Shown piece after piece: positions 1 to 64,000 of a stretch of 64,000 nucleotides of DNA. The stretch is from assembly GCA_019634165.1 (NCBI GenBank), contig JAHQVT010000012.1:367528-431527 (forward strand), given 5' to 3'. The DNA is from Rhodospirillales bacterium. Its GTDB lineage: Bacteria > Pseudomonadota > Alphaproteobacteria > Rhodospirillales > Thalassospiraceae. The notes under the pieces are model-generated. The model was not told where the DNA came from, did not search any database, and was given only the letters and a program-made list of their open reading frames with translations. Both the position numbers and the translations under genes were made by a program. Position 1 is the first letter of the stretch. Each line of letters begins with the position of its first letter.

Positions 1-718
1 TGGGGCGGCACCGGTTTTGCAATCGGTCGACATCAAGGTGCGCCAAGGTGAAATGGTTGCATTGCTCGGTGCGAATGGTGCAGGCAAATCAACCTTCCTG
101 ACCGCACTTGCCGGATTGCTGCGCCCGGTAAAGGGCAGCATCGTTTTAAATAACGAATATATCCATGCCCTTGCCCCGCATCAGATCGTCCAACAGGGAT
201 TGATCCTTGTGCCAGAAGGACGTCAGGTCTTTCCGGAACTGACCGTGCGCGAAAACATCGAACTGGGTGCTTATAAGCAACCAAAACCGGTGAGTTCCGA
301 GGAACTGGAAGTTCTTCTGAACCGCTTCCCGCGTTTACGTGACCGGATCAACAGCCCGGCTGGTTTGTTGTCCGGCGGCGAGCAGCAAATGATGGCGATT
401 GCCCGTGGTCTGGTGGCAAAGCCAAAAGCATTATTGCTTGATGAACCCTCCCTCGGTCTGGCCCCGGCAATGGTCGAAGAACTTTACGCCATTCTGGGCG
501 AGCTTCGCGATGACGGGGTGACGATCCTTTTGGTCGATCAGATGGCGACCATGGCGCTGTCGGTGGCTGATTACGCCTATGTTCTTGAACAGGGCCAAGT
601 GGTTGCCGAAGGCAAAGCATCTGATTTACGAGAAGACGAACGCCTGATTGCCGCCTATCTGGGCGGGAGTGAGAAGGGCGATAAAAACCAAGAAAAGGTG
701 GCATGCGAAAATGCTTGA
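1..718 (+). CDS. livF: Branched-chain amino acid-type ABC transporter ATP-binding protein (LivF family), 5' end truncated by window edge
   Basis: Walker A GANGAGKST, signature LSGGEQQMMAIARGL, Walker B ALLLDEPSLGLAP; the frame is open upstream of the first in-window Met, so the true start lies outside the window. Confidence 0.9.
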   Translation, partial: GAAPVLQSVDIKVRQGEMVALLGANGAGKSTFLTALAGLLRPVKGSIVLNNEYIHALAPHQIVQQGLILVPEGRQVFPELTVRENIELGAYKQPKPVSSEELEVLLNRFPRLRDRINSPAGLLSGGEQQMMAIARGLVAKPKALLLDEPSLGLAPAMVEELYAILGELRDDGVTILLVDQMATMALSVADYAYVLEQGQVVAEGKASDLREDERLIAAYLGGSEKGDKNQEKVACENA

Positions 719-1931
719 TTATCTGGTGAGGAACGCCTGCCTGAATGGTGAGAACGCGCTTGTCGATCTTGCCATTCGGGATGGAAAAATTGTCGAAATG
801 GGCCAATCAATTGCCGGTGACACCCCCAGCTTTGATGCAGAAGGTCAGTTGATCAGTTGCGGCTTTGTTGAAAGCCATCTGCATCTGGATAAGGCCTGCA
901 TTCTTGATCGGGCGAAAAATGAAACCGGCACCCTTGCCGGGGCGATCAGTGCGGTGGCCAATGCCAAAAGCGGCTTTACCGAAGATGACATTTACGCCCG
1001 CGGCGCACGGGTGATTGAAAAGGCAATTACCGAAGGCACCAACGCGGTCCGCACCCATGTTGAAATTGATCCGGGCATTGGGCTTTCCGGGTTTAATGCG
1101 ATCAAACGCCTGAAGGTCGATTACGCCTGGGCGATGGATATTGAAATTTGCGTCTTCCCGCAGGAAGGGCTGTTTAACTATCCCGGTACTGAAGAATTGC
1201 TGCGCGAAGCCTTGAACAATGGTGCGGATTTGCTCGGCGGGTGTCCGTATATGGATACCGATCCAAATGGCCAAATTTTGCGGTTGTTCGAGATGGCGCG
1301 CGAATATGATGTCGATCTGGATTTCCATCTGGATTTTGATCTTGATGGCAGTTGGCGGCATCTTGATGAAGTGGCGAAACAATCAATCGCCTTTGGCTGG
1401 CAAGGCCGGGTGATGATTGGTCATGTGACCAAACTTTCGGTCCTGCCAAAGCCGGAATTGGAAGACACCATTGCCATGATGCGTGATGCAGGCATTGGTT
1501 TGACGGTGCTGCCGGCGACCGATCTTTTCCTAACGGCGCGTGATTATGACCATTCGGCACCACGCGGCGTGGCCCCGGCGCATAAACTTGCCACACATGG
1601 GATTTGCTGCACGATTGCGACCAATAATGTGCTGAACCCGTTTACGCCTTATGGCGATTGTTCGCTGTCACGCATGGCGAACTTGTATGCCAATGTCAGT
1701 CAGCTTGCGACAGAGGCCGAACTTGAAAACTGCTTTGCCATGGTCGCGGATGCGCCTGCCAAATTGCTGGGACGGTCGAGCAAAATCGCAGTTGGTGAGG
1801 CCGCAAGCTTCATCGTCCTTCCCGCGCAAAGCCGCGCCCAAGTGGTATCCGAAATCAGCCGCCCGGTTTGGGGCATGAAAAATGGTCGGGTGACGTTCGA
1901 TCATCCCGCCGCCCGACTGCACCGACCTTAA
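711..1931 (+). CDS. Amidohydrolase family protein (cytosine deaminase-like)
   Basis: N-term MLDYLVRNACLNGENALVDLAIRDGKIVEMG, metal-binding motif VESHLHLDK; ATG at 711 preferred over the 648 start in the ORF track. Confidence 0.85.
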   Translation: MLDYLVRNACLNGENALVDLAIRDGKIVEMGQSIAGDTPSFDAEGQLISCGFVESHLHLDKACILDRAKNETGTLAGAISAVANAKSGFTEDDIYARGARVIEKAITEGTNAVRTHVEIDPGIGLSGFNAIKRLKVDYAWAMDIEICVFPQEGLFNYPGTEELLREALNNGADLLGGCPYMDTDPNGQILRLFEMAREYDVDLDFHLDFDLDGSWRHLDEVAKQSIAFGWQGRVMIGHVTKLSVLPKPELEDTIAMMRDAGIGLTVLPATDLFLTARDYDHSAPRGVAPAHKLATHGICCTIATNNVLNPFTPYGDCSLSRMANLYANVSQLATEAELENCFAMVADAPAKLLGRSSKIAVGEAASFIVLPAQSRAQVVSEISRPVWGMKNGRVTFDHPAARLHRP

Positions 1932-1950
1932 CCCTTCATCCAAAACAAAT

Positions 1951-1972
1951 GGGACAGCCAAAAGGCTGTCCC
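1951..1972. terminator. Hairpin between convergent genes, probable terminator
   Basis: GGGACAGCC-AAAA-GGCTGTCCC perfect 9 bp stem between the stops of convergent CDS; only weak T-tract. Confidence 0.5.
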
Positions 1973-2003
1973 GATAGTCTGATAATTGGATTTTTCGGCG
2001 GGA

Positions 2004-3431
2004 TTAACCGTGCGCGATCATGATGTGGCGCGCGGCGGTGTAATCTTCTAGCGCGTAATGCGACATATCCTTGCCATAGCCGGACTGTTTTAAACCACCA
2101 TGGGGCATTTCATTGACCAGCATGAAGTGGGTGTTGATCCATGTGCAGCCATAACGAAGCCGTGCGCTGGTTTGCATGGCGCGTGAAATGTCCTTGGTCC
2201 AGATTGACGATGCCAGACCGTAATCGGAATCATTGGCCCACGTAACAGCTTCATCGACATCAGTGAAGCGCGTGATCGATGCGACCGGTCCGAAAACTTC
2301 GCGACGGACGATTTCATCACTTTGCAAGGCACCGGCAATGACGGTCGGCTGATAGAAGAAGCCCGGACCATCATGCAGTTTACCGCCGGTGGTGATTTCC
2401 ATGTGTTTTTGTTCCGATGCGCGGGCAACGAAACTTGCCACGCGGTCACGCTGCCGTTCGGAAATAAGTGGGCCGATTTCGTTCTCGCTGTCATCGGCAC
2501 GGGCATAGGTAATGCTTGAAACAGCGGATGATAAATCAGCCACCAGTTTGTCATAGATTTTCGGCCCGGCATAAATGCGACACGCCGCGGTGCAATCCTG
2601 ACCGGCGTTGTAATAACTAAATGCGCGAAGCCCTTCGACGACGGCTTCAAGATCGGCATCATCAAAGATAATGACCGGTGCCTTACCGCCCAGTTCAAGA
2701 TGGGTACGTTTAACCGATTTGGCCGCAGCCTGAAGAACCTTCTTACCCGTCGCAACATCGCCCGTGATGGAAACCATATCGACTTTCGGGTGGTTGATCA
2801 GGGCATTGCCGACCGTCGCCCCACGCCCCAAAACGACGTTAACAACACCTTCGGGCAAAATGTCGGCCAAGATTGATGCCAGTTTAAGCGCCGTAAGTGG
2901 TGTTTGTTCGGATGGCTTGAAAACAACCGTATTGCCACCGGCAATTGCCGGGGCCAGTTTCCAGGCCATCATCATCATGGGATAGTTCCATGGTGCGATG
3001 GACCCGACCACGCCAATCGGATCACGGCGGATCATGGAAGTGTGGCCTTCCATATATTCACCGGCAAGCGATCCTTGCATGCAGCGAACGGCACCGGCAA
3101 AGAAGCGATAGCAATCAACAATCGCGGGGATTTCATCATCGCGCACGGCATTGATCGGTTTGCCGCAATTAAGCGATTCAAGTTTGACGAATTCTTCGGC
3201 CTCGGCTTCGATCCGATCCGCGATTTTTAAAAGGTAGCCAGATCGTTCCGCAGGTGTCGTCCGCGACCATGATTTGAATGCATGTTCGGCGGCATTCACC
3301 GCCCGGTCGATCTGTTCCATCGATGCTTCGGGCAGCATCATGATGGTTTCGCCGGTTTTTGGATTGATGACGTTTTCTTCGGCTTCGACGCCCATTTCAA
3401 GGCTGCTACCGATCAGCATCTTGGTATCCAT
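2004..3431 (-). CDS. Aldehyde dehydrogenase family protein (gamma-aminobutyraldehyde/betaine aldehyde dehydrogenase-like)
   Basis: ALDH motifs LELGGKAP and [11 protein letters not shown]; follows polyamine-type ABC genes; start at [10 protein letters not shown]. Confidence 0.88.
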
Positions 3432-3468
3432 AATATGCTCTCCCGTTCGTATCGTTATAGCGTTGCTT

Positions 3469-4284
3469 TTATTTCCCGGATCCAGCCACCTGATCGCCAT
3501 CACGCGTCAGGTAATAGGCCGCAAGGATCGGCAGGATCGTGACCAGAACCACAACCATTGCCACCACATTGGTGACCGGTCGTTGGCGCGGTCGGACAAG
3601 TTCTTCAAGCATCCAGATCGGCAATGTTGATTGCTGTCCGGCGGTAAAGGTTGTGACGATCACTTCGTCAAAGGACAGGGCAAAGGCCAACATGCCACCC
3701 GCCAAAAGGGCCGTGCCGATATTGGGCAAAATGACATGGCGGAATGTCTGGAAACTGTTCGCGCCCAAATCCATCGATGCTTCGACCAATGATCCCGATG
3801 TCCTTCTGAACCGTGCGACCGCATTGTTGTAAACAACGACAACGCAAAACGTCGCGTGCCCCAAAATGATCGTCCAGATCGAGAACGGAATATCGGCAAT
3901 GCTGAAGGCTGATCGCAGTGCAATCCCGGTAATGATGCCCGGCAAAGCAATCGGCAGGATCACCAAAAGCGAGATGGTTTCACGGCCAAAGAATTTGGTC
4001 CGCGAAACAGCCGCCGCACACAGGGTTCCCAGCACCATGGCAATCAGGGTCGAAATCGTCGCGGTCTGGAGGGACAGTTTTAGCGCGTCCCACACATCCG
4101 GGCGGTTCCATGTTACCTCCAACCATTTCAAGGTAAAACCGGGGGGCGGCCACTGATAGGATTTGTCTTCTGTTGTAAAGGCATAAACAAAGATCAGCGC
4201 AATCGGCAAATGCATGAAAGCAAGGCCAAGTCCGGCCGCGGCTTTTAAGGTAAAGGGTGCGCGGGTTTTTCCATCAGATCGCAT
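3469..4284 (-). CDS. ABC transporter permease, PotC-like
   Basis: Membrane protein with EAA-like loop [29 protein letters not shown]; start at [11 protein letters not shown]. Confidence 0.87.
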
Positions 4285-5245
4285 CGAAAGCCCCCATGCG
4301 TTTAGCGCCCCAAAGATAGAAGCCCATGATGACGATTGGCACGACCGTAAAGGCCGCAGCAAGCGGGATGTTGCCAGCAGTCCCCTGCTGGGCATAAACG
4401 GCCTGACCGATAAACAGCCGCGATGATCCGATGATTTGCGGAATGATGTAATCGCCAAGGGTCAATGAGAAGGTGAAAATCGATCCGGCAACAATGCCCG
4501 GCAAAGCCAGCGGGAAAATTACATGGCGGAAGGTTTGCGATGGTGTCGCACCCAAATCACCCGATGCTTCAAGATAGCTTCCCGGCACACGTTCAAGGGC
4601 GGCCTGAACCGGCAGAACCATGAAGGGCAACCAGACATACAGAAATACAAGAAACGTTCCGGTGTAACTGACCGATAACGAATACCCACCAATGATCGGG
4701 ATCGCAAGCCATGCCTCAAGCAGCCACGTCAGATGCAGTTTGGCAAAAATCCAGTTCAGAATGCCTTCTTTGGCAAGGATCAGTTTCCACGCATAGATTT
4801 TGACCAGATAGCTTGACCAAAGCGGCAGCATCACACCGATGTAAAACAGTGCTTTCCATTTTCCCCGTGCATATCGTGCAGCAAAATAGGCAATTGGAAA
4901 GGCCACACAGGCGGCACCAACGGTAACGATGGCGGCCATTGATACCGTGCGAATGATGATATCAAGGTTGGCCGGGCGGAACAGTTCGCCATAGGTTTTC
5001 AGGGTCAGTTCGTATTGAACCATTCCCGAAAATTCATCGATGGAAAAGAAGCTTTGCGCCAAAAGGGCAAACAACGACCCCAGATAAATGATGCCCAGCC
5101 AAAGTGCTGGCGGGGTTAGCATCAGGATCAAAAGCAGTTTCGGATTGCGCCAGAATTTATCTGACAACGATCCGGTCCATCCGCCCTGACCGGGCAGAAC
5201 GGCACTGCTTTGGTTTGTTGCGTTGACGGGGGATGGGACCGTCAT
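4274..5245 (-). CDS. ABC transporter permease, PotB-like
   Basis: EAA loop [26 protein letters not shown]; overlaps neighbours in operon. Confidence 0.88.
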
Positions 5246-6231
5246 GGTTTGCCCCCCATCAAATGAAGCTCATCTGCCTGCCAATTGATCTGAACGGTTG
5301 TTCCATTTTCCGGCACAGCCTGATCGGCCGGGATCAGGGCATTGATGCGCATGTCGCCCAAGGCCAAACCAACACGGGTGGTGCCGCCCAAATAGCTGCT
5401 GCCAATCACGGTTGCGCTATGGCCATCGGGTTGGCCGATACGGATGGCTTCGGGGCGCAGGCTGGCATAGCTTTCTGTGCCAGTCAGTTGTTTGACAAAG
5501 GCCGGTTCAAGTACGTTTGACGACCCGACAAAATCGGCGACAAAGCGGCTTTGCGGGCGTTGATAGATGTCCTGCGGGCTTCCGATTTGCTGGATTTTGC
5601 CATCATTAAAAACCGCGACCCGGTCGGCCATGGATAATGCTTCTCCCTGATCATGGGTGACGAAAACAAAGGTGATGCCAAGTTTGCGTTGAAGGGTTTT
5701 AAGTTCTTCCTGCATCTGTTCACGCAGTTTCAGATCAAGTGCGCCAAGCGGTTCATCAAGCAAAAGAACCTTGGGTTTGTTGACCAGCGCACGGGCAAGG
5801 GCGACACGTTGGCGTTGCCCGCCGGAAAGTTGCCCCGGACGACGGTCGCCATAGCCCGGAAGGGCAACAAGTTCGAGCGCCTCGTTCGCCGCAGCATGGC
5901 GTTCAGTTTTGCCCATACCCTGGATCATCAGGCCATAGGCGACATTGTCGATAATGTTCATATGCGGAAACAGGGCGTAGTCCTGAAACACCGTGTTTAC
6001 GTTGCGCCGATAGGGCGGCACATTTTCGACCTTGGTGCCAAAAATCTCGATATGGCCGGCGGTGGGTTGCTCAAACCCGGCAATCAGGCGCAGGCAGGTT
6101 GTTTTGCCCGAACCAGATGGGCCAAGCATGGCGAAAAATTCACCCTCGGCGATTGATAGGTCCACGTCATCAACGGCGCGTACTGTGCCAAAATGTCGCG
6201 ATACCTTGGAAAAGGAAACTGCAGTCGTCAT
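5242..6231 (-). CDS. ABC transporter ATP-binding protein, PotA-like (polyamine type)
   Basis: Walker [37 protein letters not shown]-terminal TOBE-type region; start at MTTAVSFSK. Confidence 0.9.
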   Translation of the reverse strand: MTTAVSFSKVSRHFGTVRAVDDVDLSIAEGEFFAMLGPSGSGKTTCLRLIAGFEQPTAGHIEIFGTKVENVPPYRRNVNTVFQDYALFPHMNIIDNVAYGLMIQGMGKTERHAAANEALELVALPGYGDRRPGQLSGGQRQRVALARALVNKPKVLLLDEPLGALDLKLREQMQEELKTLQRKLGITFVFVTHDQGEALSMADRVAVFNDGKIQQIGSPQDIYQRPQSRFVADFVGSSNVLEPAFVKQLTGTESYASLRPEAIRIGQPDGHSATVIGSSYLGGTTRVGLALGDMRINALIPADQAVPENGTTVQINWQADELHLMGGKP

Positions 6232-6495
6232 TGAAAAACCAGTTGTTTGAAGCCCGCCCGCATAAGGGCGGACTTCGGATATGCAAGGAAAATGGCGGGT
6301 GGCGGATGTCTTAAACGGGTGGTGATGGCTGGTGATGAGGATTGCCTGTTTCATTTCCTGTTTTTGGGGGAAACAGAGCGTTCCTCATCATCGCAGCGAT
6401 TGCACGTTTGATGCCGGGTGTACGAAACATCAAATGCGCAGGCCCAGTATCAATCCACTTCGCAGGGTGCAGGCAAAGCCGACTGATGCCGTGCC

Positions 6496-7656
6496 TTAAC
6501 GGCCACCAATCACACCGATATAGTCCGAAACCCAGCGATAATACGGAACGCATTCGCCCTGACTTTCGCATTTCGAAACCGGGGTTTGCCAGAAGCTAAC
6601 CCGTTCGAAATCATCAAATCCGTTGGTTGCGCAACCTTCATCACCCAAAAGCGCATTGCCCTTACACGCGGCCGGAACCGCCGGGTTAGAGCCAAACCAA
6701 GCAGCCAAGTCGCCCTGAACTTTCGGTGATAAGGAATGTTCCATCCAAAGATAGGCGCAATTTGGATTTTCTGCTTCGGCATGGAGCATGGTGGTATCAG
6801 CCCAGCCGGTCACACCTTCTTCTGGAATGGTGGATGCAACCGGAAGACCTTCGGCCTTAAGAAGGTTGACCTGAAACGGCCAGGAACCCGATGCGATCAC
6901 GCCTTCATTTTTAAAGTCATCCATCTGGATGAAGGCATCATGCCAATAGCGTGAAACCAGTTCGCGTTGGCCGCGCAAAAGATCAAGCGCCGCAGCATAT
7001 TGATCGGCATTTAGCTCATACGGGCTTTTGATGCCAAGTTCGGGATTGTGCGCCATCAGATACTGTGCGGCATCGGCAATATGGATCGGTCCGTCATAGG
7101 CCTGAACGCGGCCTTTGTTGGATTTGCCGTCGGCAAGCGTCATTTCCTTGAAGACAACATCCCAGCTTTTCGGCGCTTCGCTGAATGCTTCGGTGTTATA
7201 CATCAAGACGTTCGGACCCCATTGATAGGGGGTTCCGTAATGCATGCCCTTTACCGTGTGCCAAGGCGCACTTTTAAGGCGATCATCAACCGTGTTCCAG
7301 CTTGGGATCAGGTCAGTATTGACTGGTTGAACACGTTTGCCAGCAATCATACGCAGCGATGCGTCACCTGATGCGGTGACAAGATCAAAGCCGCCTTCAT
7401 TCATCAGGGCGACCATTTCATCGGATGTGTTGGCGGATTTTACATTCACCTGACATCCGGTTTCTTTTTCAAACGAGGTAACCCAGTCAAAATTGGCATC
7501 GGTTTCACCGCGTTCGATATAGCCCGGCCAAGCAACGATGTTAACTTGGCCTTCGGGTGTCCCCAGTTCGGTCATCATATCAGCAGCAGCGGCGTGGCTT
7601 GCCGCAAAGGCAAGCACGACCATTGCGGACGTGCTTGATTTCAGTAACGATTTCAT
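6496..7656 (-). CDS. Periplasmic extracellular solute-binding protein, PotD/polyamine type
   Basis: Signal peptide MKSLLKSSTSAMVVLAFAASHAAAA; first gene of the polyamine-type ABC operon. Confidence 0.87.
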   Translation of the reverse strand: MKSLLKSSTSAMVVLAFAASHAAAADMMTELGTPEGQVNIVAWPGYIERGETDANFDWVTSFEKETGCQVNVKSANTSDEMVALMNEGGFDLVTASGDASLRMIAGKRVQPVNTDLIPSWNTVDDRLKSAPWHTVKGMHYGTPYQWGPNVLMYNTEAFSEAPKSWDVVFKEMTLADGKSNKGRVQAYDGPIHIADAAQYLMAHNPELGIKSPYELNADQYAAALDLLRGQRELVSRYWHDAFIQMDDFKNEGVIASGSWPFQVNLLKAEGLPVASTIPEEGVTGWADTTMLHAEAENPNCAYLWMEHSLSPKVQGDLAAWFGSNPAVPAACKGNALLGDEGCATNGFDDFERVSFWQTPVSKCESQGECVPYYRWVSDYIGVIGGR

Positions 7657-7814
7657 TGTGATGTCTCCCAGTTGCAGGGCGTCAGTTCACGTGACTTTTA
7701 TTTCCCGCAGCCAAGGGTACGCCGTTCTAGAGCATTCGCAATTTCATTTAACAGAAACACGTTATCGGTTTTTCCGATACCGAGGGGCTGGACTGTAAAC
7801 AGTATGCCGGGTTT

Positions 7815-8723
7815 CTAGCGCAACCGTGTTGCGCGGTGGGCCTGTGCCAATCCGATGAAATCGCGGGCGGCTTGGGACAATGGCGATCCTTTTCGCCAGA
7901 CAACCCCGACCTGCACCATTGGCAAGGTGCCAGATACATCGCGGCTTTCGATCCGATCGCCTTCAAGGGACCACGGGCGATAGACCAGATCGGGCAAAAG
8001 CGACAATCCCGCCCCGGTGGCAACAAGGCTTCGCACTGCTTCAACTGATCGGGTTCGGAACGCAACGCGGGGGCGCGTACCAAGGGCCCCTAAAAGTTTG
8101 CCGGTGGCTTCTTCAATCTCATCGACGGTCAGCATGATCAACGGTTCTGAGGTCACATCATCAAGCGTGATGCTTTGGGCGGTGGCAAGGCGATGACCAA
8201 GTGGCAGCCAAAGGCGATAGGGGGATACTTCCAGAATTTCTGATTGTAACGCCAATCGGTCGCGCAGATTTGAAATAACCATCACCGCGACATCAATTTC
8301 ACCCCCAATAAGAAGATGTTCAAGATAGTCGCCGTTATCTTCAATCGCACTGACCGTGATATGGGGGTAAGCCCGGCGATAACGTGCAAGGATGTCGGAA
8401 AGAACATAGCCCGCGACCAAGGATGTTACGCCAAGATGTAACTCACCCTGTTCGGTCTTGGCGGTGTCTTCGAAGGCCTGTTTGGCATCGGATACATTGG
8501 CAAGAATGGTTGTGGCGTGGCGCAGGAATTGATGGCCGTTATGGGTGATGTTAAGCCCGCGCGAATGGCGATCAAACAGGGTGACGCCAAGATCGGCTTC
8601 AAGTTCTTTGATCGCCTCGGTCACGGCAGATTGCGAAATTGACAGAATATGTGCAGCCCCCGAAACAGTTCCCTGTTCAGCAACGGCGACGAAATATTGA
8701 AGCTGTCGAATTGTAAATGCCAT
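7815..8723 (-). CDS. LysR family transcriptional regulator
   Basis: N-term HTH FTIRQLQYFVAVAEQGTVSGAAHILSISQSAVTEAIKELE. Confidence 0.93.
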   Translation of the reverse strand: MAFTIRQLQYFVAVAEQGTVSGAAHILSISQSAVTEAIKELEADLGVTLFDRHSRGLNITHNGHQFLRHATTILANVSDAKQAFEDTAKTEQGELHLGVTSLVAGYVLSDILARYRRAYPHITVSAIEDNGDYLEHLLIGGEIDVAVMVISNLRDRLALQSEILEVSPYRLWLPLGHRLATAQSITLDDVTSEPLIMLTVDEIEEATGKLLGALGTRPRVAFRTRSVEAVRSLVATGAGLSLLPDLVYRPWSLEGDRIESRDVSGTLPMVQVGVVWRKGSPLSQAARDFIGLAQAHRATRLR

Positions 8724-8794
8724 GATTCCATGACGATAGGCGATGGCAGAATACTTGTCGCGGTTTTTTCGATACCAAAGCCCAGGTCACGGAA

Positions 8795-10132
8795 TTATTC
8801 GCCAGCCAATTGGGCAACAGGCTTAACCAGCTTATCCGCGCCGGGATCAAAGGTGACCGACATGCCGCCATTGGCAAGATGTGTTGGCGTGCAGTCCCAA
8901 TCAAGCCGTTCACAAATCCGGCGGACAAGATGCAAGCCAATGCCTTCACCCTGTGGGGTGGTGCATTGGCCATTGCAGGTCGAAATGGTGTTTTCAACGC
9001 GGATTTCACTGCCGGTAAGCGTGATGGTGACTTGGCCTTTTGGGGTGTGCTGAAACGCGTTGCGGATCAGGTTGGAAACCACAATCATCAGGGCCGGGCG
9101 CGATACTGCAATCAATGTGTCGGTGTGATCGGGCGTAAAGGTGCATGTGACATGCTTTCCTTCCATCAAATAGGAAAGGTCGCTGATTTCCTGTTCGATG
9201 AAGGCCGGGAAATTTAGGGTTTCGGTTTCGCTTAAGGGGGTGTTTTCACGGCCCAGCCACAACAGCGTTTCAAGCAATTGCTGCATGTTACGATTGGCAC
9301 GTTTGATCCGGGCCAAAACACGTGCCTGTGTCTGGTTGAGCGGGCTTTTTTCAAGCAGTTCGACATTGCCCGAAACAATGGTGACCGGGGTGCGCAATTC
9401 ATGGCTGGCTTGGCGCAGAAATTCACGTTCACGGGCGACAAACCGGTCAATCTCATCAACGGATCGATGGAGTTCGTGGGCAACATCGTTAAGTTCTTCA
9501 AACCCGAAATCGGGAATGGGTTCATTCAGACGGTCTGCGGTCAGGTTGTTGGCCCAGCTTTGCAGATTTTCGGATGGTTGGGTCAGGCGTTTGCCGATGA
9601 TCCACAGGAACCATGCGAAAATACCAATCACGATCAGGGCAAAGGGAACGGACAACCATGCCAGATTATGCAGCCGTTCAAAAAACACGCTTTCGCCGTC
9701 ACCGGCATGGTAGGTCTGCAAAATCAGGATTTCGCGCCCATCGGCCAAGCGATGCGGAAACACCAGAAAGATCGGATTTTCCGGGTCTTTCTGGTCGGTA
9801 TATTGATCCGTGTTGATGTAGAAAAGCTCGCCAAGTTCGAGGTCATTCGGGCTTGCATAAGCGCGCAACTCTGCGGGCAGCTCGTCAAAACGTTCAAAGG
9901 ATTCAATATTGAAACCCTTGGGCAAGGGGGCGTTGGGATCGCGGGCAAGCTGATCGTCATATTGTTCGGCAATCAGTTGAAGCTGAAAGGAAGCCACCAT
10001 CCATTTGCCATAGAGCATGTAGAAGTTCAGCACCGCCGTATAGAGAACCAGCGTGATCACCAGACCCAGCAGCACGTAATTACGCACAAAGCGGGAAAAG
10101 GATTTGGTTTTTGGTGCACAACAGGTGTTCAT
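8795..10132 (-). CDS. Sensor histidine kinase
   Basis: HisKA motif FLRQASHELRTPVTIVSGNVELL, HAMP-like and HATPase regions, two TM segments; adjacent to response regulator. Confidence 0.9.
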   Translation of the reverse strand: MNTCCAPKTKSFSRFVRNYVLLGLVITLVLYTAVLNFYMLYGKWMVASFQLQLIAEQYDDQLARDPNAPLPKGFNIESFERFDELPAELRAYASPNDLELGELFYINTDQYTDQKDPENPIFLVFPHRLADGREILILQTYHAGDGESVFFERLHNLAWLSVPFALIVIGIFAWFLWIIGKRLTQPSENLQSWANNLTADRLNEPIPDFGFEELNDVAHELHRSVDEIDRFVAREREFLRQASHELRTPVTIVSGNVELLEKSPLNQTQARVLARIKRANRNMQQLLETLLWLGRENTPLSETETLNFPAFIEQEISDLSYLMEGKHVTCTFTPDHTDTLIAVSRPALMIVVSNLIRNAFQHTPKGQVTITLTGSEIRVENTISTCNGQCTTPQGEGIGLHLVRRICERLDWDCTPTHLANGGMSVTFDPGADKLVKPVAQLAGE

Positions 10133-10134
10133 GA

Positions 10135-10815
10135 CTACTCGCGAAGGGCCACGCCTTGGCCCGGTATGGTGTGGATCAGATTTTGCTCAAACGGTTTGTC
10201 GATCCGATGGCGCAATTTGTAAAGATGCGTTTTCAGCGCATTGGTATCAGGCGGGTCGCCCTGCCACAATGCCATCGACAGGCGCGAGCGCGTTACAACA
10301 CGCGGGCTGTTTTGGGCCAAAACTTCCAAAATCGTCCATCCGGTCGGCGATACACTGATGACTTGACCAGACCGCATGACAGACCGGTTTTCAAAATCAA
10401 TCATAAGGTCTTGCAGGGCAAAACGCTTTACCTCGCCGCTGCGCCGACGTGAAAGGACACGGGTGCGCAGCAGAAGTTCTTCCAACTCAAACGGTTTGAC
10501 CAGATAATCATCGGCACCGGCATGGAAACCTTCGACCTTGTCTTCAAGCGTATCACGGGCAGTTAACATCAAGATGGGCGTATCAATGCCTTCATCGCGA
10601 AGGGCGCGGCAGATGCTAATGCCGTCGCGAAATGGCAACATGATATCCAGCAAAATGACGTCATATTCGCCGGTTAATGCTTGTTGATAGGCGGTTTCAC
10701 CATCATAGGCATGGTCGCACTCAACCCCCTCAATCGTCAGATAGTCACTGACGGTTGCGGCAAGGTCCATATTGTCCTCGACCAGAAGGACCATGATGTT
10801 GGCAGTGGCTTTCAT
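10135..10815 (-). CDS. OmpR/PhoB-family response regulator
   Basis: Receiver domain VLLVEDNMDLAATVSDYL...DVILLDIMLP...LMLTARD...GADDYLVKPFELEELLLR plus C-terminal winged helix. Confidence 0.93.
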   Translation of the reverse strand: MKATANIMVLLVEDNMDLAATVSDYLTIEGVECDHAYDGETAYQQALTGEYDVILLDIMLPFRDGISICRALRDEGIDTPILMLTARDTLEDKVEGFHAGADDYLVKPFELEELLLRTRVLSRRRSGEVKRFALQDLMIDFENRSVMRSGQVISVSPTGWTILEVLAQNSPRVVTRSRLSMALWQGDPPDTNALKTHLYKLRHRIDKPFEQNLIHTIPGQGVALRE

Positions 10816-10906
10816 TCACGTTATCTCTTTATCTGCGCCATCTCAGCATGGCGCAATTTCAATCCAAGGTCAGCTTGAAACATTCACGATGTCGCTGGCC
10901 CTATGA

Positions 10907-11515
10907 TTACCCCGTCTGACTTTGCAGGGCTTTCAGATCATTAATTGTATCGATATCGATGGCGGCATTTGGCAGATCAATCCCGATAACGTCATGGTTT
11001 GATCCATTCAGCATTTTACGGGCACCAGACGCACCTGACAGGGTTTGAAGCGTTTTAAACATATGGGATGGGAAAATCGCCGGGACACCAAAACCATCCT
11101 TATGGCGCGTCGCAAGGATGTGTTGCTGGTCAAACTCTGCAATCAGTTTTGTGTAATCGCCAACGGTCAGTTTCACCTGATCACACAGGGTGATCAAAAC
11201 ACCGTCAAAACAGCCTTGGTCGGCAATGGCAGACATGGCGCATGCGATTGAGCTTCCCATGCCTGCCGCCCAGTTTTCATTTCGAATGATATGGGCAGCA
11301 GCGCCAAGTGCCGGGGCAATTTCATCGGCAAAAGCCCCCAAAACCACAAAGGTTTCCATGGCCGTTGCGGTGTTCATCGTATCAAGCGCATGGCGGATCA
11401 TGGGTTTGCCATTGATCAATGCCAATTGTTTGCGCCCGCCAAACCGCGCACTTTCACCGGCCGCCAAAATCAGGGCAGCCAAGTGTGGTTTGGGTGTGTC
11501 AACCGCGGTGGTCAT
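10907..11515 (-). CDS. Nucleotidyltransferase family protein (MobA/MocA-like molybdenum cofactor cytidylyltransferase)
   Basis: LAALILAAGESARFGGRKQLALINGKPMIRHAL NTP-transferase signature; neighbours xdhC/iorAB; start at MTTAVDTPKPH. Confidence 0.85.
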   Translation of the reverse strand: MTTAVDTPKPHLAALILAAGESARFGGRKQLALINGKPMIRHALDTMNTATAMETFVVLGAFADEIAPALGAAAHIIRNENWAAGMGSSIACAMSAIADQGCFDGVLITLCDQVKLTVGDYTKLIAEFDQQHILATRHKDGFGVPAIFPSHMFKTLQTLSGASGARKMLNGSNHDVIGIDLPNAAIDIDTINDLKALQSQTG

Positions 11516-11528
11516 GGCGTTTTTGCAA

Positions 11529-12536
11529 TCATTCCGCCGCCTGTGCCAAGGCCGGTGCGGCAAGCTGTTTGAACAGCGCACTATGAATGCCCGATAGCAT
11601 CGAAAGCGCGATGCTTTCAGGCAATTGACCACCAATATCCAAACCGGCAGGGCTGGATATTTCAAAGGCAAGATCGCTGCGATGAAGGCCCGCTTGGCTC
11701 AAAACATCGGTAAATCGGTGACGCGGGCCAAGGGCCGAAAGATGCTTGACCGGCAAGCTGTGCAACATTGCCAAGGCAGCGGCATCAATGGTGATGCTGT
11801 GCGCCATTAAGACCACGGCATCGATCTTTTGATTTTGAACATGATGGACAAGGCCGGCATCAATTTTGCGCAAGATGGTGTCGGCATTGGGGAAATGTTC
11901 GGCCCGTGCATTGGCCGGACGTGGATCGACCAATGTGGTTTTCCAGCCCATTTGATGGGCGATATTGATCACCGGGCGGGCATCAATGCCGCCCCCCACC
12001 ACCAGAATATGGGGTTCGGGCAGGATCACTGTGACCAGCCAGTCGCCATCATGGCGGTTTTCAATATGGGCAGGGCGTTGACCGGTGATTTTGTCGTTGT
12101 TCTGGCCGATTTCGAAATAGCCTTCGACAGCACCGATTTTCTGGAAATAAAGCCCGCTTTCACGGTGCGTCAAAGCCGCGTGCAAATCCGAAAGCCCAAG
12201 ATCGTTTTGCGCATTTAATGGCTGCAGCATGATGTAAACTGTGCCGCCGCAGCCCACACCAAGTTTGAAGGATAGATCATCTTCATCATTGCCGTCATAG
12301 GTCAGCATGACGGTTTTGCCGGTATGCATGGCCTTACGCGCATTGCGGATGATGTCGGCTTCCAGGCACCCGCCACTCAGCAGGCCAAATTGTTGCCCAT
12401 GGCCATTGATCAGCATCATGGCACCGGCCTTGCGATAGGCCGATCCATCGGTGCGATATACCGTGCCAAGAACCCATTGGGTGGTGTCACGGTTTTGATG
12501 CCACGCACTTAGCATTGCAGAAAGTTGGTTGCTCAT
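11529..12536 (-). CDS. xdhC: XdhC/CoxI family protein (molybdenum enzyme maturation factor)
   Basis: N-term WVLGTVYRTDGSAYRKAGAMMLI, LLSGGCLEADI, Rossmann segment ILVVGGGIDARPVINIA. Confidence 0.87.
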   Translation of the reverse strand: MSNQLSAMLSAWHQNRDTTQWVLGTVYRTDGSAYRKAGAMMLINGHGQQFGLLSGGCLEADIIRNARKAMHTGKTVMLTYDGNDEDDLSFKLGVGCGGTVYIMLQPLNAQNDLGLSDLHAALTHRESGLYFQKIGAVEGYFEIGQNNDKITGQRPAHIENRHDGDWLVTVILPEPHILVVGGGIDARPVINIAHQMGWKTTLVDPRPANARAEHFPNADTILRKIDAGLVHHVQNQKIDAVVLMAHSITIDAAALAMLHSLPVKHLSALGPRHRFTDVLSQAGLHRSDLAFEISSPAGLDIGGQLPESIALSMLSGIHSALFKQLAAPALAQAAE

Positions 12537-12563
12537 CACTTGATCCCTTTTATGGAAGGACCA

Positions 12564-12614
12564 CTGCCCGGGAAACATCGGGGGGGGGGGGGAGAATAAA
12601 CATTCCCCGGGCAG
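12564..12614. repeat. Inverted repeat CTGCCCGGG/CCCGGGCAG enclosing a 13-nt poly-G (poly-C on coding strand) tract
   Basis: CTGCCCGGG 12564-12572, CCCGGGCAG 12606-12614, G13 at 12580-12592; lies between iorB stop and xdhC start. Confidence 0.85.
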
Positions 12615-12620
12615 CTTGCC

Positions 12621-14789
12621 TTACATGAAGTCGAAACCAGCCTTGGACATGGGAAGATCCATAATCCGCGTTCCGGTCTGTGCGAAGATCGCATTGGCAA
12701 CGGCCGGCCCGGTTGGGGGCACACCCGGTTCGCCAACACCTGTCGGTGCATTGTTCGAACGAACAATGACGACCTCGACTTCAGGCATCTCGTGATTGCG
12801 CAGCAGATCGTAATCAGGGAAGTTATATTGATAGACTTCCCCGTCGCTTAGCGTGATCTGATTGCGATAGATGGCAGACAAGGCAAAGCCAGCGCCGCCT
12901 TCCATCTGGGCGCGGATGACATCGGGATTTACTGCAACCCCGCATTCAACACCCATGAACAGTTTGTTGACCTTGACCGTGGTGCCATCGACCGTGACAT
13001 CAGCAACAACCGCAACACAGGTGTTAAACGAGAAGTGCGATGCAAAGCCGCGCTTATCGCCTTTTTTCCAGCCGGAAATCTCGCGGACATGTTTGATGGC
13101 CTCAATCATGCGGGCCTGATTGGCGGTACCACCGTCAAGCATCGCAAGGCGCATTTCAATCGGGTCCTGACCGGTTTCAGTTGCCACCATATCCATCAGG
13201 GTTTCCATGACAAATCCTGTATGGGTATGGCCAACTGAACGCCACCAGTTGATTGGAACGGGCGTTTGAAAATCACTAAGCCCAATACCGAAATTCGGCA
13301 CGTTATAAAGGCTTTCAGCGACACCTTCGGCGGATGTTGGGTCAATGTCGTTCTGGACCATTCCGGCAAAAGGCGTGCCTTTTACGATGGATTTAATCGC
13401 AAGCCGATGATCCCAGCCAATGATCTTGCCATCGGCATCAAGGCCGATTTTTGCCCGGTGGGCAGACATCGGGCGATAATACCCGCCTTTAATATCGTCT
13501 TCGCGGCTCCAGACCAGTTTGACCGGTACTTTACCCCCCGAAACGGCAAAGGCCATGGCTGCTTCGGTGTTGTAATCCGATGTCGCATTAGCGCGACGCC
13601 CGAACGATCCACCGGCATACAGCGTTTTGACCTCGACCTGGGATGGGTCAAGTTCAAGAACGGCGGCGACCATTGGCTGGGTAAAGGTCGGGAACTGGCA
13701 GCCGTCATGAACGCGCACACCATTTTCGGTGGGTTCAATCGTGCAGTTTTCCGGCTCCAACGGTGCATGGGCAAGGAACGGGAAGGTGAATTCTGCATCA
13801 ATCGTTTTGGTCGCATTGGCAAGAACGGGGGCGACCGATGCCAATGGGACTTCGTGATTGGCATCAAATTGCGGGCTATCAAGCATCGCCTTATGATCGG
13901 CAATCATGGCATCAGTGCTGCGTGTCTCAGCCACACTGAAATCCCATTCAACGGATAGGGCATCGCGGGCCTGAAACGCAGCCCATGTGTTTTTGCCAAA
14001 GGCAACCACACCGGCCTTGTTCGGCAGAACCTGTGCGGCAATAAAGCCGCCGATTTCCTTGGCATCAGCATCATCAAACGAGACAACCGTGCCTCCGAAT
14101 TTCGGGCTTCTGATGATGGCGGCATAGATCATGCCGGGCAGATTGACATCCATGGCAAACATCGCTGTGCCATTGGTTTTGCCGGTATTGTCTTTGCGGT
14201 GCAGTTTTTCACTGCCGATCAGTTTGAACTGATTTGGGGTTTTGACCGCTGGCTTTTCGAAGGCTTCAAGTGTTGCGGCAATGGCAACGAATTCACCGAA
14301 ATGACCGGAATTTCCACCAGATGACAGCATGCCGTTTTCAACGGTGATGGTGCTGGCATCCACATCCCATTTCTGGGCGGCGGCACGGATTAGAAGATCA
14401 CGCGCGGCGGCACCGGCTTCGCGGTATTGCATGAAGGAATTGGCGATCGAGGTCGATCCGCCCGTGCCCTGTGCGTGAAAGAACAAGTTGGCATAACGGT
14501 TATTGTCGGATGGGGCGAATTCGATCTGAACGGCATCCCAGTCAGCGTCGAGTTCTTCGGCAACCAGTGTGGTAAGGCCGGTTGTCGTCCCTTGGCCCAT
14601 TTCGAAATGTTTGATGATGACGGTGACAGTGCCATCGGCATCAATCTCGACAAAGGGGTTAAGGCCGGTTGCAACAGCAGCAGATGTGCCTGCTGCTAAA
14701 ACGCCCTTGGCGTTCAAGCCGACCAAAAGGGCGGTGGTGCCCGCCGCTGTTGCCTTAAGAAAACCGCGGCGTGAAACATTGATGGTCAT
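12621..14789 (-). CDS. iorB: Molybdopterin-binding large subunit, isoquinoline 1-oxidoreductase/aldehyde oxidase type, Tat-exported
   Basis: Tat motif SRRGFLKATAAG; xanthine dehydrogenase-family motifs YAGGSFGRRANA, GVGEPGVPPTGPAVANAIF. Confidence 0.87.
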   Translation of the reverse strand: MTINVSRRGFLKATAAGTTALLVGLNAKGVLAAGTSAAVATGLNPFVEIDADGTVTVIIKHFEMGQGTTTGLTTLVAEELDADWDAVQIEFAPSDNNRYANLFFHAQGTGGSTSIANSFMQYREAGAAARDLLIRAAAQKWDVDASTITVENGMLSSGGNSGHFGEFVAIAATLEAFEKPAVKTPNQFKLIGSEKLHRKDNTGKTNGTAMFAMDVNLPGMIYAAIIRSPKFGGTVVSFDDADAKEIGGFIAAQVLPNKAGVVAFGKNTWAAFQARDALSVEWDFSVAETRSTDAMIADHKAMLDSPQFDANHEVPLASVAPVLANATKTIDAEFTFPFLAHAPLEPENCTIEPTENGVRVHDGCQFPTFTQPMVAAVLELDPSQVEVKTLYAGGSFGRRANATSDYNTEAAMAFAVSGGKVPVKLVWSREDDIKGGYYRPMSAHRAKIGLDADGKIIGWDHRLAIKSIVKGTPFAGMVQNDIDPTSAEGVAESLYNVPNFGIGLSDFQTPVPINWWRSVGHTHTGFVMETLMDMVATETGQDPIEMRLAMLDGGTANQARMIEAIKHVREISGWKKGDKRGFASHFSFNTCVAVVADVTVDGTTVKVNKLFMGVECGVAVNPDVIRAQMEGGAGFALSAIYRNQITLSDGEVYQYNFPDYDLLRNHEMPEVEVVIVRSNNAPTGVGEPGVPPTGPAVANAIFAQTGTRIMDLPMSKAGFDFM

Positions 14790-14792
14790 GAC

Positions 14793-15254
14793 TTAGGCCT
14801 CCAGCTTTTGCGATGCCAGCTTGATGGCTTCGTTAATGCGGACATAGGTCACACAGCGGCATGCATTGCCGTCCATGTAATCTTTGATGTCTTCATCGGT
14901 CGGGCTGGGGTTTTCGGTCAGAAGGCCGATGGCCGACATGATTTGACCCGATTGGCACCAGCCACATTGCACGACGTCTTTTTCACGCCATGCCGCCTGA
15001 ACGGCCTGTGCGACCTTGTCGGTTGCCCCTTCGATGGTGGTGATTTCGGCCTCAGTCGCATCTTCAACAAAGGTTTGGCACGATCGGGTCGGGTAGCCGT
15101 CAACATGCACAGTGCACGCGCCACAATAGGCAACGCCGCATCCAAACTTGGTGCCGGTAAGCTGCAGTTCGTCGCGCAAAATCCACAGCAAGGGTGTGCC
15201 AGGTTCTGCATCAACGGTGCGGGATTCTCCATTGATCTTAAGCTGATATTGCAT
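14793..15254 (-). CDS. iorA: (2Fe-2S)-binding small subunit, isoquinoline 1-oxidoreductase type
   Basis: CGVAYCGACTVHVDG and CGWCQSGQIM...GNACRCVTYVRI two [2Fe-2S] motifs. Confidence 0.92.
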   Translation of the reverse strand: MQYQLKINGESRTVDAEPGTPLLWILRDELQLTGTKFGCGVAYCGACTVHVDGYPTRSCQTFVEDATEAEITTIEGATDKVAQAVQAAWREKDVVQCGWCQSGQIMSAIGLLTENPSPTDEDIKDYMDGNACRCVTYVRINEAIKLASQKLEA

Positions 15255-15410
15255 GACCGCCTCTCTCTCTTGGCTTGTTATGCAATATCATGGCGTGGAT
15301 GCAGGTAACCGAGGGGTAAACGTGCGCCAAGACCCGATTGCTTGATCGGGAAGGTGGGGAAACTGCGCAATTTCAGAAGCCGCGACGGGCTGTTGTCGAA
15401 ATAAAAAAAA

Positions 15411-15445
15411 GCCTGTCAGTGCACAGCGGCAACGACAGGCTTTTT
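15411..15445. terminator. Rho-independent terminator (bidirectional, A8/T5 flanked)
   Basis: AAAAAAAA-GCCTGTC...GACAGGC-TTTTT between iorA and the DUF1127 gene. Confidence 0.75.
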
Positions 15446-15492
15446 AACTTGGCAAGACAGGTGGGGCGCCCGTTTGCCATTCATCGGGGGGA

Positions 15493-15726
15493 TTATTTCG
15501 GGGCATAGCCTTTTTCGCAGGCGAATTCGACGTCACTGCGGGCAATGCCAATATCTGCAAGAACTTCACGTGGCGCATGGCGCAGCATTTCGGTGTCACG
15601 GGCAACCTTAAATGCAGTGGCCCATTTGCGTGGGAAAAGGACGAGCCAGCGCCAGATGGATGCGCCCGAAACCGGCGCTACATTGGTGGTGGCGGCGAGG
15701 GAGTCAGTCGTAAACTGTGCTGGCAT
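15493..15726 (-). CDS. DUF1127 domain-containing small protein
   Basis: RDTEMLRHAPREVLADIGIARSDVE matches the DUF1127 pattern. Confidence 0.82.
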   Translation of the reverse strand: MPAQFTTDSLAATTNVAPVSGASIWRWLVLFPRKWATAFKVARDTEMLRHAPREVLADIGIARSDVEFACEKGYAPK

Positions 15727-15835
15727 GATGCTGGCTCGCTAGTTTGTTTGCTAATAAGGGGACAAAGTTTCCTTTGAACCCACAAACAATTTACGCCTGA
15801 GATGTGTTAATTGGCGCGCAAACTTCGCAAATCCG

Positions 15836-15850
15836 TGCGAGATTCTCGCA
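15836..15850. promoter_or_regulatory. Perfect 15 bp dyad TGCGAGATTCTCGCA in divergent intergenic region
   Basis: TGCGAGA-T-TCTCGCA, between divergent DUF1127 gene and Lrp-family gene. Confidence 0.45.
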
Positions 15851-15942
15851 AAAAATTTGTAAAAACGATTTTCTTTCGCTCGCCGCATAGGTCATGTTTG
15901 GGTGCAGCGCGTTATATCACCATGATTCGGGAAAATTGAACT

Positions 15943-16380
15943 TTGGCGGAACTCGATAAATTCGACTATCGCCTGCTTGAACTGTTGCAGGAAAACAGTC
16001 GGTTAACTGGCACTGAGCTTGCGGACAAGGTTGGCCTTTCGTCCGCGGCATGCCTGCGCCGTGTCCAGCGTTTGCGCGAAACGGGCGTGATTGAACGCGA
16101 TGTTGCGGTGGTCTCGCCCAAAGTTTTCGGCAAGAAGATGATGGTCATTGTTCTGTTGACCATGGAACGGGATCGCCCGGACCGCTATATGCTGATGCGC
16201 GAAGAATTCGGCAAAATGCCCGAAGTGGTGCAATGTCATCATGTGACGGGTGCGCATGATTTTGTTCTGCGTATTCAGGTCAGTGACATGGAAGAATATA
16301 GTGCTTTTGTCGATCGGGTGTTTCATGAACCCTATATCAAACGCTATGAAAGTCTGGCGGTTCTGGGGTCGCTGAAATAG
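15943..16380 (+). CDS. Lrp/AsnC family transcriptional regulator (apparent TTG start)
   Basis: LDKFDYRLLELLQENSRLTGTELADKVGLSSAACLRRVQRL HTH and RAM domain. Confidence 0.9.
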   Translation: MAELDKFDYRLLELLQENSRLTGTELADKVGLSSAACLRRVQRLRETGVIERDVAVVSPKVFGKKMMVIVLLTMERDRPDRYMLMREEFGKMPEVVQCHHVTGAHDFVLRIQVSDMEEYSAFVDRVFHEPYIKRYESLAVLGSLK

Positions 16381-16606
16381 CGGTTTTGGGCAGCAGGAAA
16401 AGGTCGACCGGCGCTGTTTTGATTGTTCATTTATTTTGAATAATTGCGGGCATTATTCATTTTTAGTGCAGAATTAAGGGGCGGGCCAGAAGCCCGCCAC
16501 GGGCCTTCTCATTTTACCCCATTTGTAATTGTATGAGGATTTATCTGCGGCGTGCGGGAAGAGTCCCACGTTTGCGATATTGATCATGCTGGAGTTGCGA
16601 CCTTGA

Positions 16607-17671
16607 TCATGCCGGAATGGTTTTTTCGGCGGCGTCAAACAGATGCACATTTTCCGACCCAAACGTTAGTCCAACCATATCACCCACCACGGCTTCGGAA
16701 TGGCCGACGATGCGCACGGTAAACAGGCCGACATCGGTGACATTGACATAGGCAAAGCTGTCCGAACCGAGATGTTCCATCACATCAATCTGCCCGGTCA
16801 GGATCGTTGTGCTGGCATCAGTTGCATCACATAGGGCCAAATGTTCCGGGCGAATACCCATTTTGGTCGCACCCTCGGCGTTGCGGCCAATATCGGATGT
16901 ATTGCCATTGCCAAATGTCAGAGCGGTGCCGGAACCGGTGCAATCAACCACATTCATTTTGGGCGAGCCGATGAATTGGGCGACAAACAGGTTGCCGGGA
17001 TGACGGTAAAGATCAAGCGGAGATCCGATTTGTTCGATCTGTCCGGCCTGAAGCACGACGATTTTATCGGCCAAGGTCATGGCTTCGACCTGATCATGGG
17101 TCACATAGATCATGGTCGCGCCAAGTTTTTGGTGCAGGCGGGCAATTTCGAGGCGCATTTCAACGCGCAAGGCGGCATCAAGGTTTGATAGCGGTTCATC
17201 AAACAAGAACGCCTTGGGTTCGCGGACAATCGCACGCCCAATGGCAACACGTTGTCGTTGCCCGCCCGAAAGGGCCTTTGGTTTGCGTTCAAGATAGTCT
17301 TCAAGTTTGAGCGTTGCGGCGGCTTCATCGACCTTCGCGGTAATTTCGGCCTTGGGCATGCCGCCAACGGTTAGGGCAAAGCCCATATTTTCGCGCACGG
17401 ATTTATGGGGATAAAGCGCGTAGGATTGAAACACCATGGAGAGTTCGCGTTCTGCCGGTGGTTTGCCGGTAACGTCATCGCCGTCAATCAGGATGTGCCC
17501 GTCGGATGCCTCGACCAAGCCCGCAATCAATCGCAGAAGCGTTGATTTGCCACATCCCGAGGGGCCCACGAAAATAGCCAGCTCGCCTTCGTTAATTTGA
17601 AGGTTGATGCCCTTGATGACTTCAACCCCGCCAAATGATTTACGGACATCTTTGAGTTCGATCTGACCCAT
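16607..17671 (-). CDS. Sugar ABC transporter ATP-binding protein (UgpC/MalK type)
   Basis: [53 protein letters not shown]-terminal TOBE region. Confidence 0.92.
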
Positions 17672-17672
17672 T

Positions 17673-19016
17673 TTATTTGGCCTCCTGATCTGCGGTATTG
17701 GGTGTTGGCGTGCTGTTCGTGTCTTCTGTCGGACGCGAGGCCCAATAAAGCGACATTGCTGCGGTCCATGAAAAATCCGATCCGCCACCACCCCGGCCGG
17801 TTATCGGGCAGAAATATTCGCGGTAATCGGATTGTTCGATAAGGGCTTGGGTATCGGCGCGGATGCGTTCGGCAAGATCGGTTTCGCCATGTTCGATCAA
17901 ACCGGTGGCAATCATCCAGTTCACCATCGCCCAGACGGGACCGCGCCAATAGCGGATTGAATCAAACAGTTCGTGGTTCGGGTCGAAACTTGGCACACCA
18001 TGTTTGACCTGTGCCAGCCAATCAGCAAGGGTCGCAGCCATTTTGCCAGCGCGTGGGTTTTCAACATGCCCGGCAAACAGGGCAAGCCAGCTTCCCGATG
18101 TCAGGCCGGTGGCATATTCATCCCGGCGCAGATCAAGGGTGACATAGCCGCCAACGTCATCAGACCACAGCTTTTCAAACCCGGCATCAAGACGGGCAAG
18201 ACGGGATTTCGCGCGTTTGGCAATGTCATCCTTGCCAAGAAGCTGTGCCATGGCGATCAAATCGCGTTCAGCCCGGCGCAAGATCGCGTTCATGCCCGGT
18301 TCGGCAACCCAAAACGGGCAGTCCCGCGCAATGGTTTTTGTATCCCAATTGCATTCACGCCCGAATTTCACCAACGCCATGTAATGATCATAGTCATTCT
18401 TTTTCGGGCGTTCGTCTTCATCGACAATGTCGGTGTCGCGGCGGTGATAGGTGCCAACCCCGGTGGTATCGATGAATGAGAGTGGGCGGTCCCAATCGGG
18501 CAAATTATCCCGACCGCTTTCCCATGGATGCATGATGGCAACAATGCCAAGCCCATCCGGGTCACGGGCATCAAGAAACCATTGATGCCAACGGTCAAGT
18601 TTCGGCAAAATCTTGGCTGCGCGGTCGCGATGCGCCTCAACATTTTCGGCCAGAAGGCGCTGAATGACGGTTGCGGCGACCGGGGGCTGTGTGATGCCCG
18701 AGGTTGGCGGATCATTGGCAATATCGGCCGTGCCCCATTGGTCCGGACCGGGGAAGTAGCTTTTTTCCACTTTCCAGAAAATGATATGCGGGACCATGCC
18801 ATTGTCCCATTGGGCAGACAGAAGACTTTCGACTTCCTGCCATGCCCGGTCGGGATCAAAAATTGAAAATCCAAGCGCGACCAGCGCACTGTCCCAGTTC
18901 CATTGAAATGGATAAAGCTTGGCACTTGGCACGGTATATCCGCCGCGATCATTGGCAATCAGGATGTCGGCGGCACGCCTGCTTTTGGGGGGAAGTTGGG
19001 TTAAATTCATGCTCAT
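17673..19016 (-). CDS. Glycoside hydrolase, GH63/MGH1-like (mannosylglycerate hydrolase-like)
   Basis: [31 protein letters not shown]...[10 protein letters not shown] and [15 protein letters not shown] motifs of an (alpha/alpha)6 hydrolase. Confidence 0.8.
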
Positions 19017-20242
19017 CCCTTAACACTCCCGGCGGTCAGGCCTTGGACGAGGAAGCGTTCAAACCAGAGGAAAATGACAAGGATCGGCACGGTTGCGATC
19101 ACCGCACCCGCCATAAGGTGTTGGCGGGGGACTTCCGATGAATTAAGCGAGACAACCCCGCGTGACAGGGTGAAGATGTCAGGATCATCAAGGAACATGA
19201 AAGCAAACAGGAATTCGTTCCATGCGATCATGAAGACATAAAGCGATACCGATGCCAAAGCCGGAAGGGCGAGTGGCAGGGTGATTTTCCAGATCACGCC
19301 AAGACGCGAGAGGCCATCCATCAGGCCGGCTTCTTCCAGTTCAGCCGGAAGGCCGCGGAAATACCCCTGCAGCATATAAAGTGCGACCGGGACCGTTGTT
19401 GCCGGATAGACGATCAAAAGCCCGACCACCGTATTGCGCAGGCCAAGCTGGCTAAACACCGCATAAAGCGGGATGACCAGAACAATCATCGGCACGAGAT
19501 AAATCAGAAGGATCGAGCTTGAAAGAACCGTCTGACCGGGGAATTTCAACCGGGCCACGGCGTAAGCACCGGGGATGGAAAAGGCCAGCGTGATCAACAC
19601 GGTCGAGACAGACACGATGGTCGAGATCAGAAGGAAGCGGCCAAAATTGAATTTGGTAAACAGTTCGACATAACTGTCAAACAGGCTTGCCGCCCCTTGG
19701 GTAAGATCAATCGATAGATCCAGAGGGTTTAAGAACAGTTCCTGCTGGTTCTTGAGACTTGTCATGACCATCACATAGAAGGGCAGAATGACGATCACGC
19801 TAAAGAAGACAAAGCCAAAACCCTTGAGAACGCGCACGATCACAAGATCGGTTTTATAGCGTTTCAGCATCCCGGCATGGATATCAATCAGAACTGCGCG
19901 GTTGGCAAATGTCACGGCAAGGGCAACCAGACCAACGCCAAATGCCTGTATGAGCGAACTTTCCGAAAAGGCCAAGCTGAACGGGGCACCAAAGGAGACG
20001 AGAATCATCGCAATGATCACGCCAGCAAAGGCCACAAGATAAAGCCCCGGTGTCCGGTCTTTGGGGGGGCGAAGTAATATGATTGCGGCATTGACCGCCC
20101 CGCCAAGTGCGCCGGCGGAAATGATCGGTGTTGCCGGAAGCCCGGTGATCAGGGTTAGGGAAATGCCGATGATGGCAACCGCAATCGCCCCCCATAGCAA
20201 ACCCGATATAAGGCCAAGAAGAAGACCCGTACCAATACGCAT
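19013..20242 (-). CDS. Carbohydrate ABC transporter permease (MalG type)
   Basis: EEAGLMDGLSRLGVIWKITLPLALPALASVSLY EAA loop; extended N-terminal TM region. Confidence 0.88.
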   Translation of the reverse strand: MRIGTGLLLGLISGLLWGAIAVAIIGISLTLITGLPATPIISAGALGGAVNAAIILLRPPKDRTPGLYLVAFAGVIIAMILVSFGAPFSLAFSESSLIQAFGVGLVALAVTFANRAVLIDIHAGMLKRYKTDLVIVRVLKGFGFVFFSVIVILPFYVMVMTSLKNQQELFLNPLDLSIDLTQGAASLFDSYVELFTKFNFGRFLLISTIVSVSTVLITLAFSIPGAYAVARLKFPGQTVLSSSILLIYLVPMIVLVIPLYAVFSQLGLRNTVVGLLIVYPATTVPVALYMLQGYFRGLPAELEEAGLMDGLSRLGVIWKITLPLALPALASVSLYVFMIAWNEFLFAFMFLDDPDIFTLSRGVVSLNSSEVPRQHLMAGAVIATVPILVIFLWFERFLVQGLTAGSVKG

Positions 20243-21579
20243 TACGAATCCTCCCGGTGGACGAATTTGAAATAGAACACGGCAAAGATCAGAAGCAGGA
20301 TAAAGATCGCAACCGCGACCGCCGCCCCCGCCCCCAGGTTCGATAGGGCAAAGCCCTGTTCATAGACATCAACCGTCAATGTCCGCGTACCCGCAGCCCC
20401 GCCGGTCAAAAGGAAAATGTCGTCAAACTTGTTAAACGTCCAAATGAACCGCAACAGGAACAAGGTCGACAGGATGCCCAAAAGCTGTGGCAGGGAAATG
20501 TGCCAGAACTGTTGAAGCGGGGTGGCACCATCGACTTCGGCGGCCTCGTACATGTCGGATGAAATTGACTGCATGCGGGCTAGAATGAACAGGAATGATA
20601 GCGGGAAATACCGCCATGCTTCAAAGGCAATCACGGTTGCCAAGGCCAACGGAAATTCAAAGGTCATGCCGAAAATATCGATGGGCAATGCCCGTTGACC
20701 AAAGAAATTCACACCTTCGTCGGCAAGGTTCATGCGCAAAAGAATGGCATTGAATGTGCCGTTAAACGGATCAAGCAAGATCACCCATGTAAAGGCGACC
20801 GCGATCACGGGGGCAACATAGGGAAACAGGAACAAACCCCGGATGATGGAGCGACCTGCAAAGGGTTTGTTTAAAATCAGGGCGGCAAAAAGGCCCAAAA
20901 GCAGCGCACCCAAGGTGCCAAATACGGTATAGGCAATCGACACCCAAAGAACCGACCAAAATTCACGGGAATCAAATATCCGGGCAAAGTTGTCGAAGGT
21001 GAATTCGCTGTTGGTCAGGATGTTTTCAGCCGAGCCAATGACGGTTGGTTCGCTATCGCGTGGCGAGATTGGATTGGCGGCAAAACCTGCATCGGCAATG
21101 GCGGTCAGTTCCAGTCGTTTGCGTTCACCTGCTTCAAGCTGATCAAGGGTACAGCGAACGTCGCTGCCGGTAACACGACAAGCTGGATCGACTTTGGTGA
21201 TTGTGATGCCGGTCGGTAGTGTATCGGTCAGGATGACGTCGGTAATGTCGCCTTTGCGCGACGAATTACGCATACGGTATTGGATGCTAAATTCTTGGCC
21301 AGCAACGTCAAAGTCGCCACGAACACGTTCTGAAACAACCGGGGTTGGTGGCCGCAGATCAGACAGTTTGACCGGCTTTACCGATATCCAGAAATTGGCT
21401 AGCAATGGAAACAGGACAACGCCCATAACGATCAAGAAAGTCGGGGCAAGCATCCAAAGTGCCAGCTTGGCTTCGCGCCGTGCCATCGGGCCAATTTTTG
21501 ATTTGCGTTTTGGCGTTTGCCCGTTTGAGTGCGGCGGGGCGTTTGCCGATGGTGTGTTTGTGCCGTGGGACGTGGTCAT
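20242..21579 (-). CDS. Carbohydrate ABC transporter permease (MalF type) with an inserted DUF11-like periplasmic domain
   Basis: EAAEVDGATPLQQFWHISLPQL EAA loop; residues ~85-170 form a DUF11-like segment between TM1 and TM2. Confidence 0.87.
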   Translation of the reverse strand: MTTSHGTNTPSANAPPHSNGQTPKRKSKIGPMARREAKLALWMLAPTFLIVMGVVLFPLLANFWISVKPVKLSDLRPPTPVVSERVRGDFDVAGQEFSIQYRMRNSSRKGDITDVILTDTLPTGITITKVDPACRVTGSDVRCTLDQLEAGERKRLELTAIADAGFAANPISPRDSEPTVIGSAENILTNSEFTFDNFARIFDSREFWSVLWVSIAYTVFGTLGALLLGLFAALILNKPFAGRSIIRGLFLFPYVAPVIAVAFTWVILLDPFNGTFNAILLRMNLADEGVNFFGQRALPIDIFGMTFEFPLALATVIAFEAWRYFPLSFLFILARMQSISSDMYEAAEVDGATPLQQFWHISLPQLLGILSTLFLLRFIWTFNKFDDIFLLTGGAAGTRTLTVDVYEQGFALSNLGAGAAVAVAIFILLLIFAVFYFKFVHREDS

Positions 21580-21609
21580 CGTCTTGGTATCCGTTGTGAA
21601 AAGCGGAAG

Positions 21610-21641
21610 TCCGGGGCACGCAGATTATTGCGTGCCCCGGA
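21610..21641. promoter_or_regulatory. Intra-operon stem-loop between binding-protein and permease genes
   Basis: TCCGGGGCACGCA-GATTAT-TGCGTGCCCCGGA, perfect 13 bp stem. Confidence 0.7.
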
Positions 21642-21653
21642 TACAAGATCGTG

Positions 21654-21683
21654 TGTCGCTTATTCGATTGTCGCTTATTCGAT
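21654..21683. repeat. 15 bp perfect tandem duplication overlapping the stop codon of the upstream binding-protein gene
   Basis: TGTCGCTTATTCGAT repeated twice. Confidence 0.9.
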
Positions 21684-23021
21684 GGCAGCGATTTCTTCGT
21701 TGATCAGGTCGGCGGTGGCCGATGCATCCCGTTCGCCGTCGATATATTCGCGGACCAGACGGTTAATGACCTGGCTGTTGATGATGCGCGATGCCAGTGA
21801 CAACTGACCTTCGGCAACACCCCAACGGTTTGCTGTTTCAAGGCCTGAAACGATGTCAGTAACAACAGCAGGGTCATAAAGTTCTGACAGCGGCTTTTTG
21901 CGATCAACCCCAACCGGCAGGGTCGCCCATGCCTTGACGAATTTTTCAGGATCATCAGCCGTGCCGTGACGGACCGGGAATTTGCCTTCTGGTGCGATGG
22001 AAAGCGTGCTGGTGTAGCCTTCATCAAGCGAGAATTTGACAAATTCTTCGGCAGCATCGGTATCGGCATCATTGGTGATACCGAAATAGCGAATATCACC
22101 CCACGCAGCACCATCAGGATTGGATGGGCCCATAAGACGGGTCACAACGCCGGTTTTCGATGCCAGTTCGCCAGATGTCGGATCATCATTGATGGTGGGC
22201 GGGGCGCTGTCGCGCAAGCCAGCCAATTCATCAAGGATGAAGGGCGACCAAATGATCATTGCGGCCTTGCCGGCAAAATAGACTTCGCGCGATTGTTTCC
22301 AATAGAGATCACCGGGGGGTGATGCTTGGGCGATGGATTTATAGAAATCCAGGGCTTGGATCAGTTTGGTTTTATCAAAACCGACAGAGCCGTCTGCGGA
22401 AACCGGGGTCGCACCATTGGCGAGCAAGACATGCTCAAGCACTTGGCTCATGAAGTTTTCGTCGATTTTGGTAGCGGCGACGAAACCATACATTTCCGGC
22501 GGATTATGAAGTTTTTCCAGCGCCTTGGTGATGTTGGCGTAGCTGTTTGGTGCCTCAAGCCCGGCGGCATCAAACAGATCTTTGCGATAAAGAACCATCT
22601 GGGTCCAACCATCGGACGGAACAGCGGCCACTTCGCCATCATAATTGGCCATCGCCAATGCACCGGGTGCAAAGGTGTCTTTGCCAAGATCGGTGACAAC
22701 TTCGTTATTGGCTTCGGTATCTAGGATACCGGCTTCTGACCAAGGCAGGACATATTGCAAAGTCAGATAGATGACGTCCGGCAGGTCGCCTGCGGCATAG
22801 GCGGCTGTTGCGCGGGTGCCAAGTTCGGATTCCGTAACCGGGATGACTTCAACGGCGGTGCCGGTTTTGGCTTCAAACTCCTTGGCCATTTCTTCTTGTT
22901 TGGCCAGACGTTCGGGTTGTTCTTCGGTTGTCCAGAAACGGAGCTGTGCGCTTGCCATACTGGTCGAAACCAACAAACCGGCAGCCGCGAGTGTCAATGC
23001 ACGCGTAAACCTTGTTTTCAT
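21675..23021 (-). CDS. Sugar ABC transporter substrate-binding protein
   Basis: Signal peptide MKTRFTRALTLAAAGLLVSTSMASA then solute-binding domain; ATGA overlap with upstream lacI-type gene. Confidence 0.88.
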   Translation of the reverse strand: MKTRFTRALTLAAAGLLVSTSMASAQLRFWTTEEQPERLAKQEEMAKEFEAKTGTAVEVIPVTESELGTRATAAYAAGDLPDVIYLTLQYVLPWSEAGILDTEANNEVVTDLGKDTFAPGALAMANYDGEVAAVPSDGWTQMVLYRKDLFDAAGLEAPNSYANITKALEKLHNPPEMYGFVAATKIDENFMSQVLEHVLLANGATPVSADGSVGFDKTKLIQALDFYKSIAQASPPGDLYWKQSREVYFAGKAAMIIWSPFILDELAGLRDSAPPTINDDPTSGELASKTGVVTRLMGPSNPDGAAWGDIRYFGITNDADTDAAEEFVKFSLDEGYTSTLSIAPEGKFPVRHGTADDPEKFVKAWATLPVGVDRKKPLSELYDPAVVTDIVSGLETANRWGVAEGQLSLASRIINSQVINRLVREYIDGERDASATADLINEEIAAIE

Positions 23022-24118
23022 GAGATGCCTCCCTTGGCATTTGTTACCGACTTCTGTGCCGGTGGATTGGCTGATCCACGAATGGTCAGCGATGCTTCCC
23101 AAAGAATCTGGGAAAGTTCAGAAGCAGGCACATTGGCCTGCGCAACAACGATCCGACCAACTTCACGGCCGATCTGATAGCTGGCCTGCGACATTGTTGT
23201 CAGGCCGGGATGGATGGCCTCGCCCATGGGCAGGCCATCAAAACCAATCACAGAGATTTCAGAACCAACTTCGATCCCGGCATGGGCCAGTGCATGGATT
23301 GCACCAATCGCGACGGCATCGGTGACACATAAAAGTGCGGTGGGGCGGTCGGGATGTTTCAAAAGTTCGGTAACCGCACGGCGTGCCGCCATTTCATCGG
23401 TGATATTGTCAAAGACATAACCGGATGGCACATCACAGCCATGGGCCTTGGCCGCAGAAAGGAAACCTTCGCGGCGTTGCCAGGCATAGTTAAGGTCGGG
23501 ATCGCCCCCAAGATAGGCAATCTTGCGATGCCCCAAACCAACAAGATGGTTCATCGCATCAATGAATGCCTTTTCATTGTCGATATCAAGCCAGGCATAG
23601 TCGTCAGATTTGGCGGTGCGGCCCTGAACGACAAACGGGACATGGGATTTGCGCAGGAAATCAACGCGGGGGTCATTGCGCCGGGTGCGGGCGACGACAA
23701 ATCCGCCAACTTTGCCTGATCTGATCAGCCGGTCCATGACTTCGACTTCGTCATGGCCATCTGGGACGGCTGCGACCAGTAAATCCCAGTCAGACAAGGC
23801 AAGTTCGGTCGCCAAGCCATCAAGGATTTCAGCCAGAAAAGGATCGATCTGATGGCCGTGACGGGCAGGCAGGACAAAACCAATGGTTTCAACCACCCCA
23901 CGGGCCAGCCGGCGCGCCGTGGTTGATGGGCGATAGCCCAGTTCGTCGGCAGCCTTGCGGACGCGCGCGATGGTTTTTTTGGCGATGTCAGGATAATTGT
24001 TCAGGGCGCGCGAAACGGTTCCCTCGGACAAGCCAAGATGCTTTGCCAGTTGGGCAATCGACACGGTTTCACTGCGTGATTTAACGCGCGGCACGGAACC
24101 TCCCTTATCCTTTTTCAA
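23018..24118 (-). CDS. LacI family transcriptional regulator
   Basis: VSIAQLAKHLGLSEGTVSRALNNYPDIAKKT HTH; periplasmic-binding-like C-terminus; 4 bp ATGA overlap with the SBP gene. Confidence 0.93.
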   Translation of the reverse strand: MKKDKGGSVPRVKSRSETVSIAQLAKHLGLSEGTVSRALNNYPDIAKKTIARVRKAADELGYRPSTTARRLARGVVETIGFVLPARHGHQIDPFLAEILDGLATELALSDWDLLVAAVPDGHDEVEVMDRLIRSGKVGGFVVARTRRNDPRVDFLRKSHVPFVVQGRTAKSDDYAWLDIDNEKAFIDAMNHLVGLGHRKIAYLGGDPDLNYAWQRREGFLSAAKAHGCDVPSGYVFDNITDEMAARRAVTELLKHPDRPTALLCVTDAVAIGAIHALAHAGIEVGSEISVIGFDGLPMGEAIHPGLTTMSQASYQIGREVGRIVVAQANVPASELSQILWEASLTIRGSANPPAQKSVTNAKGGIS

Positions 24119-24143
24119 CGCCTTTTTGGCGATGTTTAGTGTT

Positions 24144-24159
24144 CCGAAATCGCTTTCGG
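24144..24159. promoter_or_regulatory. Predicted LacI-family operator 1
   Basis: CCGAAATCGCTTTCGG, dyad with central CG, upstream of the lacI-type gene. Confidence 0.75.
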
Positions 24160-24177
24160 GAACGAAGGGAACGCTAT

Positions 24178-24193
24178 CCGAAAGCGGTTTCGG
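24178..24193. promoter_or_regulatory. Predicted LacI-family operator 2
   Basis: CCGAAAGCGGTTTCGG, dyad with central CG, 34 bp from operator 1. Confidence 0.75.
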
Positions 24194-24500
24194 TTGTCAA
24201 ACTGTTGATTTTGATGGGTTTATTGTGCGCTGCAATGACACGGGGGAGCTATCCGTAAGGGTGGGCTTGGTCTGTGTGTAAACATCAGGAAAACAGCGGC
24301 AGATACGCGTTTTCGACCGAATGTATAGGTTTATTGTCACCCTGTGATTGCGCGGCATCGATGTGGCGGGTTTGTCGGCCATATGGTGGATATCTTGACC
24401 ATCGGGTCAGGACTCGACATTTGGAGCCGCGATTTCGGTTTCATCTTTTATTTTCGAAACTACTTGCCTGATATCGCACAAATTGTATTCACATAACGGT

Positions 24501-25661
24501 ATGACAGATCAATCTTCTGACGATAATCCGAATGCCATTGCGCAGGTGAAAGTTTTGGCCCTGCTGGGTGCGGTGCTGCTTGTCGGGGCAAACTCATTTG
24601 TTTTAAGTCCGATCTTGTCGGAAGTCGCGTTTGGGCTTTCGACGCAGACTTACCACGTTGCCTGGGCGATTTCGGCGTTTGGGGCGGCAACGGCGGTGTC
24701 CGCACTTACCTTGGCTGGGATGATTGACCGGATGTCGGTTGGCCGTGTGTTGGGCGGTGCGGCACTTCTTTTGGCGGTCGCACAGGTTTCAAGCGGGCTG
24801 AGTGAGCATTGGATATGGCTGTGCCTGTCGCAGGCGCTTGCGGGTGTGGCGGTTGGTGTTTTATTGCCGGGATCCTATGCCACGGCAACCGCAACAGCGC
24901 CCAAGGGGCGCGAAGCTGCCCGGCTTGGCGTGGTTTTGACCGGGTGGGCATTATCACTGGTGGTGGCGGTTCCAGCCGCAGCGTTTATTACCGAGCATTT
25001 TGGCTGGCGGATGGTCTATTTTCTGATGGCAGGGCTGTCGGTGCTGGTGGCCGGGGTTTTGGTGGTTTTACTGTCTGACCTGCGCGGCGGGATGAGCAAG
25101 CGGACATCGCCCTTGCGTGCGTTTTTGCTGCCCGGCGTTTGGCAACTGTTGGCGGTGATGCTGTTTTATATGACAGCCTTTTACGGCAGTTTCGCCTTTT
25201 TCGGAGTTGGGGTGCGCCATGCGTTCGATTTAACTGCGCAAGGAAGCGGGGTTTTTGTTCTGGCCTATGGGGCAGGATTTGGTGTGATGGGATTTGTTTT
25301 GGGCATGATATCGCCCAAGATCACACGCGGGTATTTGTGCGTTGTTATGCTGGCGATTGCTGCCAGCTATGGCACCTGGGGATTGACCCTGCAAAGTCAG
25401 ATCAGCGCATTGGCGGGCACCGCCATTTGGGGGATGTTAAACCAGCTTGGTCTGAATGCGTTGGTGGTGTCGCTGAACCGGCAGGCGTCTGATGCGCGTG
25501 GGGCGGTGATGGGCTTAAACAGTGCGGTGACCTATTCGGCGGTGTTTGCCGGGCCGATGATCATGGGGCCGATTTACGCTGCATCGGGCTATGCCATGGT
25601 GACGGGGGTGGGGGCTGTGTTTGTCGCAATGGCGGCCATCGTCATTTGGAAACGCGGCTGA
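24501..25661 (+). CDS. MFS transporter
   Basis: ~12 hydrophobic segments, LAGMIDRMSVGRVLGGAALL MFS loop 2/3 motif; start at MTDQSSDDN. Confidence 0.88.
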   Translation: MTDQSSDDNPNAIAQVKVLALLGAVLLVGANSFVLSPILSEVAFGLSTQTYHVAWAISAFGAATAVSALTLAGMIDRMSVGRVLGGAALLLAVAQVSSGLSEHWIWLCLSQALAGVAVGVLLPGSYATATATAPKGREAARLGVVLTGWALSLVVAVPAAAFITEHFGWRMVYFLMAGLSVLVAGVLVVLLSDLRGGMSKRTSPLRAFLLPGVWQLLAVMLFYMTAFYGSFAFFGVGVRHAFDLTAQGSGVFVLAYGAGFGVMGFVLGMISPKITRGYLCVVMLAIAASYGTWGLTLQSQISALAGTAIWGMLNQLGLNALVVSLNRQASDARGAVMGLNSAVTYSAVFAGPMIMGPIYAASGYAMVTGVGAVFVAMAAIVIWKRG

Positions 25662-25663
25662 GC

Positions 25664-25710
25664 AATCACCCTGCATTACCCTGAATTACCCTGCATCACC
25701 CAGCATTACC
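25664..25710. repeat. Imperfect 10 bp tandem repeat (about 5 copies) directly after MFS stop
   Basis: agcaatcacc ctgcattacc ctgaattacc ctgcatcacc cagcattacc. Confidence 0.8.
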
Positions 25711-25738
25711 TTGGGCTTATGGGCGAAATTCAAACATA

Positions 25739-25775
25739 AAAATGGCGGGCCATGTAAAGTTTGGCCCGCCATTTT
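25739..25775. terminator. Bidirectional terminator between convergent genes
   Basis: AAAATGGCGGGCCA-N9-TGGCCCGCCATTTT perfect 14 bp stem with A/T tracts. Confidence 0.85.
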
Positions 25776-25801
25776 GGGTGTTAGATCAGGATATAAACCG
25801 C

Positions 25802-27043
25802 TTAGCTAAAATCAAGCGCCCGGTCGCCATTGGCGTCCTTGATCCGGGTCGGAAGGCCCATGCCATTCAGCAAATTCAGGAACGGTTTGGATGGCAAATC
25901 TTCGACGTTGGCCATTTTCTTGACATCCCATTCGCCCGTGGCGATCAGCATCGCAGCAGCAACCGGCGGCACGCCAGCGGTATAGGAAATGCCTTGGCTG
26001 CCGACCTCGTTAAAGGCGTCTTTGTGGTCGGCCACGTTATAGATCAGTACTTCGGTTTCCTTGCCGTCTTTGGTGCCCTTGACCAGATCACCGATGCAGG
26101 TTTTGCCGGTATAGTCCGGTGCCAGCGAGCTTGGATCAGGCAGGCAGGCTTTTACGACCTTAAGCGGCACAACTTCGAGGCCCTCGGCGGTTTTGACAGG
26201 CTGTTCGGACAGAAGACCGATGCTGTTAAGCACGGTGAAGACATTGACGTAATGATCGCCAAAGCCCATCCAGAAGCGGACGTTCGGAACGTCAAGGTTC
26301 TGGGACAGGGAATGGACTTCGTCATGGCCGGTCATGAAGGTCTGGCTTTCACCAACCACGGGCATGTCCCAGATTTTTTTGATCTCGAACATCTTGTTGG
26401 ACTGCCATTTGCTGTCCTGCCAGGAATAAACCGTGCCGGTAAATTCGCGGAAATTGATTTCCGGATCGAAATTGGTGGCGAAATATTTGCCGTGGCTGCC
26501 GGCATTGATGTCGATGATGTCGATCGAGTCAATCTTGTCGAAGTAATCTTCGACCGCCAGTTTGGCATAGGCATTGACAACACCCGGATCAAACCCGATG
26601 CCAAGAATGGCCGTGATACCGGCTTTTTCGCATTCTTCGCGGCGCTTCCACTCATAGTTGGCGTACCATGGCGGGGTTTCGCAGATTTTGTCTTGTTCTT
26701 CGTGGATGGCGGTATCGAGATAAGCCGCACCGGTTTTGATGCAAGCCGACATCACCGGCATGTTCACAAAGGGAGAGCCGACATTAATGACGATCTGGCT
26801 TCCGGTTTTTACGATCAGGGCAGCGGTCGCAGCAATGTCGGTCGCATCCAAGGAGTGACCTTCAAGAACGCCATCGTTCTTTAGGGCTTTTTTGTCGTGG
26901 ATACTGTCGATGATTGCCTGACACTTGGCAGCAGTACGCGATGCGATGTTAATATCGCCAAGCACGTCATTATGCTGTGCACATTTATGTGCAACGACCT
27001 GTGCGACGCCACCTGCGCCGATAATCAGTACATTCTTTTTCAT
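25802..27043 (-). CDS. Saccharopine dehydrogenase family protein, probable carboxynorspermidine dehydrogenase
   Basis: MKKNVLIIGAGGVAQVVAHKCAQ Rossmann N-term, Lys1-like; paired with nspC. Confidence 0.85.
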   Translation of the reverse strand: MKKNVLIIGAGGVAQVVAHKCAQHNDVLGDINIASRTAAKCQAIIDSIHDKKALKNDGVLEGHSLDATDIAATAALIVKTGSQIVINVGSPFVNMPVMSACIKTGAAYLDTAIHEEQDKICETPPWYANYEWKRREECEKAGITAILGIGFDPGVVNAYAKLAVEDYFDKIDSIDIIDINAGSHGKYFATNFDPEINFREFTGTVYSWQDSKWQSNKMFEIKKIWDMPVVGESQTFMTGHDEVHSLSQNLDVPNVRFWMGFGDHYVNVFTVLNSIGLLSEQPVKTAEGLEVVPLKVVKACLPDPSSLAPDYTGKTCIGDLVKGTKDGKETEVLIYNVADHKDAFNEVGSQGISYTAGVPPVAAAMLIATGEWDVKKMANVEDLPSKPFLNLLNGMGLPTRIKDANGDRALDFS

Positions 27044-27121
27044 GTCGGGCCAAAAACTCCCTTGTTGTGAGAGGTGGGGCAACTCAGTGCCCCGGTTCGC
27101 TATGAAAAGTCCTTTTCCTGC

Positions 27122-28219
27122 TTAGGAAAGGCTCGATACGTAGTCATCAAAGGTGAACTCACGCACAACGCGTTCCGTTCCGTCGAGTTCCCGGATTACG
27201 ATGGACGGCATGCCGACCCCGTTAAACCAGTTCTTTTTGACCATGGTGTAACCGGCCGCATCCTGAATGGAGATACGGTCGCCGACCTTGATCTCATGCT
27301 CGAAATTAAATTCGCCAAAGACATCCCCGGCCAAGCATGATTTGCCGCAAATCATATAGGGGTGATCGCCGGTATTGGGCAGCACCTTGGCGTTTTCGCG
27401 ATAGATCAAAAGATCGAGCATATGGGCTTCGATCGAGCTATCAACGATGGCCAGGTTTTTGCCGTTAAACAGGGTATCAAGCACGCTGACTTCAAGGGTG
27501 GTGCTTTTCGTGATCGATGCTTCGCCCGGTTCAAGATACACCTGCACGCCGAACTTTTCGGAAAATGCCCGAAGACGCGCACAGAATGTATCAAGCGGGT
27601 AATCATCGCCGGTAAAGTGAATGCCGCCGCCCAAGCTGACCCATTCCACACGCGACAGAAGGGATCCAAATTTGGCTTCGATATTGCCCAGCATCTGATC
27701 AAACAGATCAAAGTCGGCATTTTCGCAGTTATTATGGATCATAAAGCCGGTGATCTGATCCATGACGGCTTCGACCTTGGTGACATCCCATTCGCCAAGG
27801 CGCGAAAACGGGCGGGCCGGGTCGGCCAGATCGAAGCTTGATGTCGATACCTGCGGGTTCAGGCGCAGACCGCGCACGATGCTTGATGCCTGATCGCTAA
27901 AGCGGGTGAGCTGGCTGATGGAATTGAAAATGATCTTATCGGCATTTTCAATCACCTCAGTGATTTCATCATCGGAATAAGCCACACTATAGGCGTGGGT
28001 TTCCTTGCCGAATTTCTTGCGGCCAAGTTTAACTTCGTAGAGCGATGATGATGTTGTGCCATCCATATAATCGGACATGAAGTCAAACACCGACCATGTG
28101 GCAAAGCATTTTAAGGCCAGCAAAGCCTTCGCGCCGGAATGTTCGCGCACATAGGCGATCTTTTCCATGTTGCGCAGCAGCTTGGACTTATCGATCAGAT
28201 AATACGGCGTTGCGGGCAT
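27122..28219 (-). CDS. nspC: Carboxynorspermidine decarboxylase
   Basis: PYYLIDKSKLLRNMEKI...ALLALKCFATWSVF PLP lysine region, YLEPGEASI; adjacent dehydrogenase. Confidence 0.9.
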   Translation of the reverse strand: MPATPYYLIDKSKLLRNMEKIAYVREHSGAKALLALKCFATWSVFDFMSDYMDGTTSSSLYEVKLGRKKFGKETHAYSVAYSDDEITEVIENADKIIFNSISQLTRFSDQASSIVRGLRLNPQVSTSSFDLADPARPFSRLGEWDVTKVEAVMDQITGFMIHNNCENADFDLFDQMLGNIEAKFGSLLSRVEWVSLGGGIHFTGDDYPLDTFCARLRAFSEKFGVQVYLEPGEASITKSTTLEVSVLDTLFNGKNLAIVDSSIEAHMLDLLIYRENAKVLPNTGDHPYMICGKSCLAGDVFGEFNFEHEIKVGDRISIQDAAGYTMVKKNWFNGVGMPSIVIRELDGTERVVREFTFDDYVSSLS

Positions 28220-28814
28220 AGGCGGCTCTCTACAACTATGTCACGGATGTGAGGATGAAATGAGACGGGGTGGCGTTCAACGCCAAATTCCGAGGGTTCG
28301 ATAGCAGTCACCATGTTGGTGAAATCAGACGGATCAACTAGTGATCAGCAAGGCGGTGCGTCATCCAATAGACAGAGACAGATAAACTGTATTCATTCAT
28401 CAGAGTGCCCCCGTCTTTTGCGTTGTTGCCAAAACAGCCTGTCGGTCAAAGCCGATGGCCTATCCTAATCTGCGTATCTGACGCGACCCAATAGCAGCGA
28501 GGGGCAAGGCGGTCAATACTGCAATGCCCTATATGTAGTGCGATTTTATCATTGCATGCATGTTGTGGTTTCATGACGCTTTGGCTGCTGTGTCATCGCA
28601 TTGATTTTAGCCTGTTCTTCCCCATGTATTTAACATGGGCCGACGCCGTTAAAAATACGGGGGGCAGGCGGAAGACACGCCGCTTACGAGATGCTAATGT
28701 GACATTGAAACTGCTGGTATTCAATGGTTCAGGAAGGAATGGTCACATTCTTGATGGATCATTTTTCCCGTTCCAGAGTTCGAGCATTTGGGACAAACAA
28801 AGACGGAGGGGGCC

Positions 28815-29303
28815 ATGTCACCTACACCTGTCAGTGTTGATCATCTTGCTTTTCCAACCCGCGACCTTGAAAAGACGGATCATTTTTATGCCAAAGTGAT
28901 GGGCGCACTGCTTGTCCATGCCGAAAGTGGCTATAGCCCGTCTTGGAAAAGTGATTTCCTGCTGATTACCTATTCTTTGCCGGATGGGACGCGGCTTTCA
29001 TTCTATGATTGGCCGGCCGATACCGGGCCTTATCCCGATGATCCCAACATGCCGGACGAAGTATTTCATATCGGTCTGCGCTGTGATTCGGCGCGCGATG
29101 TCATTGCCTGGCAGAACCATTTGTTCCAGCACAAGGTGGTCTATCACAATGAAGATGACGGCCAGTCGCGCCGTTTGTTTTTCCGCGATCCCAATGGCAT
29201 CCGGTTTGAGATTTTTGCATCTGACTTGGCGAAATCCGGGCGGGATCACGAAGGAAAAGCGCGCGCAGTGGTTGGCGAGTGGAAAAAGATCGCCGGTGCT
29301 TGA
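28815..29303 (+). CDS. VOC family (glyoxalase/dioxygenase-like) protein
   Basis: VDHLAFPTRDLEKTDHFYAKVMGALLV and FFRDPNGIRFEIFA motifs. Confidence 0.85.
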   Translation: MSPTPVSVDHLAFPTRDLEKTDHFYAKVMGALLVHAESGYSPSWKSDFLLITYSLPDGTRLSFYDWPADTGPYPDDPNMPDEVFHIGLRCDSARDVIAWQNHLFQHKVVYHNEDDGQSRRLFFRDPNGIRFEIFASDLAKSGRDHEGKARAVVGEWKKIAGA

Positions 29304-29384
29304 GAACGAACGGGTGCCTGAGAACTAACAAGTGCCTGACAACTAACGGTGCCTGAGAACGAACGGGGGGCTGAGAGCTTACCG
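29296..29384. repeat. 18 bp tandem repeat, about 5 degenerate copies, overlapping the VOC gene stop codon
   Basis: gtgcttgagaacgaacgg / gtgcctgagaactaacaa / gtgcctgacaactaacg / gtgcctgagaacgaacgg / ggggctgagagcttaccg. Confidence 0.85.
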
Positions 29385-29444
29385 GTGGCTCAAGGCTTGG
29401 CGCTTCACGCTTTGCCTTGCCTTGCTGGTTTGGGGTTCTGGCTT

Positions 29445-30479
29445 CTAGGCCTTGGGGCAGGGGCCGGAACTTTGCCGGACAATCAGTTCGGTTGGGACAA
29501 TCACCGGGCCTTTGTCGTTTTTTTCAAAAGGTGGCTTGGCGCCAAGCCGTTCCAAAAGAAGGGTAATGGCCTGTTCGCCCAACCGGCGGCGCGGTTGGCG
29601 CACGGTCGTAATGGGCGGATCGTAGGCCGCGGCATGGGGAATGTCGTCAAAGCCAACGACGGAAAGGTCTTGGGGGATGCGCAGGCCATATTCCTTGGCA
29701 GCGACAATTACCCCAATTGCCATGCCGTCACTGGCACAGAAAACAGCGGTTGGCCGTGTTTTGGGATCCGCCAGAAGGGCACGGCCAGCCGCAATCCCGG
29801 AATCAATTGAAAAATCACCGCGATATATCAAGGCAGGGTCATGTTGAATGCCTGCGGTTTTCAAGGCGCGCAAATATCCTGCAACGCGGTCGGTTGTCAG
29901 GATATTGTCGGACGGGCCGCTGACATGGGCGATGCGTGTGTGACCAAGATCAGATAAATGGCGGGTGGCGATAAATGATGCCTCGTCATTATCAATGATC
30001 ACGGTGGGAAGCGCACAACCCGGAATGCGTTCGCAGGCAATGACCACGGGTGGTGTTGCATTTGCCGGGGCGTTGGCAAGCGGTGCCGGTAAGCGCCCAT
30101 TCAGCAAGATCATGGCATCGGCCTGATTGCTGCGCAGATAGGCGGCATAGGTGGCTTCGCGGTCGGGATCGTTTTGCGTATCCCCGATCAGAACGTTGTA
30201 GCCCGCTTGGCTGGCGCCTTTTTCAATGCCCGATAGAATCGCTGAGAAAAAGGGGTTTCCGATGTCTGGAACCAGCAAAAGGATCATGCCAGAGCGGTTT
30301 AAACGCAGGTTTCTGGCCATAACATTTGCGGTGTAACCCGTCGCGGCGATGGCAGTTTGCACTTTTTCACGTGTGGTTTCGGAAACCACATTTGGCTTGT
30401 GCAAAGCCCGGCTGACAGTGGCAATCGATACCCCTGCATGGTGGGCAACATCTTCTATCGTCGCAATTTTTTCATTCAT
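29445..30479 (-). CDS. LacI family transcriptional regulator
   Basis: MNEKIATIEDVAHHAGVSIATVSRALHKPNVVSETTREKV HTH; start at 30479 rather than 30635. Confidence 0.93.
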   Translation of the reverse strand: MNEKIATIEDVAHHAGVSIATVSRALHKPNVVSETTREKVQTAIAATGYTANVMARNLRLNRSGMILLLVPDIGNPFFSAILSGIEKGASQAGYNVLIGDTQNDPDREATYAAYLRSNQADAMILLNGRLPAPLANAPANATPPVVIACERIPGCALPTVIIDNDEASFIATRHLSDLGHTRIAHVSGPSDNILTTDRVAGYLRALKTAGIQHDPALIYRGDFSIDSGIAAGRALLADPKTRPTAVFCASDGMAIGVIVAAKEYGLRIPQDLSVVGFDDIPHAAAYDPPITTVRQPRRRLGEQAITLLLERLGAKPPFEKNDKGPVIVPTELIVRQSSGPCPKA

Positions 30480-30563
30480 ACTTCTTCCTACTCCGCCGGT
30501 AACGGGCTGTCCAGCGGCATTCATAAAGCCATCATGGAAGGTGATTTTGGTCACAATTACACA

Positions 30564-30581
30564 AATGTAAAGGTTTACATT
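30564..30581. promoter_or_regulatory. Predicted LacI-family operator (dyad)
   Basis: AATGTAAAGGTTTACATT. Confidence 0.65.
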
Positions 30582-30586
30582 CAAAA

Positions 30587-30600
30587 TGAAAACGTTTACA
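30587..30600. promoter_or_regulatory. Predicted LacI-family operator (half-degenerate dyad with central CG)
   Basis: TGAAAACGTTTACA; same 15-mer ATGAAAACGTTTACA recurs at 33608-33622. Confidence 0.6.
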
Positions 30601-30607
30601 CAAGGCA

Positions 30608-30929
30608 AATACCACCGGTTCCAACTGTTGCGCACTTGATGGAGCCAAATTCGTCCACGCGACCAGACGCATTGTGCCGATCATCGCCGATCATCCTCGT
30701 ATCGGGGGGATGGGCAGCCGACGGAACGCCGCCGATGGCCGAATTCGACCTTTCGACCCTTCGGATGGGCGGATAGGTTGATGGGCTGATGGGTCGGTGG
30801 ACCGTTTTGTTGAGCCTGCCGGACAATGTTGTGTCCCGCTTTTGGTCGTAAGGCCACAGCGCAGAACACGCCTTGTCAGCAGAGGCGACAAACCGGTCAC
30901 GTAGGGCAACAGTTGGAACCGGCGGTATT
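30608..30929. mobile_element. MITE-like element, 322 bp, 24 bp terminal inverted repeats
   Basis: AATACCACCGGTTCCAACTGTTGC (30608-30631) vs GCAACAGTTGGAACCGGCGGTATT (30906-30929), one mismatch; no convincing internal ORF. Confidence 0.7.
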
Positions 30930-30975
30930 AAAAAACAGTTGATCGCAAAAATGCGGCGCTAGGGAGGATATATTC

Positions 30976-32529
30976 ATGACGGATGCGGCCATTGACGCCG
31001 TTCATCCCGATCAACAGGCGCCTATACGCCTGTCCGGTCGGCATATTTCCAAGTCATTTGGATCAGCGCGGGTGCTGTTTGATGTTTCCATCGACCTGCG
31101 TGCAGGCGAAGTCCATGCGCTTTTGGGCGAGAATGGTGCTGGCAAATCGACATTGGTTAAAATCCTGTCTGGCTATCATCAACCAAGCAGTGGCGAGCTG
31201 TTTTTGGATCAGGCGCCGGTTGAATTTCTTGATAGTGAATCTGGCGAAAACCATGGCGTTATCCTGATCCATCAGGAACTTAATCTGGCCGAACAGTTAA
31301 CCGTTGAAGAAAACATCTTCTTGGGGCGTGAAATCAAACGGGGTTGGTTCCTTGATAAGGCGGCCATGCGGCATGAGGCCAAAAAGCTTTTGGATCAATT
31401 GCAATGCGATATTGATCCACGCACCCGTATCCGGGATTTACCTGTTTCCGATCGCCAGATGGTCGAAATTGCCAAGGCATTGTCAAAAAAGGCCGACATC
31501 CTGATTTTGGATGAACCAACGGCGGTTTTGACCGGACGTGAAGTCGAAATTCTGTTTGATCAGATCAAACGGTTGCGCAAGCAGGGTGTCGCGATCCTGT
31601 ATATTTCCCACAAACTAGACGAGATCAAAGACATTGCCGATCGGGTGACGGTTTTGCGCGATGGCTGTCTCATCACGACCCAACCGGTCGCAGGCCTTGA
31701 AAAAGATGATATGGCGCGCCTGATGGTCGGTCGTGACATCAAACAGATGTTCCCCGATCGCGAACCATCGCATGCGGCTGATGTTGTCCTGTCTGTCCGG
31801 GATGTATGTGTTGATGGGCAGGTGCGTGACGCCAGTTTTGACCTGCGCCGTGGCGAGGTTCTTGGTTTCGCCGGGATCGTCGGGGCGGGTCGCACGGCAC
31901 TTATGGAAGCCATCATTGGCCTGCGTGAAAAAAGTGCCGGGCAGATTGAACGCAATGGGGCACCGATCCAGATCAACAGCCTGCAAGATGCCAAAAAATA
32001 CGGCATTGCCTATTTGACCAAGGACCGCAAAGGCAGTGGGTTGCTGCTTAATATGGAAATGCGGCCTAATCTGACTTTGCTTGCACTTGAGAAGTTCGGG
32101 CGGGTGATCATTGACCGCAAGGCCGAAGAAGCCGCCCTTGAAGCGGCGATTGAGGCGTTTGATATTCGGGCAGCAGATCGGAAATCCAAGGTTGGCGATT
32201 TTTCCGGCGGTAATCAGCAAAAACTTTTGCTGGCCAAAGTCATGGAAACCGACCCGGACATCGTGATTATCGATGAGCCGACGCGCGGTATCGATATTGG
32301 TACGAAAAGCCAGATTTATCATTTCATCGGCGATCTTACCAATCGCGGAAAATCCGTCATTCTCCTGTCGTCCGAAATGCCCGAAATGCTTGGCCTGTCT
32401 GACCGTATTGCGGTTATGGCGGCGGGGTGTATTACCGGCATTCTCGAAGGTAACGACCGCAATGAGCATGAAATCATGCGGCACGCGACAGGAATTTCAG
32501 GCAAGCAGGGAGTGTCTGTTCATGAGTAG
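30976..32529 (+). CDS. Sugar ABC transporter ATP-binding protein (RbsA-type, duplicated NBD)
   Basis: [45 protein letters not shown] and a second [18 protein letters not shown]...[14 protein letters not shown]. Confidence 0.95.
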
Positions 32530-33544
32530 CCTTGAGCGCAACGAAGCATCGATTTCCAAGACTTCGAGCAGCTTTAATATCGATTTTAAAGCGTTGGGCC
32601 CGTTCCTTGCGCTGGTTGGACTTTTTATACTGGGAACGGCGATTAATGAGGCCTTCCTGAGCAGTGGCAACCTTTCGAATATTTTCACCCGTGCGGCCTT
32701 TATCGGCATCATCGCAGTCGGGGCGACTTTTGTGATTACCGCGGGCGGGATTGATCTGTCGGTCGGGTCGATGGCAGCGTTTATTTCCGGTGCGATGATT
32801 GTTGTGATGAATACCCTTGTCGCAACATTGGGGGCCGGGGTTGAAACGGTTTTGATTGGCGTCTTGGTCAGCATATTGCTGGGTATTGCCGCCGGGGCGA
32901 TTAACGGTTTGGTCAGCACCAAGGGCAAGATCGAAGCCTTTATCGTAACCCTTGGCACTATGGGGATTTACCGATCACTTGTGACCTATATGGCCGATGG
33001 CGGGACCTTGTCGCTTGATTTTGGGGTGCGCGGTGTCTATCGGCCGATTTATTACGGCGATGTGCTGGGCATTCCCGTACCCGTATTGGTGTTCTTTGCC
33101 GTCGCGGTTGCGGGATATGTGTTGTTGAACATGACACCGTTTGGCCGGAAATGCTTTGCCATTGGATCGAACGAACAGGTGGCACGGTATTCCGCAATCC
33201 ATGTCGATCGGGTCAAAACCCTGACCTATGTGATCCAGGGTCTGTGTGTGTCGCTTGCGACCATTATCTATGTGCCGCGATTGGGATCGGCATCAAGTTC
33301 GACCGGCGTTCTTTGGGAACTTGAAGCCATTGCAGCCGTGATCATTGGCGGCACCATGCTTAAGGGCGGCTATGGCCGGATATGGGGCACGGTTGTCGGT
33401 GCGATCATGCTGACGACCATTGGTAATATTCTGAATTTGACGGATGCGATCAGTAATTATCTGAACGGAGCGGTTCAGGGGCTGATCATCATCGTTGCTG
33501 TCTTCCTGCAACGCGGGGACTGGCGACGCAAAAAGAGCAAATAA
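32522..33544 (+). CDS. Sugar ABC transporter permease (RbsC-type)
   Basis: [18 protein letters not shown] and [29 protein letters not shown] motifs; start at MSSLERNE. Confidence 0.93.
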
Positions 33545-33607
33545 CCGGCGATCAACGTCCGGGATGAATGTGAAAACGCATCATTTTTTGATCAGGAGGA
33601 AACGTAA

Positions 33608-34564
33608 ATGAAAACGTTTACAAAATATCTGGGGGCGGCCTGTGTGTTGGGGCTTGGCCTTGTATCTACGACGGCTTTTGCGGCTGATAAAATCAAAATC
33701 GGGGTGTCTATTCCTGCTGCCACCCATGGCTGGGCAGGCGGGCTGAATTGGCACGCGGCACAGGCCGAAAAACGCATTGAGGCAACCTATCCCAATATCG
33801 ACATCATTGTGGTCAGTGCCAATGGTGCGTCCGAACAGGCCAATGATCTTGAAGATTTGGTTTCGGTTCAAAATATCGACGCGCTTGTTGTGTTGCCGTT
33901 TGAATCTGATCCGCTGACGGTGCCTGTTCAGCAGGTTAAGCAAGCTGGCAAGTTTGTTACTGTCGTTGACCGTGGTCTTTCCCTGCCGGGGATCGAGGAT
34001 GTTTATGTTGCGGGCAACAACCCGGAACTGGGGCGTGTATCGGGCGAATATATCCGGGATCGGTTGAATGATTCTGGCAAGATCGTTGTTCTGCGGGGCA
34101 TTCCAACCACCGTTGATACCGAACGTGTGGATGCGTTTGTTGAAACCCTTGATGGGTCGAAAATCGAAATCCTTGATATGAAGCACGCCAACTGGAACCG
34201 GGATGACGGATATGAAGTCATGCAGGACTTCTTGTCGCGTTTCCCGGAAATCGACGCGGTATGGGCACAGGATGATGACATCGCCCTTGGTGTTATCGAG
34301 GCGATCAAACAGGCCGATCGCACTGACGAGATGTTTATCGTTGGTGGGGCAGGCATGAAAGACATCATCAAACGCGTGATGGATGGCGACGCATTGACGC
34401 CGATTGATGTTTTGTATCCGCCAGCGATGATCGCAACCGCGATTGACATTACGGTGATGAAATTCACGTCAAACGCACCGGTCGAAGGCCGCTACATTCT
34501 TGGCGCGACAGTTGTTACCAAGGAAAACGCCAAGAACTTCTATTTCCCAGATAGCCCGTTCTAA
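33608..34564 (+). CDS. Sugar ABC transporter substrate-binding protein (RbsB/periplasmic-binding type 1)
   Basis: Signal peptide MKTFTKYLGAACVLGLGLVSTTAFAA; IKIGVSIPAATHGWAGGLNWHAAQAEK. Confidence 0.9.
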   Translation: MKTFTKYLGAACVLGLGLVSTTAFAADKIKIGVSIPAATHGWAGGLNWHAAQAEKRIEATYPNIDIIVVSANGASEQANDLEDLVSVQNIDALVVLPFESDPLTVPVQQVKQAGKFVTVVDRGLSLPGIEDVYVAGNNPELGRVSGEYIRDRLNDSGKIVVLRGIPTTVDTERVDAFVETLDGSKIEILDMKHANWNRDDGYEVMQDFLSRFPEIDAVWAQDDDIALGVIEAIKQADRTDEMFIVGGAGMKDIIKRVMDGDALTPIDVLYPPAMIATAIDITVMKFTSNAPVEGRYILGATVVTKENAKNFYFPDSPF

Positions 34565-34594
34565 TCGGTCTTTGGTTGGGACCAAGCACCTATT

Positions 34595-34620
34595 GCATCG
34601 GGCGGGAGCCCGCCCGATGC
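34595..34620. terminator. Hairpin/terminator after the sugar-binding protein gene
   Basis: GCATCGGGCGGG-AG-CCCGCCCGATGC then AGATATTTTT. Confidence 0.65.
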
Positions 34621-34669
34621 AGATATTTTTCCCTTAATACTTCTCAGGATGCAGTCAAAGAGGCCCGCG

Positions 34670-35725
34670 ATGAAAACACTTAAAGGACCGGCAATTTTCC
34701 TTGCCCAATTTGCAGGTGATGAAGCCCCGTTCGATAGTCTTGATGCCATTGGCCGCTGGGCTGCATCGCTGGGATATAAGGGGGTTCAAATCCCAAGTTG
34801 GGACAAGCGGCTATTTGATGTTGAAAAGGCCGCCGACAGCAAAGATTACTGTGACGAAATCACCGGAACACTTGCGCAATATGGTGTGGAGCTGACTGAA
34901 CTTTCCACCCATCTGCAAGGCCAGCTTGTTGCGGTTCATCCGGCTTATGACGAGATGTTTGATGGCTTTGCCGTTCCAGAAGTACGTGGCAATCCCAAAG
35001 CCCGTCAGGAATGGGCGGTTAATCAGGTAAAAGCAGCCCTTAAAGCATCGCAGCATATGGGAATTAAGGCCCATGCAACATTTTCAGGCGCACTTGCCTG
35101 GCCTTATGTCTATCCGTGGCCGCAACGCCCGGCGGGTTTGATTGAAACCGCGTTTGATGAACTTGCCAAACGCTGGACCCCGATCCTGAATGTTGCGGAT
35201 GAATGTGGCGTTGATGTTTGCTATGAAATCCATCCGGGTGAAGACCTGTTTGATGGCGTGACCTTCGAGATGTTTTTGGAACGGGTGAAAAACCACCCGC
35301 GGGCAAACATCTTATATGATCCAAGCCACTTCGTGCTTCAGCAGCTTGATTATCTTGATTTTATCGACATTTACGCAGATCGTATCGGCATGTTCCACGT
35401 CAAGGATGCCGAATTTAATCCGACAGGACGCCAAGGCGTTTATTCCGGTTATCAAAGCTGGGTCGGGCGTGCTGGCCGGTTTAGATCGCTTGGTGATGGT
35501 CAGGTTGATTTTGGTGCAATCTTTTCCAAGCTTGCCGCGATTGATTTTGATGGCTGGGCCGTGTTGGAATGGGAATGCGCGTTAAAACATCCTGAAGATG
35601 GTGCCCGTGAAGGGGCCGAGTTCATTAAGAACCATATTATTCGCGTGACCGAAAAGGCCTTTGACGATTTTGCCGATGGTGGCACGGACGAGGCGGCAAA
35701 CCGCCGCATTCTTGGCCTTGATTAA
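34670..35725 (+). CDS. Sugar phosphate isomerase/epimerase (xylose isomerase-like TIM barrel)
   Basis: YKGVQIPSWDKRLFD, EIHPGEDLFDG, NILYDPSHFVLQ, WAVLEWECALK motifs; start at MKTLKGPAIF. Confidence 0.87.
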   Translation: MKTLKGPAIFLAQFAGDEAPFDSLDAIGRWAASLGYKGVQIPSWDKRLFDVEKAADSKDYCDEITGTLAQYGVELTELSTHLQGQLVAVHPAYDEMFDGFAVPEVRGNPKARQEWAVNQVKAALKASQHMGIKAHATFSGALAWPYVYPWPQRPAGLIETAFDELAKRWTPILNVADECGVDVCYEIHPGEDLFDGVTFEMFLERVKNHPRANILYDPSHFVLQQLDYLDFIDIYADRIGMFHVKDAEFNPTGRQGVYSGYQSWVGRAGRFRSLGDGQVDFGAIFSKLAAIDFDGWAVLEWECALKHPEDGAREGAEFIKNHIIRVTEKAFDDFADGGTDEAANRRILGLD

Positions 35726-35789
35726 TGGTGCCTGATCCTTAGCTGGTCGCGTTGTATCAAACACTTTGAAAAGACTTCTGGAGACAGAC

Positions 35790-36953
35790 ATGAACAATAA
35801 TTCCAATCCCGGTCGTCGTATCCGTCTTGGTATGGTTGGCGGCGGACAGGGCGCCTTTATTGGCGCGGTTCACCGGATTGCGGCCCGGCTTGATGATCGT
35901 TACGAACTGGTTGCGGGGGCTTTGTCATCAAAGCCCGATGTGGCAGCGGCATCGGCGGCAGAATTGTTCATCGCACCTGATCGCAGCTATGACAGCTTTG
36001 AAGCCATGGCACAGCAGGAAGCAGCACGTGAAGATGGCATGGATGTCTGTGCGATTGTCACGCCTAATCATCTGCATTTTCCTGCCACCATGGCGATGCT
36101 TGATGCGGGCATTCATGTGATTTGTGACAAGCCGCTTTGCCTGACGGTTGATGAGGCCGAGAAAATTCAGGCCAAGGTCGAAGAAACCGGTCTTTTATTT
36201 GCCTTAACCCACAATTACACCGCCTATCCGATGGTCCGTGCGGCCCGACAGATGGTGGCCGATGGCAAGCTTGGTGGCATTCGCTTGGTTCAGGTTGAAT
36301 ACCCGCAAGGCTGGATGGCGACCCGGGTGGAAGACACCGATAACAAGCAAGCCAGTTGGCGTGCCGATCCGGCCAAGGCCGGAATGGGTGGGGCGCTTGG
36401 CGATATTGGCACTCATGCGCACAATATTGCGGAATTTGTTACAGGGCTTGAGATTAGCGAGCTGTGCGCGGATGTTGATGCCATTGTTCCGGGCCGCAAG
36501 TTGGATGACAACGTTCAGATTCTTCTGCGCTATGAAAATGGGGCGCGTGGGATGCTTTGGGCCAGTCAGGTTGCAGTAGGGCATGAAAATGGCCTGAAAT
36601 TGCGGGTTTATGGGGATAAAGGCGGCATTGAATGGGCGCAGGAGCATCCCAACCAGTTGCATTTCCGACCCCTTGAGGGCCGACCAGAATTATTCACCCG
36701 TGGCGGTGCCGGTATCGGTGCCGAAGGCCTTCGTGGGGTGCGCGTCCCACCGGGACACCCGGAAGGCTATCTTGAAGGATTTGCCAACCTTTACACCGAT
36801 TTTGCCGATCAATTGATGGCCCATATCAATGGAACCACGCCAGATGCGGGATCGCTTTTGGTGCCCGGTGTGGTCGAAGGGCTGAAAGGCATGAGATTTG
36901 TTGAGGCGGTTGTTCGGTCCGGTCGGGACGGGGCGAGCTGGGTTAAGCTGTGA
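35790..36953 (+). CDS. Gfo/Idh/MocA family oxidoreductase
   Basis: [54 protein letters not shown]. Confidence 0.92.
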
Positions 36954-37040
36954 TTGCGACGAATATGTTGTTGTGCAGGGCTTAGGTTTTTCGCAGCAAA
37001 AATACGGATTCTTCCCGACCGACATGTTGTCGGCCACGTT

Positions 37041-37071
37041 GCCGCTGCCTTTACGGGCAGCGGCCTTTTTT
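37041..37071 (+). terminator. Rho-independent terminator
   Basis: GCCGCTGCC-TTTACG-GGCAGCGGC followed by C-T6. Confidence 0.85.
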
Positions 37072-37401
37072 GTTTAAAACGGGTTCATAATCAGGTCGCA
37101 GAACCTGCCTTGCGTGATTCGCCAGCGTGATTTGTGGGTCAATGTATACGTCTGGATGGGGGAATCTCTTGCGCAGATGTTCCTTTGAAAATCAGGGCTT
37201 AAAACAGAGTTTTATTATTTAAATCAAGATGGTAACGACATTTTGACCTGCTGCGGGCATTTGCCATGGGATCGGTGGTTTTCCACGAAGTGAAAAAGAA
37301 TTGCCACTTGGTTGATCGCCTATTGATGGTTTTTTCGTAAGGGTGTTTCTTTGGATCATAATAAATAAATCTGCCTTTCAGGGAAAACCGGGAGCGTCCG
37401 C

Positions 37402-38367
37402 ATGCCCGATAAACCAAAGCTTTTGATAACGCGCCGTTTGCGTGATGCCGTTCAGGCACGTGCTGCGCGCGACTATCAGGTGCTTACCAATGCTGAAGAC
37501 CGTGTGTTTACGCGTGAAGAATTGATCGAGAAATGCCAGCAGGTCGATGCCGTCCTGCCGTGCCATTCCGAACATTTTTCTGCTGATGTCATCGCGGCCT
37601 TGCCTAAAAGCCTTAAGATCATTGCCAACCATTCTGTGGGTGTCGACCATGTCGATTTGGCAGCGGCGAAGGATGCCGGGATTGTTGTGACCAACACCCC
37701 CGATGTGCTGTCCGATGCCACGGCCGAGATCGCAATGCTGTGCATGTTGGGTGCGTCGCGTCGCGGTGCCGAAGGCGATGCCATGGTGCGTGCCGGAAAA
37801 TGGGATTTTTGGTCGCCTGCCTTTATGGTTGGGCGCCAAGTCACAGGTAAGCGTTTTGGCGTTCTTGGGATGGGTCGTGTCGGGCAGGTTGCCGCAGAAC
37901 GTGCGCGTGGTTTTGGAATGACTGTTCATTATCATAACCGCAAACCTGTTGCGGAACATCTTGCCAAGGGGGCTGTTTATCACGACACAATCGAAGGGCT
38001 TTTTGCCAATTCGGATGTGTTGTCGTTACATTGCCCATCAACGCCCGATACCACGGGCATCATTAATAGCAAGACGATTGCGTTGCTGCCGGATCGTGCC
38101 ATTATAGTGAATACAGCACGGGGCAATCTGATTGACGAAGATGCCTTGGTTGCGGCGCTTGAAAGTGGGAAACTTTTTGCGGCAGGGTTGGATGTGTTTT
38201 GCAACGAACCCGGTGGAAATCAACGGATTAGCGCGTTGAAAAACGTTTTTCTGTTGCCACATATAGGCTCCGCCACAGAAGAAACGCGCGATGCCATGGG
38301 TTTCCGCGCGCTAGATAATCTTGATGCTTATTTTCAGGGCCGGGAACCGGGTGACCGGGTGGCCTAA
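37402..38367 (+). CDS. D-isomer-specific 2-hydroxyacid dehydrogenase (glyoxylate/hydroxypyruvate reductase-like)
   Basis: NHSVGVDHVDLAAA, GVLGMGRVGQVAAERARGFGM, VNTARGNLIDEDAL, LPHIGSATEETRDAMG. Confidence 0.92.
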   Translation: MPDKPKLLITRRLRDAVQARAARDYQVLTNAEDRVFTREELIEKCQQVDAVLPCHSEHFSADVIAALPKSLKIIANHSVGVDHVDLAAAKDAGIVVTNTPDVLSDATAEIAMLCMLGASRRGAEGDAMVRAGKWDFWSPAFMVGRQVTGKRFGVLGMGRVGQVAAERARGFGMTVHYHNRKPVAEHLAKGAVYHDTIEGLFANSDVLSLHCPSTPDTTGIINSKTIALLPDRAIIVNTARGNLIDEDALVAALESGKLFAAGLDVFCNEPGGNQRISALKNVFLLPHIGSATEETRDAMGFRALDNLDAYFQGREPGDRVA

Positions 38368-38569
38368 TAAGGCGGGAAAACCGTCGGAATTCAGTTAATT
38401 CAAAGTTCTAATAATAACAAAATGCGTGCCGTTTTTTCAGGTCCCGAAACGGGAAAGCGCATCTCTAGTGATCTTTAATAACGAGGTCAGGGGCTTTTGA
38501 AGGCTGACAGTTATCGTTCGTTGCCCGGCAATGGTTGTCGGTAAACGGTGATAAATCTGGGAGGAAATA

Positions 38570-39733
38570 ATGGATATGAAATCTAAGGTCGAAGACGTGA
38601 AATCCAAGGAAGTATCCCGCCGTTCGTTCCTTACCAAAGGTGCGACTGGTGTGGTTGCCGGTGGTGCAGCAGCAGCAGGGGTGTTTGCCGCACCTGCCGT
38701 CCATGCACAGCCAGCACCGATGGTGCTGAAAATGCAGACATCATGGTCTGCATCTGACATCTGGATGACGTTTGCTCAGCAATATGTTGATCGTGTAGAA
38801 GCCATGTCTGGTGGTCGTCTTAAAATCGACCTTCTGCCGGCAGGCGCTGTTGTTGCGGCTTTCCAGGTTCTGGATGCTGTCAATGATGGTCTGATTGATA
38901 TTGCGCATTCCGTGCCGGTTTACTGGTATGGCAAAAACAAAGCAGCATCCCTGTTTGGTACCGGTCCGGTGTTTGGTGGTTCTGCAACCACGATGCTGAG
39001 CTGGTTCTATGCTGGTGGTGGTCAGGAATTCTATCGCGAACTGACCCAGGACGTGATGGGCCTTGATGTTGAAGGTCTTCTTGGCTTCCCGATGCCGGCA
39101 CAGCCGTTCGGTTGGTTCAAGAAAGAAGTCAACACGGTTGCCGATATCGAAGGCTTCAAATACCGCACCGTGGGTCTGGCAGCAGACCTTCTGCAGTCGA
39201 TGGGCATGTCTGTTGCTCAGCTTCCGGGTGGTGAGATCGTCCCAGCGATGGAACGTGGCGTGATCGACGCATTTGAATTCAACAACCCGTCTTCTGACAT
39301 GCGTTTCGGCGCACAGGACGTTGCGAAGAATTACTATCTGTCGTCATACCATCAGGCATCTGAAAGCTTCGAGTTCCTGTTCAACAAATCCTTGATGGAA
39401 GACCTTGATCCGGATCTTGCTGCTATCTTGCGTCACGCTGTTGAAGCAGCTTCGACCTCGAACACGGCACTGGCGATGGATAACTATTCTGCTGACTTGC
39501 AGAAAATCCAGGATGAGGGTGTGGAAGTACGCCGTACGTCCAAAGATATCCTTGCCGGACAGCTTGATGCTTGGGACAAACTGATCCCGACGCTGGAAGA
39601 AGATCCGTTCATGAAGCGTGTTCTTGATAGCCAGCGCGCGTGGGTTGAGCGCGTAACCTTCTACGAACTGATGAACGCACCTGATTATCAGCTCGCATAT
39701 GAACATTACTTCCCGGGTAAACTGAAACTCTAA
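38570..39733 (+). CDS. TRAP transporter substrate-binding protein (DctP family) with Tat-type signal
   Basis: SRRSFLTKGATGVVAGGAAAAG Tat motif; DctP-type domain. Confidence 0.9.
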   Translation: MDMKSKVEDVKSKEVSRRSFLTKGATGVVAGGAAAAGVFAAPAVHAQPAPMVLKMQTSWSASDIWMTFAQQYVDRVEAMSGGRLKIDLLPAGAVVAAFQVLDAVNDGLIDIAHSVPVYWYGKNKAASLFGTGPVFGGSATTMLSWFYAGGGQEFYRELTQDVMGLDVEGLLGFPMPAQPFGWFKKEVNTVADIEGFKYRTVGLAADLLQSMGMSVAQLPGGEIVPAMERGVIDAFEFNNPSSDMRFGAQDVAKNYYLSSYHQASESFEFLFNKSLMEDLDPDLAAILRHAVEAASTSNTALAMDNYSADLQKIQDEGVEVRRTSKDILAGQLDAWDKLIPTLEEDPFMKRVLDSQRAWVERVTFYELMNAPDYQLAYEHYFPGKLKL

Positions 39734-39772
39734 TCAACCGTCACGGTTTTTCAGTGTTTCAATGATCCTAAT

Positions 39773-39807
39773 TGCTCCGTCTGCCATATGTTTCGGCAGG
39801 CGGAGCA
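39773..39807 (+). promoter_or_regulatory. Intra-operon stem-loop downstream of TRAP binding-protein gene
   Basis: TGCTCCGTCTGCC...GGCAGGCGGAGCA. Confidence 0.65.
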
Positions 39808-39833
39808 GTTAATACGCGAACGGACAGGATTTC

Positions 39834-40406
39834 ATGATTGGATTTATTGAATTCGCGGACAGATTGTCAGCCTGGTTTGGTAAGACTTTTGGCTGGTTGA
39901 TTCTCCTCATGACGCTCGGCATGAGCTATGAGGTGGCTTCGCGATACTTATTTAATGCACCAACCACTTGGTCACTTGATGTGTCCTTTATCATGTACGG
40001 TACGTTGTTCATGATGGGTGGGGCTTATACCCTGTCACGTGGCGGGCATGTACGCGGCGATTTCCTTTATCGCCTGTGGAAGCCCCGGACTCAGGCCAAA
40101 GTTGATTTGGTTCTTTATATCTTTTTCTTCTTCCCAGGTGTGACGGCCCTGATCCTGTCGGGCTGGAAATATACAGCCCGGTCTTGGGGCTATGGCGAAG
40201 TAAGTGTGAACAGCCCGGCGGGCGTTCCGGTATTCCAATTCAAGGCGGTGATTGTCGCGGCCGGTATTCTTTTGTTCATCCAGGGCATTGCCCAGATCAT
40301 GCGTTGTATCCTGTGTATCCGTGAAGGGTACTGGCGCAATGCAGATGATGATGTTGAAGAAACCGAAGAACTGCTGATGAAACAGCAAGTGGCCAAGGAA
40401 GACTGA
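39834..40406 (+). CDS. TRAP transporter small permease (DctQ family)
   Basis: 4-TM protein, AFADRLSAWFGKTFGWLILLMTLGMSYEVASRYLFNAPTTWSLDVS; operon position. Confidence 0.88.
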   Translation: MIGFIEFADRLSAWFGKTFGWLILLMTLGMSYEVASRYLFNAPTTWSLDVSFIMYGTLFMMGGAYTLSRGGHVRGDFLYRLWKPRTQAKVDLVLYIFFFFPGVTALILSGWKYTARSWGYGEVSVNSPAGVPVFQFKAVIVAAGILLFIQGIAQIMRCILCIREGYWRNADDDVEETEELLMKQQVAKED

Positions 40407-40461
40407 TCCATGACGGTTTTCCTGCCATACGCGAAACACGCCCCCGAACGGAGCAGCCAAA

Positions 40462-41883
40462 GTGATTGACGCACATGTCGCCCTAATGATGCTGGGCATC
40501 TTTATTTTATTGGTATTTCTGGGTTTCCCAGTTGCCTTTACCCTGATGGCCTTGGGCATAGGTTTTGGTTATTACGCCTATTTTGATGATGGTCGGATGT
40601 GGCGGGCCTTTAACCGCCTTGCCGAAGATAGTGATACTCTGACATCCGCGATTACGTGGTTTGAAGGGGCGTTTAACAACCGAATATTCGATTTATTTAT
40701 CAACCAGACATACACGGTGATGTCTAACGAAGTCCTGACAGCAGTGCCGCTGTTCCTGTTTATGGGCTACATCGTTGAACGCGCCAATATCGTCAATCGG
40801 TTGTTTGGCACTCTTAACATTGCGGCGCGCAATATACCGGGATCGCTGGGTGTTGCTGCTCTTGTGACCTGTGCTTTGTTTGCGACAGCCACCGGGATTG
40901 TTGGTGCGGTTGTGACCCTGATGGGGATGTTGGCCCTGCCGGCGATGCTTAAGGCGCGCTATGACAAAAGCTTTGCTGCGGGCATTATCTGTGCCGGTGG
41001 TACGCTTGGCATCTTGATCCCGCCGTCGATCATGCTGATTGTTTATGCTGCTGCATCGGGCGTTTCCATTGTGCGCCTTTATGCCGGCGCGCTTTTGCCG
41101 GGCCTGACCCTGGTTGGTTTGTATCTTCTGTATATCGTGGTCCGGGCAATGCTTCAGCCCAAGTCAGCACCACGCCCGACCAAAGAAGAAATTCCAGAAG
41201 TGCCGTTGCCCAAAGTTCTTTGGATGCTGGCAACGTCGTTCTTCCCGCTGGCATTCCTGATCCTGTCGGTTCTGGGGTCGATCTTGTTTGGTCTGGCAAC
41301 ACCGACCGAGGCCGCATCGATTGGTGCGCTTGGTGGCATGCTGTTGGCATTTTCTTATCGTGCGCTGACTTTCGATCGTTTGCGTGAGTCGGTTTATCTG
41401 ACGGTGCGGACATCGGCGATGGTCTGCTGGTTGTTTGTCGGGTCCTATACGTTCTCGTCTGTGTTCTCCTATCTTGGTGGTGAACATGTGATTGCCGAGT
41501 TTGTCGGTGGGCTTGACCTGACACCGCTTCAGTTCCTTTTGCTGGCACAGTTGATCATTTTCCTTCTTGGCTGGCCGCTGGAATGGTCGGAGATCATTAT
41601 CATCTTCGTTCCAATCTTCCTGCCGCTGTTGCCGTTGTTTGATATTGATCCGCTGTTCTTTGGTATTCTTGTTGCCCTGAACCTGCAGACATCGTTCCTG
41701 ACACCGCCAATGGCCATGTCGGCCTATTACCTAAAAGGGGTGGCACCTGCGGGGATATTGTTGACCGATATCTTCAAGGGCATCATGCCATTCCTGTTTA
41801 TGGTGATTGTCAGCATGGTCTTGATGTACACGTTCCCACAGATCGTGTTCCATCTGCCGGACCTGTTCTATGGTGCGCGGTAA
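40462..41883 (+). CDS. TRAP transporter large permease (DctM family)
   Basis: GFPVAFTLMALGIGFGYYAYF, GGTLGILIPPSIMLIVYAAASGVSI, TEAASIGALGG. Confidence 0.93.
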   Translation: MIDAHVALMMLGIFILLVFLGFPVAFTLMALGIGFGYYAYFDDGRMWRAFNRLAEDSDTLTSAITWFEGAFNNRIFDLFINQTYTVMSNEVLTAVPLFLFMGYIVERANIVNRLFGTLNIAARNIPGSLGVAALVTCALFATATGIVGAVVTLMGMLALPAMLKARYDKSFAAGIICAGGTLGILIPPSIMLIVYAAASGVSIVRLYAGALLPGLTLVGLYLLYIVVRAMLQPKSAPRPTKEEIPEVPLPKVLWMLATSFFPLAFLILSVLGSILFGLATPTEAASIGALGGMLLAFSYRALTFDRLRESVYLTVRTSAMVCWLFVGSYTFSSVFSYLGGEHVIAEFVGGLDLTPLQFLLLAQLIIFLLGWPLEWSEIIIIFVPIFLPLLPLFDIDPLFFGILVALNLQTSFLTPPMAMSAYYLKGVAPAGILLTDIFKGIMPFLFMVIVSMVLMYTFPQIVFHLPDLFYGAR

Positions 41884-41896
41884 GGGGATTGCTTAG

Positions 41897-43252
41897 ATGA
41901 GTAATATCAACCCTTTGCTGACCCTTGATGTCGTCGAGTTGCGTGACCGCCTTGCAAGCGGGGCGGTCCGCGCAGTCGAATATGTCGAGGCCTGCCTTGC
42001 GCGCATTGCCGAAGTCGAACCACAGGTTCAGGCTTGGGCATGGCTTGATAGCGATCATGCGATTGCCCAAGCCCGCGCATTGGATGCCAGACGACAGTCT
42101 GGTGCGCCAATTGGTCCGCTTCATGGGCTGCCGGTCGGGTTAAAGGACGTCATTGATACCGCGCGTATTCCAACGGCAAACGGCACTGTGCTTGACAATG
42201 GCCGGGTGCCAGAAGAAGACGCGGTTCTGGTATCGCGCCTTAAAGCGGCCGGTGCGATCATTATGGGTAAGACGGTTTCGACCGAACTTGCCTTTATGCA
42301 TCCATCAAAAACCCGTAACCCGCACAACCCGGACTATACACCGGGTGGGTCATCGGCGGGATCGGCTGCTGCTGTTGCGGCGGCGATGGTGCCGTTGGCT
42401 GTTGGCACGCAAACGGGCGGATCGATTATTCGTCCCGCGTCATTTTGTGGCGTGGTTGGCTTTAAGCCGACATTTGGGGCGATTGCCCGAACCGGTGTTC
42501 TAAGCCAAAGCCCAAGCCTTGATACGATTGGTGTCTTTGCCAATTCAATCAATGGGGCGGCGATGGTGGCCGAAAGCCTGTTTGGCTATGACGCGCATGA
42601 TCTTGCAACGACGCTTAGTCCGACACCAAGATTGCTTGATGTTGCCAAAAGCGATCCATTGGTAACCCCGATGTTTGCTTTTGTCCGCCCGCCGCAATTT
42701 GAAGAAGTGGCGGATGAAGAAACCGTCATGGCGTTTGAAGAAATCACCAAAATGCTTGGTGATCAATGTTTCGAGGCCCCTTTGCCCAAGGCATTTGATG
42801 ATGCAAGTGCGCTTCGGGCACGGATCAACTTTGCCGAGATGGCCAAGGATTACTATGCCTATGAAAAACGTGGTCGGGACCAATTGTCGCCGGAAATCCT
42901 TGCGGCAATTGATAAGGGCAACGACGTCAAGGCGCGCGATTATCTTGCCGCACTTGATTGGCGTAAGGTTCTAAATGCCGGATTGGCGGAAGTATTTAAT
43001 CGCTGTGATGTGATTATTACCCCGGCGGCCCCCGGACCGGCACCGGCCGATCTTCAGACAACTGGCAATCCGATCTTTAACGGTCTTTGGACATTCTGCG
43101 GCACGCCAGCCGTGACCATTCCTTTGCTTTGGTCGCAAAACGGTATGCCGATGGGGGTTCAGGTTGTTGGTCGGGTTGGCGATGATGCGCGTCTTCTGCG
43201 CTCGGCAAACTGGTTGAAATCTTTCCTCAATACACAAGGGGACGACGCGTGA
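41897..43252 (+). CDS. Amidase (amidase signature family)
   Basis: GLPVGLKDVIDT...PGGSSAGSAAAVAAAMVPLAVGTQTGGSIIRPASFCG Ser-Ser-Lys amidase signature. Confidence 0.94.
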   Translation: MSNINPLLTLDVVELRDRLASGAVRAVEYVEACLARIAEVEPQVQAWAWLDSDHAIAQARALDARRQSGAPIGPLHGLPVGLKDVIDTARIPTANGTVLDNGRVPEEDAVLVSRLKAAGAIIMGKTVSTELAFMHPSKTRNPHNPDYTPGGSSAGSAAAVAAAMVPLAVGTQTGGSIIRPASFCGVVGFKPTFGAIARTGVLSQSPSLDTIGVFANSINGAAMVAESLFGYDAHDLATTLSPTPRLLDVAKSDPLVTPMFAFVRPPQFEEVADEETVMAFEEITKMLGDQCFEAPLPKAFDDASALRARINFAEMAKDYYAYEKRGRDQLSPEILAAIDKGNDVKARDYLAALDWRKVLNAGLAEVFNRCDVIITPAAPGPAPADLQTTGNPIFNGLWTFCGTPAVTIPLLWSQNGMPMGVQVVGRVGDDARLLRSANWLKSFLNTQGDDA

Positions 43253-43437
43253 TGGAAAAAAGTATTGTAAACCGTGGTGTTGCGCTATTGGCCTTTGTGA
43301 TCCTTGTCGGGTTTTGCGGCATTCTTGTCGGATATGTTCCGCGTTGGGATCTTGGCATTATGGTCGCGTTCACGCTTGGGCTGGCGGGCTGGGACATATG
43401 GCATGTCGCCATGGGCCACAAAGAAGACAAACACTAA
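43252..43437 (+). CDS. Small membrane protein of unknown function translationally linked to the amidase
   Basis: About 61 aa, two hydrophobic segments, start overlaps amidase stop (TGATG). Confidence 0.6.
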   Translation: MEKSIVNRGVALLAFVILVGFCGILVGYVPRWDLGIMVAFTLGLAGWDIWHVAMGHKEDKH

Positions 43438-43476
43438 GCCAAAAGCATTTTCGATTTTAGACTGCAAGCAACTTAC

Positions 43477-43508
43477 CGGGGCAGGGGATTTTTCCTGCCC
43501 CGTTTTTT
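43477..43508. terminator. Rho-independent terminator
   Basis: CGGGGCAGG-ATTTTT...-CCTGCCCCG followed by TTTTTT. Confidence 0.85.
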
Positions 43509-43513
43509 ATGGG

Positions 43514-43951
43514 CTAACCTTTCCAGGCAATCAGGGCTGCACCACTGCCAATCATGGCAACCCCGAACCAGCTTGCGATGGTCAGTTGTTCGCCAAGGAA
43601 GATCGCGCCAAAGATGGCGACTAAAACGACGCTGAGTTTGTCAATCGGGGCGACTTTGGCGACCTCGCCCATTTGAAGGGCGCGGAAATAGCACAGCCAT
43701 GATGCCCCGGTCGCCAACCCAGATAGGATCAGGAAGGTCCATGTTTTTGCCGGGATGGCTGATGGCGTTTCCCACGCACCTTTGGCCAGAACAATGATCC
43801 AGACCATGATCAGAATGATGACGGTACGGATCAAGGTTGCGAAATCAGAATTGATATTAGCGACACCGACCTTGGCAAATATCGCGGTTAGGGCGGCAAA
43901 GCACGCCGCAAGACCGGCCCAAAGTTGCCAGCTATCAATCAATTCTTTCAT
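43514..43951 (-). CDS. EamA/DMT family transporter, single-repeat (145 aa)
   Basis: IDKLSVVLVAIFGAIFLGEQLTIASWFGVAMIGSGAALIA EamA C-terminal pattern. Confidence 0.85.
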   Translation of the reverse strand: MKELIDSWQLWAGLAACFAALTAIFAKVGVANINSDFATLIRTVIILIMVWIIVLAKGAWETPSAIPAKTWTFLILSGLATGASWLCYFRALQMGEVAKVAPIDKLSVVLVAIFGAIFLGEQLTIASWFGVAMIGSGAALIAWKG

Positions 43952-44074
43952 GGTCTTGTCCTGCCAGATGGGGCGATAGCAGGCAATCTAAAGCGGACTG
44001 CCTGCTAAGATAAAAAGATAGCACCTGTCTGTTAAGACGTTTCAAACATCCAAATTTACAAAAGAACACCAAAA

Positions 44075-44566
44075 CTATTTGCGTTCAGGTGATGCGACCA
44101 AGTTTTCAATCGGGGTGATCGACGTGGTTTTGACTTTTTTGGTGACGATATAGGTGAAGTATCGGTCAATCCCGATATTGGAGACCAAAAGCCGGTCAAT
44201 CAGGCGCTGATAGGCATCGACATCGTGGCATAGAACCTTGAGCATGTAATCCACCCCACCACCCAGCGCATAACATTCGACGATTTCGGGAATGTCCTGC
44301 ACGGCTTTTTCGAAAATCTGGAAGTCTTCATGCTGATGATGGCGAAGCGTTACTTCGGTCAGAACCAAGGTGGGTTTGACCAGTTTTTCAAGATTGATAT
44401 GGGCGTGATAGCCCGAAATAACGCCAAGGTCTTCAAGGCGTTTGAGCCGTTCCCAACAGGGGCTTGGCGAAAGGTTCACCGCCTCGGCCAGTTTGACCTT
44501 GGTGATGCGCCCTTCGCGTTGCAGGGTTTTGAGGATTTTCAGATCCAGCTCATCAAGCTTGATCAT
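44075..44566 (-). CDS. doeX: Lrp/AsnC family regulator, DoeX-like
   Basis: IKLDELDLKILKTLQREGRITKVKLAEAVNLSPSPCWERLKRLEDLGVISGY; adjacent to doeB/doeA. Confidence 0.85.
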   Translation of the reverse strand: MIKLDELDLKILKTLQREGRITKVKLAEAVNLSPSPCWERLKRLEDLGVISGYHAHINLEKLVKPTLVLTEVTLRHHQHEDFQIFEKAVQDIPEIVECYALGGGVDYMLKVLCHDVDAYQRLIDRLLVSNIGIDRYFTYIVTKKVKTTSITPIENLVASPERK

Positions 44567-44567
44567 G

Positions 44568-45566
44568 TCAGAGCACCTTTGCAATCACGGCCAGACAGTC
44601 CCCCGTTTTGATCAATCCGGGGAAATGGCGACATGACACAATGCCATCACGCGATGCATGATATTCACGCGGTACCGATCCGGTGCGCTCGACATCATAG
44701 ATGCGTGCAATCAGATCGCCCTTTTTAACCATATCGCCCAGATCAACGCAGGGCTCGAACAGGCCGGTTGCCTCGGATGCGACAAAGCAGGTGTCATCGG
44801 GCATATCAAGCATGGTGGTGCCATCTGGTGCGGCGTCAAGTTCGCCGCCGACAATGCCGGCATGGATCAGGATATTGCGCACACCGCGATCGGCAATCGC
44901 AACCCGTTCGGCCGTGGTTGATCCACCACCACCAAGTTCGGTGGTGACGAAAGTTTTGCCAGCTTCTTCGACAACGGTATCGAACATGCCAACCGCATCA
45001 AGTTCGAGCATCATCATCGAATAGGGCGCGCCAAATGCGTTCATTGCCGCAACACAGCGGGCTTCCTGTTCCTTATCAGGCAGGACATGGGCCGCCGCGA
45101 ACGGGATGAAATCCAGCGTCTTGCCGCCCGAATGGATATCAAGAACGACGTCAGCTTCGGGAACGAGGTGACGCAAGACATAATCGGCGATTTTCTGGGT
45201 CACGGTGCCATCGGGCTTGCCGGGATAGGACCGGTTCATATTGCCCGCATCAATCGGCGATGTCCGCGATGCATTGCGAAATGCCGGATAGTTCATGGCC
45301 GGCAGAATGATCACGCGCCCGCTAACTTCGCGTGCGGAAAGTGACCCGGCCAGTTTGAACAGGGATACCAGTCCTTCATATTCATCGCCATGATTGCCGC
45401 CGGTCAAAAGGGCGGTGGGGCCATCTCCGTTTTGAATAACCGTGATTGGGATCATCACAGCGCCCCACGCGGAATCATCGCGCGAATAGGGTAGCTTTAA
45501 AAAGCCGTGATGAACGCCATCCTGATCAAGCGGGATCGTCGGGCTGATAGGTGATGGTTTTGTCAT
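44568..45566 (-). CDS. doeB: N-alpha-acetyl-L-2,4-diaminobutyric acid deacetylase
   Basis: Succinylglutamate desuccinylase/aspartoacylase-type zinc motif GGNHGDEYEG; DIHSGGKTLDF; synteny with doeA, doeX, eutABC. Confidence 0.88.
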   Translation of the reverse strand: MTKPSPISPTIPLDQDGVHHGFLKLPYSRDDSAWGAVMIPITVIQNGDGPTALLTGGNHGDEYEGLVSLFKLAGSLSAREVSGRVIILPAMNYPAFRNASRTSPIDAGNMNRSYPGKPDGTVTQKIADYVLRHLVPEADVVLDIHSGGKTLDFIPFAAAHVLPDKEQEARCVAAMNAFGAPYSMMMLELDAVGMFDTVVEEAGKTFVTTELGGGGSTTAERVAIADRGVRNILIHAGIVGGELDAAPDGTTMLDMPDDTCFVASEATGLFEPCVDLGDMVKKGDLIARIYDVERTGSVPREYHASRDGIVSCRHFPGLIKTGDCLAVIAKVL

Positions 45567-45680
45567 GGTCGTATCCTTGCAATGTCCCGGTTTCGCGACC
45601 GTCGTTACCGGGCAGTGGCATTGGGCACCGGATGCCGCCCATTTTATAGGTGCAGCATACCGGTGCGGTTTTGATGGCGA

Positions 45681-46862
45681 CTAGTTCTTTACAAACAACT
45701 GCCTTGGATAACTGGTCAGGGTTTTGCTGCCGGTTTCCGTAATCATCATGCTTTCGGTGATCTCGATTCCCCAGTCATCAAACCAAAGGCCCGGCATGAA
45801 GTGGAAAGTCATGCCCGGTTGAAGAACCGTTTTATCACCTGGGCGCAAGCTCATGGTGCGTTCGCCCCAGTCTGGCGGATAGGAAAGCCCGATTGGATAA
45901 CCACAACGGCTGTCTTTTTCGATGCCGTATTTTTGCAGGACGCCAAAGAAGGCAAGAGCGATGTCTTCGCATAGATTGCCCGGTTTGGCGGCTTCTAACC
46001 CGGCCTGAAGGCCTTCAATCAGGGCATTTTCGGCATCAAGGAAACGTTGATCAGGATCGCCTAGAAAAATCGTGCGCGATAGCGGTGCGTGATAGCGTTT
46101 GTAACAACCCGCAATTTCAAAGAACGTTCCGGCATCCCCCGGAATGGGTTTTTCATCCCATGTCAGGTGCGGTGCGCTGGCATCCTGACCGGACGGTAAA
46201 AGCGGCACAATGGCCGGGTAATCCCCGCCAATGCCATCAATGCCAGCAATGCCGGTACGGAAGATTTCCGCAACCAGTTCGTTCTTCTTCATGCCCGGTT
46301 CGACGATTTCGAAAATGCGTTCATGCATGTTTTCAACAATACGCGCAGCTTGGCGCATATAGAAAATCTCGGTCTCGGATTTTATGGCGCGTTGCCAATT
46401 GACCAGTGCGGTTGCATCGGAAAACTTCGCATTCGGAAGATGGGTCTGTAACTGCAAGAAAGCCTTGGCAGAGAAATAGTAGTTATCCATTTCCACGCCA
46501 ATTCTGCGCGTTTCCCATCCGCGATACTCGATCACTTCGGACAGGTAATCCATCGGGTGATGGGTGGTCGATTGCACATAGTAATCCGCGTACGGAATGA
46601 TGCGATCATGGGTCATATAGACCGTGCGCTTGGCGCCATTGGCATCCTGAGATCGCCCAAACCAGATCGGGTCGTCTTCAATTGGGACAAGCACACATTG
46701 ATGGACATAAAAGGACCAGCCATCATAACCGGTCAGCCAGGCCATGTTTGACGGATCGGTCACGATCAAAAGATCGAGCCCCCTTTCCACCATGGCTTTT
46801 TTGGTTTTCTCCAGACGCTCGGCATATTCCTCGCGCGTGAAATTCAATTCAACCTGGCTCAT
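45681..46862 (-). CDS. doeA: Ectoine hydrolase (M24 peptidase-like)
   Basis: Creatinase/prolidase-type N-terminal and M24 domains (AWLTGYDGWSFYVHQ, GTFFEIAGCYKRYHAPLSRT); synteny. Confidence 0.88.
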   Translation of the reverse strand: MSQVELNFTREEYAERLEKTKKAMVERGLDLLIVTDPSNMAWLTGYDGWSFYVHQCVLVPIEDDPIWFGRSQDANGAKRTVYMTHDRIIPYADYYVQSTTHHPMDYLSEVIEYRGWETRRIGVEMDNYYFSAKAFLQLQTHLPNAKFSDATALVNWQRAIKSETEIFYMRQAARIVENMHERIFEIVEPGMKKNELVAEIFRTGIAGIDGIGGDYPAIVPLLPSGQDASAPHLTWDEKPIPGDAGTFFEIAGCYKRYHAPLSRTIFLGDPDQRFLDAENALIEGLQAGLEAAKPGNLCEDIALAFFGVLQKYGIEKDSRCGYPIGLSYPPDWGERTMSLRPGDKTVLQPGMTFHFMPGLWFDDWGIEITESMMITETGSKTLTSYPRQLFVKN

Positions 46863-46891
46863 CGCAGGCCTCCTGATAAAGGCGGGGTTGA

Positions 46892-47154
46892 GGACCTAGA
46901 CTCACGAATGTGACGACAATGGTTGTTCGGATTTGTGCGGATAGGCGAAGCAAAGCAGCAGGAAGATTACCATCTTTCAATGCTTTGCGACAAACTAGCC
47001 CGTGCAAATCCGAACAATCCGGAGGACAACCGCTAGAGTTGCGAACTCCAGCGTTAAACTCCTTGTTCGGGTCACCAACCCGCCCTGCGGAGTTTTCCTC
47101 GTATTTCACAACTCTAACGGTTGCCATGGTCATCACATTCGTGAGTCTAGGTCC
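46892..47154. mobile_element. MITE-like element inside the ectoine catabolic gene run, TA-flanked, 263 bp including flanking target palindrome
   Basis: GGACCTAGACTCACGAATGTGACGACAATGG (46892-46922) vs CCATGGTCATCACATTCGTGAGTCTAGGTCC (47124-47154), two mismatches over 31 bp; internal stems; no ORF of note. Confidence 0.78.
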
Positions 47155-47180
47155 TTTTCTGACCCATTTTCCTTGTGTTA

Positions 47181-48173
47181 TTAAGATGATATCTCGACGC
47201 CTGCACCGGCTGCATTGCAGCGATGACGCGCGAGGGTGGCGATTGCGGTGTCTTGCACACCAGTTCCGGTCAAATCACACACCGTAATTTGGCCGGCAGA
47301 AGTTCTGCCGGTCATGGATTTGGCGATGATCTGTCCAAGTTCGGGGAATGTCGCGTCCTTGGCAACAATCCCGGCATCAATGGCGTGATGAAGTTCACCA
47401 AGGATGCTGGTTTGCGCCTGACTGTCGCTGACATAAAGATCAGCTCGCCCAATCAGGGCAGGGTCAATTTCGTTTTTATGTTCGGCATCTGATCCCATGG
47501 CGGTGATGTGCGTGCCCGGTTTGACCCAATCGGCCAAAAGGATCGGTTCGCGTGCCGGGGTGGTGGTGACAATGATGTCAGCTTTGGCACAGGCATCCTG
47601 ACCGTCGCTGGTTGCAGATATTGGGATGCCAAGTTCAGATGATGCTTTTTTCGCACATGCTTCGGCCTTGCCGATGTCACGCGCCCAAATGGTTGCCGAT
47701 GTTATGTCACGGACAAGGGTGATGGCTTTAAGCTGTAATTGGGCCTGAACACCCGCACCATAAATCGTGACATGTTTGGCATCCTTGCGGGCCAAATGAT
47801 TGGCGGCAACACCCCCGGCCGCAGCCGTTCGGATATCGGTCAGATAGCCGTTATCCAGCAAGACGGCCTCTAACATGCCGGTCTTGGATGAAAACAGGTT
47901 CATCATGCCATTAACCGATGGCAGGCCCAGTTTGGGATTATCAAAGAAACCCGGACTGATTTTGATGGCAAATCCGTCAAGACCCGGAACATAGGCGGTT
48001 TTGACATCGACTTCGCCGTTATAGTCATCGATATCAAGCCGCAGGATCGGCGGCATGCGGACATCCTTGGTCGCCAAGGCCAGAAAAGCATTTTCGATAC
48101 AGGCAATCGCATCCATATCAAGATCGATGACGTTGCGCAGATCGTTTTCGGTCAAAATTCTGATTTTGGGCAT
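47181..48173 (-). CDS. eutC: Ornithine cyclodeaminase family protein, ectoine utilization EutC
   Basis: AAAGGVAANHLARKDAKHVTIYGAGVQAQLQLKAI; synteny eutABC. Confidence 0.9.
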   Translation of the reverse strand: MPKIRILTENDLRNVIDLDMDAIACIENAFLALATKDVRMPPILRLDIDDYNGEVDVKTAYVPGLDGFAIKISPGFFDNPKLGLPSVNGMMNLFSSKTGMLEAVLLDNGYLTDIRTAAAGGVAANHLARKDAKHVTIYGAGVQAQLQLKAITLVRDITSATIWARDIGKAEACAKKASSELGIPISATSDGQDACAKADIIVTTTPAREPILLADWVKPGTHITAMGSDAEHKNEIDPALIGRADLYVSDSQAQTSILGELHHAIDAGIVAKDATFPELGQIIAKSMTGRTSAGQITVCDLTGTGVQDTAIATLARHRCNAAGAGVEISS

Positions 48174-48178
48174 ATCGG

Positions 48179-49168
48179 TTACTCCGCCATCAGGTCGACG
48201 TCTTCGCCGCCGACAATGCGTTTATGTAAATCCATGTCGATATTGCAGCCTGTGGTCAGGACAACAGTTCGCCCCGGATTGTCAACCAGACCGGCACGAA
48301 GGGCGGCAATGCCGACCGCGCCTGATCCTTCGACGACTTGTTGATCATCAAGGTAGGCCGCACGAATGCCATCGGCGATCTGGGCTTCGTTGACCAAGAC
48401 AAAGTCATCGGTCAAATCACCGCACATATCGAATGTGTATTGGTTGTTCTCGCCAATGCCCCCGCCCAGACTATCGGCAAGGGTCGGCAGTTCTTTGACC
48501 GCGGTGGGTTTGCCTTCTTGAAGGCTTGTGATCATGGCGCACCCGCGTTCCATCGTGATGCCAACCACCCGAATGGCCGGATTGATTGATTTCGCAACAA
48601 GTGCAACACCGGCCAAAAGACCACCCCCCGATAGCGGGACAAGGAGGGTGTCTAAATCTGGAAGGGCTTCGATGGTTTCAAGGCCAAGGGTTCCTTGACC
48701 GGCAATAATGTCGGCGTGGTCAAACGGCGGCAGCATGGTCATACCGTCCTGCTTTACCAGACGGTCGACTTCTTGCTGGGCTTCGTCTTGTGATTGGCCA
48801 ATGATGCGGACTTCGGCCCCTTGGGCGCGGATGCCATCAACCTTGTTCTGCGGGACCAGTTCGGACATGCAGATCACGGATCGAACCCCGGCATTGCGCG
48901 CCGCATAGGCCAAGGCACGGCCGTAGTTCCCGGTCGATACCCCAACGACACCTTTGGCCTTTTGTGCGTCGCTTAGGCGCAAAACTGCGTTGGCGGCCCC
49001 GCGCAGCTTGAAGCTTCCGGTGTATTGTTGTTGTTCGCATTTCAGCCAAACCGGGCTTCCGACACGTTCGGAAAGTGTTGCCGACGGTCGCAGTGGTGTG
49101 TGAATGATATGACCCGCAATGGTTTTGCGGGCAGAAAGAACATCAGCGAATGTGATGGGGTCTTTCAT
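48179..49168 (-). CDS. eutB: Threonine dehydratase-like PLP enzyme, hydroxyectoine utilization EutB
   Basis: QQYTGSFKLRGAANAVLRL PLP lysine motif, LLVPLSGGGLLAGVAL; synteny. Confidence 0.9.
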   Translation of the reverse strand: MKDPITFADVLSARKTIAGHIIHTPLRPSATLSERVGSPVWLKCEQQQYTGSFKLRGAANAVLRLSDAQKAKGVVGVSTGNYGRALAYAARNAGVRSVICMSELVPQNKVDGIRAQGAEVRIIGQSQDEAQQEVDRLVKQDGMTMLPPFDHADIIAGQGTLGLETIEALPDLDTLLVPLSGGGLLAGVALVAKSINPAIRVVGITMERGCAMITSLQEGKPTAVKELPTLADSLGGGIGENNQYTFDMCGDLTDDFVLVNEAQIADGIRAAYLDDQQVVEGSGAVGIAALRAGLVDNPGRTVVLTTGCNIDMDLHKRIVGGEDVDLMAE

Positions 49169-49965
49169 GGAGCCTCGACTTGATCTTTGGGGTGAGGGGC
49201 GTGGTCAAACAGGCATCCGAACCCTTTGACCGGTTTATCGTAATTGATCAGGCTAAGCGCATGCCAGATCAGGGCTTGATTGCTTGTGATGACTGGTTTG
49301 CCCAATTGTTTTTCTGCCTTTGCGGCAATTTCGGCGGACCGAATGGCGGTGCAGGAAATGAAGATTGCATCGGCATCCTTGCTATCTGCGTTAATTGCCG
49401 CCTCAAGCAAAGTCTTTGGGGGGATGGCAGTCATCGACAGGTCGCTATCTAATCCAAATCCCATCAGACGGGTGACTTCAAACCCCTGTTGGGTGAAGCC
49501 ATCAGCAACCGATTGGCTTACATCGGCAAGATAGGGGGTCACAATTGCAATTTTTTGCGCACCAACGGCGTGCAGTGCAAGTGTGCTGGCAAGCAGTGGG
49601 TTGGTCACGCGCACACCGGGCATGCCTTGATTAATCAGGGCGGCGATCTTGTCAGACCCGGTCACGACCGTTCCCGATGTGCAGCCAAAAATAACAACAT
49701 CCACCCCGTAACCCGGCAACAGGGTGCGTGCCGCACGCGGCAAGTCAGCGGCCATCGCACGGAGGTTTTCAACCGTAACCGGATTGGCATTTTCAATGCG
49801 GGTGGTGAACAGGCGCACGTCACCCGGCAGGATACCGCGCAGGTCATCCTCGCTGTTGAAGTCAGTTGCCAGTGTGATCAACCCGATTTTCCCCGCCGGT
49901 CCGACCGGATCAGGAATATAGGGAAGGTCTACCGGCTCTGGCGTGACCGTTTGGGATACGGACAT
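49165..49965 (-). CDS. eutA: Asp/Glu racemase/maleate isomerase-like protein, EutA
   Basis: VVIFGCTSGTVVTGSD and AIFISCTAIRSAEI paired Cys motifs; synteny. Confidence 0.88.
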   Translation of the reverse strand: MSVSQTVTPEPVDLPYIPDPVGPAGKIGLITLATDFNSEDDLRGILPGDVRLFTTRIENANPVTVENLRAMAADLPRAARTLLPGYGVDVVIFGCTSGTVVTGSDKIAALINQGMPGVRVTNPLLASTLALHAVGAQKIAIVTPYLADVSQSVADGFTQQGFEVTRLMGFGLDSDLSMTAIPPKTLLEAAINADSKDADAIFISCTAIRSAEIAAKAEKQLGKPVITSNQALIWHALSLINYDKPVKGFGCLFDHAPHPKDQVEAP

Positions 49966-50077
49966 TCCCGAACTCCAATTTGGGGCGGTTTGGTGCGATT
50001 GGGCAAAACCGCGCCCGGTTGCAGTGATTATCGAATATGTATCCGGGCGAACCCGGTTCTGCTGATTGGGCCTTTTT

Positions 50078-50110
50078 AATCTGGCCTTTTTAATCGGGCC
50101 TTTTTAATGG
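50078..50110. repeat. Three copies of a ~14 bp GGCCTTTTTAAT unit overlapping the stop codon of the TRAP large permease gene
   Basis: gggcctttttaatct-ggcctttttaatcg-ggcctttttaatgg. Confidence 0.85.
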
Positions 50111-51387
50111 AAGGCAAGTTCAGGCAGGAACAATGCGATTTGCGGAACGAGAATCAAGATGACTGCGGCAAGTAGCAACATGATGATGAAAGGCGGTGTA
50201 CCGCGAATGACCTCGGCATAGGGGCGTCGGAAAATCGCGATGGCGGTAAAAATATCGCAGCCAAAGGGCGGTGTGGCCGACCCAATGGCAACTTGCAAGG
50301 TAACAAGCGTTCCAACCAAGACTGGATTAAGACCGGCCTGATGGACAAGCGGCATGAAGATCGGGGTTAGAACCAGAATGACAACAATCGGGTCAACAAA
50401 CATGCAGCCGATAAAGAACGCGATGCAAATAGCCGCCAGAATGATGTAGGGGTCTGCCCCTTCAAGGCCAAGTGCGCCGATTACTTGCTGTGGTATCTGG
50501 GCAAAGGAAATAACGAACGAGAATGTCGTTCCGGCACCAACCAGAATAAACACAACGGCCGTGATCAACCCGGTGGACCGGGCAACATCAAGCAGTTCTG
50601 ACCATTTGACCGATTTGAAAATCAACACTTCAAGGATGATCGCATAAACCACGGAAACTGCTGCAACTTCGGTCGGGCTGACCCAGCCCAGGTAAATGCC
50701 GCCGACAATCAGCACCGGGAACATGATCGCAGGTCCGGCATTGATAACAGCCTTGCCGCGTTCCGCCCAATTCATGCGCGGGATGGTCGGGATGTTGTTT
50801 TTCTTGGCGTAATACATGCTATAGGCCGAGAACATGATCAGGATCAGAATGCCCGGACCAATACCGGCCAGAAATAGCTCGCCGATGGATACTTTGCCGA
50901 CAACGCCAAACACAATCATGCCGATTGATGGCGGGATCAAAAACGCAATGTCGCTGGCGTTAATGATCAAGGCCATGGCGAATTTGTCTTCGTAGCCGGC
51001 TTTTAGCATTTTGGGACGCAGCGGGCCCCCCATCGCAACCACAGTTGCCTGTGTCGAGCCAGATACCGCCCCAAACATGGTGCAGCCAAGGGCGGTGGTC
51101 ACCGCAAGGCCGCCGCGCACATGGCCGACAAAGGTCATGGCAAGGTCAATCAGCCGGTTGGCCGTATGCCCCTTTGTCACAATGTCAGCGGCAAAGATGA
51201 ACATTGGCACAGCAATCAGCGCAACGGGCGAAATGCCGGTGACCATTTGCTGGATCAGAATGCGTTCGGGGATCGGCATGTAAAAGGCAAAGGCGACGAC
51301 ACTGGCCGTTGCCAGCGGCACCATCATGGGGAAACCGAGTACCAGAAGGACCAGCATCACCAAAAGGATTGTGGTTCCAAGTTCCAT
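50104..51387 (-). CDS. teaC: TRAP transporter large permease, ectoine type
   Basis: DctM family motifs (LIPPSIGMIVFGVVGKVSIGELFLAGIGPG); adjacent small permease and eut genes. Confidence 0.88.
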   Translation of the reverse strand: MELGTTILLVMLVLLVLGFPMMVPLATASVVAFAFYMPIPERILIQQMVTGISPVALIAVPMFIFAADIVTKGHTANRLIDLAMTFVGHVRGGLAVTTALGCTMFGAVSGSTQATVVAMGGPLRPKMLKAGYEDKFAMALIINASDIAFLIPPSIGMIVFGVVGKVSIGELFLAGIGPGILILIMFSAYSMYYAKKNNIPTIPRMNWAERGKAVINAGPAIMFPVLIVGGIYLGWVSPTEVAAVSVVYAIILEVLIFKSVKWSELLDVARSTGLITAVVFILVGAGTTFSFVISFAQIPQQVIGALGLEGADPYIILAAICIAFFIGCMFVDPIVVILVLTPIFMPLVHQAGLNPVLVGTLVTLQVAIGSATPPFGCDIFTAIAIFRRPYAEVIRGTPPFIIMLLLAAVILILVPQIALFLPELAFH

Positions 51388-51400
51388 AATTGCGTCCTCC

Positions 51401-52051
51401 TTACAGGTGATGATCTTCGGGATCGAACGTATCTTCGACCCGATAGGACAGATGCGTCCCCGGCTTGAAGATGTTCGTTGCCGCAGCGAACAGGAACTGA
51501 ATACCCGTAACGGTCAGACCGAAAGGAACCCAGAGGACGGTGAAATAGTATGGAATGCGCAAGGCCGGTGTCAGACGGTTTGATGTAATCAAGGATGAGA
51601 CATAACCGACCGAATACCACGCCAGCAAAAACAGAAGGCAGGCGGTGCCGGTTGTAATAATGATCATCATGATCTTGCTGGCTTTGGGGCCAAGCATATC
51701 GGTAAAGGCCGACATGCGAATGTGGCGCCCCATGCGGGCGGCCTCGCTTATGCCGACAAATGTCACAAGAATGATCAGAAACTGGTTGAGTTCTTCGGAA
51801 AAGAAGATGCTCGAATTAAATGCAAGACGCATGACCACGTTGGCGACCGTGTTGATCGCCATGATCACGATACTCCACCCCAAAAGCTGCCGCTCGACCA
51901 CGGATAACCCGTCATCAAGCCGTTTCAGAATGCCCAGCACCCCACCGCTTAGGGCGGGGGTCTCCCCGTTAGAGTCTGACATACGACCTCCTTGATGCGC
52001 GTGCGATACATTGTTGTAAAACGTGGTGTGTGATGAATGGTTCCCCCACAC
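51401..52051 (-). CDS. teaB: TRAP transporter small permease, ectoine type
   Basis: DctQ-type 4-TM protein, EAARMGRHIRMSAFTDMLGPKASKIMMI. Confidence 0.85.
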   Translation of the reverse strand: MWGNHSSHTTFYNNVSHAHQGGRMSDSNGETPALSGGVLGILKRLDDGLSVVERQLLGWSIVIMAINTVANVVMRLAFNSSIFFSEELNQFLIILVTFVGISEAARMGRHIRMSAFTDMLGPKASKIMMIIITTGTACLLFLLAWYSVGYVSSLITSNRLTPALRIPYYFTVLWVPFGLTVTGIQFLFAAATNIFKPGTHLSYRVEDTFDPEDHHL

Positions 52052-52116
52052 CTATCGTCATTCGCTTCGCGCCAGATTGGTCAGAATAAAAACGCTTTGT
52101 GACGGTTCAATCAGAT

Positions 52117-52134
52117 TTTTGTCATGACACAAAA
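52117..52134. promoter_or_regulatory. Candidate EnuR operator upstream of teaB-teaC-eutABC-doeAB
   Basis: TTTTGTCATGACACAAAA, 17/18 identical to 53609-53626. Confidence 0.65.
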
Positions 52135-52136
52135 AA

Positions 52137-53534
52137 TCAATACATTACGTCGAAGCCATGGACGCCTGGCATTTGATCCATCGTATGACGAATTTGCATT
52201 AATCCCCGATGGGTTGTTGGTGTATCTGGTGCACCGCCAAGGCAGATGCGAATGGCATTGGGGCGGGGGACTTTTACGGTCATGAACGGGTCAGAAATCG
52301 TAACAGCCACGCCATTTTTACGCAGTTCTGAGGCAAACCATTCTTCCTGCCAGTGTTCAGGAATCCGCACCCACGCACTAAGCGATGTCGGGTGGTGGCG
52401 GACAACCGCATCGCCCAGAATTTCGGCAACAAGGGCCTGCCTTTCACGCATCAGGGCGCGTTGGACCGTAACGGCCTGATCAACCGTTCCATCCAGAATC
52501 CAGCGTGCGCCGATCTCTGCCATCAATGGAGTCCCCATCCAGCCGGTGACGCGCAGCACGCTGCTGGCGCGAATTGAAAGGTGCTGTGGAACGGTCAAAA
52601 AACCGGTGCGCAAACCGGGCATGACGATTTTGGTCAAGCTTGAAACATGGAAGCCAAGTTTTGGCAGGAAGCTGGTAATGGTCGGCAGGTTTTGTTCAAG
52701 AAGCGGGCGGTAGACATCATCCTCGATGACATATACGCCGTAATGTTCGGCGATCTCGGCGATTTTTTTACGCCGTTCCAACCCCATTAAACAGTTGGTC
52801 GGATTGGTGAAAATGGGTGTGACCACAAGGGCGCGGATCTGACGGTGTTGGCATTCACGCTCAAATGCTTCGGGCAGGATGCCTTCTTCGTCCGTCGGCA
52901 AAGCACCCAGTTTGAACCGTAAAATACTGGCTGTGCCAATCACACCATGATCGGTCAGGCTTTCGGTCAGGACCACATCATCGGGCTGCACAATCGTTGA
53001 AAGGGCGGTAAAGACGCCTTGGGCGGCCCCATTGGTGATGAGGAGGTTGGGGATGGTAACATCGACCCCCATGCTGGCCAGCCAGTTGCAGCCAATTTCG
53101 CGATGATATTCAAACCCTGCAACCGGACGGCAGCTTTCCATCCAGCCATGATGGGGTTCTTCTGCAAGTTTGGCATGTATCTGGCGCGATAAATCATTGT
53201 GATAATCGGTATAGGCGGCCCGAACGATTGAAAGGTCGATCAAGTCCGGTTGGCGATTATCAAGGATAAAGGTCGATGCCCGGTCCGTCAGGCGGGCCTG
53301 AACAAAGGTGCCGCGCCGTCTTTCGGAGCGTAAATAACCCTGTCGCTCAACTTCCTTATAAGCAGCACTGACGGTTTGGACGCTGACTTTAAGGCGATAT
53401 GCCAATTCCCGATGGGTTGGCATGCGGACATCATGGCGCAGGCGTCCCGACTCGATGTCGGTGATTATTGCTTCGACCAGTGCCTTGTATTTCGGCCCTG
53501 TTTCCCCGCTTAGATCTATGTCTGGCAACCACAT
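52137..53534 (-). CDS. enuR: MocR-type GntR/aminotransferase-fused regulator of ectoine utilization
   Basis: GntR wHTH (MPTHRELAYRLKVSVQTVSAAYKEVERQGYL) plus class-I aminotransferase domain with SLTKIVMPGLRTGF PLP Lys; genomic context. Confidence 0.88.
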   Translation of the reverse strand: MWLPDIDLSGETGPKYKALVEAIITDIESGRLRHDVRMPTHRELAYRLKVSVQTVSAAYKEVERQGYLRSERRRGTFVQARLTDRASTFILDNRQPDLIDLSIVRAAYTDYHNDLSRQIHAKLAEEPHHGWMESCRPVAGFEYHREIGCNWLASMGVDVTIPNLLITNGAAQGVFTALSTIVQPDDVVLTESLTDHGVIGTASILRFKLGALPTDEEGILPEAFERECQHRQIRALVVTPIFTNPTNCLMGLERRKKIAEIAEHYGVYVIEDDVYRPLLEQNLPTITSFLPKLGFHVSSLTKIVMPGLRTGFLTVPQHLSIRASSVLRVTGWMGTPLMAEIGARWILDGTVDQAVTVQRALMRERQALVAEILGDAVVRHHPTSLSAWVRIPEHWQEEWFASELRKNGVAVTISDPFMTVKVPRPNAIRICLGGAPDTPTTHRGLMQIRHTMDQMPGVHGFDVMY

Positions 53535-53608
53535 GGTTCGTTTTCTACCCCTTATGTTTTGCCAAACCCTAACATGTCCTCCGGGTTAATGTGTAGGCGT
53601 CATTGTTA

Positions 53609-53626
53609 TTTTGTCATGAAACAAAA
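53609..53626. promoter_or_regulatory. Candidate EnuR operator in the enuR-teaA divergent intergenic region
   Basis: TTTTGTCATGAAACAAAA. Confidence 0.65.
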
Positions 53627-53753
53627 ACGACATTGACCTGATGCAGGAACATTTCAACACTTTGCCCGTTCATAACATTGATGTGCCAATCAAGCGCCAC
53701 CGATTCCGGGCAAAGACCCGGAAGCTGCGCGTAATAACAAGGGAGACTTCGAT

Positions 53754-54773
53754 ATGAGTTTGAACAAACTCCTCAAGGCGACTCTATCTGCTGCGGCCCT
53801 GTTTGCAGTAGCCGGAACCGCCGCCCACGCTGAAGAATGGAAATTTGCCCACGAAGAAAGCCCGGGCGATGTTCAGGACCTCTATGCTCAGGAATTCAAA
53901 CGTCTGGTGGAAGAAAAAACCAGCGGTGATGTAACGGTTACCATCTACACATATGGTCAGCTTGGGACGGAAAACGACATTACCGAATTAACTGCTGCGG
54001 GGGCGATCCAGTTCTCGAACGCATCTCCGGGGCATTTGGGGACTTTTGTTCCTGAAATTCAGGTCTTTGGTGTGCCTTACCTGCTGTCGCAGGATAACGA
54101 TGTGAACAAAAAAGTTCTTTCGGGCAGCCCGACCATCTATGACGGTCTTGGCAAGGATTTTGAATCCAAAAGCTTGAAGCTTTATACCATGTACCCTGAA
54201 GGCGAGATGGTCTGGACCACCAAGAAAGAAGTCATGAAGCCGGACGATTTTGACGGTGTCAAATTCCGTGTCATGACCTCGCCAATCCTGATCGAAACCT
54301 ATAAATCGTTTGGTTCTGATCCGGTGGCATTGCCATGGGGCGAAGTATATTCGGGTCTTCAGACCAACGTCATTGACGCACAGGTAAACCCGATCTTCTT
54401 CATCGAAAGTGCCAAGTTTTACGAAGTTACCGACTATCTGATTTATGCCGGTCAGCAGCAATACACGACGACGGTTGTGTCGAATGCCGACTTCTATGCA
54501 GGTCTTTCAGATGATCGTAAAGCGATGCTTGCGGACGTCAAAGCCGAACTTGATGACTTCATTTATGATGCCCAAACCAAGGCAAATGAAGCCGCCCTTG
54601 GCCGTATCAAAGAAGCCAAGCCTGACATCAAGGTTATTCGTCTGAGTGACGAACAACGTGCTGCGTTCAAAGATGCTTCCAAAGGCATTGGTGCCAGCCT
54701 TGTTGACGAAGTTGGTGGCGATACTCAGGAAGTTCTCGACGCCCTTCGTAAGGAATTCGGGACTGCGATGTAA
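53754..54773 (+). CDS. teaA: TRAP transporter substrate-binding protein, TeaA-like (ectoine/hydroxyectoine)
   Basis: WKFAHEESPGDVQDLYAQEFKRLVEE, MYPEGEMVWTTKKEV, LPWGEVYSGLQTNVIDAQVNPIFFIES closely resemble my recollection of Halomonas TeaA. Confidence 0.9.
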   Translation: MSLNKLLKATLSAAALFAVAGTAAHAEEWKFAHEESPGDVQDLYAQEFKRLVEEKTSGDVTVTIYTYGQLGTENDITELTAAGAIQFSNASPGHLGTFVPEIQVFGVPYLLSQDNDVNKKVLSGSPTIYDGLGKDFESKSLKLYTMYPEGEMVWTTKKEVMKPDDFDGVKFRVMTSPILIETYKSFGSDPVALPWGEVYSGLQTNVIDAQVNPIFFIESAKFYEVTDYLIYAGQQQYTTTVVSNADFYAGLSDDRKAMLADVKAELDDFIYDAQTKANEAALGRIKEAKPDIKVIRLSDEQRAAFKDASKGIGASLVDEVGGDTQEVLDALRKEFGTAM

Positions 54774-54804
54774 GGGTTAAGCTCTTCCAAAGCTAGAAAC
54801 TTAT

Positions 54805-54836
54805 AAGGCCTCCGCAAGTTTACTTGCGGGGGCCTT
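54805..54836 (+). terminator. Rho-independent-like terminator after teaA
   Basis: AAGGCCTCCGCAAG-TTTA-CTTGCGGGGGCCTT. Confidence 0.7.
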
Positions 54837-55049
54837 TATGCGTTCAATTACTCTTGCTATCCATCGGGCTGTGTATGAACGCACCTTATTAAGGAAACAG
54901 CACAGATTGATGTGTGTGTATTTAACCTGAAAATTCACGTCATTCCTCACAGCTTCAGGGCTTTGTTCGTCTGTTGTTTGACATTGCTGCATCCCGTTTG
55001 CGGAAGATGGCAGCGAATGTCATTGCAATAGAGCCGAAAGGAGTTGGCT

Positions 55050-55463
55050 ATGAATTTCATGACCCTGTTTATGGGAATGCGCGATTTTCTATTTCCGGTT
55101 TTGATGTGCGGAGCAATGCTTCTCGGTGCATTCACGACATCGGCAAAAGCGAGAATTTATAAGGGTGACACGGTTGTAGAACCTGCCGTCTTGAATGAGG
55201 CGGCGCCAGAAAGCGGCCCAACTGTTGAAACTGTGTTGAACGGTTCTGCTGATGCAGATGTTGTCAAAGGGGCCACCAATCCAGGCGGCGAGCAGGGCAA
55301 TAACTATGACCTTGTTCTTGATAGCGGTTCGGTCTGGAAGAAGGATGCTACTGGCTACTTTGTAAAGGTACTGGTTCGCGTCAGCGGGTCCCCGCAGAAG
55401 ACTTGCTCGGTCTATGTCGAGAAAGCAGGTAGTGATTATAAAACTGCCTGCATCAAACAGTGA
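55050..55463 (+). CDS. Hypothetical secreted/periplasmic protein
   Basis: GAAAGGAG RBS upstream of ATG; signal-peptide-like N-term MNFMTLFMGMRDFLFPVLMCGAMLLGAFTTSAKA; two Cys near the C-terminus; no family recognised. Confidence 0.6.
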   Translation: MNFMTLFMGMRDFLFPVLMCGAMLLGAFTTSAKARIYKGDTVVEPAVLNEAAPESGPTVETVLNGSADADVVKGATNPGGEQGNNYDLVLDSGSVWKKDATGYFVKVLVRVSGSPQKTCSVYVEKAGSDYKTACIKQ

Positions 55464-55474
55464 TCCTCACGCAT

Positions 55475-55507
55475 AAAAACAGGGGCCGGTCATGGGCCCG
55501 GCCCCTG
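55475..55507 (-). terminator. Rho-independent terminator for the doeC-doeD transcript
   Basis: Minus strand CAGGGGCCGG...CCGGCCCCTG followed by TTTTT. Confidence 0.8.
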
Positions 55508-55566
55508 TGGAGCACCGCGTCTGGAAGAAGGTTTGACGCGGTGGGACTTTCGGTGGACGGCTGTGT

Positions 55567-56967
55567 TTATTTGCCGGCAGCAACTTCGTCGGCAACCGCA
55601 TCAACGGCCTGTTTGGCAATGTCGATGACCTTGTCGACTTCTGCCTTGGTGATGCAAAGCGGTGGGGCGAAACCAAGGATGTCGCCATGCGGCATGGCAC
55701 GCGCAATCATACCGCGTTCGAGGCAGGCTGCGGAAACGCGCGGACCGATTTTCATGTTCGGATCAAAACGCTCTTTCTTGGTTTTATCAGCAACGAATTC
55801 AAGGGCCGCCATCAGGCCAACGCCACGTGCTTCGCCAACCAGGGGATGATCGTTGAAGGTTTCGCGCATGCGTTGTTGCATGTAACCACCGGTCTCAGCC
55901 GAGTTGCCCGTCAGGTTTTCGCCATCAACGATATCAAGGTTTGCGTTGGCGGCTGCGGCACAGACTGGATGTGCAGAATATGTCCAACCATGACCGAGCG
56001 GGCCCATTTTGTCAGAGCCTTCTTCAAGCACTTTCCAAACGCGTTCGCCAACAATCACACCCGACAGCGGCAGGTAGCCCGATGTTACACCTTTGGCAAT
56101 CGTGATCAGGTCGGGTTTGATGCCATAATGCATGGAGCCGAAGTATGATCCGGTACGGCCAAAGGCAGTGACAACTTCGTCGGCAACCAGAAGGACGTCA
56201 TACTTGTTCAGAACGGCCTGAATGGCTTCCCAGTAGCCTTCTGGCGGGGTGATGATGCCGCCCGTGCCCATGACCGGCTCGCCGATGAAGGCGGCAATGG
56301 TTTCCGGACCTTCGCGCAGGATCATTTTTTCAAGATCATCAGCACAGCGCTTGGCGAATTCTGCTTCGGTTTCACCGGCTTCTGCATTCCAGTAATGGTG
56401 CGGGCAGGTGGTGTGCAAAACAGGGGCGCGCGGCAAATCAAATGCGTTATGGAAGGCGGCAAGGCCCGTCAGGCTGCCGGTCATGATCCCGGAGCCATGA
56501 TAGCCGCGCCAGCGCGAGATGATCTTTTTCTTCTGCGGCAGGCCACGGATGTTGTTGTAGTACCAGATCAGCTTGATGTTGGTTTCGTTGGCATCCGATC
56601 CGGACATGCCGTAATAGACGCGCTGCATGCCTTCTGGCGCAGACTTGATGATGCGGTCTGACAGACGAATGACCGGCTCGTTCCCGTGCCCGACATAGGT
56701 ATGGTAATAGGCCAGTTCTTTGGCCTGGGCATAAATGGCATCGGCAATTTCGGTGCGGCCATAGCCGATATTCACACAGTAAAGACCGGCGAATGCATCG
56801 AGGCTTTCGAGGCCTTCGGTGTCATGAATGTAAATGCCCTTGCCGCCATTGATGATGCGGTTCGGGGTTTCGCCGTCCGCGTGCTGGCGCATGTTGGTCG
56901 ACGGATGCATGAAATGCGCCCGGTCCATCGCCTGCAGGTCGGCGGTTGAGTTTTTAATAACATTCAT
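55567..56967 (-). CDS. doeD: Class III aminotransferase, probable L-2,4-diaminobutyrate transaminase
   Basis: VLLVADEVVTAFGRTGSYFGSMHYGIKPDLITIAKGVTSGYLPLSGVIV PLP motif; ectoine region context. Confidence 0.83.
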   Translation of the reverse strand: MNVIKNSTADLQAMDRAHFMHPSTNMRQHADGETPNRIINGGKGIYIHDTEGLESLDAFAGLYCVNIGYGRTEIADAIYAQAKELAYYHTYVGHGNEPVIRLSDRIIKSAPEGMQRVYYGMSGSDANETNIKLIWYYNNIRGLPQKKKIISRWRGYHGSGIMTGSLTGLAAFHNAFDLPRAPVLHTTCPHHYWNAEAGETEAEFAKRCADDLEKMILREGPETIAAFIGEPVMGTGGIITPPEGYWEAIQAVLNKYDVLLVADEVVTAFGRTGSYFGSMHYGIKPDLITIAKGVTSGYLPLSGVIVGERVWKVLEEGSDKMGPLGHGWTYSAHPVCAAAANANLDIVDGENLTGNSAETGGYMQQRMRETFNDHPLVGEARGVGLMAALEFVADKTKKERFDPNMKIGPRVSAACLERGMIARAMPHGDILGFAPPLCITKAEVDKVIDIAKQAVDAVADEVAAGK

Positions 56968-57009
56968 TTTTGTTCTCCCATGTGAATGCGGTTGTATTGG
57001 ATGCGCGCG

Positions 57010-58524
57010 TTATTGTTTGAATGCAGCGCAGACATATTTGAGTTCGGTGAATTCTTCGAGACCGTGACGTGATCCTTCGCGGCCAAGGCCAGATTGTTTG
57101 ACCCCGCCAAACGGGATCGGTGCGCCGGTAATTTTCACGCAGTTCAGCGCAACCATGCCGTATTCAAGGGCGTTTGAAACGCGGTTCGCGCGGTCATGGT
57201 CCTTGGTAAACAGATAGGCTGCAAGGCCATATTCGCTGTCATTGGCCTGATTGATGACGTCTTGCTCAAATTCAAATGCCATGACGGGTGCTACCGGGCC
57301 AAAAGTTTCTTCGCGGTAGATTTGCATGTCACTGGTGACATCGGCAAGCAAAGTCGGGGCATAGAACAATCCGCCCATCTTTTTGCCGCCGGTCAAAACA
57401 CGGGCACCTTTGGCGCGCGCATCGGCAACATGTTCTTCGCATTTGCCAACCGCACGGTCATGCATCAGCGGGCCAATTTCGACATGTTCCTCGATCCCGT
57501 TGCCAACGCGCAGTTCGGCAATGGCCTTGGCGTATTTATCAAGAAATTCATCATAGATGCCGCTTTGAACAAAGATGCGGTTTGCCGCAAGGCAATCCTG
57601 GCCGCTGGTGGCAAATTTGGCATTGATCGCATGGGTGACGGCTTCATCGACATCCACATCATCAAACAGAATAAACGGGGCATGACCGCCCAGTTCCATC
57701 GACATTTTCTTGATGGTCTGTGCACCTTGCGACAAAAGCAACCGCCCGACTTCGGTTGAGCCGGTAAAGGACAGTGCGCGAACAATCGGGTTGCCGCACA
57801 GCTCGCCCACCACGGGGGTCGGATCACCGGTGATGATGTTAAACACGCCAGCCGGTATGCCCGCCCGTTCGGCCAGTTCGGCCAATGCGGTGGCCGAAAA
57901 CGGTGTTTCGGTGGCCGGGCGGACAATCATGGTGCAGCCCGCAGCCAAGGCGGCTGCGGCTTTGCGCGTGATCATCGCGCATGGGAAGTTCCATGGGGTG
58001 ACGGCGGCGGTGACGCCGATCGGTTCGCGTTTGACCGACATGTTGCGACCGGGCAGGTGGGATGTGATGTTTTCAACATTCATCCGCTTGGCTTCTTCGG
58101 CATAGAACTCAATAAAGCTTGCGGCATAGTCGATCTCGCCACGCGATTCCGTGATTGGCTTTCCCTGTTCCAAGGTCATGAGAAGAGCCAGATCTTCCTT
58201 GTTTTCGATCAGAAGATCATGCCAGCGCTTGAGCGCATTGGCGCGTTCTTGCGGCAGAAGGGCCGCCCATGTTGGGAGCGCTTTTTTCGCTGCAGCAATT
58301 GCCGTACGGGTTTCAGAAATGCCCATGTTTGGCACGGTGCCGATGAAGCTGCCGTCGAACGGGTTGGTGACTTCGATGGCCTGCAGATTATCGGCAGAGC
58401 ACCAGCGCCCGTCAATATAGGCGTGTTCGCGCAGCAGCCGAAGATCAGCAAGCTGGCTTAACGACACGCAACGCTGTTCTTTTGATTGTGCCGACATCGG
58501 GAACTCCTTGAAACGTGCTGGCAT
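57010..58524 (-). CDS. doeC: NAD(P)-dependent (aspartate/succinate) semialdehyde dehydrogenase, DoeC-like
   Basis: MSMELGGHAPFILFDD and FATSGQDCLAANRIFVQ ALDH motifs; adjacent doeD; true start possibly 58497 (MSAQSKEQRC). Confidence 0.85.
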   Translation of the reverse strand: MPARFKEFPMSAQSKEQRCVSLSQLADLRLLREHAYIDGRWCSADNLQAIEVTNPFDGSFIGTVPNMGISETRTAIAAAKKALPTWAALLPQERANALKRWHDLLIENKEDLALLMTLEQGKPITESRGEIDYAASFIEFYAEEAKRMNVENITSHLPGRNMSVKREPIGVTAAVTPWNFPCAMITRKAAAALAAGCTMIVRPATETPFSATALAELAERAGIPAGVFNIITGDPTPVVGELCGNPIVRALSFTGSTEVGRLLLSQGAQTIKKMSMELGGHAPFILFDDVDVDEAVTHAINAKFATSGQDCLAANRIFVQSGIYDEFLDKYAKAIAELRVGNGIEEHVEIGPLMHDRAVGKCEEHVADARAKGARVLTGGKKMGGLFYAPTLLADVTSDMQIYREETFGPVAPVMAFEFEQDVINQANDSEYGLAAYLFTKDHDRANRVSNALEYGMVALNCVKITGAPIPFGGVKQSGLGREGSRHGLEEFTELKYVCAAFKQ

Positions 58525-58677
58525 GTTTGCGCCAAGCGTGTTTGTTGAACTGCAAGGAGGCTATCAGCAGTTTCTCAGAGGAGGTTTCCGAACTCAGGGC
58601 CATTTGATGCGTTTTTTTTGGCACAGCAGGGGGAAATCGGGATGTTTCTTCTGTCGGGTATTAAAAACGCCTAAAAA

Positions 58678-58923
58678 TCAATCGTCTGCAGGTGTCAGAT
58701 ATTTCTGCACTTCCTGCCTTTGACGACGTTTTTCAATGACCGTACGGACAATGATCACGGCAAAGAACAAAACCACAATGCTGGTCGACATCGGAAAGGC
58801 AAAGGGAATACCAACAACAAACAACAATGCGCCAAGGATGCTGCCACCCAAGATCACGATAAAGCCGCCAAGGATGACGACGGCAATAACGGTGGCCAGC
58901 AGGATGGAGGCGATCTTATTCAT
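58678..58923 (-). CDS. Small membrane protein of unknown function (81 aa)
   Basis: MNKIASILLATVIAVVILGGFIVILGGSILGALLFVVGIPFAFPMSTSIVVLFFAVIIVRTVIEKRRQRQEVQKYL, two TM segments. Confidence 0.6.
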   Translation of the reverse strand: MNKIASILLATVIAVVILGGFIVILGGSILGALLFVVGIPFAFPMSTSIVVLFFAVIIVRTVIEKRRQRQEVQKYLTPADD

Positions 58924-59061
58924 TCAAGGACAGTCTTTGTTGGAAAGAGGCGAAATATAGGGCCAATTATCGACATGAATGGCGGCAAAAAGTTGACCGA
59001 AGCGCAGTCAGGTGCGAAACCTTCAATCAACCATATCCAACCTTATAAAGAATTTGTCCGC

Positions 59062-60021
59062 ATGACCAAAGTTTCCTTCGTTGTCACAGTTTTCAACAAA
59101 GAAGAGTACCTGCCGCTTGTGATCCGATCACTTGACGCGCAAATAGGGGACTTTGAACGGGAATATGTTTTTGTCGATGACGGGTCATCCGATCGTTCGG
59201 TCGAGGTGATCAAAGAATGCACCAAGGACGCAGAATTTACGGTTCAGATCGTCAGTCAGGTCAATCAGGGCGCATCGGTTGCCCATGATGCCGGGGTTGC
59301 CGCGGCAACCGGTGACTGGATCAAGTTTTGCGATGGTGATGATTTGCTGGCCCCGGATGCGACACGTAATTTGTTAGCGGCATGTGAGCGCCATAATACG
59401 GAACATGCTTGGGGCGATCTGGAATATTTTGAATTTGGCGGGGAAAAAGACCCGCTGGATCGACCATCTTCGGAATTGCCAGAGGATTATCAAAGCATTG
59501 ATGACGGGCTTAGTTTTTTTATCCGCAACTGTCCGGCCAATTCAACTTCGATGTTGATTGGACGTGAATTCTATTTGCGGGCAGGTGGTTGTAACAAGGC
59601 GTTGGTTTCGCCTGATCAGATGCTGTTTTTGCGTCTGTTCCGCACCGGGCCGGGGGTTCATTTGCAAGGGGCTGTTGGTTTGCTGCCGGATGCGGCACCG
59701 GGGCGTTTGTCATCGCAAAAGGGACGGTCGCGCTATGAGTCTGTTTTGGCCCTACATACCGTAATGACAGAAGCACCAGGTATTCCAGCACGTCATATGG
59801 CAGAAGCCTATCGTCGGGCAACGGCGCGGGCCTATCGTTTTGATCGCCGCAATCATGGCAAGATTATTTCTGCCCACCTGATGCGGTATCTGGAAAGCAA
59901 ACTTATGGTGCCAGCTCGTCCGCAAGATCGGGTGTATGCGGCCCTTGGTGCCTTTACCGATGATGGTCGTATAGAACGTCCGGAAAACTGGAAGCCAGCA
60001 GCTATTCGCACACCATCCTGA
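59062..60021 (+). CDS. Glycosyltransferase family 2
   Basis: MTKVSFVVTVFNKEEYLPLVIRSLDAQIGDFEREYVFVDDGSSDRSVEVI; upstream extension of the ORF to 58720 is antisense of the small membrane gene. Confidence 0.88.
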   Translation: MTKVSFVVTVFNKEEYLPLVIRSLDAQIGDFEREYVFVDDGSSDRSVEVIKECTKDAEFTVQIVSQVNQGASVAHDAGVAAATGDWIKFCDGDDLLAPDATRNLLAACERHNTEHAWGDLEYFEFGGEKDPLDRPSSELPEDYQSIDDGLSFFIRNCPANSTSMLIGREFYLRAGGCNKALVSPDQMLFLRLFRTGPGVHLQGAVGLLPDAAPGRLSSQKGRSRYESVLALHTVMTEAPGIPARHMAEAYRRATARAYRFDRRNHGKIISAHLMRYLESKLMVPARPQDRVYAALGAFTDDGRIERPENWKPAAIRTPS

Positions 60022-60071
60022 TCATAGTATTCGATCATAAGGATGTTTGGTTCACGGGCGTTTGATATTAG

Positions 60072-60109
60072 AAAACCCAGCATCGGTTTCTTGATGCTGG
60101 GTTTTTTTG
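60072..60109. terminator. Bidirectional rho-independent terminator
   Basis: AAAACCCAGCATC-N8-GATGCTGGGTTTTTTT between convergent genes. Confidence 0.88.
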
Positions 60110-60122
60110 GCGATCATATGTC

Positions 60123-63100
60123 TTAATCGTTGTTGCGCGCGCTTAGCTGTTTGGTGGTTCGATCAAGCCTTTCGGCAAGAACCCGGATGAGCTGAACAGC
60201 AACGGCTTGGTCCTGTCGGACCAGGCCTAAGAATTCGGCTTTGTCGAGTTTGAGGACGGTCATGTCTTCGGCTGCGCGAATGGTTGCAGAACGCGGTGCA
60301 TCGACCAGAAGGGCGATTTCACCGATGACTTCCTTGGGATGAACATCACGAAGCTTAAGCGTTTGGTGTTCTTCGGTGGTGAGCCAGATTTCACCGAGGC
60401 CGGAAATGACGATAAAGGCAGCATCGCCCGGATCACCTTGTTTGACCAGGACCTCGCCACGCTTGAATGTCAGGCGAGGGCTGGTAAAGGCAAGCAGTTT
60501 GACAACACTTGGGTCAAGACCGGCAAAGAGCGGAATGGTTCGAAGTAGGCGAACTTCCTGATCAATGTCGCCGTCACTAAGCGCAAGGCTATCTTCGTCA
60601 ACTTCAACCGTTTCAGATGCGTCATCGTCATTTTTGCTGCGGCGTTTGACCAGCTTGCCATTCGACATGTGTAAGAAGATATCGAACTTGTCTTTGTTCT
60701 GATCGTCGCCATCGACCCATACCAGACTGGTTTTGTCGTTTTCATCGGTTAGATAACTGATGACACTTTCACGGGTTTCACGATCAAGTGCTGATAGGCC
60801 TTCATCAACGACAAGGAGGTCCGGGTTTTTAATCAAAGCCCGAACAAGGGCAATTTTCTGACGCAGGGTTTGTGACATCCGGCTGCCGCCAACACCAACC
60901 CGACTTTCAAGGCCCAGCGCAACCAGCCCTTCATAAAGACCGCCTTCATGGGCGATTTCAAACAGGACTTCACCAACCCGTTCTTCTGAATGCGCACGGC
61001 CATAGGCAAAGCGACCAAACAGCAAGTTATCAAGGATCGGAGCGGCTGGTGCGTAATCGTCTGCTTCGAAGAAGTCGATACGTTTGGCAAGCTCGGGCGG
61101 CATGTTTTCGCGAACGTGTGGGCGGGCCTTTAAGATAAGATTGCGGAAGTTATCATCAATCACCCGTAGACGATGCCGTGCGGGGGTAAGCTGCATGGCG
61201 ACGTCAAGAAGATGAAGTTGATCTTCTTTGCGCATGTCTTCGACATCCACCCCATCGGTACGTTTGAGGATGTTTTTAACTTCGGGGATTTCATCGGCCG
61301 AAACAAAGCTGTAGCGGTCAAAAAACTCATGCCCGGGTGGCAGTCCCGTAAACAGTTCGATCATGAGATCAAGCGTTTCACGGCCCATCCGGATCATTTT
61401 TTCATAGAGCCCGTTGTCGCGCAGACTGCTTTGGATGAATGGGTGTGAAAGGAAATCAAACCGTTTGAATTCTTCGGTACGTGATGGGGTACCGAACATC
61501 AGGTTCACCCCGACTGGGGCATTGTCGTTGTATTTTTCAATGTCATAAGGTTCGACAAGGTCAGAGAGTTCACGTTCTGCCAGAATTTGTTTAAGGCGTG
61601 GACGCACAGCCAGAACCGATTCAACCAGTTCTGGGCGATCTTCTGCACTAATGCGCCGCTGCAGGCCGATGCGATAAATATCGCGATCCAGACCAACGAC
61701 TTCTAACAGTCGCATCAATTCGCTTTGAAGTTCATCGTGGTTTGTAAAGCCAGGGCCGACATAGTCGATCCAATCTGCTGATGGATCATAGGGGATGTTG
61801 CCCGACATTTTGATTTCGTCGAACATCTCGCGGGTCAATTTCCACGGCAGTTCAACCGGATCAGACAGCTCGACCGCATCGACAAACTTTGGGTCGGGAT
61901 AGTCATGGTCATCTGCAGTGCCTTTGGGCGGGTTTTCGATTTTGGCGACGGCTTTGCCTTTGGCGCTATCTGATGGTGCCGCGTTGTCATTATTGCCCAA
62001 AAGCACCGGTTCTTGAGAAGATGATCCATCCTGATCGATAATGACTGGACGATGTTTCAGACCATAAAACAGGTTGTCAGCGATGCTGCCATTAAACAGA
62101 TAGGCATCCGCCCCAACATAGGCCAGACGCTGCCCGACGACGGCTGTTGGAAGGTTACTGGCATCAAGGTCTTTGAACTGAATACGTCCGCCCGTTGGAT
62201 TAAGGATACCTGCCAGAATACGCGCGACCTGTGATTTTCCGCTATCAGATGCGCCGGTCAGAAGGGCTTTGCTGGGTAAGGGCATGTTAAAGGAGACGTT
62301 TTCAACAACCCGTGTTCCATCATCGTCAATCCATGACAATCCGCTAACATCAAGTGGCCCGGCAAGCGCCGGTGACGTCGGTACGATGAGCTGATGTTCG
62401 GGATGAAGATCAGGTAGTTCGAACTGTTCGTGAAGTTGTTCATACTTGATGCGGGCATCGGCAAGGCGCTGATAATAAGCAAGAAGTTCCTTCCACGGTG
62501 CGGCCATGTCTTTGTAGGCAGCCAAGGCTGCGACCAGTGCGCCAAAGCTAAGATTGCCCTTGATCACCAGATAACCGCCAATCGAATAGAAGAAGAATGG
62601 CGTGATCTGCGCGATGAAGTTGTTCAGGAACTTGATAAAGAATTTGCGAAAATAGATTTCCTTGCGGATATCAAAAATCCGGCCCAAACGCTGGGTAAAG
62701 TGGGTGAGTTCATAGCCTTGGGTTTCGTTGGCGCGGATATCGGTTGCACCACCAACTGTTTCGCCAAGATGTTCTGACATCCGGCGCACATTTTGAACGC
62801 GCTCCTTGCCCAGAAGGTTGACCCGTCGTTGCAATTTCGGGATCAAGTAACCTTGCAACGGATAAAAGGCAATCGCTGCCATCCCCATGAGCGGGTCTTG
62901 AATAAAGATAAAGGCCGAAATCGTAATTAGAATACCGCCTTGATAAAGCGGAAGTGAAATTGCCTCGCCAAAGAAGCCGCCAAGCGGTTCGGCTTCGGCG
63001 GTGATCATGGAAACAATTTCGCCCTGACTGGTTTTGCGAAAATGCGGCAGGGGAAAGCGTAAAACCCGATCAAACAATGTATAGCGCAGGCGGCGCAACA

Positions 63101-63398
63101 TACGTTCGGCCATGACGCCCTGATAGACATTGATGAAATATTTGAAGCCGCCATTTACGAAAACAAGCGCAAGGAAAATACCCGAAAGGGCAAAAAGATA
63201 TTCAATCTGATTAAATGAAATTCCGGCAATGCTATAAGGCGCACCGGCACCGCCAATGGCTTCGTTGACAATCTGTTTTGGCAGATCGAGCGAATAATAC
63301 AAAAACGGAAATGAAAGCAGCGTCACCAGTGTCAGGATGATCTGCTGGAGGCGGCTATGGTGCCAGATATAGGCAAAAACCGATTTGGGCATTCGCAC
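60123..63398 (-). CDS. ABC-type exporter-like protein (TMD plus degenerate NBD with ~335 aa insertion) fused to C-terminal cyclic nucleotide-binding domain
   Basis: ABC exporter-type TMD residues 1-330; Walker A TGASDSGKS; Walker B LLVVDEGLSALD; Q-loop YVGAD, signature MSQTL and switch region atypical; C-term cNMP fold IPLFAGLDPSVVKLLAF...GDPGDAAFIVISG...EVIGEIALLVDAPRSATIRA. Confidence 0.88.
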   Translation of the reverse strand: MRMPKSVFAYIWHHSRLQQIILTLVTLLSFPFLYYSLDLPKQIVNEAIGGAGAPYSIAGISFNQIEYLFALSGIFLALVFVNGGFKYFINVYQGVMAERMLRRLRYTLFDRVLRFPLPHFRKTSQGEIVSMITAEAEPLGGFFGEAISLPLYQGGILITISAFIFIQDPLMGMAAIAFYPLQGYLIPKLQRRVNLLGKERVQNVRRMSEHLGETVGGATDIRANETQGYELTHFTQRLGRIFDIRKEIYFRKFFIKFLNNFIAQITPFFFYSIGGYLVIKGNLSFGALVAALAAYKDMAAPWKELLAYYQRLADARIKYEQLHEQFELPDLHPEHQLIVPTSPALAGPLDVSGLSWIDDDGTRVVENVSFNMPLPSKALLTGASDSGKSQVARILAGILNPTGGRIQFKDLDASNLPTAVVGQRLAYVGADAYLFNGSIADNLFYGLKHRPVIIDQDGSSSQEPVLLGNNDNAAPSDSAKGKAVAKIENPPKGTADDHDYPDPKFVDAVELSDPVELPWKLTREMFDEIKMSGNIPYDPSADWIDYVGPGFTNHDELQSELMRLLEVVGLDRDIYRIGLQRRISAEDRPELVESVLAVRPRLKQILAERELSDLVEPYDIEKYNDNAPVGVNLMFGTPSRTEEFKRFDFLSHPFIQSSLRDNGLYEKMIRMGRETLDLMIELFTGLPPGHEFFDRYSFVSADEIPEVKNILKRTDGVDVEDMRKEDQLHLLDVAMQLTPARHRLRVIDDNFRNLILKARPHVRENMPPELAKRIDFFEADDYAPAAPILDNLLFGRFAYGRAHSEERVGEVLFEIAHEGGLYEGLVALGLESRVGVGGSRMSQTLRQKIALVRALIKNPDLLVVDEGLSALDRETRESVISYLTDENDKTSLVWVDGDDQNKDKFDIFLHMSNGKLVKRRSKNDDDASETVEVDEDSLALSDGDIDQEVRLLRTIPLFAGLDPSVVKLLAFTSPRLTFKRGEVLVKQGDPGDAAFIVISGLGEIWLTTEEHQTLKLRDVHPKEVIGEIALLVDAPRSATIRAAEDMTVLKLDKAEFLGLVRQDQAVAVQLIRVLAERLDRTTKQLSARNND

Positions 63399-63480
63399 GT
63401 CCCGTCTTGTTGCTTGGAACTTTTGTTCCAGTCGCTCGTTTTTGTTTGGGTAGTGTGCAGATTACGCGCCGGCGGCCTGA

Positions 63481-64000
63481 TCAGCCAAGATCGAAACTTT
63501 GTGCCGGTTCGATAAATCCGCAGAAACCATCTGCCTTTGCGTCGGGCTTGTCATAGGCCTGATAATGATACAGCCACATCTTGGCTTTTACATCGTCTGG
63601 CAGGGTAACAAGTTGGTCGTAATGGGCATGCACACCGGAATGACGTGGTCCTAATTCACAATCTTGAAAAATGATATCTGCCTTTCGGTAGAAGGCCATA
63701 TGGGCATCAGGATTGAAAATCGCATCTGTTGTCAGAAAAAAGGACCTTTTCGCACCATGTCCGAACAAGGCATAGGAAATCATGGTGTTTTCGCTGGTGA
63801 CGATATGGGGTGCCGGGATGACATCAAGATGCATGCCCTGCCAATCAAATCCGTCGTTTGTGGTGAGCGGTATGACATCGAAATAAGATGAAAGCTGGCT
63901 ATTGCCATGGTCACTTATTTCAAGCCCGCCCCGCAGAGAATGTTCCCACAATGGGTCAAGAAGTTCGTCAACCGCAAACAGTTTTGCACGGTGGCCGTCA
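63481..64000 (-). CDS. MBL-fold metallo-hydrolase, 5' end truncated by window edge
   Basis: Frame open to window edge (...DGHRAKLFAVDELLDPLWEHSL); IIFQDCELGPRHSGVHAHYDQLVTLPDDVKAKMWLYHYQ resembles the C-terminal part of MBL-fold hydrolases. Confidence 0.7.
   Translation of the reverse strand, partial: DGHRAKLFAVDELLDPLWEHSLRGGLEISDHGNSQLSSYFDVIPLTTNDGFDWQGMHLDVIPAPHIVTSENTMISYALFGHGAKRSFFLTTDAIFNPDAHMAFYRKADIIFQDCELGPRHSGVHAHYDQLVTLPDDVKAKMWLYHYQAYDKPDAKADGFCGFIEPAQSFDLG

Follow-up and report, generated by a model that had tools for sequence, protein, structure and literature searches.

The stretch of DNA analysed here (the window, 64,000 nucleotides) carries, between a eutC-type and a doeA-type gene of a putative ectoine-breakdown operon, a 263-bp non-coding element at positions 46892-47154, and the question is what kind of element this is, what brought it there and whether its interior has a role of its own. 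Descriptions of bacterial MITEs usually cover one genus at a time and regard them as insertion sequences that have lost their interior by deletion. The preliminary description of the locus had read it as a non-autonomous insertion of IS630 type in a palindromic target. As presented below, the insertion itself is borne out, while its parentage, its inner boundary and the nature of its interior are to be seen differently.

Position and Boundaries of the Element

The sequence and coordinates agree with those given before. The ends, GGACCTAGACTCACGAATGTGA, are perfect inversions of each other over 22 bp (46892-46913 vs. 47133-47154), and the longer terminal inverted repeats (TIRs), at 46892-46922 on the plus strand and 47124-47154 on the minus strand, match at 29 of 31 bp, i.e., with the two mismatches already described. 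The 17-mer TAGACTCACGAATGTGA has two inverted occurrences in the window, for which the chance expectation is 0.07. Upstream in the putative transcript is the eutC-type gene (47181-48173, minus strand; ornithine cyclodeaminase/mu-crystallin family) and downstream the doeA-type ectoine hydrolase gene (45681-46862, minus strand; Creatinase_N and Peptidase_M24). With both genes on the same strand, as had been noted, the element lies within a putative transcript of the order eutC, element, doeA. It begins 26 nt past the eutC stop and finishes 29 nt ahead of the doeA start in a spacer of 318 bp, leaving the doeA ribosome-binding site intact. The only open reading frame touching it, of 125 aa (46910-47287, plus strand), crosses the element and has nothing to support it as a gene, in line with the earlier view that no plausible gene lies inside.

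Alignment of the copies gives the family ends as TA|GGGTCAGGACCYATTAATTTG...|TA, and GGACCTAGACTCACGAATGTGA of the window copy aligns column by column with the family consensus end. In this alignment GGACCTAG corresponds to the consensus end GGGTCAGG, from which it has diverged; 14 of the 22 consensus end bases are retained in the window copy, whose left terminal repeat has diverged from the consensus GGGTCAGGACCYATTAATTTGATTG. The inner boundary proposed previously, GACTC...GAGTC, is therefore not the edge of the element: the TA beside GACTC falls inside the terminal repeat, and the true ends are GG...CC at 46892 and 47154. Since GGACCTAG is a diverged terminal repeat, the palindrome GGACCTAGGTCC, which had been restored by removal of the inner part and taken for the target, is merely the element's own two ends joined. 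It is also absent from the empty sites, where there is a different small hairpin.

A TA duplication and a preference for CTAG, both suspected earlier, do hold for the family. TA flanks both ends in 80 of 99 intact relatives, and the reconstructed targets of these 99 copies include CTAG (37), CTAA (17), TTAA (9) and TTAG (8). For the window copy its own duplication is not visible because the flanks at the corresponding positions have decayed, to GA on the left (46890-46891) and TT on the right (47155-47156). Roughly one in four of the 99 intact copies (e.g., L058, L061, L067, L082, L089, L102 and L118), often those between convergent genes, have a neighbouring reading frame that stops exactly in the edge TAG with a 2-nt overlap; either the element may have entered CTAG sites that held a TAG stop codon, or genes may have been truncated.

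Copies and Empty Sites

At least eight related copies, with 74-80% identity, are present in the same genome. Copies are found at the ends of contigs C1, C4, C9 and C10 of this assembly (G000), and the repeat probably breaks the assembly, so that the copy number is underestimated. In blastn searches most of the 28 other genomes of the genus had copies, up to dozens each, and none were found in the sampled genomes from other families of the order. Of the 29 genus genomes, 23 contain the TIR, which also occurs across Alphaproteobacteria. When the joined flanks were used as the query, 27 of the 29 genus genomes showed an uninterrupted eutC-doeA spacer, and the site is filled only in the source genome and a relative, G016. 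No transposase gene is contained in the window element. The element is a multi-copy, non-autonomous MITE, neither a single-copy sequence nor an ordinary conserved spacer, and the preliminary description was right in this respect.

The empty spacers contain a small hairpin, GGGGTTTCAG...CTGACCC, and the element sits inside that hairpin. Across the empty spacers (L232-L260) nearly all relatives keep such a small, sequence-variable hairpin (GGGTTTCAG..CTGACCC, GGGTCCAGACCC, GGGCAAGGCCC). This suggests that the hairpin is itself a separate RNA signal between the two cistrons, interrupted here by the element.

Parentage

Intact insertion sequences with the same TIR were found in Novosphingobium (L114, 844 bp), in Mesorhizobium (L130, 837 bp) and within the genus itself (L178, L179 and L174); those sharing the ~21-bp ends span 837-855 bp. 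The transposase of L130 matches PF13340 and PF01609 (DDE), and those of the other intact elements are its relatives by tblastn. A full IS630 element had been expected behind these repeats; going by the IS5-family transposases (PF13340 + DDE) encoded between the same ends, the parent is an IS5-family element and not IS630. We take it to belong to the IS427-like group of that family (two-ORF transposase, DUF4096 + DDE). Compared by eye, the IS5 elements and the MITE had no common sequence beyond the ends, and no transposase gene has left its remains in the 263-bp body. The intact IS5 parents are without the folded arms described below, and the transposase thus needs no arms.

The Folded Arms

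What the preliminary description overlooked is a conserved folded interior. Folded as single strands, both strands of the element are far below their shuffles (-152 and -155 kcal/mol, z -12.5 and -14.1). Two arms give it a two-fold symmetry: arm A lies on the plus strand (46919-47021; fold z -8.8), arm B on the minus strand (47023-47127; fold z -7.6). Each arm is ~100 nt long and has the same motif, consisting of a stem, an AGGA/GACG region (AGGA/GAC in arm A), a second stem, a GCA/AA loop and an apical hairpin. Two covariance models of the arm, R1 and R2, were used. Arm A scored 105.6 bits with R1, of which it is a training member, and 93.3 bits with R2; arm B scored 48.5 bits with R2 when filters were off and gave no R2 match with default filters on the whole window.

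Exact matches to the 22-bp end are spread over Alphaproteobacteria (Roseibium/Labrenzia, Stappia, Brucella gallinifaecis, Pelagimonas, Sphingopyxis, Sneathiella and others), and most of them form pairs with a span of 264-268 bp. The interiors between such ends have diverged to ~60% or beyond blastn detection, yet their fold is similar, with a terminal stem that bears two long arms. Variants of 280 and 292 bp with a small insertion in one arm were also seen (L116, L055 and, in Brucella gallinifaecis, L148), perhaps comparable to the long form of the Correia elements. With the covariance models of Rfam 15 the window copy had no match, and L137, L040 and one Correia copy matched at chance level only. 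As to the loops, kink-turn, sarcin-ricin-like and SRP-like motifs were considered, and none fitted well enough.

For 16 diverse arms, RNAalifold predicted 36 pairs, 31 of them with compensatory double changes; this subset and the covariance models were used because a single alignment of 40 arms misaligned the outer stems. Over 47 distinct rows, 91% of the cells pair and 34 of the 36 pairs have changed on both sides, and when the structure was slid by 1-3 columns pairing was at most 46%; such pair counts come from alignments fitted to the structure, so that the 16-arm and in-place tests are the cleaner ones. The in-place test is offered by the G016 ortholog, which occupies the same site and aligns with the window copy without gaps. 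They differ by 25 substitutions, of which 12 are unpaired and 13 lie in stems, where full compensation is seen in six pairs, one further pair has become G-U and no pair is broken, as against 0.39 double changes expected.

The best conserved part of the arms is the loop columns AGGAG, CGCAG, CAAG and CGACG (~26 effective families). A regular expression for the motif was matched outward-first by 68 of 196 arms and in mirror orientation by none, with three matches in shuffles. Correction by template switching could contribute to the compensated pairs. It should erase mismatches of 2-3 nt, however, and would not account for the loop mismatches that have been kept. With conserved internal loops within freely covarying stems, it is most likely the folded form that is under selection.

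A Wider Family with Different Ends

R1 matched 19 of 296 Alphaproteobacteria genomes, in 18 of 228 genera, and many of the matches have perfect TIRs of other sequence (TAGGCCATGGACTCATAAAT, CTAGGGTCTGAACCCAATTCAA, TAGAGCATAATCCATTTATATA, ATACCAAGTTGCGGTGATAAAG, AGAACCTATCCCAGTAATATTA and more). Elements with such other TIRs span 255-288 bp with two arms and 165-193 bp with one. R2 was built from a wider set of arms including these elements and matched 87 of 399 Pseudomonadota genomes, ~60 of them outside Alphaproteobacteria (e.g., Pseudoalteromonas, where both arms were detected); the E-values of the models are rough and the sample holds about one genome per species. The terminal repeats are not part of R2, and 19 of 20 new matches examined have TIRs matching at 17-18 of 18 bp. 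As far as these alignments and models go, the elements form a large family across Pseudomonadota with differing ends and a strongly conserved folded interior. No report of such a wider family was found in the literature that was covered, i.e., open-licence papers.

Single-arm versions (165-193 bp) occur beside two-arm ones (L061/L204, L207, L214 and L231), and in those seen the retained arm is outward-first. When IS5 transposases with matching ends were sought in the sampled genomes bearing other TIR types, only the GGGTCAGGAC branch was matched (G178 and G317), and judged by these end matches mobilisation by IS5 is plausible for that branch only.

The source genome itself has 11 R2 matches in 10 places. 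One of them, L323, has different ends (AATACCAACGRCTTTAGTTATG) and a TIR of its own, and its arms score 50.2 and 45.9 bits. It has a homologue elsewhere in the window, at 30609-30928, with the ends AATACCACCGGTTCCAACTGTTG... and with a LacI-type regulator gene on one side and a gene for an ABC transporter ATPase on the other. The arms of this window homologue gave weak matches (30798-30900, minus strand, 24.6 bits; 30639-30755, plus strand, 9 bits), which mark it as a second, decayed member of the superfamily that differs in its ends.

Comparison with Known Elements

Correia elements (CREE/NEMIS) of Neisseria resemble the present element in being small, bounded by TIRs and non-autonomous, with a target duplication, a long stem and the arm motif ...AGG...CGCAG...CAAG...ACG.... 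However, they are 104-157 bp long, with one arm, the TIR TATAGTGGATTAA and a longer form with an IHF site. The 26-bp Correia terminal repeat (TATAGTGGATTAA...), described as confined to Neisseria (PMC2649163), is absent here, where the ends are GGACCTAG.../GGGTCAGG.... Correia-bearing contigs were found by DNA pattern and then run against R2; four Correia loci gave modest matches (E 2e-6 to 2e-4, 26-34 bits), in which AGG, CGCAG, CAAG and ACG were in register. Judged by these model matches, the Neisseria Correia elements are probably single-arm members of the family.

Insertion sequences of the IS5 family share the ~21-bp terminal repeats and the CTAG/TA ends, but possess a transposase and lack the arms. 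ERIC/IRU of enterobacteria is likewise a MITE with a TA duplication and a folding transcript, and some gammaproteobacterial members of the arm family end in TATACCC as ERIC does, but ERIC differs in its length of 127 bp. As a candidate member it was rejected, an actual ERIC locus (L320) reaching 7.8 bits at best with no arm match. CIR of Caulobacter and Brucella resembles the element in its description as a pair of arms with a linker between them (PMC2229807). It is described as differing in its ~110 bp, the lack of a TIR and a GANTC loop motif; the present element has TIRs and another length.

Proposed Mechanism and Alternatives

The best explanation as a whole, which we hold with good though not full confidence, is that of a MITE spread by IS5, with selected folded arms, that would act as an RNA processing signal in an operon. 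The element would most likely have been spread by a transposase of the IS5 family, working in trans on the shared ~21-bp ends, and insertion at TA (usually CTAG), with duplication of the TA, would have taken place in an ancestor of the source genome and G016. We infer that trans-mobilisation is followed by transcription and action at the RNA level. The arms are arranged so that either transcribed strand carries one arm in motif orientation; by the two-fold symmetry, one motif-form arm results whichever way the element is inserted. In the eutC-doeA mRNA the element would most likely form a three-way junction, placed directly ahead of the ribosome-binding site of doeA. For transcribed Correia elements, binding and cleavage by RNase III have been reported (PMC2649163), and by analogy RNA folding and RNase III-type processing are likely in this operon mRNA as well, where the folded element would most likely serve as a signal for processing or stability and the processing could govern how much eutC mRNA there is relative to doeA mRNA. 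A broader proposal, for which we would claim somewhat less than an even chance, is that the arms constitute an RNA module under selection, with conserved non-canonical internal loops, carried by phylum-wide MITEs of many ends, of which Correia is one branch, and acting in the transcript in either orientation.

Among the alternatives, a role at the level of DNA, in which the arms act as single-stranded or cruciform DNA recognised by a transposase or host factor in transposition or replication, deserves the most weight, although we consider it unlikely. Two-fold symmetry is a property of double-stranded DNA, the arms travel together with TIRs of many types, and covariation cannot distinguish RNA from single-stranded DNA; on the other hand, the intact IS5 parents have the same ends and no arms, and the RNase III action reported for Correia transcripts (PMC2649163) points to RNA. 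It is more doubtful still that the element is a non-functional passenger, whose palindromes are kept perfect by template-switch correction and whose family likeness reflects common descent only. Long palindromes can indeed remain complementary through quasi-palindrome correction without selection on RNA, and the compensated changes 12/254, 16/250 and 20/246 all fall within a single tract, as template switching could yield. Such correction, however, should have erased the short loop mismatches that persist over ~26 effective families, and length and loops have been kept where the primary sequence is at ~60% or beyond blastn.

The two remaining readings fare much worse. A MITE derived from IS630/Tc1-mariner and inserted into the palindrome GGACCTAGGTCC would account for the TA duplication and the CTAG preference of the family, both common to IS630, but with IS5-family transposases in the intact elements of the same TIR, GGACCTAG explained as a diverged TIR and GGACCTAGGTCC missing from the empty sites, it is very improbable. 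The strong fold in the doeA leader might also suggest a regulatory RNA, conserved between the genes and native to this operon; given that the same spacer is empty in 27 of 29 genus genomes and the element is multi-copy elsewhere, the probability of this is close to nil.

Significance

Sequence, length and covariation link elements with different ends from many genera of Pseudomonadota through one folded interior, and this linking interior is absent from the intact insertion sequences. The Correia elements thereby gain relatives outside Neisseria. The old question of whether such elements persist through a function of an RNA or a DNA fold, and of what reads the loops, has become testable, and the arm covariance model is immediately usable for the annotation of unlabelled intergenic repeats. 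If the proposal of a selected RNA module is true, the module would act on transcripts, by way of their processing, their stability or the tolerance of insertions in operons, and the elements would constitute a class of mobile RNA regulators previously unrecognised as one family.
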